Assembly: GCF_027887165.1 (NCBI RefSeq)
Contig: NC_077230.1
Location: forward strand, 263,126,476-263,190,475
Direction of reading: 5' to 3'
Length of the DNA stretch: 64,000 nucleotides
DNA from: Monodelphis domestica
Lineage: Eukaryota > Chordata > Mammalia > Didelphimorphia > Didelphidae
This document shows positions 1 to 64,000 of the stretch, in pieces; the stretch's first letter is position 1, and every line of letters begins with the position of its first letter. A model generated the notes under the pieces. That model had not been told where the DNA came from. It searched no databases and worked only from the letters and a program-made list of their open reading frames with translations. The translations under genes and the position numbers were made by a program.

Positions 1-200
1 CCATCTACAACATTTATTAGTTACAAATGATCATCTAGTCTCCCCATATGAAACCTAATCACTCAGAAAATTCATTATCAAACAGGGCAGTACATTTCAT
101 GTTTCTCTTCAATTCAACATTTTAAAGTACCTACATAGTTTAGCTGAGAGATAGTTAAAGTTCATATGGAATCTACATGGAGTAGGAAGAGAGGAAGAGT
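1..200. other. unassigned intergenic DNA
   Basis: I see no open frame, RNA gene or repeat head here. The sequence is AT-rich and runs into the SINE that follows. Confidence 0.4.
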
Positions 201-204
201 ACAA

Positions 205-440
205 ACACAAATCAATACAAGCTTGGAGTCAGGAAGACTCATCTTCCTGAGTTCAAATTTGGTTTCAGATGCTTAAAAGCTGTGCAATTCTGGGCAAGTT
301 ATTTAACCTTGTTCGTCTCAGTTTCCTCATCTATAAAATGAGCTGAAGAAGGAAATGGCAAATCACTTCAGTATCTTCTCAAGAAAACCCCAAATGGGGT
401 CATGAAGAGGTAAAGATGACTGAAATGACTGAACCGGAAT
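205..440 (+). repeat. tRNA-derived SINE, long marsupial type
   Basis: The copy has the run seen in this SINE type: 'ggagtcaggaagac', then 'gagttcaaatttgg' (B-box-like), then 'gggcaagttatttaacc', 'cagtttcctcatctataaaatga', and a tail with 'aaatggggtcatgaag' and 'gaaatgactgaa'. The tail after the CORE-like part marks a longer SINE type than the short MAR1 copies. Similar tails occur near 5,870-6,095 and 59,970-60,210. The exact subfamily name is not certain. Confidence 0.75.
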
Positions 441-449
441 CAAGATAAG

Positions 450-1001
450 TGAACTATAGAATAGTCTCCTGGGCTTAACAGAGGGACCTGAGAGGCCATT
501 TATTTTAACCCATAGCCCTACACACATTTCCTCTACAATATCTTTTCCAAGTAGCCATCTAGCTTCTGCCTGAAGACCTCTTACGGGATTGAGGAGAAGG
601 CAAAATCTATTGCCTTCTAAGTCAATCTTTTCCGCTTCGGAGGGTAGTTCTAATTATTAAGAAGTTCTCTGAATTGACATGATTATTATTCCCCCTAGTC
701 TCAAAAGAAATAATGCAAGAGCAAAACACCTATACCCTAATTCTCCAAAACATCACTAAAAGAACAGATCCTTAAACTCAATCCCAAAAGACTATCATAG
801 GTTAACTTTTACTTAAGTACATAATTCCCAGCATAACGGCAGCTACAGGCCAAGCCCCAAACTTTCTCATGAAGCCAGCACACAAATCAACCATAGAGGC
901 CCATACAATAAGTACAGGTACAATACAGGTACACTAAGCTTCAATATGCCTCAGTGACTCAATTACACAAATCAGTAACTCAAACTCCCTAGTAAGCCAC
1001 C
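450..1001. other. unassigned intergenic DNA
   Basis: No gene was seen. The part from about 700 leads into a possible LTR and may be LTR-element internal sequence, but no domain is readable. Confidence 0.35.
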
Positions 1002-1330
1002 TGTGACGAAATCATTTATCTTGTATTCTGTCTGTAATCATAATACAAAAATATAGAATGTTAATCAAGTGATTTGTTAAAAGTTAATGTATCACTTTTC
1101 CAATCATCTCTCTTTGATTTTGTGTATCTGCATGCCAAGAATATGGATATAAAAATAAATCCCAAATCTGGGAATGTCGGAGCAGCTCGGAGATGCAAAG
1201 CAGTCCCATGGCCGTAATGATTAAACTGTCTTCTGTTTGTTATTTATCTTATTTTATTTATTTTGACTGATCATTCGCCACCAGTCCGGAACCCTGGAGT
1301 TGCGAGTGGGGCTGGACCCTGACTGCGGCA
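1002..1330 (+). mobile_element. possible solo LTR fossil
   Basis: The stretch starts TGTGACG and ends GCGGCA, holds a TATA-box-like run 'tataaaaataaa' near 1,148, an 'attaaa' signal near 1,220 and a GC-richer end, which is the order U3, R, U5 of a short LTR. No matching target duplication was found at the flanks, so the borders are a guess. Confidence 0.4.
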
Positions 1331-1358
1331 TCTGTGTACAATGTTCTCCTGGTTTTGA
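1331..1358 (-). repeat. short L1 3'-end scrap, antisense
   Basis: The bases 'tctgtgtacaatgttctcc' match the same segment of the antisense L1 copies at about 23,920 and 18,420. It is only a scrap. Confidence 0.5.
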
Positions 1359-1379
1359 GAAGGTAAGAGTTAAAAAAAA

Positions 1380-1600
1380 AAGACAATAAAGAAGTTGACA
1401 TGAAAATGAGGAGAATAGCTAAAATATGGGATATTGAATCAAGATAAGAGATTTCTTTGGGAGGAGATAAAGTAGCTAAATCCAAGTATTTGAAGGGCTA
1501 TTGTATGGAAAAGGGATTAAGTTTGTCTTGCTTGGCGGCTGGGGGTCAGAATGGGTGGAAACTAGAGAGGTAAATTTAGGTTCCACTTAAGGTAAAAAAA
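1380..1600 (+). repeat. CR1/L3-type LINE 3'-end fragment
   Basis: The order 'caagtatttgaagggct', 'atggaaaagggattaag' and 'gggtggaaactagagagg' follows the 3' end of CR1/L3 LINEs. The same block is seen more fully near 57,180-57,290. The copy is old and diverged. Confidence 0.65.
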
Positions 1601-1775
1601 AAATTTTTTTTTTAAACCCTTACCTTCCGTCTTGGAGTCAATACTGAGTATTGGCTCCAAGGCAGAAGAGTGGTAAGGGCTAGGCAATGGGGATCAAGTG
1701 ACTTGCCCAGGGTCACACAGCTAGGAAGTGTCTGAGGTCAGATTTGAACCCAGGACCTCCCATCCTGATTGACTT
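1600..1775 (-). repeat. MAR1-type SINE, antisense
   Basis: Read in reverse it begins in the tRNA-derived head and passes 'gtgaccctgggcaagtcact' to the 3' part 'cagtattgactccaag' and 'ggaaggtaagggttt'. The head is partly lost. This is the commonest repeat in the window. Confidence 0.85.
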
Positions 1776-1879
1776 CAGAAGTCATGCAAGGGGGATAGAA
1801 TGGGCAGTCACATCTCACCAAGGACCACTCTGTGGTCTCCCCAGATACCATGCGTGACTCTGTCAAGGCGTCATGGACT

Positions 1880-2280
1880 GATGGCCCCCAGCACACAGAG
1901 ACTGAACATTATGGCACAATCGAATGTAATGAACTTCTCTATTAGCAGCAATGCAATGACCCAGAACAATTCTGAGAGACTTAGGAGAAAGAATGCTATC
2001 TACATTCAGAAAAAGAACTGTGGGAACAGAAATGCAGAAGAAAAACATATAATCAACAACATAGTTTGATGTGAATATGATTAGGGTTTTCATGTTAAAA
2101 GATCACTCTATTACAAATATGAATAACATGGAAATAAATTTTGAACAATAATACATGTATAACCCAGTGGAACTGCTTGTCAGCTCTGGGAGTGGAGGAG
2201 GAAAGAGTATGGGAGCAGGGGGGAATCATGAATCATGTAGCCATGGATAAATATTCTAAATAAAAAAAGGAAAAAGAAAA
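1880..2280 (+). repeat. L1 3'-end fragment
   Basis: The segment has the marsupial L1 3' signature 'cccagtggaactgcttgtc', 'gggaatcatgaatcatg' and an A-rich end after 'aaatattctaaataaaaaa'. It is a 5'-truncated non-coding copy, and the short open frames in it are chance frames. Confidence 0.7.
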
Positions 2281-2284
2281 GAAA

Positions 2285-2470
2285 GAACCCTCTTACCTTC
2301 TGCTTTATTATAAATTCTAAAATAGAAGAGCAACAAGGACTAGACAATTGGGGGTTAAGATATTTGCCCAGGGTTACATAGCTAAAAAGCATCTGAGGCC
2401 ATATATTTGAACCCAGGTCCTACTGTCTCTAAGTCAATGCTCTATCCATCATGCTACCTAGCTTCCCCCT
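2285..2470 (-). repeat. MAR1-type SINE, antisense
   Basis: It matches the reverse of the SINE through 'tgcccagggttacatagct' and 'gaacccaggtcctac', ending in the head 'catgctacctagcttcccc'. It is more diverged than the copy at 1,600. Confidence 0.75.
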
Positions 2471-2524
2471 TATGGTGTCAGTTTCAAAGTTGGTAAGCAT
2501 GCCATCTATAACTTCACTAAAAGT

Positions 2525-2690
2525 CACTAAAATAAATATTAAACAACATAGGATGACAGGTTAAATTGCTTGTCAGCTCCGGGAAGGGTGAGGGGAAAAG
2601 GAAGGGAGCAACATGAATCATATAACTTTGGAAAACACATGTGAAAATTTGTTATTAAAATAAAATAAAGATAAAAAAAACACAGGGTGA
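2525..2690 (+). repeat. L1 3'-end fragment
   Basis: It carries 'aaattgcttgtcagctccgg' and 'aacatgaatcatataact', then an AT-rich tail. This is the same 3'-end type as at 1,880. Confidence 0.6.
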
Positions 2691-3279
2691 AATAAAAATA
2701 CTCTGAACTCTATATTAAAGAGGCTTGTCCAAGTTGATATTGAGTCACTAAAAATTATTTGGATTCCACTCCAAAATCCATCATATTGTAAAACTATTGG
2801 CTACACCTCTTTATTTTGCTTGCAAAGTTATCACAAAAGATAAATTTGTTGTTTTGTTAAAAACCCAACTAAACTATGCCTACAACAATTCTTTTTCTAC
2901 CTATTTAGCAAGCCTGTTAACAATGAAAGTGACATTCATGATGTGACCTGCATTATTGACACGATACTAATTATTAGCAATTTTTTGCTACCTTTCTAAA
3001 TATTCACAAATAATTCCTTTAGCAATATATTCTAGAATTTTTTTCAGGAATCAAAGTTAGCTCATTGACCTATGATCTGAAGGTTCCACCCTCCTCCCTT
3101 TTTCTGAATATGAGAGTAACATTGTCCCTTACCCAGTCTTGCATCTTTCCCTATTAACCATTTTTGTTCTATCCTTTCCAGTCTAAAGAGCACCATATTT
3201 CACATAGAAAAAAAAAATCATTTTTTTAACTTGTTTTTATAATACATTATTAGTATACCAGAGCTTCAATGTGAGTCAT
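2691..3279. other. unassigned AT-rich DNA
   Basis: No long open frame or clear repeat was recognised. Part of 3,020-3,200 may be old antisense L1, but this is not secure. Confidence 0.35.
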
Positions 3280-3530
3280 CAAATAGACAGCTGGCTTTAA
3301 AGTCAGGAAGACTTAGAGAATTCAAGTCGCATCTCTAGCACATACTGGTCATGTAATCCTGGACAAGTCACATAACCCTCTGGGTGTAGTCATACAACTC
3401 TCTAAGACTGTAAGCTGCAGATAAGTTGCAATCAACACTGTTAGAAAGAGATTCTTCAATAGGAATTCCTACATCAGAGAAATCACAAAATTACTCTCCA
3501 AAAATCATTACCGTTATATGTTCCCAAACA
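3280..3530 (+). repeat. SINE, long marsupial type, diverged
   Basis: The tRNA-derived part ('aaagtcaggaagactta', 'ggacaagtcacataacc') is followed by a distinct tail with 'ctctaagactgtaagctgc', 'gaattcctacatcagagaa' and 'atcacaaa', which is not found in the MAR1 copies. Confidence 0.6.
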
Positions 3531-3544
3531 ACTGTCCTACATAT

Positions 3545-3730
3545 TCTTTTATTGTTTTTAAACCCTTATCTTCTGTCTTAGAATAAGTTCTATGACAAAG
3601 GAATAGCAAGGGCTAGGCAAGCAAGATTAAGTGACTTCTCCAGGGTCACACAGTTAGGAAGTGTCTAAGATCAAATTTGAACCCAGATCCTCCAGACTCT
3701 AGACCTGGTGCTCTATCCAATGCCCTATTC
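3545..3730 (-). repeat. MAR1-type SINE, antisense
   Basis: Reverse-strand match: 'aaacccttatcttctgtctt', 'ccagggtcacacagttagg' and 'tttgaacccagatcctcc'. Confidence 0.8.
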
Positions 3731-3849
3731 ATTCTTAAATCTTTCTTCAACATACCTAAAAATGACAGCTCATTTTGAGTTTTAATGCTCTTACATTGCT
3801 GTGCTATATTTTTATATTTGCTCTTGATTCTATCATATATGTCTATCAA

Positions 3850-3915
3850 ATGAATTTATTTATATATAAATATATGTGTATAGATAAAATGTACACATGC
3901 ATATACATATGTTGG
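3850..3915. repeat. AT-rich microsatellite-like tract
   Basis: Imperfect TA and ATAC/ATGT units. Confidence 0.6.
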
Positions 3916-4099
3916 TTTAATTACAGAAACATAGAACCTCAGAACTAGAAGATAGCTTACCATTTCATCCAACCTTTCCCTTAACATGAACCTCATCTGT
4001 ATCATGGTCAACAAGTAGTCATATTCATTCAAAGATTTGTTTGTGGATTAATTTGGTTGTGGATTAATCTTCATTTTTCTTGATCTTTTCTTAGTATTT

Positions 4100-4610
4100 A
4101 ATACTAGTGTGACCATTCTCTTATGATAATATTTCTTCTCTGGGTTTTGAGGATACTTCTCTCTCTTGATTGTCCTAGCTATCTATCATTCTCCAATCTC
4201 TTTTTTCTGTATGACTCATATCCCATCTCCAAAATGTTGGTATATCCTGTTGCCTTCTCTCTATACACTCTGTGTCTCTCAGTCTCTCTGAGTCTCTATC
4301 TATAATTTCAAAATGGATTTATTATCTATATGTACATGAATTCCAGATCTATAAATCTAGTTCTAGTCTTTCTCCTGAACTCCAGTCCCATATCGCCAAT
4401 TGCCTATAAGACATTTTGAATTAGATGTCCCATAGGCATCCTAAATTCAACATGTTTACATCAGAACTCATCTTTCCACCTCTCTTCAGAACTTGATTTC
4501 TGACAAGGTTACCACCATATTTCTGCTTCCCTAGGTTTCAATATCATCCTCGACTATCATCCTTGACTTCTCATTCTCCCTCAAATTAGCATTTAGGGCT
4601 GACAAATCAC
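4100..4610 (+). repeat. L2 LINE fragment
   Basis: The order 'gaactccagtcccatat', 'attagatgtcccataggc', 'atcctaaattcaacatg', 'cagaactcatctttcc' and 'atccttgacttctcattctc' follows the part of L2 that codes for the C-terminal end of its reverse transcriptase protein. It is heavily mutated. The 60-codon frame inside is not a gene. Confidence 0.75.
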
Positions 4611-4614
4611 ACTA

Positions 4615-4800
4615 ATAAATTATACTAAATTTATTCATTTTAACAGCATGTTTTTTTATTTTTCAAAATTTTTTGTATATGTCATCACCCTTTCACCCCA
4701 AAATAATCCTATGAGTTGTACAGAGCAATTATTATTATCCTCTTTTTATAGATAAGAAAACTGAAGGGCAAGAAATTTAAATGATTTACCACCTTTACAA
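4615..4800 (-). repeat. MIR-like fragment, antisense
   Basis: It contains 'attattattatcctcttttt' and 'gataagaaaactgaag', the reverse of the MIR core and tail. The copy is weak. Confidence 0.45.
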
Positions 4801-5309
4801 AGTATTATCGCTATGATCTTTTCTCCTTGAATATGGACTTTCCTCTTAATACTTATAAAAGTTTCTAGCTTCATTAATTAAAAGAGAGACATAAGTTGGT
4901 TTTATGAATGTAGTCTGTAGAAACTTAGATCTTCAAGAGAAGATACACACTATCTTATGCAATACAATATACAAGATATCATGAACCAATTTTTAGTTAT
5001 TTTAGTGCTATAAATTGATGATAAACTTGAAGAAGGTAAAGTTAATGTACTATTCCACAGCAGGGAAATGTTGCCAAACTATGTGTTGATGTTTTATTTG
5101 TGTTTGTGTCATATCCCCCATCTGAATGGAAGCTCCATGAAGAGAAATATACTTAATTTGAATCTAATACAGTAGTTATTCAATGTCAAATGATAATTAA
5201 ATGTTGACAGTGTTGTTCCATGATTTTTAACCCTACAAAATCATTGGAAGAATGTTGGTATCTAAAAGATGAGTCTTTGTATTGGAAAGCAGATCAGATT
5301 AGGTTAAAA
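4801..5309. other. unassigned intergenic DNA
   Basis: No gene, RNA or clear repeat head was seen. The base use is AT-rich as in the surroundings. Confidence 0.35.
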
Positions 5310-5575
5310 TGTTATGCAATAATAATGATAGCTAATATTTACATAACACTTTAGATGTGTGTAGTTTTACATATATCATATTATCTTCAAAACCCTGGGA
5401 AGTAGTTCCTATTATTAACCTCATTTCAGAATTGAGGGAACCGAAGTTTAAAAATAGATTAAATGACTCGCTTAGAATCACACAGTTACTAAGTGTTTGA
5501 GGCAGGATTTGAATTCGGATATTCCTGGCTTTAAGTCTAACACCAGTTCAACTACTCTACCTAGCTTTCTGTCAC
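5310..5575 (-). repeat. MIR-like SINE, antisense
   Basis: It holds 'aataatgatagctaatattt', 'gaatcacacagttactaag', 'gaggcaggatttgaattc' and 'cctggctttaag', which is the mammalian CORE-SINE pattern in reverse. Confidence 0.7.
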
Positions 5576-5867
5576 AAACAACCCAATGTACAATCCAACC
5601 TGCTCTCCCTGTTTATTAAATGACAGGATCAACTCTAGAGGACAAATGTAACAATTTTCATAAAAAGGTGGCATCTTCTCACTGTGAAATGTGAGCTAGA
5701 CTTCAATTCCTGGCTAAATTTAAGAAGCAACTAAAGGTATTTTGACTCCATTAAGAAGAGAAGTCTCTTGTCTAGGCTTAGCTCTTTCTTCTAGTAAGAA
5801 GACAGGGCAATAAGTAGGCAGTAGTTGCTAGAATCACTAATAAAATCTATTGGTAGAGCCTATGAAT

Positions 5868-6095
5868 CACCCAGGATAACTAGGTGGCATGGTGGGTAGA
5901 GTGCCTGAAGTCATGAAGACTTATATCTTGAGTTCAAAGATGAACTCAGATACTGGTAAGTCATTCAAACCTATTTGCCTCAGTTCCCGATTCATGAAGT
6001 GAGCTGGAAAAAGAAATGTCAAATCGCTCCAGTATATTTACCCAAAAAACCTCAAATGAGGTCATGAAGAGTTAGACACAAAAGGTAAGCAAATA
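5868..6095 (+). repeat. tRNA-derived SINE, long marsupial type
   Basis: The head 'aactaggtggcatggtgggt' is followed by 'cagttcccgattcatgaag', 'gagctggaaaaagaaatg' and 'aaatgaggtcatgaagag'. It is the same type as at 205. Confidence 0.75.
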
Positions 6096-6486
6096 ATTAC
6101 CCAAAGAATTCTACCAATTGCTGTGTGTACTCTTATCTAATTTACTTCTGAATAGTGCAAAAGTTCAGGGTCACTTTTTGTTCTCCTAAGTATAAAGAAG
6201 TATCCTGCCTTAAATGTTGTTCCTCATAATCAGTATACAGTTCTGGACAAGATTGATTTACCTGGAGCTCCCATGAGGGCTGCTTCATCTCTTGGCAAAG
6301 ATCAGAATCAGCTGAGATTTGGGTTGTCTGAGGAAGCTGTTTAGTGCATATGTCTTTGAATCATTTTTATATGTGTGTCCCACAAGTGGTTTCTGTATAG
6401 CCAATAAACCTTGTAGTTAGATTTAAAGACTGCAGGGAAATGTTTCTGTTCCTTGAAATCCAAAATAGGACTATCTCAAGAGTTTA
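6096..6486. other. unassigned intergenic DNA
   Basis: Nothing recognised. There is one 'aataaa' at about 6,403, but no coding frame upstream supports a gene end. Confidence 0.35.
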
Positions 6487-6626
6487 ATCAGTCAATCAGC
6501 AAGTATTTTAGGTTCTACTATGCGCCAAGTTTAATGGATACGAAAGCAAAAATAAGTCAGTCCTACTTCAAAGTGCTTATGTTGCTTCAAGAAAAGATGA
6601 CCTGCATGAGAATATGACTATATTAG

Positions 6627-6828
6627 GGGGAAGCTGGGTGGCTCAGTGAATTGAGAGCCAGGCCTAGAAATAGGAGGTCCTGGGTTCAAATCTGACCTCA
6701 GTTACTTTCTAGCTGCGTGACCCTGGGCAAGTCACTTAGCCCCCATTACCTAGCCTTTAACAGTCTTCTGCCTTGGAACCAATACACAGTATTGATTCCA
6801 AGATAGAAGGTAAGGGTTTAAAAAAAAA
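6627..6828 (+). repeat. MAR1-type SINE
   Basis: Full-length copy: head 'aagctgggtggctcagtg' (A-box-like), 'gggttcaaatctgacc' (B-box-like), 'tgaccctgggcaagtcactt', then 'ggtaagggtttaaaaaaa'. It sits inside the older repeat at 6,487-7,240. Confidence 0.9.
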
Positions 6829-7021
6829 AAACATGACTAGGAAAATATATTCTAAATAAATTAAAAGTACATTTTTTGGTGGGAGGGCACTAGCAGCTAA
6901 GGGTACTAAGAAAAACTTTATGTAAGAAGTGTTTAAAGAAAGTTTTTAAGTAAATAAGGGATTCTAAGAAAAGAAAGTAAGAAGAAAGTGGATTGTGGGT
7001 ATGCGGGATAACCAAGTCAAA

Positions 7022-7084
7022 GGCATGGAGAAGAGTAGAGTGTTATATATATATATATATATTTTCATATATATATATATATAA
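7022..7084. repeat. (AT)n microsatellite
   Basis: Two AT-dinucleotide runs separated by 'ttttc'. Confidence 0.95.
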
Positions 7085-7394
7085 AGAACAGCAGGAGGAC
7101 CTAAGAGTTCAAGAAGAGGAGCAATATATATTAGTGGAACCAGTTTGTGAAAGACTAAATGCTAATCAGAGGAACTTATATTTGATCTTACAGGCAAGAG
7201 GGAGTCCATGAATTTAATTGAGTAGAGGGAACACCAGAGATATGTGAGCTAGATGTAAATACAGTTAGTTCAGTGGATGTAGGATTGCTTACATCCCCCA
7301 GATAGTTATTTGCTTAATATCAATTTGGAAGAAGTCTTCTTGTTGACATGCCACATGGATCCTTCATCATATGTAATATAGAATTTTTAAAAAT

Positions 7395-7640
7395 TAATTA
7401 TCATAGTTTACATCTTCATAGCACTTTAAGGTTTACAGAGCAACTTCTATGCACCATTATCTCACTTAGCCCTCACAATACCATAAGAGACAGACACTTC
7501 AGGTATTACTATCCTCATTTTACAGATGAGTAAAATGAAACTTGTAGAAGTCATTGATGGCTGGTCACATGGCTCCTATCAGAGGCTAGATTCAAACTCA
7601 GGTATTCCTGCCTCTTCTTCCAACACTTTTTATTTTACCA
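7395..7640 (-). repeat. MIR-like SINE, antisense
   Basis: It contains 'catagcactttaaggttta', 'ctcattttacagatgag', 'ggctagattcaaactcagg' and 'tattcctgcctcttcttcc', the reverse order of a CORE-SINE. Confidence 0.7.
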
Positions 7641-7819
7641 TGATCAGTCCAAGGATAAATAGCAGGCTTATCAAATGTGGCTGGAAGGGTAAGTAACATT
7701 TTGAATAACTGTCAAAATCCAAAAAGCAAAGAGTGGAAAATAAGTTAGAAGGATGATCCAGGTCTAATCAGATGAAATCAATAGGAATAAACATAAAGCG
7801 TTGCATCTGAGTTTCAAAA

Positions 7820-8118
7820 ATCAACTTCACAAGTAAAGGATGTGAATGGATGATTAGATAACAAGGTCTGAGCCAGGGTTTTAGTGGACAGCAAGCTCAA
7901 TAGGAATCAACAGTGTCATGTATCAACTATCAGTGTAGTTACACTGAAGGGAAGACATCATGTACACAATGAGGAACTTGATAGTCTTCTTCTCTATGCT
8001 GGTCAAACCACAAATGGAATATTGTGTTCCATTCTGGGTGCCACATTTTAGAAAAGACAAGCTGGAGGGTGTCCAGAATGATGAGGAAATTGTAGAGTAT
8101 GTCATGGTTTGAGGACCT
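7820..8118 (+). repeat. CR1/L3-type LINE 3' region, left part
   Basis: The bases 'ctggtcaaaccacaaatgg', 'gtgttccattctgggtgcc' and 'gacaagctggagggtgtcc' match the conserved 3' coding part of CR1/L3. The copy is cut at 8,118 by the LTR-bearing element and resumes at about 9,803, so it is older than that element. Confidence 0.75.
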
Positions 8119-9798
8119 TGTTACAGACAAAAGAAATGACAAAAATCAGACAAGGGAATGACACTTCCCTATCAAAATAGAATTCTAGTTCCTTTCCTTC
8201 TTATATTATGGCAACTTCCTGTAGTCTTGGCTGCAAATGGGTAAGTGAAATATTACTGCATTCTGTCCTATAGACTTGTGGGATAGAAATTACTTTAAAT
8301 TAGACCTATACAAGGGCCTATTTTGAATTTTTTTTCCTTGTGTTTTTGGTTGTGTTTTTCTCTTCTGTTGATAATTGACTCATACACCTCCATAACTCAA
8401 CAATGCATCCTGAGCTGAACTGGATGGTTTTTTTTTTAACACCTACTTCAGAGGGGATTGTATTTTAATTTAAAATCCAATATTTTTTATTTTTTTGTTT
8501 GAGATTGTATTTTAATTTAAAATCCAAGATTTTGATTTTGTTCGAGAAAAGATCTTCAAGGAAGAAGCTTGATAACTCATAAATCCAGAGAATGAACTAT
8601 TTCAGAAAGATGCTGGAAAATCCACACAACATCAAGAAGATCAAGAATGAACTTTGGGTGTGGTTGATTGAACTGAACTTTGATTGAACATTTATTATAA
8701 ATGTACACATTTATGACAAAAGGGACTGCCCCTGATTTGACTTTCTGTCAATGCGCCTAGCAAAATATTGGTTTTGCTTTCTTTCTTTTCTATTCCTCCC
8801 TCACTACTGTAATTTCCTCTTAGAAAATTGAATATTGTATGCATGTGTAGTTAGAAGTGCATTTAGGACTACAAGATGATTCTCCCAATGATCATCCGGG
8901 GGGATTATGAATCTTAAAATTTCTCAGACTCTACCTTGGAACATTATCTTAAGGTTGTAGTTAAAGTTATTCCCCATTTAAACAATGGAGGAACTTGGTC
9001 AGGAATGTATTGGGAACTTTAAAATTACTCCACCCATACTTAGGCATACTTTAGGGGACGATAAAGTTGTTAAACTCCTTACTGAACAATGAAAAAGTCC
9101 CCAACCCATACTTATAGTGAGGCCAAGCCCTTAAGCTAGGTCTATTTTTAGATCTAATACAAAAGAGTGCTAAGTACCTATGAAGGTCAAATTAATCACT
9201 AAAAGGTCAAGCAAACAAAAGGCAAGTTTAACAAAAGAGGTGTGAAGTTTTAGTCTACCCAGAGAAGGTGATTAACAAGAAGATGTGAATTAAGAATGGT
9301 CAGTCTTGTGGAAAACGTCTACTGTGATTGGTGAAAATTTAGGGGAGGTGACACAAGAGAAATTTCTCTTTAAAAGGAGCTGTCTGAATCAGTTCAAGGG
9401 GAGTTCAATTGAGTTCAGCCTTGGTAGCTGAATTGGAGCTTGGACTAGTTGGAGTAGCTGGGTCTCTGAACACTAGAGTTTTGCTTAAAAAGATCTTGTG
9501 GTGACTGATAACAGACTGACTAGTCTCTCTTAAAGCTCAGGCCTAGGCCCTTTCCTACTATTTTCTCTGCCTCTCTCTCTCTCCCTTTCCTTAATCCCTT
9601 CATTTGTATTAATTAAAATCTCCATAAAACCCAGCTGACTTGGGTATTTCCTATTTGGGAATTTTTCCCATGGCAACCACTTATTTTTGATATAAAATCA
9701 AGACACTAAAATTACCTTTACAGTTTGGGCAATTCACAGTCTTGAAACCCATATTTTCACGGTCACAGTTTATGGCAACCACTCTTTTGTCTGTAACA
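8119..9798 (+). mobile_element. LTR-bearing element fossil with 16-bp inverted ends
   Basis: The element starts TGTTACAGACAAAAGA and ends with the exact reverse complement of that run. It is flanked by ACCT on both sides (8,115-8,118 and 9,799-9,802), a 4-bp target duplication. Its left 330 bases match nothing else in the window. The part 8,460-8,905 resembles the tail of retrovirus-like internal sequence and recurs at 55,703-56,185. The right part is an LTR. No coding domain is readable. It lies within an older CR1/L3 copy. It could be a deleted endogenous retrovirus or, less likely, a terminal-inverted-repeat transposon that took up an LTR. Confidence 0.6.
8906..9798 (+). mobile_element. 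LTR, family A (copy 1)
   Basis: The LTR follows a G-rich tract, has 'tctctttaaaaggagctg' (TATA-like) near 9,366, 'attaaaatctccataaaacc' in the polyadenylation zone and ends CTGTAACA. Other copies of the same LTR lie at 43,596-44,125 and 49,903-53,542 (both reversed) and at 56,186-56,975. Its divergence from them is moderate, which suggests an old family. Confidence 0.7.
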
Positions 9799-9802
9799 AC
9801 CT

Positions 9803-9990
9803 GGAGATATGTAATATAGAAAGGCACATGATAATTACCTTACATTTTTGAAAAGCTATCATATGGCAGAGGGATTGGACTTGTTCTGCTTGTTAGCATC
9901 AGAAAGTAATGGGTAAAGTTGCAGAGAGATTTATGCTAGATGTAAAGAAAAATTCCTAATAATTAGAACTGTCTAAAAATTAAATAGACT
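9803..9990 (+). repeat. CR1/L3-type LINE 3' end, right part
   Basis: It continues the LINE cut at 8,118: 'catatggcagagggattgg', 'acttgttctgcttg', 'ttgcagagagatttatg' and 'tcctaataattagaact'. Confidence 0.7.
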
Positions 9991-10654
9991 GTATTGGGAG
10001 GAAGTATATTTCCTCCTCACTCCATTTCTTTAAATAAAATCTGAATGGCCACTAATTAGGTATTGCTATAGAAGAGATTCCTATTTATGTATAAAGTATA
10101 GCTTCTAGTATAATTTCTAACTGAGATTCTGGAATTTTATCAGATATTAAGTAGGTCATTTTTGCTGGAGTAGATTGTGTAAGGGAGTAGTGACTTCACT
10201 AGATCTATAAAGGTAGTATGAAACCTCTATCAAGTATGCAGGAAAAAAGCAAAACAGGAAAATAAATCTGGACTCTGGACTTTAAGGTAGAAAGAGACCA
10301 AACCAAGAAAGAAATTTTATGTATATAGTTTCTTATGTATGTTATATGTATACACACACACACACATATATATACATATATTTAGATCAATGAGCAAAAC
10401 AAAAGTTACATTAAATAAAAAGGAAGGCTGAATAATTACATAATGAATTTTCAGTTCAAGAAATCATCCCAGATAAAAGGATCATGTGTTTAGATTTAGA
10501 AGACTTTGGAGGTTATCTAATGTGACCCTTTTACTTAATGGATGAAGACACTCAGATCCAGAAAGTTAGTGACTAATTTAGGTTAAGCTGATCTTTACTT
10601 GAGTGTGTAATTATCCTAGAAATCCAAAGTCTAAGATCTTTAAAAGTAACTTTA
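9991..10654. other. unassigned DNA with a CA/TA microsatellite
   Basis: A short (CA)n then (TA)n tract lies at 10,349-10,382. The stretch 10,485-10,600 looks like a diverged old short repeat ('tagatttagaagactttgg'). No gene was seen. Confidence 0.4.
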
Positions 10655-10815
10655 GGAGGGGGCATCTGGGTGACTCAGTGGATTGAGAGCCAGGCCCAGA
10701 GATGGGAGGTCCTAGGTTCAAATCTGGCCTCAGACTCTTCCTAGCTGTGTAAACCTGGGCAATATATAGTATTTACTCTAAGACAAAAGGTAAGGGTTTA
10801 AAAAATACAATAAAA
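10655..10815 (+). repeat. MAR1-type SINE, internally shortened
   Basis: The head 'catctgggtgactcagtgg' and 'aggttcaaatctggcctc' are kept. The middle between 'cctgggcaa' and 'tatatagtatttactc' is missing compared with full copies. Confidence 0.85.
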
Positions 10816-10859
10816 ATAAAGTAATTTTAGGAAAAAGATGAGCACCAATACCCTGAACC

Positions 10860-11280
10860 AGGAAAGCAGATCTTCTGGAGAAGATGTTGCAATGATGCTT
10901 GCAGAAATCAAAGACTACATCATGAGATTTGAAGTGAACCTTTGAATATAATGAACTGAACTGGGAGAGTTGTGCCCTCCATTTATCCTGATTGTAAACA
11001 CTTATGCCAAAGGGGAATGTCCTCTAAGTGGCTCTTTGTCAATATGCCTATCAATCATTTTTCTTTCTTTCCTCTTTATTTTATTCCCAAAATTGTAGTG
11101 ACTCCCTCCATGAAATGTACAATATCTTTTATGATTTTATATTCCCTAGTGAGAAAATCCTAAATATATAGACTCCATATGCGGAATGATTCACTGGGGA
11201 GACCAACGTGTTAATTTCCTGGAGAAGTAAGATTGGAGAGACTTAATGTGCTGTTCTCCCAAAGAATCAGAGGTGGAGAT
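10860..11280 (+). mobile_element. LTR-element internal tail, related to the 8.5-kb one
   Basis: The segment parallels 8,620-8,905: 'aatgaactgaactggg', 'ttgtaaacacttatgcc', 'aaaggggaatgtcctc' and 'tttgtcaatatgcctatc'. It ends in a purine-rich tract 'agaggtggaga' just before a TG, as a 3' internal end would. It is an old fossil with no readable domain. Confidence 0.5.
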
Positions 11281-11582
11281 TGTGTGAAGTAAAATACCTC
11301 CATCCCATTGTAATCCCACTGGTGGGACATAGGGGTTCACAGAGTCACATGTCATGTTTTCTGATCTGACAGCCTAGCGTGAAGCCTGATGGCCCACAGA
11401 AAGCCAAGGCAGGAAGCTGAATGGGTTCTTTACTTTTCCACACCCATATATGGGATGGTGTTTTTCTCTCAGCTCTTATCTCTTGATCTCCGGCAAGTGG
11501 CAAGCCAGATGCAAAGGAAGATTGGATCTTTCCCTATAATTAGAAAGACTGAAAACCCTATTTATCTGTCTCTGTCTCTGTC

Positions 11583-11641
<59 letters not shown>

Positions 11642-11645
11642 ACTA
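11281..11645 (+). mobile_element. possible LTR fossil, different from family A
   Basis: It starts TGTGTGAAG directly after the purine-rich tract. The sequence differs from LTR family A. Its right end is lost in, or expanded by, the (TC)n tract at 11,569-11,640. Borders are uncertain. Confidence 0.4.
11569..11640. repeat. (TC)n / (TCTG)n microsatellite
   Basis: Long run of TC units with a few TCTG units at the left. It produces the artificial Ser-Leu open frame at this place. Confidence 0.95.
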
Positions 11646-12164
11646 ACAAATGCTTATAAATCTTATAATAAGTGTCCAGATTAATTTCTATTTATAACAT
11701 GAGAAAAGTACTCTGGCCTATATCCTCTAATGAGGAATAAGAACCTTAAATTAAGGAGATCCTAAGGAGAACCATGATTCAATGAGTTAGTAACCTCTAA
11801 ATCTCATCCCAGCTTTAGTGGAAAGTCAGTCAATCAATAAACACTGATTAAATACTATGTTCCAATCTCTGTACTAAGTGTTGCAGATACAAAGAATGGC
11901 AAAAGATAGTCCTCGCCCTCAGGGAGTTCACAATACATTGAGGTTGACAACATGCAGTCTACTACATGTAAACCAGCTCTATACTGGATAAATAGGATAT
12001 TGTCAACTGAGGGAAAGTACTAGAATTAAGCAGGGGTTGGGAAAAGCTTCCTGTAGAAGGTGGGATTTTAGCTGGAACTTGAAGAAATCCAGGGAAGCTA
12101 GGAGGCTGAGATAAGAAAGCAGAGAATGCCAGGCATGAAGAATACCCATTGAAAATGCTTAGAA

Positions 12165-13081
12165 TTTCCTACATGAACTTTTCTCTAATGAAAGCAATAT
12201 GTGTATTCTTTCACAACATGACAAATATGGAAATATACATTATATGATAATACATGTTGTTATGGGTAAAAGGTATTCATGGGAGTTTGATGAATGTTGC
12301 AGAGATCAGTTTGGTACACCACTGACACTACTTATTTGGAGGAGAGTAGGGATAGGAAATAGGAGAGTTTCTTATAACTATGCCTAATTCAAACTCTATA
12401 CTAAAATCACTAAGAAACCCTAAATCTAAGAATCTTCTTGCCTGGCAAAGCAGGCCTAACTAAAACTACTCTGACTAGCTAAAATTAAAATTTGCTGTCT
12501 ATCTTCCTAACTAATAAAAATAAGACTTTATTTCCTTCAATCTCCTAAAACCAGTATCTGAAATCCAAACTGTCAATGGTGAAACTACCTGTCACAAGGG
12601 AAACAGACAGTAATCCTCTCTCAGAGTTCTGAGAAAAACAGATCTCTCAGTCAGACTTTTTCTCAATTCAGTATCTCAGATTAAACTCCCCAAACCTTAA
12701 CTGCTAGTTTCTCTCGACAGAGAGAAAACTAACCCAGCACCTTCAAACTCCTATCAGACCAAACTCAGAGGACCAAAGTCTCAGAGAAAATGGAATACTT
12801 TATTAACTGAAATCTGTCCTTATAAAATGTACTCTTAAAGAGCCAGTGTGAAATTTAGAAAACTTCTGCTCTTAAAGAGACAGTGAGATTAAATAAAACT
12901 CTTTATAACAATGTACAACCTATATCATATTACCTGCCTTCTTAGGGAGGTGGGGGGTGAGTGGAGAGGAGAGAATGAGAACATGGATTGTAAAATATCA
13001 GAAAATTAAAATTAAAAAAATTGTATTGATAGGTAATCTAGAAAAAAGTAAAAATTTATTATACTAAAAAAAAGGAAGAAA
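12165..13081 (+). repeat. L1 3'-end insertion, later split by an LTR
   Basis: The left part has 'attctttcacaacatgac' and 'aaatatggaaatatacat'. The right part has 'gtacaacctatatcatatta', 'cctgccttcttagggagg' and an A-rich tail, which is the standard 3' end of one marsupial L1 type. It is flanked by 'gaaaatgcttagaa' and 'gaaaattcttagaa' (13 of 14 bases alike), a likely target duplication. Confidence 0.7.
12258..12912. mobile_element. solo LTR fossil, 655 bp, with 4-bp target duplication
   Basis: It starts TGTTATGGG and ends TTTATAACA (inverted TGTTAT/ATAACA ends). ATGT flanks it on both sides (12,254-12,257 and 12,913-12,916). The flanks join into an unbroken L1 3' end. A 4-bp duplication fits class I retroviruses. 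'aataaaa' lies near the right end. The transcriptional direction is not certain. No internal sequence remains, so this is the product of LTR-LTR recombination. Confidence 0.75.
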
Positions 13082-13190
13082 GAAAATTCTTAGAACTGAG
13101 AGTGTCTTGTTAGAGGAGCAGCAAGGAAACTACTATTATTAAAGTATGTGGTAGAATATAATGTGTAAGAAGACTGGCAAAGTAAGGACA

Positions 13191-13589
13191 CCCAGGTGAT
13201 GAAATGCTATGAATGCCAACAACAACAAAAAAACTATATTTAATTCTAAAGATGAGAAGAAGGACTTTGTGGTGAATGGAAAAGATAATAAAAACTACAA
13301 CTTTTTGTCATCATGTCTCTTCTCTGCCACAAGCACACTTTTTACCCCAGGTCTTCAGTTTCTAGTGATTAGTTCTGATTTAGGTCAAAGAATTAGGATT
13401 AAATTCAGTAATTTATCCTAGAGTTCATGACTTTAGGTCTGGAGTTATCTCTACTGACATAATTGTAAATAACTACATAACCTGAATCCACTGGTCATCT
13501 CTCCTTTTTGTCTATAATAGACTTGAATTAAAATATATCATAAAAATGAAAAACTAAAACAAAATGAAAAGCCATCAAAAATGTTTTCC
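13191..13589. other. unassigned intergenic DNA
   Basis: AT-rich, and no gene or clear repeat was seen. The 70-codon frame at 13,209 has no recognisable domain. Confidence 0.35.
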
Positions 13590-13788
13590 AGGGGCAGCTG
13601 GGTAGCTCAGTGGATTGAGAGCCAGGCCTAGAGACGGGAGGTCCTAGGTTCAAATCTGGCCTCAGACACTTCCCAGTTGTGTGACCCTGGGCAAGTCACT
13701 TGATCCCCATTGCCTAGCCCTTACCACTCTTCTGCCTTGGAGCCAATACACAGTATTGACTCCAAGAAGGAAGGTAAGGGTTTAAAAA
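13590..13788 (+). repeat. MAR1-type SINE, full length
   Basis: This is one of the best-kept copies: 'gctgggtagctcagtggatt', 'gggaggtcctaggttcaaat', 'gtgaccctgggcaagtcact', 'ccttaccactcttctgcc' and 'gtattgactccaag', then 'ggtaagggtttaaaaaaa'. The head keeps A- and B-box-like pol III promoter motifs. It can serve as the reference for the other copies in this window. Confidence 0.92.
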
Positions 13789-14184
13789 AAAATGTTTTCC
13801 TCCATTAAATAGCTGATTTAAACTCTAGAAGGCCAAGCAGGATTTTTAAAAAACAAATGTAAGATACTGAATTGAAATTGACTACTTTTCTATTAATTAG
13901 TAAATTATGAGTCATGGACCAAACTTATATTAGGGGCATTCTCTAGTTAAAGGATAGTTGATGCTGCACTAACAAGATGGAGATTCTGTAAAACATGAGC
14001 TGGGAAAAGTAGACTCCAAACTGTGGTAAATTCTATTTATAACTGCTACAGCTTCATAATAAATTCTCTAAAAGTTGGAATTTCATATTGATTCTCTGAA
14101 ACTTGGAAGAACATATCTCCAGAAAAGAAGTAAGTAGCTAACTATCCCTACTGAATTAGAAAGCAAATACCTGTAAAGATTCTG
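13789..14184. other. unassigned intergenic DNA
   Basis: Nothing recognised beyond AT-rich sequence. Confidence 0.35.
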
Positions 14185-14390
14185 GTGCTGTGTAAGGAGC
14201 AGTGGATTTCAAATCCTAGGACCTGAGTTTGAATTCTGGCCCTGCTGCCACCTACATAAAGAACTGTGGCCAAGTCATTTGACCTCTCAGGGTCCCATAT
14301 TCCTTAAAATGGGAGGAGAGAGTTGAACTAAAAGACCTCTGAGGTAACTTCTAGCTTTAAATTTATGAATCTATGAAGATTCTATGAGAA
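14185..14390 (+). repeat. CORE-SINE (MIR/MAR-like)
   Basis: The order is 'ggagcagtggatttcaaatc', 'gagtttgaattctggccc', 'ccaagtcatttgacctctc' and 'gaactaaaagacctctgag', ending in 'atttatgaatctatga'. Confidence 0.65.
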
Positions 14391-15063
14391 CCTAGGCTTT
14401 TCAGGTTGCGTATTCTCAAGACAAAGTTGGGAAAGGGATTACTTGTTTCATGGGTGATTTCCATCAATAAAAAGAAGTCATGAATTTTGTTATAGGTAAA
14501 AGGCCTTCATGTATGTTTTCTTCACATATTTCTTTTAACTTTTCTCTTCCACCCATGTTGATATAGTTTTACTCTCCCATTGTACCTCTCTTCTTTCCAT
14601 TCCATTCTACCTTTTCCTTGATTCTTCTCTTTCCTCCTAAGAGCCTCTTTTTTTGGTAATTTTCCAATTCTTCACTTACTGATTTTTGGATAGAAAATTG
14701 GGGGTGGGTAGAATAGAAATAGTTGGTTATTAATAGAGTATCAATAGTAAAATAAGTGTTTATTAGAAAGACCATCAACTTTACTTCAACTTCACCAGTA
14801 CCTAGACCAAGCCTTACCACTCTAATGACTTATTAGCCAACATTCCAGGCAGTTTCACCTCATCATTTTCTATTATGTCTCAACCTACAGTTTGCCCTGC
14901 TTTCTAAATCCTCCAGGTTTGTTTCTGGGCTTCAGTGAATGCCACTGAAGAGTTAAAAACTCAAGCCTATTTCACAACATTAATTAATGGTGTGTAATCT
15001 CAACTAGACTCATTGGTATTTGATAGTCAGTACTGATTCTTATTGATGTATCATCCTTCATTC
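14391..15063. other. unassigned DNA, partly C/T-rich
   Basis: A pyrimidine-rich stretch lies at 14,520-14,670. No convincing gene: the 83-codon reverse frame at 14,569-14,820 is low complexity in part and has no domain I know. Confidence 0.35.
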
Positions 15064-15890
15064 AAGAATAGGAGGTAGGGGACTGGACCTGTGGTTTTAC
15101 TGCCATATTGAACTCCCAGATCAATTGGGGAATGGCTGAATAAACTGTGGTATATGTTGGTGATGGAATACTATTGTGCTAAAAGGAATAATAAAGTGGA
15201 GGAGTTCCATGGAGACTGGAACAACCTCCAGGAAGTGATGCAGAGCAAGAGGAGCAGAACCAGGAGAACATTGTACACAGAGACTAATACACTGTGGTAT
15301 AATCAAACGTAATGGACTTCTCCATTAGTGGCGGTGTAATGTCCCTGAACAACTTGCAGGGATCCAGGAGAAAAAAAGACCATTCATAAGCAAAGGATAA
15401 ACTATGGGAGTGGAAACACCGAGAAAAAGCAACTGCCTGAATACAGAGGTTGAGGGGACATGACAGAGGATAGACTCTAAATGAACACTCTAATGCAAAT
15501 ACTATCAACAAAGCAATGGGTTCAAATCAAGAAAACATCTAATGCCCAGTGGACTTACGCGTCGGCTCTGGGGGGTGGGGGGGAGGAAAAGAAAATGATC
15601 TATGTCTTTAACGAATAATGCTTGGAAATGATCAAATAAAATATATTTAAAAAAAAAAAAAAGAACTCCCAAATGAGGAAATTCTTTCTATCAATACAGG
15701 TTGAAACCTTCTCTGAAATTTATAATCTTAGAGAGTTGCCTAAAGCACTGAGAGATTAAGGTGATTGGCCTAGGGATACATGGCCAGTATGTTAAAGGCA
15801 GGATTTGAACCCAAGTCATACCTTTCTGGGTCTAAGGCCAGGTCTCTATCCACTATGCCATGCTGTTTCTGCTTCACAGAAATAGTCCCC
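15064..15890 (-). repeat. SINE (antisense) split by a young L1
   Basis: The right part (15,663-15,890) has 'gagagttgcctaaagcactg', 'gagattaaggtgattggcc' and 'caggatttgaacccaagtc', with 'ctatccactatgccatgctg' at the end, the reverse of a tRNA-headed SINE. The left part before 15,119 holds its tail. A similar SINE lies at 61,960-62,170. Confidence 0.65.
15119..15662 (+). mobile_element. young 5'-truncated L1 (3' end only)
   Basis: The insert is 544 bases, begins in the last part of ORF2 ('caattggggaatggctgaat'), runs through the 3' untranslated region and ends in a poly(A) run. 'gaactccca' flanks it (15,110-15,118 and 15,663-15,671), a target-site duplication. Its sequence is almost identical to the end of the nested L1 at 23,538-25,790 in the other strand, so both belong to one young subfamily. 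It cannot code for a working protein. Confidence 0.9.
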
Positions 15891-15899
15891 AAACTTTCC

Positions 15900-16616
15900 C
15901 TTTCTTCTCAAATCCCTCCAATGTACTTCAACTCTCTCACATGAAGCAAATGATTTAGCCTTAAATCTCTCAGAACAAATTGAGGGAGTCCAATGGGATA
16001 TCCTGGAACTTCACATTTCCACTCCTCAAAACTCACATCATCACTTACTACCTCCTCCACAATTCCCGTCTAATCCCTTTACTTGCCCTTTGGATCTTAT
16101 CTAGCGCCTTCCAACTCCCTATCAATCTCTCTCATGTACTTTTAGTATCTCTCTTTCCGAAAGCTTTCTTCTATCTGCTTACAAGCATGCCCTGGCCTTC
16201 CTAACCCTTTAAAAACCCATCTCTTTCAAGCTACTTTCCCATCTTTCTCTTCTTTCATTGCCAAACTTCATGAGAATAATCTTCTCTGGCTGGTGCTTCA
16301 TCTTCTTCTGAGTCCTTTAAAATGTGGTTTCTACTTCTATCACTCTTCATTTACCCCCTTACAGTTTACTAGCAACCTCTCAACAGCAGAATTCAGAAGT
16401 CCTTTTTTTCCTGGTCCTCATCTATCTTGGCTCCTGTACAGTATGTTATACTACTGCCGGATTCTTTCTAGATGTTTCCTCTTCCCTTCAGAGGACTTCA
16501 GATACACAATGTTTTAGTATTCTTTTCAATCCCCTAATCACTTCTTTTAATCTCTGTCTCCTTCTGAACTCCTGCTGCGTATTTTCCAAGGTTCTGTCCT
16601 TGATCTTCTCCAAAAG
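15900..16616 (+). repeat. L2 LINE fragment
   Basis: The C/T-rich segment holds 'ttttccaaggttctgtcctt' and 'gatcttctcc', matching a conserved part of L2. The earlier part is diverged and only probably L2. The open frames of 74 and 107 codons here are not genes. Confidence 0.5.
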
Positions 16617-16890
16617 TCAGCTAAGTGGCACAGTAAATAATGAGTGAGACCTGGATTCAGGAAGAACTGAGTTCAAATTTGGTACCAAATGCTTACTAGG
16701 TGTGTGACTCTGGACATGTCATTTAACCTCTGTTTCCTCATCTGTAAAATTGGAATAATAGCACCTACCTCCCAGGACTGTTGTGAGGATTAAAGGAAAT
16801 AATTGTACAGTGCCTTGCACATTATAGGTACTATATTTATGTTAAGTATTATTATTATTATTATTATTGTTAAAATCTCACATTGGGCAT
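16617..16890 (+). repeat. CORE-SINE (MIR/MAR-like), full
   Basis: The order is 'tcagctaagtggcacagt', 'gagttcaaatttggtacc', 'cctctgtttcctcatctg' and 'taaaattggaataatagc', then 'ggactgttgtgaggatta' and 'tgccttgcacattatagg', ending in (ATT)n. It is inserted in L2. Confidence 0.8.
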
Positions 16891-17345
16891 TCTTATTCAC
16901 TCTCATAATTTCAGTTATCACTTTTGTATTAATGGTTACCAAATCTGTTTCCCTAGTCCAATATCTTCTGAGTTTAAGGGCTATATCCACCAACTCACTT
17001 GGTTTTAATTTAGTACATCTCCATCTAGATAGTTTATCAGCCCCTGAAGTTCATAATTTTCAAGGTTGATTCTATCTTTTCCCCATACTATATTCCTCTT
17101 TCTGATGTCACCATTTCCTTGGATATCACTACCATTCACCCTGTGACATGCTTGAAATCTTGGTGTTTGAATGTGGTTTACCAACAGTCAGATGTTATTG
17201 ACCCTTATACTTACTTGTTTTTGTAGTTTACTCCTCTACTTTACCATAAACCTTATGAAAGTAAAGAGGGTGTTTTATTTGAACTTTGTCTTTCCCAACA
17301 TCTATTATAATGTGATTTAATGGTATTTATTAAATGTTTTCTTTA
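16890..17345 (+). repeat. L2 LINE fragment with 3' end
   Basis: The segment 'ggttaccaaatctgtttcc' (L2: gatgactcccaaatctatatc) to 'catgcttgaaatcttgg' is followed by the L2 3' terminus 'tggtatttattaaatg' with 'gaatgaatgaatg'. Confidence 0.6.
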
Positions 17346-17359
17346 TGAATGAATGAATG

Positions 17360-17966
17360 TATTGACTTCTATAATGTCTCAGAACTTCTCCTCCTTTCTA
17401 TTTCTTCTGTAATCACCCTAAATATAGCTATTATTTCACCTTTCCCTAGTCACATTTTTGCTATCTACCTTCACATGGTTGCCAGACTAATTTAATGTAT
17501 GTATATACTGTCCTGTCCCTCTAATCAAAAATCTTTCAATTTTCTTCTCAATAAAATTCACCCTTCTTTGCTTTGTATTCAAGGTTCTCCACAATCTCAT
17601 ATTACTGTACCTTTTAAGATAAGATGTACTACTTCTTTCCACATACTCTAAGCTCTAATCATACTAGAAAACTCACTTTCACAGGATCAAAAAAGTTTAA
17701 ACTAGAAGAACCCTCAAATCATCTAATCCATTTCCCTAATTTTACAGATGAGGAAACTGAAGCTGGAGAGATTAAAATGAGTTGCTCAAACAAAGCCAGA
17801 AAAGAAGTGATTGAGCTGGGATTCAACCCTATCTTTTTTCCCCCTCTAAATCCAATGCTAATTTTCTGTCTATACTGTCTACACTGAATATAACCTATAA
17901 TTTTCTTTTTTTTGTTTATGCTACTCCCTATGCTCAGAGTATCCTCAAATTTTCCTCATCTGATTT
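17360..17966 (+). repeat. second L2 LINE, left part
   Basis: The order 'cagactaatttaatgta', 'ctaatcaaaaatctttc', 'gtattcaaggttctccacaa', 'tttatgctactccctatg' and 'cctcaaattttcctcatc' is the L2 3' coding end. It is broken at 17,977 by the full-length L1 and resumes at 26,934. Confidence 0.7.
17680..17835 (-). repeat. MIR-like fragment, antisense
   Basis: 'aattttacagatgaggaaa' and 'gattgagctgggattcaacc' are the reverse of a MIR-type SINE. It is inserted in the L2 copy. Confidence 0.55.
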
Positions 17967-18429
17967 CCTATTCTTTATTTTTTTTTTACTTTGTAAATCA
18001 CTATACATAATTTTTTTTATTCTGGTATACATTTTTTTCTCATTAGAATTAGTTTATTTAGTCAATTTAGAACATTATTTCTTAGTTACAATAATCACAT
18101 TATTTCCCTTCCTACCCTCCACCCACTCTTCCAGCAGCCAATGCGCAATTTCATTGGGTTTACTTGTGTCCTTAATTAGAACCTATTTCCATGTTGTTGA
18201 TGGTTGCACCAGGATGTTCATTCAGAGTCTATATCCCCAACCATATCCCTTCAACCCATATAATCAAGCAATTGTTTTTCTTCAGTGTTTTTACTCCCAC
18301 AGTGTTTCCTCTGAATGTGGATAGTGGGTTTTCTCATAGATTCCTCCAAGTTGTTCAGGATTACTGCATTGCCACTAATGGAGAAGTCCATTACATTTAA
18401 TTGTACCACAGTGTATCAGTCTGTGTACA

Positions 18430-21400
18430 ATGTTTTTCTGGTTCTGCTCATCTCACTCTGCATCAATTCCTGGAGATTGTTCCAGTTCCCATGGAATTCC
18501 TCCACTTTATTATTCCTTTGAGCACAATAGTATTCCATCACCAACAGATACCACAATTTGTTCATCCATTCCCCAATTGAAGGGCATCCCCTCATTTCCC
18601 AATTTTTGGTCACCACAAAGAGCGCAGCTATGAATATTCTTGTACAAATCTTTTTCCTTATTATCTCTTTGGGTTACAAACCCAGCAGTGCTATGGCTGG
18701 ATCAAAGGGCAGGCAGTCTTTTAGCGCCCTTTGGACATAGTTCCAAATTGCCCTTCAGAATGGTTGGATCAATTCACAACTCCACCAGCAATGAATTAAT
18801 GTCCCAACTTTGCCACATCCCCTCCAGCATTCATTACTTTCCTTTGCTGTCAAGTTAGCCAATCTGCTAGGTGTGAGGTGATACCTCAGAGTTGTTTTGA
18901 TTTGCATCTCTCTGATTATAAGAGATGTAGAACACTTTTTCATGTGCTTATTAATAGTTTTGATTTCTTTATCTGAAAATTGCCTATTCATGTCCCTTGC
19001 CCATTTATCAATTGGAGAATGGCTTGATTTTTTGTACAATTGATTTAGGTCTTTGTAAATTTGAGTAATTAGACCTTTGTCAGAGGTTTTTGTAATGAAG
19101 ATTGTTTCCAAATTTGTTGCTTCCCTTCTAATTTTGGATGCATTAGTTTTGTTTGTACAAAACCTTTTTAATGTCATGTAATAAAAATTATTAATTTTAT
19201 ATTTTGTGATGTTTTCTAGCTCTTGCTTGGTTTTAAAGGCTTTCCCTTCCCAAAGATCTGACAAGTATACTATTCTGTGTTCGCCTTAATTTGCTTATAG
19301 TTTCCTTCTTTATATTCAGGTTATTCACCCATTCTGAGTTTATCTTGGTATAGGGTGTGAGATATTGATCCAAACCTAATCTCTCCCATACTGTCTTCCA
19401 ATTTTTCCCAGCAGTTTTTATCAAATAGTGGGTTTTGGTCCCAAAAAATGGGCTCTTTGGGCTTATCATAGACTGTCTTGCTGAGGTCTATTCCACTGAT
19501 CCTTCTTTCTGTCTCATAGCCAGTACCAAATTGTTTTGATAACCACTGCTTTATAGTATAGTTTGAGATATGGAACTGCAAGTCCTCCTTCCTTTGCATT
19601 TTTTTTCATGATTTCCCTGGATATCCTTGATCTTTTGTTCTTCCAAATGAACTTTGTTAGGGTTTTTTCTAATTCAGTAAAAAAAAAAAAAGGCTTTTGG
19701 TAGCTCAATGGGTATGGCACTAAATAAGTAAATTAATTTGGGCGAGATTGTCATTTTTATTATGTTAGCTCGTCCTACCCATGAGCAACCCAATTGTTTA
19801 GATCTAGTTTTAATTGTGTGGAGAGTGTTTTGTAGTTGTGTTCATATAGTTCCTCTGTTTGTCTTGGCAGATAGATTCCCAAGTATTTTATATTGTCTAG
19901 GATGGTTTTAAATGGAATTTCTCTTTCTAATTCTTGCTGCTGAAATGGGTTGGAGAGCTATAAAAATGCTGATGATTTATGTGGGTTTATTTTGTATCCT
20001 GCAACTTTGCTAAAGTTGTTGATTATTTCAACTAGCTTTTTGGTTGATTCTCTAGGATTCTTTAAGTAGACCATCATATCAACTGCAAAAAGTGATAGCT
20101 TGGTCCCCTCATTGCCAATTTTAATACCTTCAATTTCTTTTTCTTCCCTAATTGTTACAGCTAGTGTTTCTAGTACAATGTTAACAAATAGAAGTGATAA
20201 TGGGCATCCTTGTTTCACTCCTGATCTTATTGGGAAGGCTTCTAGTTTATCACCATTGCAGATGATGTTTGCTGATGGTTTTAGATATACGCTATTTATT
20301 ATTTCTAGGAAAGGCCCTTCTATTCCTATACTTTCTAGTATTTTCAATACGAATGGGTATTGTATTTTATCAAAGGCTTTTTCTGCATCTATTGAGATGA
20401 TCATATGATTTTTGTTGGTTTGTTTGTTAATGTGGTCGATTATGTGGATGGTTTTCCTAATATTAAACCATCCTTGCATTCCTGGTATGAATCCAACCTG
20501 GTCATGGTGAATAATCCTTGTGATGACTTGCTGGAGTCTTTTTGCTAGTATCCTATTTAAGATTTTTGCATCTATATTTATTAAGGAAATTGGTCTATAG
20601 TTTTCCTTCTTTGTTTTTGACCTGCCTGGCTTTGGGATCAGTACCATATTTGTGTTGTAAAATGAATTTGGTAGAACTCCTTCTTTGCTTACTCTGTCAA
20701 ATAGTTTGTATAATATTGGGATTAGTGGTTCTTTGAATGTTTGATAGGATTCATTTGTGAATCCATCTGGACCTGGGGATTTTTACTTAGGGAGTTCTTT
20801 GATGGCTTGTTCAATTTATTTTTCTGATATGGGGAGGCTTAGGTACTCTATTTCTTCCTCTGTTAGTCTAGGCAATTTATATTTTTGTAAGTATTCATCC
20901 ATGTCACCTAGATTGCCATATTTGTTGTAATATAATTGGGAATAATAGTTTTTAATGATTGCCTTAATTTCCTCTTCATTAGAGGTGAGGTCTCCCTTTT
21001 CATCTTGAATACTGTCAATTTAGTTTTCTTCTTTCCTTTTTTAAATTAGACTGACCAGCACTTTGTCTATTTTGTTTTTTCAAAGTACCAGCTTCTAGTC
21101 TTATTTATTAAATCAATAGTTCTTTGACTTTCAATTTTATTAATTTCTCCTTTGATTTTTAGGATCTCTTATTTAGTCTTCATCTGAGGATTTTTAATTT
21201 GTTTACTCTTCTAGTTTTTTAATTTGCATGCCCAATTCATTGACCTTTGCCCTCCCTAATTTGTTAATATATGAACTCAAGGATATAAATTTCCCCCTGA
21301 GTACTGCTTTGGCTACATCCCATAAATTTTGAAAGCCTGTCTCATCATTGTCATTTTCTTCAATGAAATTATTAATTGTTTCTATGATTTGTTCTTTAAC

Positions 21401-22165
21401 TAACCAGTTTTGGAAAATCATATTGTTTCATTTCCAATTAATTTTTGAATTACCTCTCCATGTACCCTTGCTAATTATTATTTTCATTGCATTGTGATCT
21501 GAGAAGGTTGCATTTATTATTTCTACTCTTTTGTACTTGTTTGCAATGTTTTTCTGCCCTAATACATGGTCAGTTTTTGTGAATGTACCATGTGCTGCTG
21601 AAACAAAGGTAAATTCCTTTTTGTCCCTATTTATTTTCTCCACATATCTACTAACTCTAATTTTTCTAAGATTTCATTCACTTCTCTTACATGTTTCTTA
21701 TTCATTTTTTGGTTTGATTTATCTAGTTTAGATAGAGGAAGGTTCAGGTCTCCCTCTAGAATAGTTTTTCTATTTATTTCATCCTTGAGCTCCACTAGTT
21801 TCTCCTTTAGAAATTTGGATGCTATGTCATTTGATGCATACATGTTGAGTACAGATATTTCCTCATTGTCTATACTGCCTTTTATCAGGATGTAATTACC
21901 TTCCCTATCTCTTTTAACTAGATTTAATTTTACTTTGGCTTTGTCAGATATCACGATTGCAACTCCTGCCTTCTTTTTATCAGTTGAAGCCCAATAGATT
22001 TGGCTCCATCCTCTTACTTTCACCCTATGTGTATCTACCTGCCTAGTGTGTTTCTTGTAGACAGCATATGGTAGGATTTTGGATTCTAATCCACTCTGCT
22101 ATTCCCTTGCATTTTATGGGTGAGTTCATTCCATTCACATTCAGAGTTATGATTACCAGCTGTGT
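18430..22165 (-). pseudogene. L1 ORF2 (endonuclease, reverse transcriptase, Cys-rich end), broken
   Basis: ORF2 of L1 nicks target DNA and copies L1 RNA into the nick. The apurinic-type endonuclease starts near 22,160 and is readable at 21,631-22,023 (VKVRGWSQIYWAS, VLNMYAS). Reverse transcriptase is readable at 19,958-20,647 ([35 protein letters not shown]). The catalytic box reads FAVDMM where active L1 has FADD. The C-terminal Cys motif [18 protein letters not shown] lies near 18,790-18,840. Several stops and frameshifts separate the pieces (for example near 21,420, 19,950, 19,520 and 19,250). It was once a complete ORF2. Confidence 0.88.
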
Positions 22166-23537
22166 ATTTCCCAGCATTTTGATTTCTACTCCTAGTCCTA
22201 CTTTTTCTTCTTTCACTATTTCCTTCTACCCCATTGTTTGTTTTTAATCAGTCCCCCTAGTTCCCACCCTTATTTTTCTTCCCTTTCTACCCCTTCCCTT
22301 CTTCTTCCCCCACCTTATTTTCTTTTCAGTCTTTAAAAAAAATTACCCCCCACCCTCTCCCTCCCTTGTACTGCTTCCCTCCCCACCAGTCCATTTGTTA
22401 CTCTTCTACTCCCCTATAGGGTGCAAATCTATTCTCTGTCCCAATGGATTGGATTGTTCTTCCCTCTTTGGGTAAATTTCAAAGCACGTAAGAGTTGAGT
22501 CTTTCCTATCTCCAACCTCTTTACCTTTCCAGTGTATTGATGTTCTCCCTCCACCTGCCATGAGCTTCTTTGTGACATATAAATTTGCCCCCATTTGTTT
22601 CTTTTCCCATTTCTTTTAGTATTAAACTAATATATGTATTTATGCATACATATATCTATATGCCTATTTATGTGTTGTCCTTTCATCCTATGCAGTTTGT
22701 CACTGTTTCCTCTAAGTATAATTCTTCTAGCTGCTCAGGTGATAACAGTTTTTAAGAGTTACAAATGACCTCTTTTCTTATAAGGATACATATCATTTTA
22801 ACTTATTGAGTCTCTTAAAAAAGCTTTTGTTTTGTTTTGTTTTGTTTTTCTTTTTTCCCTCTTTTTAATTACCCTTTGAGGATTCTCTTGAGTTCTGTGC
22901 TTGGGCATCAAATTTTCTGTTTATGTCTGGTCTTCTCTTTACAAATTCTTGGAATTCTTCTATTTTGTTGAATGACCATACTTTCCCCTGTAAGAATATA
23001 GTCAGTTTTGCTGGGTAGTTAATTCTTGGTTATGGACCTAGTTCCCTTGCTTTCAGGAATATCATATTCCATGCCTTTCGGTCCTTCAGTGTAGATGCAG
23101 CCAGATCCTGTGTTATCCTCACTGTGGTTCCATGGTATCGGAATGACTTCTTCTTGGCAGCTTGTAATATCTTTTCTTTGGTCTGATAGTTTTTTAATAT
23201 GGCTATAACATTTCTGGGTGTTGTCAGTTGGGGATTAAATACAGGAGGTGATCTGTGGATTCTTTCAATCTCCACTTTTCCCTCTTGTTCTAGAATATCG
23301 GGGCAGTTTTCTTGGATGATTTCCTGTAGTGTTATGTCCAGGCTTTTTCTTTTGTCATGGTCTTCTGGCAGACCAATGATTCTTAAATTGTCTCTCCTCG
23401 AACGATTTTCTAAATCCTCTGTTTTATGAATGAGGTGCTTCATATTTTCCTCAATTTTTTCATTCTTTTGGTTTTATTTTATAGTGTCCTGCTGCCTTGT
23501 GAGGTCACTTAATTCTAGTTGTTGTATTCTGGTTCTT

Positions 23538-25790
23538 TTTTTTTTTTTTAAATATATTTTATTTGATCATTTCCAAGCATTATTCGTTAAAGACATAGAT
23601 CATTTTCTTTTCCTCCCCCCCCACCCCCCATAGCCGACGCGTAAGTCCACTGGGCATTAGATGTTTTCTTGATTTGAACCCATTGCTTTGTTGATAGTAT
23701 TTGCATTAGAGTGTTCATTTATAGTCTATCCTCTGTCATGTCCCCTCAACCTCTGTATTCAGGCAGTTGCTTTTTCTCGGTGTTTCCACTCCCATAGTTT
23801 ATCCTTTGCTTATGAATGGTGTTTTTTTTCTCCTGGATCCCTGAAAGTTGTTCAGGGACATTACACTGCCCCTAATGTAGAAGTCCATTACGTTCGATTA
23901 TACCACAGTGTATTAGTCTCTGTGTACAATGTTCTCCTGGTTCTGCTCCTCTCGCTCTGCATCACTTCCTGGAGGTTGTTCCAGTCTCCATGGAACTTCT
24001 CCACTTTATTATTCCTTTGAGCACAATAGTATTCCATCACCAACATATACCACATTTTGTTCAGCCATTCCCCAATTGATGGGCATCTCCTCGTTTTCCA
24101 GTTTTGGGCCACCACAAAGAGCGCAGCTATGAATATTTTTGTACAAGTCTTTGTGTCCATTATCTCTTTGGGGTACAGACCCAGCAGTGCTATGGCTGGG
24201 TCAAAGGGTAGATATTCTTTTGTCGCCCTTTGGGCATAGTTCCAAATTGCCCTCCAGAATGGTTGGATCAGTTCACAACTCCACCAGCAATGAATTAATG
24301 TCCCTACTTTGCCACATCCCCTCCAGCATTCATTACTTTCCTTTGCTGTTATGTTAGCCAACCTGCTAGGTGTGAGGTGATACCTCAGAGTTGTTTTGAT
24401 TTGCATCTCTCTGATTATAAGAGATGTAGAACACTTCTTCATGTGCTTGTTAATAGTTTTGATTTCTTTATCTGAGAACTGCCTATCCATTTCCCTTGCC
24501 CATTTATCAATTGGAGAATGGCTTGATTTTTTGTACAATTGATTTAGCTCATTATAAATATGAGTAATTAAACCTTTGTCAGAGGTTTCTATGAAGATTT
24601 TTTCCCAATTTGTTGTTTCCCTTCTGATTTTAGTTATATTGGTTTTGTTTGTACAAAAGCTTTTTAGTTTGATGTAGTCAAAATTATTTATTTTACATTT
24701 TGTGATTCTTTCTATATCTTGCTTGGTTTTAAAGCCTTTCCCCTCCCAAAGGTCTGACATGTATACTATTCTGTGTTTACCCAATTTACTTATGGTTTCC
24801 TTCTTTATGTTTAAGTCACTCACCCATTTTGAATTTATCTTGGTGTAGGGTGTGAGGTGTTGATCTATTCCTAGTCTCTCCCACACTGTCTTCCAATTTT
24901 CCCAGCAGTTTTTATCGAATAGTGGATTTTTGTCCCAAAAGCTGGGATCTTTGGGTTTATCGTATACTGTCTTGCTGAGGTCGTTTTCCCCCAGTCTATT
25001 CCACTGATCTTCCTTTCTGTTTCTTAGCCAGTACCAAATTGTTTTGATGACTGCTGCTTTGTAATATAGTTTGAGGTCTGGGACTGCAAGGCCCCCATCA
25101 TATGTGTTTTTTTTCATTATTTCCCTGGATATCCTTGATCTTTTGTTCTTCCAAATGAACTTTGTTATGGTTTTTTCTAAATCAGTGAAGAAGTATTTTG
25201 GTAGTTCAATGGGTATGGCACTAAATAGATAAATAAGTTTGGGTAGGATGGTCATTTTTATTATATTGGCTCGTCCTATCCATGAGCAGTTAATGTTTTT
25301 CCAATTGTTCAAATCTAGTTTTAGTTGTGTGGCGAGTGTTTTGTAGTTGTGTTCATATAGTTCCTGTGTTTGTCTTGGGAGATAGATTCCTAGGTATTTT
25401 ATTTTGTCTAAGGTGATTTTGAATGGGATTTCTCTTTCTAGTTCTTGCTGCTGAGCTGTGTTGGAGATATATAGAAAAGCTGATGATTTATGTGGGTTTA
25501 TTTTGTATCCTGCAACTTTGCTAAAGTTGTTGATTATTTCAATTAGCTTTTTGGTTGAATCTCTAGGATTCTTTAAGTAGACCATCATGTCATCCGCAAA
25601 GAGTGATAACTTGGTCTCCTCCTTGCCTATTCTGATGCCTTCAATTTCTTTATCTTCTCTAATTGCTACTGCTAGTGTTTCTAGTACAATGTCAAATAGT
25701 AGAGGTGATAATGGGCATCCTTGTTTCACTCCTGATCTTATTGGGAATGCATCTAGTTTATCCCCATTGCAGATGATATTAGCTGTTGGT
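23538..25790 (-). mobile_element. young 5'-truncated L1 nested in the full-length L1
   Basis: The insert is 2,253 bases, begins with its poly(A) tail (T run at 23,538) and stops within the reverse transcriptase domain. 'ttgtattctggttctt' flanks it exactly (23,522-23,537 and 25,791-25,806), a perfect 16-bp target duplication in the ORF1 of the host L1. The 3' untranslated region (23,538-23,887) is nearly identical to the L1 at 15,119-15,662. The long open frame and perfect duplication indicate a recent event. Confidence 0.95.
23888..25729 (-). CDS. L1 ORF2 C-terminal part, 613 codons open, 5'-truncated
   Basis: This is the uninterrupted C-terminal half of L1 ORF2 (the intact protein is about 1,275 residues in human L1). 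The frame stays open up to the 5' break at 25,790, and the Met is internal, not the true start. It starts at the RT motif [12 protein letters not shown]. The catalytic FADDMM is at residues 44-49, followed by thumb-like sequence. The cysteine motif C-X3-C-X7-H-X4-C is at residues 468-485 ([18 protein letters not shown]). The endonuclease and the front half of the polymerase are missing, so it cannot retrotranspose. No promoter belongs to it. It is a LINE fragment, not a host gene. Confidence 0.9.
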
Positions 25791-26244
25791 TTGTATTCTG
25801 GTTCTTAAAGACTGGATTTGATCCCTGGATTTTTGGTTATCCTTCTCCTTCTGGTCTGATTTTATTTGGAGCTCATCTTTCATTCTCTTTGCCTCATCGT
25901 TCATCTCCTTTGCCTCATTTTCAAGCTGGTTGATTTTGACTTTCAAGACACTATTTTCTATTTCCAGATGACTTATCTTAGTTTTAAATTCTTTTCCCAA
26001 TTGTCTTCAGCCTCTCTTAATTGTGTTTTGAATTGCATTTTGAGTTCTTCCAAAGCCTGTATCCAATTTGCTGGGATTTCTGACTTATTGTTTGATGATC
26101 CGTCCTCCTCTGTTTCATTTTCTCTCTGTTTGTTGCCTGTGTAGAAGCTGTCTATTGTAATTTCTTTCTTCTTTTCCTGTTGTTTGCTCATATTTACCCC
26201 TTCTTTATTCCCTGTATTTGTGTGTGCTCTTGCTCCTCTCATTT

Positions 26245-26933
26245 TTTTTTGTTTTGGGGTTTTCTGTCAGTCTCCCCTCTTGGAGCTTTGTCAGGACAGT
26301 GTAGTCTGTGGGGAGGGGTGTTGGAGTTTGAGGTTCCCTCTCCTCTGGAGGCTTTTGATTAGATTAAAGCCCAGAAATCCCTGAGGGAGGGGTGTTGGAG
26401 CTCTGGCTTCCCTGACCTCTGAAGACTTTTGATGGGATTAAGTTCAGCTGGGTTGGGCTGGGTGTGCTCTCAGGCCAAAACCTCCTGAAAGGCTGGAGCA
26501 ATATGGAGGTTCTCAGCAGCTGTGACCAGTCTGCCAGCTCTTCGCTCCCTCTCCAGCTCCTTCCCTACTGCCTGTGTTCAACGATCTGGGCCTGGCACAG
26601 GTCTGTCTGCAAGGTACACCCTCCAGACCAGTGCTTTTGCCCACCTGGAGGTTCCTGATGCCGCTGGAGTCTTAGAGCTCTAGGTCGGGTAGGGGAGGGG
26701 TCCTGGGACCTTCCTTCTGCCTTTCCCTTAAACTGGAGTGTTCTCAAATTCCGGCTTGGGGGGGGGGGGTGTTGTACCTTTTGAATTGAGTCCATCAGGA
26801 GGGTTCCTTGGCTCTTTCTTGCTGTTAGGTTTGATTTTCAGTCCCCTAGGAGCATTTAGTTTTTAATTGGTAAGGAAGGGTATTCAGAGGTCTGAACCTT
26901 TGCTGCTTCTAAGCTGCCATCCTGACTCCGCCC
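26245..26933 (-). promoter_or_regulatory. L1 5' untranslated/promoter region
   Basis: This GC-richer stretch lies between the ORF1 start and the element's 5' end. In L1 this region holds the internal RNA polymerase II promoter. A G run (complement of C run) lies at 26,757-26,768. No specific binding site can be assigned by eye. Confidence 0.6.
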
Positions 26934-27220
26934 AAGCCTATTCATTCTTTAAAGCCCAACTTAGCCCCTTCCTTCAAGTCTTCCTTGATTCTTGTAATCA
27001 GTAAGGAGATTTTCCCTTGAAAGTTCTGCTTATTCCACTCTCATACACATATGTACTACTTAATATCATAGTTAAATATATTTATCATATTCTGCTGCAT
27101 AGATACACAATTAACTATCTCTGTGAATGAAGGATTTAGTCTTTATTTATAGTATCTGGTTTTGCTTTTGTTTTTTTCAGAATCTGGCACAATTCTTTAC
27201 ATAAAGTGGGTGACATGGTA
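26934..27220 (+). repeat. second L2 LINE, right part
   Basis: It continues the L2 broken at 17,977: 'ctttaaagcccaacttag', 'ttcaagtcttccttgatt' and, at the 3' end, 'cagaatctggcacaattc'. The join shows that the L1 landed in this L2. Confidence 0.75.
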
Positions 27221-27275
27221 TGGTGTGGTTTGGTTTGGCTTGGTCTAGTTTAGTTTAATTTAATTCAGTTTAACT
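27215..27275. repeat. degenerate (TTTGG)n/(TTTAA)n tract
   Basis: Imperfect five-base units 'tggtttggtttggcttgg' passing to 'tagtttaatttaattcag'. Confidence 0.7.
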
Positions 27276-27699
27276 GGATCTCTGATTTCATTAGTATAGC
27301 AAACTTTTTATTTCATTCCCTAGGGGGAAGAAAACTATTAACTCGGACAAGCAACTGCTTTGCAACTCTTAGTCTAAGAGAGTTGAGGTGGTTTGTTCCA
27401 AAAAATATATTCTATATGTATGAAAGACAGGCAATAAACCAAGGCTTTAATAACTCCAGAGCTGACAGGTTTTCTATACACTAAACTACACTACACCATC
27501 TCACCAAAGAAGTTATTTAATTACCAAGGCTGAGAAGTTCCATTAGTATGAAGACCAGGAAAAATTTTGCAATGATTTACATTGAATATATAATGCTAGT
27601 ATTTCCAAGAAATTGATTTTTTATGTTCCAAATATAGTTTGGTTTCCTTCAGAGTAGAAAAAGAATAAGGTATTCCTCACATTCCATGTTATCAGACAT
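27276..27699. other. unassigned intergenic DNA
   Basis: No gene or clear repeat was seen. Confidence 0.35.
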
Positions 27700-27962
27700 A
27701 GGTAGCACAGTTGATAAAGAGCCAAGTCTGGAATCAGGAAGGCTTGAGATTAAATCTAGCTTCAGATAATTATTGTGTGAACTTGAGCAAGTCATTTACC
27801 CTGTTCTTACCTCAGTTTCCTCCTCTGTAAAATAGGAATAATAACATCTATCTCCCAGAGTTGTTGTGAAGATTAAAAGAGATGACATTTGTAAAGTGCT
27901 TAGCACAGAGCCTGGTACGTAGTAAGAACTATACAAATGTTACCTATTATTATTATTAATCC
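27700..27962 (+). repeat. CORE-SINE (MIR/MAR-like), full
   Basis: The order is 'aggtagcacagttgataaag', 'ctcagtttcctcctctgta', 'aaataggaataataacatc', 'agagttgttgtgaagatt', 'agtgcttagcacagagcc', then (ATT)n. Confidence 0.85.
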
Positions 27963-28934
27963 ATTAAAAAAAGAAATAAACAAAGTGGGCTTCAATTGGA
28001 AATATGAATCATGAGTAGTAGAAGAGAAATAAGCTCTCAGGAGGATTGATATTTGAATATAACAAAGAACAAGAAAGTGAGGAAAAGGACCACTGTTTTA
28101 TACTTGGAAGTAAACACACACAAAGACATCCCACTGAAAGAGAAAACTACCTTTAAAAGGAGATAGTTTAATGGAAAGGATCTAGAGGGATTGGAAATGG
28201 AAACAAAAAACCCAACTAGGAACCTCCCAGGGCCAGTGAAGCATCACCCTTGCAATTATAAAACAACAACAACAAAACAAACAAACAAAAAAAAACAAGT
28301 TTATTGAGGGTAGAGAAATGATAAAGTCCTAAATCTACACAACTATAACTCCTCCCACCAATCTATGCTTCCCCTCATGGGGTTTGCTATTCTGGTCATC
28401 TAAAGCCCTTCCTATTCAATCACTGATCTTATCTAGACCCCCAAAAGCTATCTGATTACCTATATACTACAGATTGTCTTTAAAAGGCTGAGGATGCAGG
28501 ACTCACAGATGTACTGAGTACTTAACCAAAGCCTGGGGTTGGTTTCCTAGGTAAATCCAAAGTCCCAGGTGACAAAACCATTGGGTTTACCTTAACCAAG
28601 TTGTTTCTGCTATGGTGATCTCTGATAGGTTGATCTCTGTACTTCAGGGAAAGGCAGGTCTCCTCCAAGGCAATTCTCCAACCCAGGAATTTCCTAATCT
28701 TTCCACAAGATTAGTCTTTTCCCAGGGGATGCCAGAACAAAGATCGTACTTACCAGCTCAGAGGAAAGACAGATCAAGAGAGGCCATCAAACCCAGTAAA
28801 CTCCTAAGATCCTCTTCTCCTTCCAGAATCTTCTCCCCGTATTTGTGTCTAAATTCTCCTCCTTTCCTCTTAAAGACAATCTGTGCATTTTTCTCTACTC
28901 CTTATCACTTATCCTTACACCACACGCATGAAAT
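27963..28934. other. unassigned DNA, LTR-like in part
   Basis: An A-rich (CAA)n-like tract lies at 28,257-28,298. The segment 28,300-28,930 has a base composition unlike its AT-rich flanks and could be an antisense LTR, but I found no terminal repeats or second copy. The 118-codon frame at 28,612-28,968 runs into a SINE and has no recognisable domain. Confidence 0.35.
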
Positions 28935-29137
28935 TTTTATTTTTTTAAACCCTTACCTTCTGTCTTAGAACATATACTAAGTATTGTTTGCAAGGCAGAA
29001 GAGTAGAAAGTGTTAGGCAATTGGGATTAAGTGACTTGCCCAGGGTCACACAGCTAGGAAGTGTCTGAGGTCAAATTTGAACCCAGGACCTCCCATCTCT
29101 TAGGCCTGTCTTTCTATTCACTAAGCCACCCAGCTGG
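28935..29137 (-). repeat. MAR1-type SINE, antisense
   Basis: The reverse match is almost complete: 'aaacccttaccttctgtctt', 'gacttgcccagggtcacac' and 'tttgaacccaggacctccc', then the head 'taagccacccagctggcc'. Confidence 0.88.
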
Positions 29138-29139
29138 CC

Positions 29140-30050
29140 TTTGAAATTCTTCTGTAAGAGTTGGAGTAGGATTAGATGTTCTGCAAAGGAAGTGACTACT
29201 AATCCTCCAAGGAATGATAACTTTGAGCCACAGAAGATTTCAGGTGAGAGACCATTCAGTAAAGTTCAGAGGAAAAAGCAAAGTATAGTTATTATTTTTG
29301 ATTCCCTGCTTGGAGATTCTGAGGCAGCAATTTGTCCAGCTGATCACATCAACAGAGAAGGCTATTGTTTTCCCAGCACCTGTGTCCTAGACATAATTGA
29401 AAACCTCCCAAGATTTTAAAAATGTATAAGTGCTACCCACTTCTAGAATTTGTGCCCACATAGGCACAAATAATACTGTCAGAAGAAACCTAGAAAATAT
29501 TTCCAAAGATTGAAAAGTTTTGAGAAAGAAATCAAAGACCATAGAGGCACAAATGGTAACAGATGCAGAAAAGAAAAATGGTGTGGAAAGTAAATAGCTG
29601 GCTAGGAAGATATTGTCTGTATCATAGTTTATGCATGTAACAAAGGCTATTATAGTAAAAATATTTGCCTGATGTCTTAAAAATCTAATCAAAAGGGCTG
29701 TAAAATTAAAGAGACAGAAGAATAAAACCATTTTTGTATATCTACCAACATAGATATCATAGGAACTGATTATAATAAAGGGAGATGAATAATTGAGGCA
29801 TGTAGAAGTTCATGAAGGATAAAATTAAAGAAAAAAAGTCAATAATAAAATCCATAGCCCTAAATGCCCAAAATGTAGTTGGCAAGTAATAGGGACTAGA
29901 AATTCCAATGCAAGGGGTCAAAATGACCTCATAGATATCATTAAGTTATAAAATGATATAAAATCTATTATTGTAAAATGCTTCTGGATAGGTGTACCTT
30001 ATTCAAAAGCAACAGGATAAATAGGGGAAGGAAGTGGGGAAATGATGGAA
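29140..30050 (+). pseudogene. CR1/L3-type LINE ORF1 (SGNH/esterase-like) fossil
   Basis: CR1 elements encode an ORF1 with an SGNH-hydrolase (esterase-like) domain. The frame at 29,141-29,419 reads SIVIIFDSLLGDSEAAIC, then REGYCFPSTCVLDIIENLPRF. The pattern equals the CR1 ORF1 block 'GDSLLRGTEAPIC...REVCCLPGA' that holds the nucleophile serine. Past 29,419 the frame is lost, but words such as KIEKF and REIKDHRGTNGN remain. The region after 29,880 resembles the ORF2 endonuclease start ('ttctggataggtgtacc'). It is old and broken by stops and frameshifts. The reverse-strand 114-codon frame over it is only a shadow. Confidence 0.65.
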
Positions 30051-30059
30051 TAGGAAGAA

Positions 30060-30360
30060 AGGAAACAAATAGTTATTAAGCATCTATGTGCCAGGTTCTG
30101 TGCTAAGAATATGACAAATATTTGCTTATTTCATCCTTAACTCAACCATGGTAGGTAGGTGTTATTATCATTCTTATTTTAGAATAGAAAAAACTGAGTT
30201 AGATAGAAGTTAAATGATTTGCTCAGGGTTAAAAAGCTAGAAAGTAGTTAGTAAATAAATAGATATTACTAAGTATTTGGAACTGGATTAGAACTCAGTT
30301 CTTTCTGCCTCCAGGCACAGCCCTCTCTCCACTGTGGATCTGGATCCCTTGTTACCTAGT
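30060..30360 (-). repeat. MIR-like SINE, antisense
   Basis: 'ctatgtgccaggttctgtgc' and 'attatcattcttattttag', then 'ggattagaactcagttctt' and 'ctgcctccaggcacagccc', follow the reverse CORE-SINE pattern. Confidence 0.55.
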
Positions 30361-31834
30361 TTTAAAAAATCAAACATAACATCAATAAACAAGAAGTTCC
30401 ATAAACAATGCAAAACATGAAAAAAGGATTCTATATGTATCTATGTCTATATTCTATACCGCTTGCTTTTTAGAAAGAGTACATAATAAATTCAACCAGT
30501 TACTTTCAAAACCATCCTGCTTGTCTGTGCTTCTTTCAGAACTACCTTAGGCACATTGGTATACTTTTAAGATATTCCAATGGTCCTCCTCCCTTTTATT
30601 TTCTTCTCTTCAGGGAGAGATCTTCACTGTCATTACTCCATGTCTAATTAAAAGCAGAAAGTAAAAAACAAACAAACAAACAAAACAGTAAACCTTGTAA
30701 CAATAAGCAGAGTTGAGCAAAACATACAGCCAGGAGGCATGGTCAAAAATTTAAATCTCATTCTTCTTGGGTCCTTTGCTTCTCTCTCTTGTTGTGTTAA
30801 GAACTTAATTAGTAATAATCTAATTAAGAACAAGTTTTAATATCAGAGAAAGGGTTTTATCCACTTTACATTGTCCCCTTTAAGAAAACTAAGCAGAGAT
30901 TCTTATGCTGGCCCTTTAAAGGAAGAGCATAAAAATCAGGTGAAAATCTGGGCTCCTGGTTCTCTGGCAGTCAAAAGGAAGAGGAATGGTTGGTCTGAGT
31001 TCTCCATATGAAAGACAGTTGTTGGCAGTTGGAGTGAAAGAAATGAAGATTTTAGGAGGAAGAAGAAAACTTACCAGTATATAATCAAGAGTGAAGTGAC
31101 TGAGGGTTTTTTCCATTCTCAGCACTCTGAGGGAAGAGGTCAAGCTTTGAGGCCTACTCTGGAGAGGAACTCCAGGGGAAGCCAGAGAGCTGTCTGTGGA
31201 ATTGTCACAGACAGTTGATGGATCTCTGACTTGAAGAGAGAGAAGCTGCTTCAGGTTCACTGTGAAAAGAACCTGATAGCCATATTTGATAGTTTATCTA
31301 ATACATATTATTTTAAGGAGTTCAATATAAATTTAAGGTTCGTCATTTAGTATAATGTAGTAAGATAGAATTTCATCTTTAGTTAGAGAGTATAATTTAA
31401 GTTAGGCCCTGCTTGCAGGCAAGAAGAAACTTTGTGAGAAGCAATTGATTGGGGTTGTGTTATTTAGAAATCTTAGTGTGAAGGTTAAAAGATTTGTATC
31501 CTATTCCTAAATCCTATCTCCTGTCTCCGCCTCTCCTAAAAAAAGATAAATTTAGGTTGGATCAAACTGCTTCCTGAGATCAATCAACCTCCAGTAATTA
31601 GTATAACAACTAACAGCTTCAATTACTCTAGTGTTTGGTCCATGAAGATTTAGTTAACTTAGTAACAGTTTAATATATCAGTTTTAGCTGGGTATCAATA
31701 CCAGATTTAATTTACTCATTACAGTTGACCCATACATTAATTAATATAACCATTACAATAGGCACATGCCAGTTTTATTTTACTCATTACACTCTGGAGG
31801 TGGGTTACCTCATCATACGTCCTCTGGAGACATT
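30361..31834. other. unassigned DNA, possibly LTR-element remains
   Basis: The stretch 30,850-31,265 is less AT-rich and could be an antisense LTR. The rest is AT-rich. I saw no coding domain. It lies upstream of the retrovirus fossil, but no match to that element's 3' flank was found by eye. Confidence 0.3.
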
Positions 31835-32290
31835 GGTTTGTTTATAGTTCTTAAATATTGGAGTTATTTTTCTTTAAAGTGATGTTAAATGTATATATTT
31901 TCCTCTCAGTTCTGCTTGCTTTACTCTGCATAAATTCCTGATTCCCAAGATTCTCAAAAATCACTTCTTTTGAGGGCAGCTAGGTTGCTCAGTGGATTGA
32001 GAACCAGACCTAAAGCCTGGAGGTTTGGGGTTCAAATATGACTTCAGATCCTTTCTAGGTGCATGACCCTGGGCAAGTCACTTAACTCCCATTGCCTAGC
32101 CCTTATGGCTCTTCTGCTTTGGAACCAATAACAAGATGAAAAGTAATGGTTTAAAAAAAATTACCTCTTTCACTCTGTCTTAAAGCATAATAACATTCCA
32201 TTACACTCATATAATATAGTTTTTTTCAGCAACCCTCCTAGGCATCCCTCCATATACTTAGTTTCCAGTTGTCCTTTTTAATTACTCTCC
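31835..32290 (-). repeat. L1 3' coding-end fragment, antisense, split by a SINE
   Basis: The left part 'cttgctttactctgcataaa' and the right part 'gcataataacattccattac' match the antisense L1 segment seen at about 23,950-24,080. A MAR1 SINE (31,975-32,160) sits between them. Confidence 0.6.
31975..32160 (+). repeat. MAR1-type SINE
   Basis: 'gcagctaggttgctcagtgg', 'gggttcaaatatgacttc', 'tgaccctgggcaagtcactt' and a shortened 3' part with 'ggtttaaaaaaa'. Confidence 0.88.
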
Positions 32291-33060
32291 TCAGGATCAG
32301 AAATTTTGTTTTGATTGCAACTATTCCCTCCCTTCTATTATCTCTACTCTTCTTATACCCCACCCTTCCTATTTCCCTGAGTTTGATATATTTCTACACC
32401 AAACTGTATAAGTGTATGTGCTCAATCCTCCTTTGCTTATTTCAGATAAAAATAAGATTTATTTGATGATTAATCTCATGTCTCTTCCTCCATGTTTATA
32501 TACTAACTTTCTGAAGCACTCCATGCATGAAAAATATTAAATACATACTGTGTATCCTTACTCCTCACCAGTATATATTCCTTCTCTCTTCTTAAAACTC
32601 TTGGAATACAATCCAGACTCAATATATCTCAAGGTCCTCTCTCTTATTTAAATCAATACCCTTTGAAGGTATTGGGAGTATATTCTCTTTTCTCTTTTTT
32701 TAAAAAACAGTTGGTACCCCAGATTAATAAGGACCCCATTTATTTAAAAAATAATAACCTTTAGTGACTGTCACCAACTGCTATTAACTGTCAGTTGTCA
32801 ATTACAACTTCTGAGGTGAACAGCCTTTGTCACTGTCTCTGTCTAGCAGTTTCCACACAGGATCAAAAACATCTTGATTCCTTGGGGGGGTGGGGGGGGG
32901 AGAGAACAAGTCAGTTACCAACTGCCACTCTGGTCAGTTACTAAACTGAGAGAGAGTCTATTGTGAAAGGGAAACTGTACTATCTCGCTAGAAGCAAAGC
33001 TTGTGGGGACTACAACCATTTTCTAACTGTTGACTCCTGGCAGTTAGAGCCTAGAAAAGA
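32291..33060. other. unassigned DNA leading into the retrovirus fossil
   Basis: The left half is C/T-rich. From about 32,700 it is probably the retroviral leader. A G run lies at 32,884-32,900. I could not identify a primer-binding site or a 5' LTR. Confidence 0.3.
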
Positions 33061-33063
33061 AAC

Positions 33064-33477
33064 ATGTTACAACTAATACTTTGGTTGACTGTGCTAGGAA
33101 TAATCGCCATTTATTGGGGCTACTGTATCATTTATAATACAGTGGCAGGGATGATAGACAATGTTCTAGAGACATTAACCAATATGACTATGTGTTGGAC
33201 ACAGCTGCCAATGAATTATCTAGATGTGAATTACCTCTGGCAAATCATACCCCCAGTCTATTTTTTGTTCATGGTAGTGACTAATGTCTTAAAGAATATC
33301 AAAGCTGCTGCTAACCTGATCTTCCCAAAGAAAACTGTGCATGCTCCAGTTATTGATAATAGATTAGAGACATTGTTTGGTCAGATCCCTCTTATAACTG
33401 AGATGTACCAGGATTACATGCAGAGAAAACAAAGCATTGGTAAGGGAACCGACAAGGAGACTGGGGACGTGACATGA
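33064..33477 (+). CDS. small membrane-protein-like frame upstream of gag, 137 codons
   Basis: I do not recognise this protein. It is open from the Met at 33,064 (A at position -3) to a stop at 33,477. A hydrophobic segment rich in aromatic residues lies at about residues 4-24 and a second at about 59-75. An N-glycosylation sequon (NMT) lies at residue 40, between them. The C-terminal 60 residues are polar and basic. The stop overlaps the next Met by the four bases ATGA, where the gag-region frame starts. By position it recalls the extra N-terminal membrane leader of glycosylated gag in gammaretroviruses, but here it is a separate frame. It may be an accessory protein of this retrovirus family, part of a spliced env-like protein, or chance. 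Confidence 0.45.
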   Translation: MLQLILWLTVLGIIAIYWGYCIIYNTVAGMIDNVLETLTNMTMCWTQLPMNYLDVNYLWQIIPPVYFLFMVVTNVLKNIKAAANLIFPKKTVHAPVIDNRLETLFGQIPLITEMYQDYMQRKQSIGKGTDKETGDVT

Positions 33478-35330
33478 CAGGACAGACTAATAAGGATGAT
33501 ATAGTTGCTAATACTAATACTGGGATACCATTAGGTGCAGTAGGAGGAAATGACCTTGCCAATAATATACAGACATCAATTAATGCATCTGTTAACAATC
33601 TTGCAAATGCAACAAAGGCTCAAAAGATTAAGCCTTTGTGTGGTGTAGCTAAGGTCACTGATAATTCTGGCATTTTATATGCAAAGGTTCATAAGTCATT
33701 CACCACCCATGACTTAGAGTCTTTACATAAATGTATGCCTAAATTTTTTATTAGAGCCTCATCTCTCAATTAAAGAACTGAAAAGAGCATTTTGCCTATA
33801 TGAACCAGATTTTGAGTATGTAGAAATTCTTTTATCTGAACTTTTTACTCCCCAGGAACATAAGAATTTTATTGAGCAAACTAGAAAAGATTCTTCACTC
33901 ACGAGCTGGCCAGAAGTTTTTGAAGATCTGGATTTTTCTAATCCAAGATCAATGGCTTATCTAAGAAAATGCTGTGAGGATCTATTACAGGGAATGAAGC
34001 AGTTGTCAGAAAGACCCAATGCATGGGGAAAATTTGATAGATTATCCCAAGAAAAAAATGAACACCCAAGCACATTTATTGATCACCTTATTAAAAAAAC
34101 TGAGGGACTGTTAGGTTTTAGCCCTGATTCAAAAGAAACAGAAGTACACGTGAGGAGACAATTTCTCAAGGGCTGTGATAAGCATTTGAGGGATTACTTC
34201 AGGAACTATTGCCCTAAGTTTGACACTATCTCACTTAATGAACTTAGAGGTATTGCCATCTATCTTCATGATAACAAGGTAGATCAAGAAAAAGAAAAGA
34301 ATGATCTAAGGAAAAAAACTCCAAGAGACCTCTGAAATATTAAGGCAGAAAGAATTAGAGGAGATTAAAAACTTGGCTATAATTAAGACATTTAACAGAC
34401 AAACCTCACAGTATAAAAAGACATCCCAAAGTCAACAGAGGGTGCAAAGAGATACCAGGACTTGCTTTTTGTGTTCTCGTCAAGGACACATAGTAAGAAA
34501 CTGCCCGATGAAACATCATTATGAACAGGGCCAAAATAAGAGAGATGGGAAAGGTCAAAATGTATATTATCAGGGAAAAATATATAATAACAAAAACTAT
34601 GGGAGACAGGACTCTAATAGCAATCAGTATTGCTCTCACTGCAGACTTAGAGAACAGGAGACCCCAGACCTGAAATCCGTGGAAGTAGCAATAGCTTCTG
34701 GAGCAAAACCCTGTTATTCAGAAGTTGTATCGAGAAATAAGCATTATAGTGCATGATGCCAGGCTCTAGCATTATCTAGTGAAAAAGAGATGAATTTTGA
34801 GGGTACCCCAGGGAGGAAATATGAGAGTATGAGCATAAAGGGAAAAAAGGGAGATGGTAGAAAGGAAAAAGAAAACTTTAAAATTTTAGTGGTGGAGAAA
34901 CAGAGAGTTGGGCAAGATGCCAAAGGAAGCAACTTAAGTACAAAACAAAAAGCTATTATTGAGATGGAGGGTGAAATTGCACAGATAATAGTAGACATGA
35001 AACATGACATTTAAGGTTCGTAATACATGGGCACACAAAACTGCATGGAGAAAAGCAAGGAAAAGATTAAATCCTTTTTGGAAAATTTTTTAGCCTGCAG
35101 AATGGATCTAGAGAGTGGAAAATCAAATGGGGCTAGCAAATCTTTCAAACAGCAACTTAAGTATGCAGACCATTCTGACAAGAGAGCTAAATGAGACATT
35201 GTTGCAAGAGACTTTGGAGCTGAAAAAATTATACGTCTAAGAGGGGAAAGAAAGGAAAATGAGGAGAGAACTAACTTAAAGCCAAAAGCCAAAAACTTTT
35301 ACCCACGAAATCAGTCCTGGGGATGGGTTT
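33474..35330 (+). pseudogene. retroviral gag fossil
   Basis: Gag builds the virus particle. The capsid domain is readable around 33,950-34,320, with words such as RPNAWGKFDRL, HPSTFIDHL and RRQFLKGCDKHLRDYF that fit a gammaretroviral CA. The nucleocapsid near 34,470-34,510 has one CCHC knuckle (CFLCSRQGHIVRNCP), as in gammaretroviruses. The N-terminal part has no clear matrix signature. The gene is broken and old. Confidence 0.8.
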
Positions 35331-35399
35331 AGTACAGATCAATACCAAACTTCCAATGTCTGTCTATTCCCTGAACCAGAGGCTGCAAAACAATGTAAG

Positions 35400-36000
35400 G
35401 CAGTGGGAACAGAAGTGTCTTTGATAGTGAAACCTCATCCAAGCAGTTCTCCAACTGAAATTAATACAAACACAAATCTTTCCTCTGAGCAAGCTGTTAG
35501 CTCACAGACAGCAGTGGTCCAAAGTGATACAAGTGTATTACAAACCCTGGGGCAACAAAGTAAAGATGATAATGGGAAGCCTGTGCATGCAAACAACACA
35601 ATAGATAGTTTACAACATGAGGCAGAGATACAAGAACCCTATGTATGGATCAAAGTGGGAGATCATAATTACAAGACTCTCATTGATACAGGGGCAGCCA
35701 AATCTGTATTAGTCATTCCCAGGGGACACCACGTTAGAGGATATGGTTTCAGTGGCAGGTACTATGGGACAGATAGAACAATTCCCACAATTGAAATCTA
35801 AGATGGTGATACTAGGTCCACTGTCCATTGATCATACATTCCTTCTAAAATCAGGGTGTCCAGACAATCTTTTGGGATGTGATTTTATTTGTAAAATTGG
35901 GGCAACTTTATAATGTGATCAATCAGGGAACATTTACCTCCATTTGCCAAAACAATCCTTGAAACATTATCCTCTATTATTTTGGGGGCAGCTTGATGAG
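35400..36000 (+). pseudogene. retroviral protease fossil
   Basis: The aspartic protease signature LIDTGAAKSVL lies near 35,680-35,715, preceded by a stretch rich in Ser, Thr and Asn. The position between gag and RT fits a gag-pro-pol retrovirus. Broken copy. Confidence 0.75.
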
Positions 36001-37135
36001 ACCACTGATCAGCAGCAGGCTATTACCTCTCTTTATGACATTCCTACAGACATTCCACAGGGTGTATGGGCAGCACATAAGAATGATGTGGGAATGATTA
36101 AATAGGTACAAGCAGTAAAGATAGAAGTCAAAGACTGTATACCTCCCAAGATCCCTCAGTATAAGCTCAGCAGAGAAGTTGAAGAAGGCATAACACCTAT
36201 TATCAACAGTTTGCTGGAGCAGGGCATATTGAGACACACAGTGTCAGAATATAATAGCCCAATACTAGCTATTAAAAAGATCAAGCCAAATTCTGATGGT
36301 ACAGTAAATTGGCGATTTGTGCAGGATCTCAGAACAATCAATAATATAATCAAGAAAATCCATACCATCACACCATCTCCCAATGACATTATTTCTGAGA
36401 TTCCTAGCAATGCATTATGGTATGCCATAATTGATTTAAGCAATGCATATTTTAAGGTTCCTCTCCATCCCAATAGTCAAGATATGTTTGCATTCTCATG
36501 GAAGAAAAATAAGCTCTGCTGGACTCGTTTAGTGCAGGGCTATTGTGAGAGTGAATCCATTTTCTGCCAGCTGCTGAAAAGAGACCTGGAAAATATAAAA
36601 TTAAAACACAGCAAGCTAGTGCATTATGTGGATGATCTGCTTATGGCATCACCTGATGCAAAAACATGCCTTGAAGACTCAAAGAGGCTGTTAATAGAAT
36701 TGTACAAAAGAGGACATAAAGTCTCAAAAACAAAGTTGCAATGGGTTCTCTCAAAAGTTGAGTACTTAGGTTTTATCCTGGAAAAAGGCACCAGGAGAAT
36801 ATCCAGTAAGAAAATAGCGGATATACAGAAACTAGGTATTCCATGTGCAAAAGACAACTTAGGGCATTCCTGGGCACTACTGGTTTCTCACGTCATTATA
36901 TTTCCAGATATTCATATATTTCCAAGTGTCTCACAGATCTGACAAAAGATGAAGTTGAGGAGCCATTGAAGCTCACAAAAGAACATTTACATGCTCTGTC
37001 CACTTTAAAACAAGATATCCTAACAACTCCAGCCCTTGGCATTCTGAATTATAACAAAAATTTTCATTTATATGTCCATGAGGCTAAGGGTATAGCTTCT
37101 GGAGTGCTAGCTCAATATCTAGGATTGACTTTGTG
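36000..37135 (+). pseudogene. retroviral reverse transcriptase fossil
   Basis: Motifs in order: VEEGITPIINSLLEQGIL (entry), SEYNSPILAIKK, WRFVQDLRTIN, AIIDLSNAYFKVPL, FAFSWKKNKLCWTRL, then the catalytic-site word YVDDLL near 36,625, and KVEYLGFIL. These are the standard fingers-palm blocks of class I retroviral RT. Broken copy. Confidence 0.88.
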
Positions 37136-37990
37136 ACCTATTTCATATTACAGTGTAATGTTGGACCCAGTGGCAAAAGGCTTGGTGCATTGTCTGTGCA
37201 GCATTGCTGCTGCTGCCCTCATGGTTAAAAAAGCTAATGAATTAGTGCTGGGATGCAAGCTCCATGTTTACTCTGCACACCAGCTAGAAAAATTGCTAAA
37301 ATCCCAGAGTAGGCATGCATTTACATCTGCAAGGCTATCTCAGTATGAAATCATTTTGCTGGCAAATGACAATCCATTTTTACATAGATGTGCACCATTG
37401 AATCCAGCCACATTAATCCCCGACCTACCATTGGAAGAAAAGTCCCTATATGATTGCACACAGACTATAGAAACAGTACATAGAACCAGAGAAGATCTGA
37501 AGGACATGCCACTCAATGATCTTCAGATATATTCGGATGGTTCTTCATATGTTTTTGAAGGCAAAAGAATCACAAGAGCTGCAGTTGTGATGGGGGATAG
37601 GACCCTCTGGCATGCATAGTTACTGAGCCATGTCAGTGCTCAAGGAGCTGAGCTCAGAGCCCTCATAGAAGCACTGGTGCAATCCAAAGGCAAAAGGGTG
37701 AATATATATACAGATTCAGCTTATGCCTTTGGCATTTTATTTGCCACAGGACAAACTTGGAAGAATAGGGGATTTGTCACAACATCTGGAAAAAGGATAC
37801 CATATGAGAACCTCATAAAAGAACTCTTAGAAGCAGTGAACTTGCCAAAGGAAGTGGCAGCGATCCAATGCAAGGCTCACTCCTCTGGCAAGGATGAGGT
37901 ATCCCTAGGAAATCACAGGGCCGATATAATGGCAAGATTCATGACCAGATTTGGTCCTATCTGTGTTCTGAATTTCTCTCTGGTAGATAA
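37135..37990 (+). pseudogene. retroviral RNase H / connection domain fossil
   Basis: The connection part (LVHCLCSIAAAALMVKKAN) is followed by RNase H with IYSDGSS near 37,530, YTDSAYAFGI near 37,710 and the end word GNHRADIMAR near 37,910. Broken copy. Confidence 0.82.
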
Positions 37991-38009
37991 GCACGATCTC
38001 AAGCAAGCA

Positions 38010-39160
38010 TATTGCCAAGAGGAGATTCGGTCATGGCAAGAACATCTAGGATCCAGATTAGTCAGAGGAATCTGGTTATCACAAAGAGGGAAGCCCATCT
38101 TGCCCAAAAGACTGTACCAACATCTGTGCAATGTGATTCGCTCCAGAGGTCATTATGGAGTGCAATCCATGCTGGAGGAGGTCTGCCGGTTTTGGGAAGC
38201 TCCAGGGATATCAACAACTGCTATAAGAGTGTATCAGACATGTGACATCTGTAGAAAGTTTAATCAAGGTCATTTCAAATGCAAGGCATTGGGAGGATGA
38301 CCCTCAGCTTATTTGCCTTTTCAGTGTCTACAGATCTATTTTATTAACATGCCTGGGGACCGAGGACATAAATATGTTTTAGTTATAGTGGACAGACTCA
38401 CTCAATGGACAGAAGCATATCCATCAAAGAAAAACAACACTGGCATGGTAGTGAAAACATTACTTAAAGAAATAGTTCCTAGATACGGCATTCCAAACAC
38501 CATAGCCTCAGACAGGGGAAGTCACTTTACATCTAGCATTTTACAACAAGTGTATAAGTCTCTGGGAATAAAAAGTAATTTCCATAATGCGTGTAGACCA
38601 GAAAGTTCAGGACAGGTGAAAAGAATGAATAAGGAATTAAAAACCACGATAGCCAAACTCTGCGCCCAAACTCATCTTAAATGGACAGAGGTTCTTCCAC
38701 TTGCGCTGTTCTATCTGAGGACGAAACCCAGAGGAGACTTACATATTTCCCCATATGAGATGTTGTATGGACAGCCAGTATGGATAGGAATGAATGCTAA
38801 ACCATCTTTTCTTTCCATGCTGGGAGGGGAATGCCAGTTACACACCTATCTGACACAGATACAAAATAGGCTGGAGGAACTGAGAAGGCTGGGACTTCTA
38901 GTGCAAAGGGTCCCACTAGATTTCTCATTACATACCATAAGACCAGGGGACAAAGTATATGTAAAAAATTTTGCCAAAGACAAACCCACAGAGCCTAAAT
39001 GGATTGGTCCATATGATGTAGCTCTCACCACTCCTACATCGATCAAAGTAATGGGAAAAGATTCTTGGCTTCACAAATCTCACGTTAAACATCACTGTGC
39101 CTATGATAACACACCGAAAGACAACTTAATGGGAGCCCAAGAATCCATTCAAACATAGAC
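38010..39160 (+). pseudogene. retroviral integrase fossil
   Basis: The zinc-binding N-terminal domain (H...H...CDIC) lies near 38,120-38,260. The catalytic core has VIVDRLTQWTEAYP near 38,380 and IASDRGSHF near 38,500, then PYEMLYGQP near 38,750. The C-terminal SH3-like domain has GDKVYVKNF and KWIGPYDVALTTPTSIKV. The wording is gammaretroviral. Broken copy. Confidence 0.88.
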
Positions 39161-40540
39161 GCCCCAAGAACAACCCTTGATAAATAAACATAGAGCCCAT
39201 GAATCTAACAAAATCGCACAAGAAGAAATGGAGACACTGAACAGAGACAGTGAAACCAAAATAGAATAATGTCCAAGACAGATAGTATAAATTTGGGTTA
39301 TTTAGATCAAGGAGGATTAGTTTAGCCTGTGAAACACAGAAGAAGAAGTTCCTTGTGGAACCTGGGAGTTTATTTGGGTGGATTTAGAATCCCTTAGAAT
39401 TATTAAACCTATATACGAATTTCAATCTCAAGCCTAGACTAAAATATCATTAACCTCTACAATCAGCCACATAGGAATAGAATAATCACCATACAATGAA
39501 ACATTAAGAAAGATACCTACATTCATTACATAAAAAAAAATCTCACTTGCACTCATGAGGATGGCACAAATATCCTATAAAAAGTTTCACTCACATGCAT
39601 CAAAATATTCACTTTTACATGCATGCACATGTTAATCTTACACACACGCATGATCCTGTAGTTCCAGATACCTGAGATCATCTTTCAAGGTGAGGCGACA
39701 GGCAAGTATGTATCCTGTAAAGGAGAAGACACCCTGTACCTGTGATAAACTTTAAGCAATACCAAAGGATGGAAGATACACAGACAACTGTAAAGAACTT
39801 TGAATCAAAGACATTGTGGGGAACAAACTTCAGGAAAATGGGTCATGTAAGATTAATCACTGATCATATTAACTTCACATATAGGGAAGTATATCCACAT
39901 ATACATTGGAATAAATATGCATCCACCACAACATATCTAGAACATGAACAAATTCCACATTGACATTAGGAGCTGTGCCGTAAATAAGGACAGCCCATAA
40001 ATTGTATATTTGTAAATAAATCTCTACTGCCTGAAGATATATATGTATATATGTATTTAGATAACATGTGACATATGTAAATGTATAAAAATAGTAGACA
40101 TGTATATATATACATATATATAACATAATAATTATCTAATCCACTAATATCGATAGAAAGGAGTTAAAATATTAACTGTTAATAGATAGGGACAGAGGAG
40201 TTTAGGGTGGAAAAGGGAATATTGTAACTAGAGAGGTAACATAGGGACAGAATAAATCAGATTTCATAAGATACAAGTTAATATATATACATATATATAA
40301 ATGTTATGAATTGTTACATTGAAATTAGCATTATATAAGGCATAGGATAGTTCAATTTTACTTAAGATTTAAATTTTATATTGATTGCAATAGGGATGAC
40401 CTTTGTATTAAGAAATTGTTATATTATAAAAAATTTTGTTGGCATATAATCCTAACCCTCTTTCCACATCTCAGTCTTAGCATAAGATAGGAATTTAGAT
40501 TAGCAAATAGACAGATTAGGATAAGATTTATTGTTTTGAG
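39161..40540 (+). other. post-pol stretch of the retrovirus fossil, no env recognised
   Basis: The stretch is AT-rich, with 'acacacacgcatg'-like tracts near 39,600-39,655 and TA-rich microsatellite at 40,035-40,130 and 40,275-40,305. No surface or transmembrane envelope motif is readable in any frame provided by the sequence. Confidence 0.5.
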
Positions 40541-40550
40541 AGGGGGGAGG

Positions 40551-41460
40551 TTAGATTGGGAACAATAAGTAGCATAGATAGATTAGAACAGACATAGAAG
40601 ATAAGTGACTGGTGTGGGCCAGGTTGGCACCATGTGAACAACAGAAAATGGAGGATTTGTGATAGAGGCTGGCACTAGAGAAAAAGTTCCAGACTGAAGA
40701 GTATGTGAAATTGATCACCTTGATAGGGGAGGGGCCCCAGTGAATTTCCTGAGGTGAGAAGACGCTGGCTGGGAGAGCAGTAAGGGTCTCTCTGTCTTGA
40801 GAAGCCAAAGAGAGAAGGTGGGAAAAAGACTTTCTCCTGAGAGTTACCCACTTTTCCTGCTGGTGACTGGAAATCTTTCCCAATTGAACACTTCCCAATT
40901 GAAGGGACTTTCTGAAGAGAAACCTGAGCAGACTTTACTCTTGTTGCCCAGGGGTGAGTTAACCTGACTTTCTCTCAGGGGGGCTCAGGCTGCCAAGCCC
41001 TGAATTCCCCCCAAACTTGAGGAGGGAGGAAAAGGGTTTAGATAGAGACAGGGACCTCTTTTCCCACTGTCCTTTTCCCATTCTTCCTTGCCTGTTATTG
41101 CTTTTGTATTATCTGATTTGAGTTAACATTAAAAGTTATCTGTTCCCCAAGCTGAGTGTGAGTGAACAGATCAAGGGGAAACCTTGCAAGTAATGGAGGG
41201 GGGACAAGAGGGACAAGAACAAATTGGGGAGAGCAGCTTTAGCTAAGGAGGGAAGGGGGAAAATCTTCAAACCCCCTCTCCTCTCTTTGAGCCAACCCGT
41301 TACATCTGCTGTCTCCCCTGAACCCTGCTTTGTGGAAAAGAAGAGGTTTCTCCTTTCTTCCCTCCCTCTCCATACCTCAGGGTCCAAGCCTCCCCTCAGG
41401 GGTAAATTCCCTTCTCTTTCCCTTTAAAAAAATTTTTTTTAAAACAGGAGAATAAAACCC
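40551..41460 (+). other. candidate 3' LTR zone of the retrovirus fossil
   Basis: It follows a purine-rich tract and is distinctly less AT-rich, with 'cattaaaagttatctg' near 41,130 as a possible polyadenylation zone. Without a second copy in the window the LTR call is tentative. Confidence 0.35.
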
Positions 41461-41818
41461 AGAAACAGCAATAGTGTAATGATGATCAACTGTGAAAAGC
41501 CTAGCTACTCTGATCAATATAATGATTCTAGATGATCACAAAGGATTCATTATACCTCTATAGAGAGAAGTGATGAACTCTGAGTACATATTAAAGCATG
41601 CTTTTTTTAAAATTTTCTTTTTCTTGCCTTTTTTTCCTTCAAAATGGCTAATACAGAAAAACATTTTGCATGACTTCACATATATTAATTGTTTTTTTTT
41701 TTTGCCTGCTCAATGGGTAGCAGAGGCTGAGAGAGGGAATTTGGAACTCAATATTTTGAAAAGTGAATGTTTAAATAAAGTATATATTTTAAAAAAGATA
41801 TTGCTTCTAAAATGACAT
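41460..41818 (+). repeat. L1 3'-end fragment
   Basis: 'gtgtaatgatgatcaactg', 'aaagcatgcttttttt', 'acattttgcatgacttcac' and 'ggaatttggaactcaatat' follow the marsupial L1 3' end also seen at 12,165-13,081. Confidence 0.72.
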
Positions 41819-41859
41819 TTATTCCTCCTTCCTTTATTGCAACATTAGCCCTTCAACAT

Positions 41860-42660
41860 CAAGAGTCTCTATGAATTGCTCAAAGAAATTTATCTTTTTA
41901 AATTTCTCTTGAATCTTGTTTTAAGTTTTTTTCAACTTGTCTTTTCATTTGTTATCTATTACATTAAAGTTATCTATTACATTAAAGATCCAAAGGTTGA
42001 CTTTTCTCCCTGTAATATTCTTAGCTTTTCAGAATAAGTTATCTTTGGTTGTAACCTTTTGCCATTTGGAATATTGCATTCCCTTATCGCCTCTTGTTTA
42101 TAAAAGAAGCTTCCAGGTTTTTCTTGGTTTTATTCATGGTCCCTAGATATTTAAACTCTTTCTGGTTGTTTGAAGTATTTTTTCTTTAGCATGCAAGTTT
42201 AGGATTTTGGCTATAATTGACTTGGAACTTTTCCTCTGAGTGTCTCTCAGGAGGTCATCAGTGGTTCCTTTCTCTTTTCACTTTGCCCTCTGTTTCTAAT
42301 AGATATGAGAAGTTTTCATTTTTGATTTCTTGAAATGTGGTATAATGGTTCTGAAAAAAATTATGGTTTTCAGGGAGTCATATGATTGTTACATTATCTC
42401 TCCTCAACCTATTTTTCAGATCATTTTTATAGCAAATACTTTTTATTATCTTCTATTTAAAAAAACAACTTTTGATTTTCAAATATTTCTTGCCATCTCA
42501 GAGTCATAAATTTCTGTTTGTCTATTCTAATTTTCAGGTAATTAATTCTTTTGGGCAAGGTTTACCACTTTCCTTTCTAAGCTATTTATTATACCCATAA
42601 TTCTTTCCTACAGACTTTTAAATTTCCTGTTTTTTCTCTTGTTTCTGTGTGAATTAAATA
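41860..42660 (-). repeat. old L1 ORF1-region fragment, antisense
   Basis: 'ggattttggctataattgac', 'ctctgagtgtctctcagg' and 'ttcttgaaatgtggtataa' follow the antisense of L1 ORF1 seen better at 23,170-23,330. It is strongly diverged. Confidence 0.6.
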
Positions 42661-43595
42661 TCAGGGGACCTCCAAACCTACTCCAATCCCAGAAGGCTCA
42701 GGAGAGATTCCTGACTAGCAGAAATCTGGGGATATGATGTATAGGAACTGAGGTAAAATCCTGGCCAGTTGAAGAATCTTAGGGGAATGTTTAGAGTGAA
42801 CTTGAAAAGCTAGTCTTAGAAGCAGGCTAGCACCCTGCTATTCTTTGGGCTTGTGAAGGGAGTTCTCTTTCAGTGGTCCTGGCCCTAGCACTTATCTATT
42901 GTAGTAGATAATGAAACTTGGTGAATTATAGTGGTGGGGAATTTTAGAGAAGTTGCACCAGGAAGCAAGTCAGGGAAAAGACTGAATATTTTTGAGCCCC
43001 TCCTCTACACTACTTCCTGTTCCTTTCAACTGTCTGGGTAATGGTCTTCTCACAGGTGATAAGTTGAAGATTTTCCCCTAATAATCAAATCCCACAACCA
43101 ATCCTTTAATTAAAGGGGTTTTTATTCTTTGGGGAGAAGGGGTAAGAAGAGGTTAGGGAGGGAAGAGGGAAATTTGGGTCTCCCTAATTTCTAAGTTATC
43201 TTATTGATTGAAGATTTGAAATATAGTCAGTTCAGGAAACAAATTATCTTCCCCTAAGGGTATATATTAACAGCACTGCTAAAAAGTCTCTTTTCGGCTA
43301 AACCAAATTTCTCTTTAGCTCACAATCTAGGTAAAAGGCAATGGCTAGAGAAGAGATGAAGGAGTCTGTCTTCCACCTTTAGATATAGTCTCAGGCAGCT
43401 GAAGCTTCTTAACTGCTTTTTCCCAAGGTTCCATTGGAACTGTCTCCCCATCTCAGTTGTTTGGCATTCCTAAAAGTTCTGAGCTCCTTTTCTTTTTGCA
43501 GATAAATTTTTCTTTGCCCAAATAATTATTTATTTACACTATGTAAGTCATCTCTGGCAAGCAGTGAGGTACGGACCTCACAGGCTGGGAATCCT
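42661..43595. other. unassigned DNA, possibly LTR-element sequence
   Basis: No coding domain was seen. 'aaaggggtttttattctttg' near 43,118 would give 'aataaaaacccctt' on the reverse strand, as in an antisense LTR, but no second copy was found. Confidence 0.3.
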
Positions 43596-44125
43596 GTTGT
43601 GACTGCGAAAATATGGGTTTCAAGACTGTGAATTGCCAAAACTGTAAAGATAATTTTAGTTTCTTGATTTTATATTAAAAATAAGAGGTCGCCATGGGAA
43701 AATTCCAAATATTAAATATACCCAAGTCAGCTGGGTTTTATGGAGATTTTAATTAATACAAATGAAGGAATTAAGGGAAGGGTGAGAGACAGAGTAAGAG
43801 GAAATAGTAGGAAAGGGTCATTTGGCCTAGGCCTGAGCTTTAAGAGAGATTAGTCAGTCTTTTACCATTCACCACAAGATCGTACTAAAGCAAAACTGGG
43901 TTCTTCCACTCTGAACAGAAAATAGCCTCCAAACTGAATTCAAATTGTAACTGAATTCAATCGCCTTCAACTTGTTCCTTCGCTTCCTTTTAAAGAGATT
44001 TTTCTCTTATGTCACCTCCCCTAAATTTTCACGCCTACCAATCACAGTAAATGCTTTTCCTAGGACTGCCCATTCTTAGTTCATAGCATTCTTTAATAAA
44101 CATCTTCTCTGGGTAGATTAAAACT
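43596..44125 (-). mobile_element. LTR, family A (copy 2), partial
   Basis: Reverse-strand match to 9,250-9,780: 'tatgggtttcaagactgtg', 'cccaagtcagctgggtttta', 'ttaattaatacaaatgaagg' and 'cacctcccctaaattttcac'. It is cut at both ends. At the right it abuts an L1 3' end. Confidence 0.75.
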
Positions 44126-44127
44126 CC

Positions 44128-45300
44128 GCCCCCCTCCCACCACCCCTCCCATAGCCAGTGTGTGATTCTTCTGGGTATCACATGTGTCCTTGATTTGAAC
44201 CCATTTCCATGTTGTTGGTATTTGCATTGGGGTGTTCATTTAAAGTCTCTCCTCGGCCATTTCTCCTCAAGCCCTGTAGTCAAGCAGTTGCCTTTCCTCT
44301 TTGTTTTTACTCCCATCGTTTGTCCTCTGCTTGTGTGTAGTGTTTTTTCTCCTAGATCCCTGCAGGTTTTTCAGGGATATTGCATTGCCACTAATGGAGA
44401 AATCCATTACGTTTGATTGAACCACAATGTATCAGTCTCTGTGTATAATATTCTCCTGGTTCTGCGACTTTCACTCTGCATCACTTCCTAGAGGTTGTTC
44501 CAGTCTCCATGGAATTCCTCCACTTTATTATTCCTTTGAGCACAATAGTATTCCATCACCAACATATACCACAATTTGTTCAGCCATTCCCCAATTGATG
44601 GGCATCCCCTCGTTTTCCAGTTTTTGGCCACCACAAAGAGCGCAGCTATGAATATTTTTGTACAAGTCTTTTTGTCCATTATCTCTTTGGGGTACAGACC
44701 CAGCAGTGCTATGGCTGGGTCAAAGGGTAGATATTCTTTTGTCACCCTTTGGGCATAGTTCCAAATTGCCCTCCAGAATGGTTGGATCAGTTCACAACTC
44801 CACCAGCAATGAATTAATGTCCCAACTTTGCCACATTCCCTCCAGTATTCATTACTCTCCTTTGCTGTCATGTTAGCCAATCTGCTAGGTGTGAGGTGAT
44901 ACATCAGAGTTGTTTTGATTTGCATTTCTCTGATTATAAGAGATGTAGAACACTTTTTCAGGTGCTTATTAATAGTTTTGATTTCTTTGGCTGAGAACTG
45001 CCTATTCATGTCCCTTGCCCATTTATCAATTGGAGAATGGCTTGATTTTTTGTACAATTGATTTAGGTCTTTGTAAATTTGAGTAATTAGACCTTTGTCA
45101 GAGGATTTTGTTATGAAGATTGTTTCCCAATTTGTTGCTTCCCTTCTGATTTTAGTTACATTGGTTTTGTTTGTACAAAAGCTTTTTAATTTGATGTAAT
45201 CAAAATTATTTATTTAACATTTTGTGACTCTTTATAAGTCTTGCTTGGTTTTAAAATCTTTCCCTTCCCAAAGGTCTGACATGCATACTATTCTGTGTTC
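44128..45300 (-). mobile_element. L1 fragment, antisense, 5'-truncated
   Basis: The 3' untranslated region (44,128-44,420) and the last part of ORF2 are present. The 189-codon frame 44,488-45,057 keeps the Cys motif region (variant [19 protein letters not shown]). The first cysteine of that motif is replaced by tyrosine. Its 3' end lacks a poly(A) run and joins the LTR directly. The copy is intermediate in age between the full-length and nested L1. Confidence 0.85.
44488..45057 (-). pseudogene. L1 ORF2 C-terminal fragment, 189 codons
   Basis: The frame reads [20 protein letters not shown], later [19 protein letters not shown] and [19 protein letters not shown], which is the same end of ORF2 as in the nested L1 at residues 399-588. 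The reverse transcriptase and endonuclease are absent. Confidence 0.85.
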
Positions 45301-47859
45301 TGAAGTTGGTTTTTTTTTAATATTGTTATTATATACATTTTTCTCTTGGGTTTGCTCATCTCTCTCTACATCAGTTTGCACATCACAGTTTTTTAAAAAA
45401 ACTGAATCTTTTATCCTTTCTTAGTTTAATAGAACTCCATTACAAACATCTAATTTGTTCAGCCATTTACCAGTTGATTTTAATTTAGGTTTTTTCTCAC
45501 TACAAAAAGAGCTACTTTAAATATTTTTGCACACATTTTCCTCTTTCTGTGATTTGTTTTGGGATATAGATCTAGTAGTGGTATTGCTAGATATGCAAAG
45601 AACATGTAAATCTTGATACCCTGGGGGTGGAGGAAATAATTCCAAATTGTTTTCCAGAATATTGGAACAAAGTCATAGATCTATCACTAGTATAATGTTC
45701 CTGCTTTTTCAGACTCTCCAACATTTGCAATTTTCCTTTTTTTGTTCGCCAACTTTGCCAATTTGATATGTATGAAGAACTTCAGAGTTACTTTAATTTG
45801 CTTTTCTTTAATTATTAATAATTTAGCATTTTTAATATGGCCATCAATAGCTTAGTTTTCTTCTTTTAAAAACTATTTATATTCTTTGATTATCATTTAA
45901 AGAATGACTTTTATTTCTATAAATATTAATCCATTCCTTATATATCTTGTAAATGAGAACCTTAGAGAAACTTAATGCAGATTATCCCCAGTTACTTGCT
46001 TCCCTTTTAATTTTGTTACATTAATTTTATTTGTGCAAATTCTTGTAACCTTATATGAAAAATTGTCCATTCTATCCTCTATGATACTCTTGATCCCTTT
46101 TTTGTCTGTGGACTATTCTCCTATCCATAGATCTGAAAGGTAATTTCTTTCTTACTCCTCTAATTTATGATATCACTCTTTAAGTCCAAGTCATGTATCC
46201 ATTGGGAGTTTATCATGGCATATAAGGTGAGATATTAATTTATATCTAGTATCTGCGAGACTACTTTCCAATTTTCCCAACAGTTTTTGTTGAATAATTA
46301 GTCCTTATGCCAATAACTGGGATATCTGAGCTTTTCAAACAGTAGATTACTGTGCTTATTTGTTTCTATATATTGTTTTCCTCTTCTGTTCCATTGTTCC
46401 ACCTAACTATTTCTTAACAAGTACCAAATTGTTTTGATGTTTAATGATTTGAAGTGTAGTTTAATATTTGGTTTTTCTAGGTCCCTTTCCATTTCTTTTT
46501 TCCTTTTCCTTTCCATGCCTGCTTCATTATTTACCTTGAGATCCTTGACCTTCTGTTCTGACAGATGCTTTCAATTTTTTTTAGTTCCATGAAATAATTG
46601 ATTGATTAGTACTTGATGAGTAGCTTGATTAGTACTAAATAAGTACATTAATTCACATAGTCTCATAATTTTTCTCATATTGGATTGGCCTGCTGGGAGC
46701 AGTCTCTATTAAAAAGGTATACTCATATCAGGTAAACGAAGAAATAGGGAGGTGAAGTGTGGTAGAGAAAACCTTGTGGTGGCTGAACACCAGTGGAAAA
46801 AAGAAATAAAAATGACTTTTATTTTCCCAAGTTTTTGTTGATTATGAGTTCTTCATCCCATCAAACACTGAGTTACTGTGGCCATTTACACTTGTATATT
46901 GTGTACCTAATCTATTTCACTATTCTATTTCATTGTTTCTTACCTAATACTAAGTTTTTTGACAATTTCAGCTTTGTAGTGTAATTTGAGATCTGGTACT
47001 GCTAAAATGCTTGCCTTCTTGTTTTTTTTCATTGATTCTCCTGATATTCTTAACCTTTTATTCTTCCAGATGAATTTTGTTATTTTTCTCCCCACTCTAT
47101 AAAGTAATTCTTTGGTAATCTGATATAGCATTGAATACATAAATTAATTTAGATAGCATTGACACTTTTATTATATTGACACAGCCTACCCACGAGTAAC
47201 TAATATTTCTTCAATTATTAAATCTATGTGAAGAATATTTTATTTTGTAAATGTATTCATATATGTATGTTGACAATTAGATAACTAAGTATAAAATACT
47301 TTTTTGTAGTTATTTTTTTCTATTTCTTCCTGCTAGATTTTATTGGTAATATACAGAAACACAGGTGATTTATGTGGGCTTATTTTATAGCCTACAACTT
47401 TGCTGAAGTTAATTGTCTTGGTTAGAATTTTAGTTGACTCTCTAGAGTTCTCTATGTTAACTATCAAATATTTTGCAAAAAAGTGGTAGTTTTGCTTTCT
47501 CTTTATGTTTATCTTATTTTTCTTATTTTATAGCAATAGCTAGCATTTCTGGTATGATACTGAATAGGAGTGGTTATAATGGGCATCCTTGTTTCAAAAT
47601 AGATTTGATGGGAAAGACTTCCTAGTTTATCTTCATTACATATAACATTTGTGATTTTAGATAGCTAGTACTTATCATTTTAAAGTTAAGTTCCATTTAT
47701 TCTTTTGCTTTCTGGAACTTTTTTTTTTAATAGGAAAGGGCTTTGTGTATTGTCAAAAGTTTTTTCTGCATTCCTTGAAATAATCATATGATTTTTAAAT
47801 TTAATTTTGTTATTAATATGGGTAATCGTGTTCTAGGTTTCCCTAATCTTTCATTATAT

Positions 47860-47918
47860 ATTTATGATATATATATATATATATATATCAAGACTGAATT
47901 CCCTTCAGTCTTGATATA
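47860..47918. repeat. (TA)n tract with a perfect 15-bp hairpin
   Basis: After the TA run, 47,884-47,898 (core 'tatatcaagactgaa') is followed by a 5-base loop and its exact reverse complement at 47,904-47,918. Confidence 0.85.
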
Positions 47919-48205
47919 AATCTATCTTGATCACAGTGTGTGATCTTTGAGATCCTTGTTAACATTTTCTTTAAAATATTTACCTAAATATTTATTACAG
48001 AAATCAGTCAATAGTTTTCTTTCTTTGTATTGACTCTCCGTGATTTATATGTCAAGTATAAATTTAGCTTGGCCACAGTGTATGATCTTTGTGATCTAAT
48101 TTTCTTGCTAATATTTTCTTTAAAATATTTACCTGAATATTTATTAGGTAAATCAGTTGATACTTTTCTTTCTTAGTATTGACTCTCCCTGATTTAAACG
48201 TCAAG
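47914..48205. repeat. diverged tandem duplication of about 145 bp in L1
   Basis: Two successive units share 'cacagtgt.tgatctttg', 'attttctttaaaatattt', 'acct.aatatttatta' and 'tattgactctcc.tgattt', and both end in 'gtcaag'. Unit 1 is about 47,914-48,056 and unit 2 about 48,057-48,205. Confidence 0.7.
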
Positions 48206-48507
48206 ACCATATTTGTTTCATAGAAGGAATTTGGTAAGATCAACTTTTACTTATTTTTTCAGTTTGTGGCATATTGGAATTAATTGTTCCTTAAATGTTT
48301 GGTAGCATTTGCTTATAAATCCATATGGTCCCAGAATTTATTTGGGGGAGTTCATTTATGGTTTATTTAATTTCTTTTTATAAGATAGGGTTATTTAACA
48401 GTTCTATTTCCTGTTTTATTAATCTAAGCAATTTATACATATTTTTAAAAAAGATATATTCCTTCTATTCCTATTTACTATTCCCCAGAAGTCTTTATAT
48501 TTGTTGA

Positions 48508-48919
48508 TGTAGCAGTCCACAGCTGCGTTTACTCAAGAGAGATAATTAAGCTATAAAGATGGTCTTAGGAGAGCGCATTCTCTATCCTGCGCATGGCCAG
48601 TAAGGCACTGACCTTTGATCCCCACAGGTTTAGGCACAAAATCAGGTTTCTTTGTTCTCACCAGGCTGTGAAAAGGCTATGCCCTTATCTTGTCACGATT
48701 TACTTTTCTACCAATGATAATCCACTCTGTCTTTAATTACTATGCATTATGTATCTTTGCATGTGAAAATCAATAAAAGACGAGCTCACAGGCCCAGTCC
48801 AGCTTTTACCCATTTGTCTTTCTTCCTTGCTACTATCTCTCTTTCTCTCTCTCTTGGAGCTGGCCTCTGGCTGTGCTCAGCACGTTTGTTTCTCTAACCC
48901 CTATCATTAAGCTGTAACA
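48508..48919 (+). mobile_element. solo LTR fossil, 412 bp
   Basis: It starts TGTAGCAG and ends CTGTAACA (near inverted repeat). 'caataaaagacgagctcac' near 48,770 gives an AATAAA signal followed by a C/T-rich part, as in retroviral R-U5. No target duplication is seen directly at these ends. The following 270 bases to 49,192 are also foreign to the L1, and 'tttatattt' occurs on both outer sides (48,494-48,502 and 49,193-49,201), so the insertion may include some internal sequence. Confidence 0.6.
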
Positions 48920-49274
48920 GTCCGTATTCAAAGCTTGGCTTTGAGGACTGGGCTTTGACTCTCCTGATCTCTAAGCTTATTTCTGATGCCCATGATGTTG
49001 TGTTATGGTCTTCTCACTGTCTCATGTATCTATGAAGTGGAAGGCCAGAGCCAGGTCTGTGAGCTCGATTTCCATATATTTGGTGTCTGGTTCTCTCTCT
49101 TGCCATCCCTCCGGCTTCAGATCCTGTTCCCCCAAAGAGATAAACTTCTATCTTTCCTCTTATGTGAGGGCTGCTGGTAGTCCCTCCCACAGTTTATATT
49201 TAAATTTTCTAAAATTTTATGCATCTCTTTTACTTCCTGTCTATCTTATGGTTAAATATATCTAGATCTGAAAG

Positions 49275-49345
49275 TATGCTATGTCTTCTGCCTTGGAATG
49301 AGTACTTAGTATCTGTTCTAAGGCATAAGGTAAGGGTTTAAAGAA
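49275..49345 (+). repeat. MAR1-type SINE, 3' scrap
   Basis: 'gtcttctgccttggaatgag' and 'ggtaagggtttaaagaaaa' are the 3' part of the SINE. Confidence 0.7.
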
Positions 49346-49867
49346 AAAAGAATTTAAATGTTATACCATTTAGTGCTTGTGCTTAGTATTGATATTGTTT
49401 ATTGTATGTTTTGGCAAAATGTACTTTCCCTATTTATTTCTTTTAATTTGGTGCTTTTGCTTTATCTGAGATCATGGTTGCTATTCATGCTTTTTTTTTC
49501 TTTAGTAAAATAATGATAAATTCTAATCTAGTCCCTTATTTTAATTTTGCATGTAACATTGTGTATCAATTGTGTTTCTTGTAAACAATATGTTGGATTC
49601 TAGTTTCTAATCCATTCTGCTCTCTTCCTCCATTGCATAGGTTAGTTCATCCCATTAATATTCATGGTTATTATTGCTAATTGTATATGTCTCTCCATCC
49701 TTTTCTCATGTCCTTTTCCTTCTCTTTTCCCTCTCATCTCTTTAAGAGTTTGTTTTGCTTCTGACTACTGCCTCCCCTTAATCTATCTTCCATCTTACCT
49801 CTTCTCATTTTTTTCTCTAATCTCCTTTTCTTTGTTTCCCTGACTAATGAATGTCTGTATCCAATTT

Positions 49868-49902
49868 TGTGTGTGTGCATGTGTGTGTGTGTGTGTGTGT
49901 GT
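49868..49902. repeat. (GT)n microsatellite
   Basis: Run of GT units directly before the LTR end. Confidence 0.9.
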
Positions 49903-50111
49903 TGTTACTGACAAAAGAGTGATTGCCATAAACTGTGACCGCAAAAATATGGTTTCAAGACTTTGAGTTGCCGAAACTGTAAAGATAATTTTTTGTGTCT
50001 TTTATATTAAAAATAAAGTGGTCGCCATGGAAAAATTTCCCAAATATGAAATACCCAAGTCAGCTGGGTTTTTATGGAGATTTTAATTAATACAAATAAG
50101 GAATTAAGGAA

Positions 50112-50114
<3 letters not shown>

Positions 50115-50181
<67 letters not shown>
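50115..50181. repeat. (GA)n microsatellite inside the LTR
   Basis: About 33 GA units. Copy 1 of the LTR has a short CT run at the matching place (9,571-9,585, opposite orientation), so this tract has grown. Confidence 0.95.
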
Positions 50182-50184
<3 letters not shown>

Positions 50185-50653
50185 GCCTTTCTCCTTAAGA
50201 GAGAAAACTAAGTCAATCTTTAATCACTCACCACAAGATACTTCCAAGCAAGACTCTAGTGTTCAGAGAGACCCTCCAATTTAGCTCAGGAAGCTCCACT
50301 TCAGCTTCCAAGGCTGAATTCCTTTTCAGCCACTTAGAGAGAGACCAGCCTCTAATTCAGCTCCATAGCTGAATTTCATTCAGAGGCCTTCTGACCTCCT
50401 TTTAAAGAGAATTTTCTCCTATGTCACCTCCCCTAAGTTTTCACATCTACCAATCACAGTAGATGTTTTCACAGGACTGACCATTCTTAATTCACACCTC
50501 AGTAGACTAAACTTTTGAGTAATTCATACCTGAGTAGACTAAAAGCTAAGCTTGCTTGAACTTTTAGTGATTAATTTGACATTCATAGGTACTTTGCACC
50601 CTTTTGTATTAGACCTAAAAATAGACCTAGCTTAAGGGTTTTAGCTTTACTTT

Positions 50654-50719
50654 AAGTATGGGTTAAGTACTTTTCATTGTTCAGTAAGGAGTTTACAACT
50701 TTATCTTCCCCTAAAGTAT
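50654..50719. repeat. 66-bp direct repeat, left copy
   Basis: Identical base for base to 53,349-53,414. It is LTR sequence, and the two copies bracket the RTE-like element. Confidence 0.97.
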
Positions 50720-53348
50720 ATAAAATATATAAATATATAAAACAACGTGGATGCACCCACTATCAAAACAGTGGCATCTCATTGACTACATCATTGTACG
50801 CCGGTGAGACATCCAGGATGTATAGATCACCAGAGCCATGAGAGGAGCTAAATGCTGGACAGACCACCGATTGGTTAGAGTGATTCTTTAAATGCACATT
50901 GCGCCTCGCCATCCAAAATGCGCCCAGACAGTTCACGCATTTTACAACGTGAGTCGTCTTAGAGATGCATCTTATTTGCACACATTCCAGTCCTGCCTGG
51001 ACAACAAGCTGTCTGCCAAGGGACCACTCACTGGAAGATCAACCGAGAAATGGAACCAGTTCAGAGACGCAGTGAAGGAAACATCAAAGGCAGTCCTAGG
51101 CCCAAAACAACGCAACCACCAGGACTGGTTCGACGAGAACAACACTGCAATTGAAGACCTATTGAGCAAAAAGAACAAAGCCTTTATGGAGTGGCAAAAT
51201 AACCCAAACTCTGCTCCTAAAAAGAACAGATTCAAGTCTCTCCAAGCCACGGCGCAGTGTGAGATCAGGAAAATGCAAGACCGATGGTGGGAAAAAAGGC
51301 AGAAGAAATCCAGCGCTTTGCTGATACAAAAAACTACAAACAATTTTTCAGTGCCCTCAAGACTGTCTATGGGCCATTAAAACCCACCACCACTCCCTTG
51401 CTATCCTCTGACAGTGACACTCTCATAAAAGATAAAAAAGGCATCAGCAACAGGTGGAAAGAACACTTCAGTCAGCTTCTCAACTGACCCTCTTCAGTCG
51501 ACCAAAGCGCCCTTGACCAGATCCCCCAAAACTGCACCATTGAACAACTTGACGTCCCTCCTTCAATAGAGGAAGTCCAAAAAGCCATTAAACAAATGAG
51601 TGCAAGGCACCCAGTAAAGATGGGATCCCAACCGAGGTGAACAAGGCCTTAAGTGGAAAGACGCTCCAGGCATTCCACATAGTGCTGACCAGCATATGGG
51701 AAGAGGAAGACATGCCTCCAGAACTCAGAGATGCCTCCATCGTAGCCCTATACAAGAACAAAGGCTCACAAGCAGCCTGTGACAACTACAGAGGCATCTC
51801 ACTACTCTCCACTGCTGGAAAGATCCTCGCCTGTGTTATACTCAACAGACTCCTGTCATCTGTTTCAGAGCAGAACCTGCCTGAATCACAATGTGGCTTC
51901 CAACCAGATCGCAGCACCATCGACATGGTCTTCACGGTGAGGCAAATGCAGGAAAAATGCCTTGAGCAGAACCTAAGTCTCTACATTGTCTTCATAGACC
52001 TGACAAAGGCGTTCGACACAGTGAACAGGGACGCATTGTGGGTGATACTCAGCAAGCTCGGTAGCCCAGCAAAATTCATCAAACTGATCCAGCTCTTTCA
52101 TGTCGACATGACAGGGGAAGTCCTATCTGGTGGAGAGACTTCTGATCGCTTCAACATCTCCAATGGCGTGAAACAAGGCTGTGTCCTCGCTCCGGTGCTA
52201 TTCAACCTATACTTCACCCAAGTATTGCGACATGCTGTGATGGATCTAGACCTGGGCGTCTACATCAAATACCGACTGGATGGCTCACTATTCGACCTTT
52301 GCCGCCTGACCGCAAAAACAAAGACAACAGAGAGACTCATTCTGGAAGCTCTCTTCACAGATGACTGTGCTCTCATGGCCCACCAAGAAAATCATCTTCA
52401 CACCATTGTGGACAGGTTCTCCACTGCAACAAAATTGTTTGGCCTGACTATCAGCCTCAGCAAAACAGAGGTGCTATTCCAACCTGCACCAGGGAGGCCA
52501 ACTAACCAGCCGTGCATTACAATCGATGGCACGCAGCTTTCTAATGTCAACACTTTCAAGTACCTGGGCAGCACCATTGCCAATGACGGGTCCCTAGACC
52601 ACGAGATCAATGCCAGGATCCAAAAGGCCATCCAGGCACTTGGGCGGCTGCTCTGCAAAGTCCTCCAACACAGTGGTGTAAGCACTGTGACGAAGCTCAA
52701 AGTGTACAACGCAGTGGTCCTCAGCTCGCTCCTGTAAGGTTGTGAGACATGGACATTGTACCGGAAGCACATGAAACAGCTGGAGCAATTCCACCAACAC
52801 TCTCTCTGGTCAATCATGAGGATCTGATGGCAGGACCGAATCACCAATCAAGAAGTCCTCGACAGAGCCAACTCCACCAGCATCGAAGTCATGGTCCTCA
52901 AAACCCAGCTACGATGGTCTGGACACGTCATCCGCATGGACCCACAGCGAATACCAAGACAGGTATTCTATGGTGAACTGTCAGCTGGCCTCAGGAAACA
53001 AGGCCGACCAAAGAAAAGATTCAAGGATCAGCTAAAGTCCAACTTGATGTGGGCTGGCATCACACCAAAGCAACTAGAACTTGCTGCCTCTGTCAGAAGC
53101 AGCTGGCGAACCCACATTAACCATGCTGCCACCACCTTTGAAGATGAACGACGTCAACGTCTTGCCACTGCGCGTGAACGCCGACACCAGGCCACAACTG
53201 CACCTCCCGTAACAACTGGCATCCCATGCCCCATGTGCCACAAATTTTGCGCCTCGGTCTTTGGACTTTAAAACCATATGAGGGTACACTGTAGATGAAA
53301 ACACACAAAGACAATTGCCATTCTCTGTCACCGAGAGACTACTACTAG
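50720..53348 (+). mobile_element. RTE-like non-LTR retrotransposon, 5'-truncated
   Basis: The element starts after a 25-base AT-rich filler, enters at the end of the endonuclease domain and runs to a 3' end in 'gagactactactag', a short ACT-type repeat rather than poly(A), as in RTE-clade elements. Its base use (GC-richer, CpG-containing) contrasts with the AT-rich flanks. It is flanked by the 66-bp direct repeat. The clade is inferred from the protein; BovB, the best-known mammalian RTE, has a different C-terminal sequence. Confidence 0.75.
50740..53271 (+). pseudogene. RTE-like ORF2 (endonuclease end, reverse transcriptase, Cys motif)
   Basis: The protein nicks DNA and reverse-transcribes the element RNA. 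The endonuclease end is readable near 50,750-50,880 (WMHPLSKQWHLIDYIIV, then WTDHRLV). A linker follows at 50,892-51,480 (HQDWFDENNTAIEDLLSKKN, YKQFFSALKTVYGP). Reverse transcriptase lies at 51,640-52,737: LYKNKGSQAACDNYRGISLL, YIVFIDLTKAFDTVNR, NGVKQGCVLAPVLFNLYF, FTDDCALMAHQ (catalytic DD) and FKYLGSTIANDGSLDHEI. The C-terminal part has LRWSGHVIRMDPQRIPRQVF and a terminal Cys word CPMCHKFC. Two in-frame stops (52,735 and 52,825), a stop at 51,485 and frame changes near 51,340 and 51,620 break it. The breaks are few for its length. Confidence 0.8.
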
Positions 53349-53414
53349 AAGTATGGGTTAAGTACTTTTCATTGTTCAGTAAGGAGTTTACAACTTTATC
53401 TTCCCCTAAAGTAT
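53349..53414. repeat. 66-bp direct repeat, right copy
   Basis: Identical to 50,654-50,719. The LTR goes on unbroken after it ('gcctaagtatgggtggagta'). Confidence 0.97.
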
Positions 53415-54424
53415 GCCTAAGTATGGGTGGAGTAATGTTAGAGTTCCTACCTTCCTGAGCAACGTCCCTTCATTGTTTTAAAATGGGGAATGGTCCTAAC
53501 CAAATGTTCTAAGTTAGAGTCTGAGAATTTTTATGATTCACAAGTCTGAGAAATTTTAAGATTCACTGTGTATGTGTATTCTTCCTTCTTTAACTTGTTC
53601 AAATGAGAGTGACGTTCAAGTGTCACTTGCTTCCTCCGTAACTTCCTCTTGTTTGTACCCTCCATTTGTGTGAGATAATTTCCTCAGTTTTTCCTCTTCC
53701 TTCCCCCTTTTCCAGTGCATTCCTCTTCTCTACCCTTCCATTCATCTTTTGAGATCATCTAAACACAACATAATCACATCCAAGTTATCTGCCTAATTAG
53801 ATTCTGCTAAAACCCCTAGTGATGATTAAGTTCGGAGAAGTTACAAGTATCATCTCCCTATGTAAATGTAAACAGTTTAACCTTGTTTAGTTTTTTGTTT
53901 GTTTAGTTCTCCATGATGTCTCATTTATACTTTTTGTTTTTCTCTTCAGTCCTTTGTTTATGTGCCAAATTTTCTACTTAGTTCTTTTCTTTTTCATCTG
54001 GAATGCTTAAAAGTCCTCTATTTCATTAATCCTTCCATTTCATTTTTTCTTCTTGTATTGAGTTTTGCTGGGTAGGTTATTCTTGTTTGCAAGCCTATAA
54101 CTTTTTGCTTTCTGGAATATATTATGAGTACATTCATTACAAGCTCTTCATTTCTTATGCTAAGTGCTAAATCTTGTGTTATTCTCACAGTGGCTCCTCA
54201 AAATTTGAATCTTTTCTTTTAATGTGCTTGCAGTATTTTTTCATTGATCTATGAGTTCTGGATTTTGGCTATGATATTTCTAAGAGTTTTCATTTTGGTG
54301 TTTCTTTTAGAAGGTAATCAAGGGATTCTTTCAAATTTTGCTTTGCTTACTGATATTGATATTTAAGGAGTTTTCTTTTATGATTTTTTGAAATATAAGT
54401 CTCAGCTTTAAAAAAATTAAAAGT

Positions 54425-54615
54425 TGGGAGGGCAGCTAGGTGGTTCAGTGGATTGAGAGCCAGTCCTAGAGACTAGAGGTCCTGGGTTCAAATATGATAC
54501 TGCCTAGCTGTGTGAAAGTACTTAATCCTCATTGCCTAGTCCCTACCACTCTTCTGCCTTGGACCCAATACACAATATTGATTCTAAGATGGAAGGTAAG
54601 GGGTAAAACAAAACA
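54425..54615 (+). repeat. MAR1-type SINE
   Basis: 'cagctaggtggttcagtgg', 'gggttcaaatatgatactg', 'ccctaccactcttctgcc' and 'atggaaggtaaggggtaaaa'. The 'gaccctgggcaagtcac' part is damaged. Confidence 0.85.
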
Positions 54616-54619
54616 AAAA

Positions 54620-55080
54620 AGTAATGATGCTCACTTGACAAACTGTTTCAAGTGCCCTGGATTTCTGCTCAGTTTTGTGCTATTTATCATTTTTATCAAT
54701 AACAGGGAAAAAGGAAATCTTATCAAAGGAAGATGGCACAAATTTAGCACTTAGTATCATGCTTAATAAATGCTAGCTGACTAACAAACCCAGTAAGCAG
54801 AGTTAACATAATGTATAATACAGTTAGCATCCTAAAAGATTTTTATAGGCTAGAATTAAAGGAATTGAATATAAGATGAAATTAATTAAAGTTAAATGTA
54901 AAGTTCAGGCAATTAAACAAATACAAGATGGGGGAGACATGATTAGATAACAGTTTGGAAAAGAACTGGGATTTTTGATAAATTGCAGGTTCCATAAGAG
55001 TGAACAAGGTGATGTGGCAACAAACAATGATAACAAGAACTTAGGCTGCATCTTGAGAGGTATGTAGCATTCCAAGCATA
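54620..55080 (+). repeat. CR1/L3-type LINE, left part
   Basis: 'gtgatgtggcaacaaacaat' and 'cttaggctgcatcttgaga' with 'gaggtatgtagc' follow the CR1/L3 coding 3' part ('gatgtggcggccaaaaaagc', 'gggctgcattaagagagg'). It resumes at 56,985 after an LTR-element insert of about 1.9 kb. Confidence 0.65.
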
Positions 55081-55702
55081 TTCACATCTATGAAATATAA
55101 ATGATTATATGGTTACCGTGTCTTCAGACACAAGGTGATACTCTGATATTTGTGAGTGAAATCTTGACCTAGCCATGGGGCTGTTGCCCGAGGCAAACTC
55201 ATTAACATTTGGTGTGGAGTACATTCCTTTGTAAAAGCGTTTGGTTGAACTTGATACACCCAACACACCCAGAAGGTGTCACCTTTACATTGCTATCCAA
55301 TCTGAATTGTCTATGCTTTGCTACATATTGTTATGTGCTTGGGAGCACCTCCCAAGCCAAGCTGTAATAAAAACAGAAGGCAACCCTGTGATTATTCTCT
55401 TGGACCTTCTCCCTCTCGAAACTCTTGCCTCTCTCAGCTTTGCATTCTCTACCTTATTTTCTTTCTCTACCATGTGTTCCATTGGTTCTCATATTTTCCT
55501 TCCTCGGAGAATATCATAGGGGTTTTGCCTGCCCTATCTAAACATTAACTTGTCTATGTCTCTCATTCTTCACCTGGGTTCTCAGATTCCCTGTTCCTCC
55601 TTGGTCCAACCCACAAAGGGAAAATCCCTTCTTGTAGCCCCTGCTAGCCAGGAGATGCTACTAGGTATAGCTTCTAAAAATAAGATGATGATAGTAACTC
55701 TA
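55081..55702 (+). mobile_element. LTR-like and internal sequence of an ERV fossil
   Basis: 'gctgtaataaaaacagaagg' near 55,360 and the C/T-rich stretch after it resemble an LTR R-U5 zone. Borders are not defined, and no domain is readable. It lies inside the split CR1/L3 copy. Confidence 0.4.
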
Positions 55703-56185
55703 CTGTATTTTAATTTAAAATTCAAGATTTTTGATTTTTTGTTTGAGATTGTATTTTTATAAAAATCCAAGATTTTGATTTTGTTTGAGAAAAAGATCTT
55801 CAAGGAAGAAGCTTGATGACTCCTAAATCCAGATAATATCCAGAGAATGAATTTGCAGAAAGATGCAGAAAACCTACACTACATCAAGAAGATCAAGAAT
55901 GAACTTTGGATATGGTTGATTGAACTGAAATTTGATTGAACATTTATTGTAAATGTACACATTTATGCCAAAAGGGACTGCCCCTAATTTGGCTTTCTGT
56001 CAATGTGCCTAGCAAAACATTGGTTTTGCTTTCTTTCTTTCTATTCCTCCCTCACTACTCTACTTTCCTTTTAGAAAATTGAATATTTTATATATCTACA
56101 GTTAGAAGTGCATTTAGGACTACAAGATCATTATGTTAAATGATCAACGGGGAGACTAGTCTCCCAATGATCATCAGAGGGGGAT
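55703..56185 (+). mobile_element. LTR-element internal tail, same family as 8,460-8,905
   Basis: Nearly parallel to the 8.5-kb copy: 'cttcaaggaagaagcttgat', 'gaacatttattgtaaatg', 'tttatgccaaaagggactgc' and 'tcccaatgatcatcagaggg', then a G-rich tract before the LTR. Confidence 0.7.
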
Positions 56186-56975
56186 TGTGAATCTTAAAAA
56201 TTCTCAGACCCTATTTCATAAGATTTGGTTAAGACCATTTCCCATTTTAAACAATGAAGGTACTTGATCAAGAATGTGAGACCTCTACTTCACCCATACT
56301 TAAGCAAGCCTTAGGGGAAGATAAAGTTGTAAACTCCTTGCTGAACAATGAAAAATACTTAACCCATACTTATAGTAAGGCAAAAGCTGTTAAGCTGTGC
56401 CTATTTTTAGATCTAATACAAAAGGGTGCTAAGAACCTATAAAGGTCAGGCAACTTGTAAACTTGCAAGTGGCAAAGAGGTGAGAATTTACTCAGAGGTT
56501 TTTTTCAGGTGTGAATTACTCAAAAGTTTAGTCTACTCAGGTGTGAATTAAGAATGGTCTGTCCTTTGGAAAACATCTACTGTGATTAGTAGATGAGAGA
56601 ACTTAGGGGAGGTAACATAGGAGAAAATTCTCTTTAAAAGGAGATGAGAAGCTGAGTGCAGGACTCTCTCTCAGAGAACTCTCTTTGGAGATGGAGCTGG
56701 CCAAAGCTGAACTGGTGGGTCTCTGAACACTAGAGTCTTGCTTGGACAAATCTTGTGGTGAGTTGATAAAAGGCTGACTGATCTCTCTCTTAAAGGCTTA
56801 AAAACTTAGGCTGGCCTAGGCCGGCCTATCTCTATTCTCACCATTTCCTCTCTCTCTTTCATTAATTCCTTATTTGTATTAATTAAAATCTCCATAAAAA
56901 CCCAGCTGACTTGGGTATATTTCATATTTGGGAATTTTTCCCTGGCGACCACTTTATTTTTAATATAAAAAACAT
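56186..56975 (+). mobile_element. LTR, family A (copy 4), lacking its last part
   Basis: It starts TGTGAATCTTAAAAATTC. 'ctctttaaaaggagatgag' near 56,632 corresponds to the TATA-like part of copy 1. It ends at 'tttttaatataaaaaacatc', about 95 bases short of the full LTR end. Confidence 0.8.
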
Positions 56976-56984
56976 CTTTGTGGT

Positions 56985-57500
56985 CACACTACTCTGCCCT
57001 GATCAGAATATATCTGGAGTACTGTATTTAGTTCTGAGCAGCAAACTTTAGGAAGATAAGCCAGAGAGCATTCAGAAGAGAGCAAACCTTGAGGGTGAAG
57101 GATCCAGAGTTGATGTCATCTAACCAAAGAACTGATGATGGCAAAAAGAAGATTTAAGGGTGGGAAGAAGAGGGATATTAGCTGCATTCAAGTATTTGAT
57201 AAGCGGCCATATGGAAAAGAGATTAAGTTTGAACTGTTTGGCCCCAGAGAACAGGATTAGGAGTAGTAGAAGGAAGTTGCAAGAAAGCACAGTCTTCATT
57301 AGCTTTCATATGAGAAAACATTTCCTAATAATTAGAGATATCTTGAAACGGAATGGTCTGACTCAGGCAGTAATTTGTTCCTTTTTACCAAAGGTCATTT
57401 AGCAGAAGCTGAAGGACCACTTATCAAGTATGTTATAGATGGGATTCCTTTTGGGACATAGGTTGGACTAGGAAGTTATATGGTCCCTTTCAATTAGAAA
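56985..57500 (+). repeat. CR1/L3-type LINE 3' end, right part
   Basis: 'actctgccctgatcagaat', 'tggagtactgtatttagtt', 'caagtatttgataagcgg' and 'tcctaataattagagata', then 'gggattccttttgggac'. This is the fullest CR1/L3 3' end in the window. The 80-codon frame here is not a gene. Confidence 0.8.
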
Positions 57501-57524
57501 ATTATTTGTCAAAAATTAACCCAG

Positions 57525-57722
57525 GGGTGCAGCTGGGTAGCTCATTGGATTGAGAGCCAGAACTAGAGATGGAAGGTCCTAGGTTCAAATCTGGCCTCAG
57601 ACACTTGCCAGCTGTGTGACCCTTTGCAAGTCACTTAACCCCCATTACCTAGCCTTTACCACTCTTCTGCCTTGGACCCAATAGTATTGATTCCAAAACT
57701 GAAGGTAAGGGTTTTAAAAAAA
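57525..57722 (+). repeat. MAR1-type SINE, full length
   Basis: 'gcagctgggtagctcattgg', 'taggttcaaatctggcctc', 'ccattacctagcctttacc' and 'ggtaagggttttaaaaaa'. Confidence 0.92.
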
Positions 57723-57742
57723 CAAAACAAAACATTAACCCA

Positions 57743-57930
57743 GAAGACAGCCAACTGGCTCAATGGAGAGCCAGGCCTGAAGATGGGAGGTCCTGAGTTC
57801 AAATGTAAACTTAGTCTCATGTGTGACCGTGGACAAATCAATTAACCCCAAATCTAGCCCTTATTACTCTTTTGCTTTGGAATTGATATTTACTATTTAT
57901 TCTAAGACAGAAGGTAAGGGTTTAAAAAAA
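57743..57930 (+). repeat. MAR1-type SINE, second in tandem
   Basis: 'agccaggcctgaagatggg', 'tgagttcaaatgtaaac', 'cagaaggtaagggttt'. It follows the previous SINE by about 20 bases and is more diverged, so it was a separate insertion. Confidence 0.88.
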
Positions 57931-58440
57931 ATTTAACCCAGGACATTAGCATTTCAGTTTAATCAAGATATTTTAATTTTCTGAACAAAGAAAAAAAAAG
58001 ACTACAGACATGATAACTGGATGCTATAACTCATCATGTGAGTTATGTATAGTTAAACAATTTCTAATCTTTTAAGAGTACAGAAAAATTAAATGAAGGT
58101 GACACAAAGTGAGAGGAGAGAGGAGAGGGAATTATAAAAAGATGATTGAAGGAGTTCGTTTTTAAAAATATATTCTTGAGAACAGGCTACATATTAATGA
58201 ATAATTGGTTAGATAAGCCAGTTGGGTCAGTGTTTTTCCATTGTTCAACCAAGAAGCAGCAAAGTTTCCTAGGAGAAAGAAAATACTTTAGATTCCTTCA
58301 GAGTAGAAATATTCATCATGCCCATGGGCCTTTGCAAGTACTAAATTCTTTAGAAGCATGGTAAAATAATACAGGACTCAAGCTTTGATTCCACATAGAA
58401 TTCTATGAAAATCTTAATTTTGCGAATAGAATTGACAGTT
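57931..58440. other. unassigned intergenic DNA
   Basis: No gene or clear repeat was seen. There is a purine-rich 'gagaggagagaggagaggg' at about 58,111. Confidence 0.35.
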
Positions 58441-58690
58441 ATGTATTGCTTTAAAGTTTGCAAAGCACTCAGTAGAATCTTATTTGAGTCTACTTGAGAT
58501 ATCTCAACTACTTGAGATAAGTACTATAATTATTACTATTATTCTTCCTTGGTAGATGAAGAAACAGACTCAGGGAGATTAAGATTAAGGTCACATAGTT
58601 AAATTTTGGAGCTGAGATTAAAACTCAAACTTGACTAGCCCTAAGCCCAGAATTTCATCAATTAATATTCATGCTAAATATTTAGTCAAA
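58440..58690 (-). repeat. MIR-like SINE, antisense
   Basis: 'aagtttgcaaagcactcag', 'ttactattattcttcctt' and 'gaagaaacagactcaggg' follow the reverse CORE-SINE pattern. A 9-base 'ctacttgag' is repeated inside. Confidence 0.6.
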
Positions 58691-58724
58691 TAAAGAGAAG
58701 TCAGTGCTAACAGAAAAGTCTTGG

Positions 58725-58985
58725 GTTCTTAATAGCTAAGTGGCATAGTGGATAGGGTGCTGGGCCTGGAGTCAGGAAGACCTAAATTCAAATTTGTGCT
58801 CATACAGCTTAAAAGCTGTATGACTCAGGGCAAATCACTTAAACTCTATTTGTTTCAGTTTCTTCAACTGTGATATGGGAATGATAGTAGTACCTTATAT
58901 CTCAGGATGGTTGGTCAGGGTCAAATGAGATTTTGTAAAGCACTTAATACAATACCTTGCATTTAGTAGGCATATATTCATGTTT
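58725..58985 (+). repeat. CORE-SINE (MIR/MAR-like), full
   Basis: 'gctaagtggcatagtggata', 'ggcctggagtcaggaagacc', 'ggcaaatcacttaaactc', 'gggaatgatagtagtacc' and 'aaagcacttaatacaatacc'. Confidence 0.82.
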
Positions 58986-59965
58986 TTTCCTATAAAATAT
59001 TCCTATCAAAGCATCATCTTCTGTAATCTAATTGGTTGGAAAGGAATATTCCTATCTTTTTCTATAGCTCTCCAAATACAATATAATCTGTGTTCTTTTA
59101 AGCCGTATAGTCTATTTTTTTCCTACCTCTTTATTTTATTTCTCCATAATGACCAGCCTCCTAAAAGATCTACAATTTGTGGATTATTCATGCCAAAACT
59201 CACCTTCACTGGCATGGATAATCAAGAATTTATGGTGTAAAGGTGAGTTGAAATTAACTCATTCCATGTAATCCTTGTACATTTATCATATGGGAAAATA
59301 TCTTGATCACTTAGCTCTGATTTGTTTATCATGGAGGAACACATTTCAATGTTAGTCAATTAAAGACTTTAAGTATGCAAAGTCTTTGAAAGCCATTAGA
59401 TTGAATTTCCATGAAGTTCACAGGAAGTCTGTTTTGATTAAGTGGTGGACTTCTTAATACCCTGGGTGGCCTTTATAAAACCAGGGACCTACTTCAGAAC
59501 TCAAAATATTTGAGAAAGTGAAGGAGAGTGCTTTAGCTAAATCCTTAAGAAGGAATTAGTTAGATAGAAAGAGCAGATCTTGTTTGGTTTTGGTCTTCTC
59601 TTCCAACTCCTTGGTTGGAGGAAGACCTTTTAAACTGTGAAAGTCCAGAGAGCTTCCTATCTTCCCATTGGAATTTTAGCAGGATCTCAGAAGTAGCTAA
59701 TATTGTTGTCCACATCAGAAGTTAAGGACAGACTGAATGGCAAATACTACAGCAGATAAACACCTCATCCTAATGAAAGAGTACATCTTGAGGGGGATGA
59801 TGATGATGATATGTGCTCTAAGTTTGAGTTCATTTAATTCTGGGTTCTGAATTTATTTGTGGGAGAGAGTAACACAGATGTTTGGGTGGATTTTTTATAT
59901 CAGCTGTTTTTGCTGCACCATTTTAGAGATACTTCTTTTTAAAAGCTGGTTAAGTTTAGCTAACT
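58986..59965. other. unassigned intergenic DNA
   Basis: No gene supported. The 86-codon frame at 58,980-59,240 has no domain. A '(gat)n' run lies near 59,798-59,810. Confidence 0.35.
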
Positions 59966-59969
59966 GATT

Positions 59970-60210
59970 TTTAGGGACAGCTAGGTGGTGCAATGAATAT
60001 GAAGTGAATCATTATGAATTCAAATACTGCTTCAGACACTTAACAAGTTGTGACTTTGGGAAAGTCACTTTTTGCCTCACTGTTTGCCTCATTTCTGCAT
60101 CTATAAAATAAACTGGAGAAGGAAAGGGCTAGCTATTTTAGCATCTTTGTCCAGAAAACTCCAAATGGGATCAGGAAGAGCTGGACATGATTGAACAACA
60201 AAAATTGATT
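59970..60210 (+). repeat. tRNA-derived SINE, long marsupial type
   Basis: 'gggacagctaggtggtgcaa', 'attcaaatactgcttcag', 'aaataaactggagaaggaaa' and 'ccaaatgggatcaggaagag', then 'catgattgaacaacaaaa'. Confidence 0.8.
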
Positions 60211-61445
60211 TTAACTAATAGTCAAGACCAGAAGACCACCACAGAGGACTTGTGAACTATAGCATAAAAGAAAAAAACATCCCTCAGTTCCTCAGGCCAA
60301 ACCATAGAGCCCTAAGAGGACATAGTAGCCACACTCTAGGGACTTATCAGTGAGTGGGAATTAGGATAGTCACTCCATTGCATACAATAGAACTATAAAA
60401 CATTTGTTGTCCCTAAGGGGTTGTGGAATATTAGAATTGTTACCAATCTGATATAATAAATAAGTATCATGAGGCTAGGTAGACACAGCTGTTGAGTGTA
60501 CTTAGAACTGTTATGAATCTGTGTTGGATGAATATATAAAAGGAATTTTAGGGTAGTACATCTGTTTTGGAAAGCCTATCCCCATTGATAATTTCTGATC
60601 CATTCCATAATGGTTCCTCTAAAAAGCCAGCCTTAAGGTGAAGACCAAAAGTTCTGTGAGGGTCCTATGAAACAACTCATTCACCTAGAGTCTCCTTCAA
60701 TTCGAAGCTCTCTTGAATTCATATCCGTAATATTTGTAGACATATTTAAATATTGAATTATAATATTTTGTTAGATTCTACATATGGAAAATTATTCTTT
60801 CAAAGTTTCTAACCTACAACACTGATGTGTACATACATACAAAGATAAAACAACCAAATGAAAATAGTAAACCAAGATTTACTTAGAAGCAAAATGTCTA
60901 CATTACACACAGATCAAGGGTATATATATTTTAGGGATAGAAAGTGAGGTTATATGATTATCAGGAGGATAGAGAGATTAATTTTTGTCCAGATCTCTTA
61001 GGATTAGAAGTTAACTTTCCTTTGATTAAAGCTAGGCTTCCTAGATTGGAAACTCACTGAGACACAAGGTTATAAGTCATAAATGCTCTGACTTAGTTTC
61101 AAAGTGTCACATTCATATGAAGTATTTTGAGGTGCAACAACAACAAGAACCATTTGATGATGATCCAGTAAAGTGTTATCTACTATTTACTGAATGAAAG
61201 CTCTCTGGGTATTACTAGTAGTTATAAATTGCCCTGTGGTAATTTGGCTAGAGAATGGAGATCTGACACTTTAGTTTACTTTGCCTTTCCTCTTCCCACC
61301 TTTCATTCATTCATATACCTGAAAGTTCTACCCCTTTTCTATCTGTTTGCAGTCTAAATTAATTTACATTATCATAGATCTACTGCTGGAAAGAATTTTA
61401 AGATTCCTCTGGGTCAATAGTTCTTACGTATTGATCAGAAAACAG
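60211..61445. other. unassigned DNA, one TATA-like motif
   Basis: 'gaatatataaaaggaatt' near 60,530 could be a promoter-like motif of an old LTR, but no ends are defined. No coding frame. Confidence 0.3.
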
Positions 61446-61447
61446 AG

Positions 61448-61605
61448 CTTCCAGCCAGTGGAATTGCTTGTCAGCTCCCAGAGGGGGGAGGGTAGAGGGG
61501 TGGGAAAAATCATGAATCATGTAACCATAGAAAAATATTATATGTGTGTGTATATATATATATATATGTATATGTATGTATGTATATATATATAAATAAA
61601 ACAAA
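61448..61605 (+). repeat. L1 3'-end fragment with microsatellite tail
   Basis: 'ccagtggaattgcttgtcag', 'aaaatcatgaatcatgta' and then an expanded (TG)/(TA)n run before 'aaataaaacaaagc'. Same type as at 1,880-2,280. Confidence 0.75.
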
Positions 61606-61959
61606 GCTTCAGAGAAAATTTACAAGTTATCTAAAGAAAGTAGAAGAAAAAGGTATGGTCAAGTAGCTCTCTCCCAAGTAAACAATGTAGAAACCACTAA
61701 ACCAGAAAAGGAATTTAGTCTGAATCTGGCTTTAAACAATAACCTATCTATTCAGATTTCCTCTCAGAAAATGCTGAGCTGCTTAATAACCTAGTAGTTT
61801 TAGGAGCAAGAAATATTATATAAGAAAATACCATTTGAAAGGCAATGATGCTTAATGGTTTATAATAGTATTATTTACTGTTTTCCTGAGGACAGACTAT
61901 CTCCTTTTAAGGATTCATCTGTCTTTATTCTACATTACCTTGTAACAGGTAGAGGATGG
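61606..61959. other. unassigned intergenic DNA
   Basis: Nothing recognised. Confidence 0.35.
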
Positions 61960-62290
61960 GGTTGGGACTTGTGATTTCATTGATATAGAAATGAGGAAAC
62001 TCCCACTATCTATGCAGGTCAGTAATTTCTTTGTAATTTATAGTCTTGAAGTTGCCTAGAGAGTATAGAAATTAAGAGCTTTGCCTGGGTCATATAGCCA
62101 AGATATGTCATACACAAGAATTCAGTCAGGTTTTACAGTCTCCAGGATCATCATTCTCCTACACTACCCTACTTCTCAATTTAAGACTTTTTCCTGAATA
62201 GACAGATAGTAACTCTTAAAAGTTTAGCTATAAATCCAGGGTCTCCTGACTTCAGAACCAGCATTATTTCCATTGTACTATGCTGGAAAG
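61960..62290 (-). repeat. SINE, antisense, diverged (two parts)
   Basis: 'gaaactcccactatctatg', 'agtcttgaagttgcctagag' and 'ctttgcctgggtcatatagc' match the SINE type split at 15,064-15,890. 'cctgacttcagaaccagc' near 62,247 may be the head of a further copy. Confidence 0.55.
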
Positions 62291-62368
62291 GACTTTGTGG
62301 GATTAGATGGAATTAAAGAATATGGCAACAATGAATCAGCAGGAAAAAAAGGTTGGAGGGGGAGATGG

Positions 62369-62370
<2 letters not shown>

Positions 62371-62448
<78 letters not shown>

Positions 62449-62495
62449 GAAAAAGAAAAAGAAGAAGAAAAAGGAGGAGGAGGAGGAGGAGGAAA
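62371..62495. repeat. (GA)n then (GGA)/(GAA)n microsatellite
   Basis: About 37 GA units, then A-rich and GGA triplets. Open frames of up to 177 codons cross it and are artefacts. Confidence 0.97.
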
Positions 62496-62499
62496 CAAG

Positions 62500-63990
62500 C
62501 TATATTCTCAATTCCCAGAGATGTTATTGCAGATGTTTGTCAAATAGGGATCTGACTAACCAGTTCCTCCACCCATCAGAGTACAGTAGAGCTCTCTTTG
62601 CCAACTATGGAAACAAAAGTGATGCAACCAGTAAAACTGAATGGCTACCATCCTCTCAACAGCAAACTGCAGGGCAAAATCCTTTTTGTTTAAACAGAAA
62701 CATATTCAGTAATGAGCTTAAGAATATGGTGAACAGAGCTATCCTTGATCAGGCCAATGGATACGTAGTTGTCAGTTCAGTTAATTTCTTGTCTCTTGTT
62801 GATTAATATGTTATGGAATTTTTAAAAAGCTTTTTAATTAAAAAATAAAAAATAATCAATATGAAAAATTTCCCATCACTGAAGTGCTTTTTAAATAGGC
62901 TGATTGTATAATTTGCTAATAATTAATAACAGCTCTATACTCTGAAGAGATGAATTTCAATTGCCCTTTATCAATTTTTAAAAGCCTCAATGGTGTTCTT
63001 ACTCTGTCCTTCCTGTGTCCACTGTTTGAAGAAAATTACTGACAGCAGTATCCTTTCCTTGCCCAGTTCTGCTCTCTTATCATCACAATCAATTTCTGGC
63101 CATCTCTTCAACCTCCCCTTCCTGTTCTACAAGGGAAATTGAAAGAAATCAGGAATAGTCTCTATATGCTTACCCTAGGTCTCACCACCATAATGTTTCT
63201 ATTTTTCCTCTTGCATTATTTTATGCCTACCCTTTCCTATATTGCTTTGTGGGCAGGGCAACTAAGCAGAAAGAAGAGGGTTGGTACTAGCTTTAAAGTA
63301 TCAAATACTTTCTCCATGAAGTTTCTTTTCCATATTTCTCCCTTTCTTACTCATCCCATACTGTACATTACCAACAACATTCAGTCCACACCAACATTAT
63401 CATCTCAGTAATTTACTCCAAGTTAATCTGGCATGTTTTCTATTATCTTTTCCATCCAAAGTACTCAATCTCTATCTCTCATGTCTACATCAGTACTAGC
63501 ATCATCAAGAGCCTATCTGATGATTTAATTTACCTGCCCTTACTCTATTATCTGGTAATCCCCAACTTCCTCCCCTAGCCTAAAGATCTCTAATTCCCAA
63601 ATCCTCCCCATGGCTCATCTTCACAAGCCTTTTTGTCTGTCATCCCGACATCACCATTTCCCCTTATTTTCACATTCTCTGTGTTACAGAATTATGGATT
63701 TAGAGCTAGAAGAGATCTTAGAAGTCACTCCTCCTCACCAAGATAGCGCCCAGCCTCGTCCTCCCTCTTCTTCGCCCCAACTTTGCCCTTTTTCAACATT
63801 CTCCCCACTTCATCTCCAATCATAACTGCCTGATCTTTTTCAACCCTACTCAGGCCTTCACTCATTTGCCTTCCACTCAGACCCATGACCCCATCTTCCG
63901 TCCCTCGAACCCACACCCCTCATTGACATCTCTCTTCCTGGGTCTTCCAGCCCCTCAGTCCCTTCCTTCGTCCCCTTACTCTTGTCCCTC
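62500..63990. other. unassigned DNA, C/T-rich toward the window end
   Basis: From about 63,560 the + strand is pyrimidine-rich and less AT-rich. 'ttatggatttagagctagaa' near 63,691 resembles the start of an old short mammalian repeat. No splice-flanked coding exon could be supported. The sequence stops in 'cttccgccgcc'. Confidence 0.35.
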
Positions 63991-64000
63991 TTCCGCCGCC

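Follow-up and report, generated by a model that had tools for sequence, protein, structure and literature searches.

A 66-bp direct repeat flanking an RTE-like LINE in Monodelphis domestica behaves as an unusually long target-site duplication

Background

Why should a LINE be flanked by an exact direct repeat of 66 bp, when the target-site duplications of L1 typically measure 10-20 bp? The question is raised by an RTE-like LINE that sits inside an LTR-like repeat of Monodelphis domestica, within a stretch of 64,000 nucleotides that we analysed as a whole and call the window. A preliminary description, made from the sequence alone, had suggested that the repeat might reflect very widely spaced nicks, or else insertion by break repair or template switching. 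The second half of the LINE insertion reaction is described as poorly understood in the available text of PMC6895275. A natural insert with a duplication several-fold longer than those of its sister copies offers a clean record of second-strand cutting and 5' joining, and a target that exists in many similar empty copies adds to the value of the locus as such a record.

Results

The two blocks agree at 66/66 positions, both by alignment and by exact-repeat search, and the match is not extendable by even one base at either end (Table 1). They enclose 2,629 bases, and no further exact copy of the block was found within the 64-kb window. The direct repeats lie 1 base from the tail of the LINE and 11 bases from its 5' end, the body of the LINE starting, as judged by eye, at about 50,731 rather than at 50,720. 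The eleven intervening bases resemble, again by eye, a reiterated ATATAAA motif of the LINE itself. A G directly after the ACTA end of the tail, as at 53,348, is also seen in 4 of the 49 sister copies retrieved (L037, L038, L066 and L074); this count does not exceed chance, so that a junction base is the probable explanation of the G. These observations support the view that the 66-bp repeat behaves as the target-site duplication of the LINE.

Table 1. Coordinates of the features at the insertion locus (positions within the window)
Feature	Position	Strand	Remark or basis
LTR-like target repeat, left arm	49902..50653	.	outer edge approximate; paralogue alignment edges
Native 11-bp direct repeat TAAGTATGGGT, copy 1	50653..50663	.	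pair also in both window paralogues
66-bp target-site duplication, copy 1	50654..50719	.	identical 66/66 to 53,349-53,414; single in nine paralogues
Extra 5'-junction bases, eleven, AT-rich	50720..50730	+	other sequence here in longer sister copies; by eye
RTE-like LINE, 5'-truncated	50731..53347	+	endonuclease end, reverse transcriptase, short 3' UTR
Open stretch with reverse transcriptase domain	51622..52734	+	Pfam RVT_1, E=4.5e-33
Trinucleotide-type 3' tail ACTACTACTA	53338..53347	+	shared terminus in sister copies
Extra base G, tail/duplication boundary	53348..53348	+	sequence
66-bp target-site duplication, copy 2	53349..53414	.	alignment and exact-repeat search
LTR-like target repeat, right arm	53415..53566	.	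outer edge approximate
Native 11-bp direct repeat, copy 2	53418..53428	.	three bases after duplication end

The last 449 bases of the window LINE are 93-95% identical to 39 listed sister copies, the long ones among which measure 4.0-4.1 kb, giving a full length of about 4.1 kb for the family. The product of the open stretch at 51,622-52,734 has human L1 ORF2p among its closest solved chains (E 4.1e-17). An AP endonuclease domain, searched for in two sister copies, scores above the Pfam cut-offs in L051 (Exo_endo_phos 1.1e-6, Exo_endo_phos_2 3.3e-8), the same two domains lying below them in L052 (0.0027 and 5e-6), so that the order in the family is AP endonuclease (in the sisters) before reverse transcriptase (RVT_1 in the window copy). 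The tails of the family are short (ACT)n-type repeats with no poly(A); the sister copies inspected terminate in ACTACTACTA, or in ACTACCACTA and near variants, and the 3' terminus of the window LINE on the priming side is normal, its ACTACTACTA matching the sisters. Judged by domain order and tail type, these features fit the RTE group. We found no Pfam domains in the pieces at 50,913-51,319 and 51,320-51,484, and 52,828-53,268 gave a sub-threshold DUF6101 match alone (E 0.077). Bacterial and archaeal contigs yielded 26 matches to the reverse-transcriptase peptide pattern, none of which encodes a relative. The window LINE has several stops and frame breaks and, relative to the sister majority, two small gaps.

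A side observation concerns the sister L041 (6440-7201, LINE orientation), in which some 500 bases of non-LINE DNA, common to L039, come after the LINE; beyond this segment the final 74 bases of the LINE 3' end recur together with the tail. The joint falls at a shared CATGTG/CATATGAGG-like stretch, and the arrangement has the look of a 3' transduction that a template jump re-capped.

The left arm, the block and the right arm together make up one dispersed repeat of about 970 bases, for which we keep the name LTR-like from the earlier reading of the sequence, a name not based on retroviral genes. Arms and block align unbroken to two minus-strand copies within the window (56,185-56,970 and 8,905-9,697), each of which has one, diverged, block. 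In the genome searched (3.59 Gb, 13 contigs) they also align unbroken at seven loci (L002-L008), each with one block that is 66/66 identical; a query containing the block listed 39 other matches, of which these are the best seven, so that their perfect identity is partly a product of selection. The left-arm alignment edge falls at 49,898-49,913 in 7/7 of these genomic paralogues (L003 aligning as two pieces), at 49,901 in the 9-kb window copy and at 49,996 in the 56-kb copy, and block and right arm can be aligned up to 53,542-53,573 in 7/7 genomic paralogues. A partial LTR-like copy at 43,668-44,083 in the window does not extend to the block region. Thus, a single block is present in 9/9 paralogous copies that cover it, none of them orthologous, and the duplication accordingly appears to have arisen with the LINE insertion or after it. 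A query across the 5' junction found a full-length match at its own locus only, among 40 scored of 2,149 candidates, the remaining 39 of the 40 matches ending at query base 119-129 of 161. The preliminary description had called the repeat exact, the insert RTE-like and the LTR-like sequence continuous once the insert and one block are taken out. All three statements hold: the first by the 66/66 match and its inextensible ends, the second by RVT_1, the AP endonuclease of the sisters and the (ACT)n tail, and the third by the unbroken alignment to nine paralogues. Empty sites already carrying two blocks, which it had named as speaking against its reading, did not turn up, the nine paralogous (non-orthologous) sites having one each.

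To place the length of 66 bp we retrieved 49 sister copies of the LINE, comprising 29 of 39 from a first listing and 20 of 30 new ones from a second; since the listings were the best 40 among 6,030 and 2,106 candidates respectively, the sample leans to close relatives. Twenty copies of the first listing were re-fetched with longer flanks. The analysis covered the 30 sisters with both ends present, 19 of the 49 being dropped: L041 (LINE and 3' flank in common with L039); L030 and L036 (internal gaps); L031, L035, L037 and L038 (5' end past the retrieved stretch); and 12 from the second set (11 running off the stretch, and L078 with an internal gap). Junctions were tested for ungapped repeats with the 5' copy ending at -25 to +16 and the 3' copy starting at -6 to +20, against a control of 870 mismatched flank pairings. 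Flanks were 600 bases long except at nine loci (527 upstream in L034; about 130 downstream in eight, among them L074 with only 135 upstream), and the 3' flanks of L032, L033 and L075 are microsatellite-like.

Clear target-site duplications of 10-16 bp were found in 7/30 sisters (p 0.006 or less): L047 (11), L049 (16), L051 (11), L057 (15), L061 (10), L072 (12) and L034, with 12 exact bases within a 16-base stretch that has one mismatch. L056 has a likely 11-bp duplication with one mismatch (p 0.03). Unlike typical L1, the remaining 22 of the 30 show no junction duplication reaching p 0.05 against the mismatched pairings; some of these look, by eye, like very short duplications or small target-site losses. 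No junction among the 30 has a duplication above 16 bp, which by the rule of three puts the rate of long duplications in the family below about 10%. The 66-bp duplication is therefore an outlier event and no habit of this LINE family, and the tabulation of flanking repeats that the preliminary description had proposed bears out its view that the length is unusual, 66 bp lying far outside the sisters.

Two candidate explanations fall on these data. A chance origin of the repeat is ruled out, as its junction score of 66, with 66/66 identity at both junctions, is reached by 0/870 mismatched pairings of sister flanks, the highest control being 45. Long duplications as a rule of the family, in the manner of the rotifer element R9, are rejected by the 0/30 sisters above 16 bp. 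Separately, L040 has a 15-base exact repeat, TTTTTATAAACATGA, that ends 142 bases before the 5' edge and starts again 23 bases after the tail, whereas the longest repeat in 60 mismatched pairings is 12 bases. The sequences adjoining its two copies do not match on either side, and we therefore do not count it among long duplications that have decayed; were it to belong there, the tally would be 1/30.

The preliminary description had taken the identity of the two blocks as a sign of a fairly recent event, despite the several breaks in the LINE. Outside CpG, the window LINE differs from the sister majority at 37/2,282 positions (1.62%), of which 20 (0.88%) are singletons; 44 of its 81 total differences fall at the 336 CpG-prone positions (13.1%), L045 being excluded from the CpG count for a large internal gap. 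The CpG observed/expected ratio is 0.48 in the LINE against 0.09 in the flanks. On this divergence and ratio the window LINE is moderately young. The 66-bp block has zero CpG, and at 0.88-1.62% per copy only 1.2-2.1 differences are expected in 2 x 66 bases, so that zero differences have a probability of roughly 12-31% from the non-CpG rates of the LINE. Hence, the identity of the blocks is compatible with the age of the LINE and tells little about the date, and the argument from identity to a recent event falls away.

A new finding is that two copies of an 11-bp direct repeat, which belongs to the LTR-like target itself, bracket the 66-bp block. The duplication begins at the second base of the first repeat copy, and the two copies are 70 bases apart in the empty site. 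A search with a 9-base core recovers the pair in both window paralogues on the minus strand (9033/9105 and 56293/56363), at spacings of 70 and 72 bp. Random duplications fit the native repeat equally well in 0.6-2.6% of draws, a post hoc figure from lengths fixed at 66 bp or log-uniform over 17-600, which varies with the repeat length counted.

Discussion

We consider it probable, though well short of certain, that this was an ordinary target-primed insertion in which the second-strand break lay far off, as documented for L1. The bottom strand would have been nicked by the AP endonuclease of the LINE at TTTACTTT/AAGTATGG (50,653/50,654), and (ACT)n-tailed RNA would have been copied from this nick by target-primed reverse transcription, giving the 5'-truncated LINE in the LTR-like repeat. 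The top strand may have been broken 66 bases away at AAAGTAT/GCC, as against 10-16 bases in the clearly duplicated sisters, through a nick or break that arose by chance or was made by the host; filling of the 66-base gap would produce the long duplication, and end joining at an AT-rich stretch would add the 11 bases at the 5' junction. We observe directly that the block is duplicated, that the paralogous sites have it once, that the 3' terminus is intact, that the LINE is truncated and that the length is an outlier; the order and the source of the two breaks we infer. One event suffices for this account; against it stands that no duplication above 16 bp occurs in the 30 sisters, so that the event must be rare. 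Additional bases at the 5' end, joined in various ways, are described in the available parts of PMC4245944 and PMC2912911, the latter giving extra bases for 14.6% of 5'-truncated L1.

The putative nick site, TTT/AA (T/A), has a TTT 6-15 bases upstream and thus an endonuclease-like motif. Such a TTT is also present in 5/7 sisters with clear duplications, against 7,038/26,953 background positions (26%; binomial p 0.016, on a small sample). According to the portion of PMC13295347 at hand, the signature of the RTE clade is a T run about ten bases upstream with T/A at the nick; the site at 50,653/50,654 is consistent with this Tn-TA signature. Against the preferred account, the LINE tail and the primer end are unpaired at this nick, whereas several sisters share TA or CTA there (by eye).

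The bracketing by a native repeat makes template switching or unequal exchange during repair a real rival. In its two-step form, which we regard as possible if less than likely, the point of insertion was copy 2 of the 11-bp repeat (GCCT/AAGTATGGGT), where the target lost 4 bases. The right-hand AAGTATGGGT would then have re-aligned with copy 1, which lies 70 bp upstream; this could have happened in the course of repair, or afterwards through unequal exchange with a chromatid or homologue lacking the LINE. The predicted duplication is exactly 70 - 4 = 66 bp; the repeat is native to the LTR-like target, the block edges lie near both of its copies and few random draws match as well; L041 resembles a template-jump product; and a preprint (PMC12458276), in the text available, allows that homology-mediated events may explain some exceptionally long inferred duplications. 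However, this course calls for a further step in which 10-11 bp of homology must suffice, the TTT at -15 to -6 is absent at the second site and present at the first, and the coincidence test was devised after the repeat was seen. As for the possibilities that the preliminary description had listed against itself, the flanking repeats of sister copies are indeed short or undetected, but there is no sign of a separate later duplication here. We would put forward only tentatively, as an unlikely variant, that the native repeat enabled a template switch while the insertion was being completed, without two nicks, such microrepeats setting the length of rare long duplications. Were it general, long duplications should be bracketed by native 8-15 bp repeats whose spacing predicts their length; that native target repeats may predict the length of long duplications is thus a testable idea. 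Between widely spaced nicks and template switching we favour the former.

It is distinctly improbable that the insertion was endonuclease-independent, reverse transcriptase patching a 66-base replication gap or staggered break that was already there. Such an origin would suit the length of the overhang and the additional bases at the 5' junction, but endonuclease-independent inserts are often 3'-truncated, and here the tailed 3' end is complete, as in the sisters, and the endonuclease signature is present at the site. A tandem 66-bp duplication already present in this LTR copy is scarcely credible, as nothing was found in its support, 9/9 covering paralogues have a single block and the LINE would have had to land precisely at the junction; an assembly artefact is just as implausible, given junctions with normal insertion anatomy and a locus continuous in a 455-Mb contig.

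Our literature search, which left most subscription journals outside its coverage, found neither this locus nor the duplication lengths of this RTE-like LINE family described. The closest known cases are human L1 copies inserted de novo in repair-deficient cells: in the available part of PMC5223499 duplication lengths range from a few bases to several kilobases, including 40, 47, 54 and 217 bp, those above 100 bp never exceed 10% of HeLa events but make up 3/9 in a complemented line, and a more distal, unrelated nick is proposed to be used when nucleotide excision repair is lacking. PMC2912911, as far as its text was available, likewise refers to 5'-truncated L1 inserts in HeLa with extremely long duplications. 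These L1 events resemble the window insert in their endonuclease-like nick sites and in having duplications that measure from tens up to thousands of bases, but they have poly(A) and arose in cultured cells, whereas ours is a genomic RTE-like insert with an (ACT)n tail. For human L1, the part of PMC12016303 at hand gives a median duplication of 13 bp, with duplications defined as 5-25 bp. Bov-B is alike in its short-unit 3' tail, upstream T run and T/A nick (PMC13295347, same portion), and both Bov-B and SR3 combine an AP endonuclease with a reverse transcriptase (PMC1291365, in part). SR3 differs in its duplications of 10-12 bp, and the Bov-B survey counted only 10-49 bp, so that 66 bp lies outside both. 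R9, an element of rotifer rDNA whose two cleavages lie 126 bp apart (as cited in PMC6895275), is alike in being a non-LTR element with a very long duplication, but it is rDNA-specific and the long duplication is reported as a property of the element, whereas the window insert is one outlier among short ones. A duplication of 66 bp exceeds anything in the 30 sister copies, yet is within the known range for such elements.
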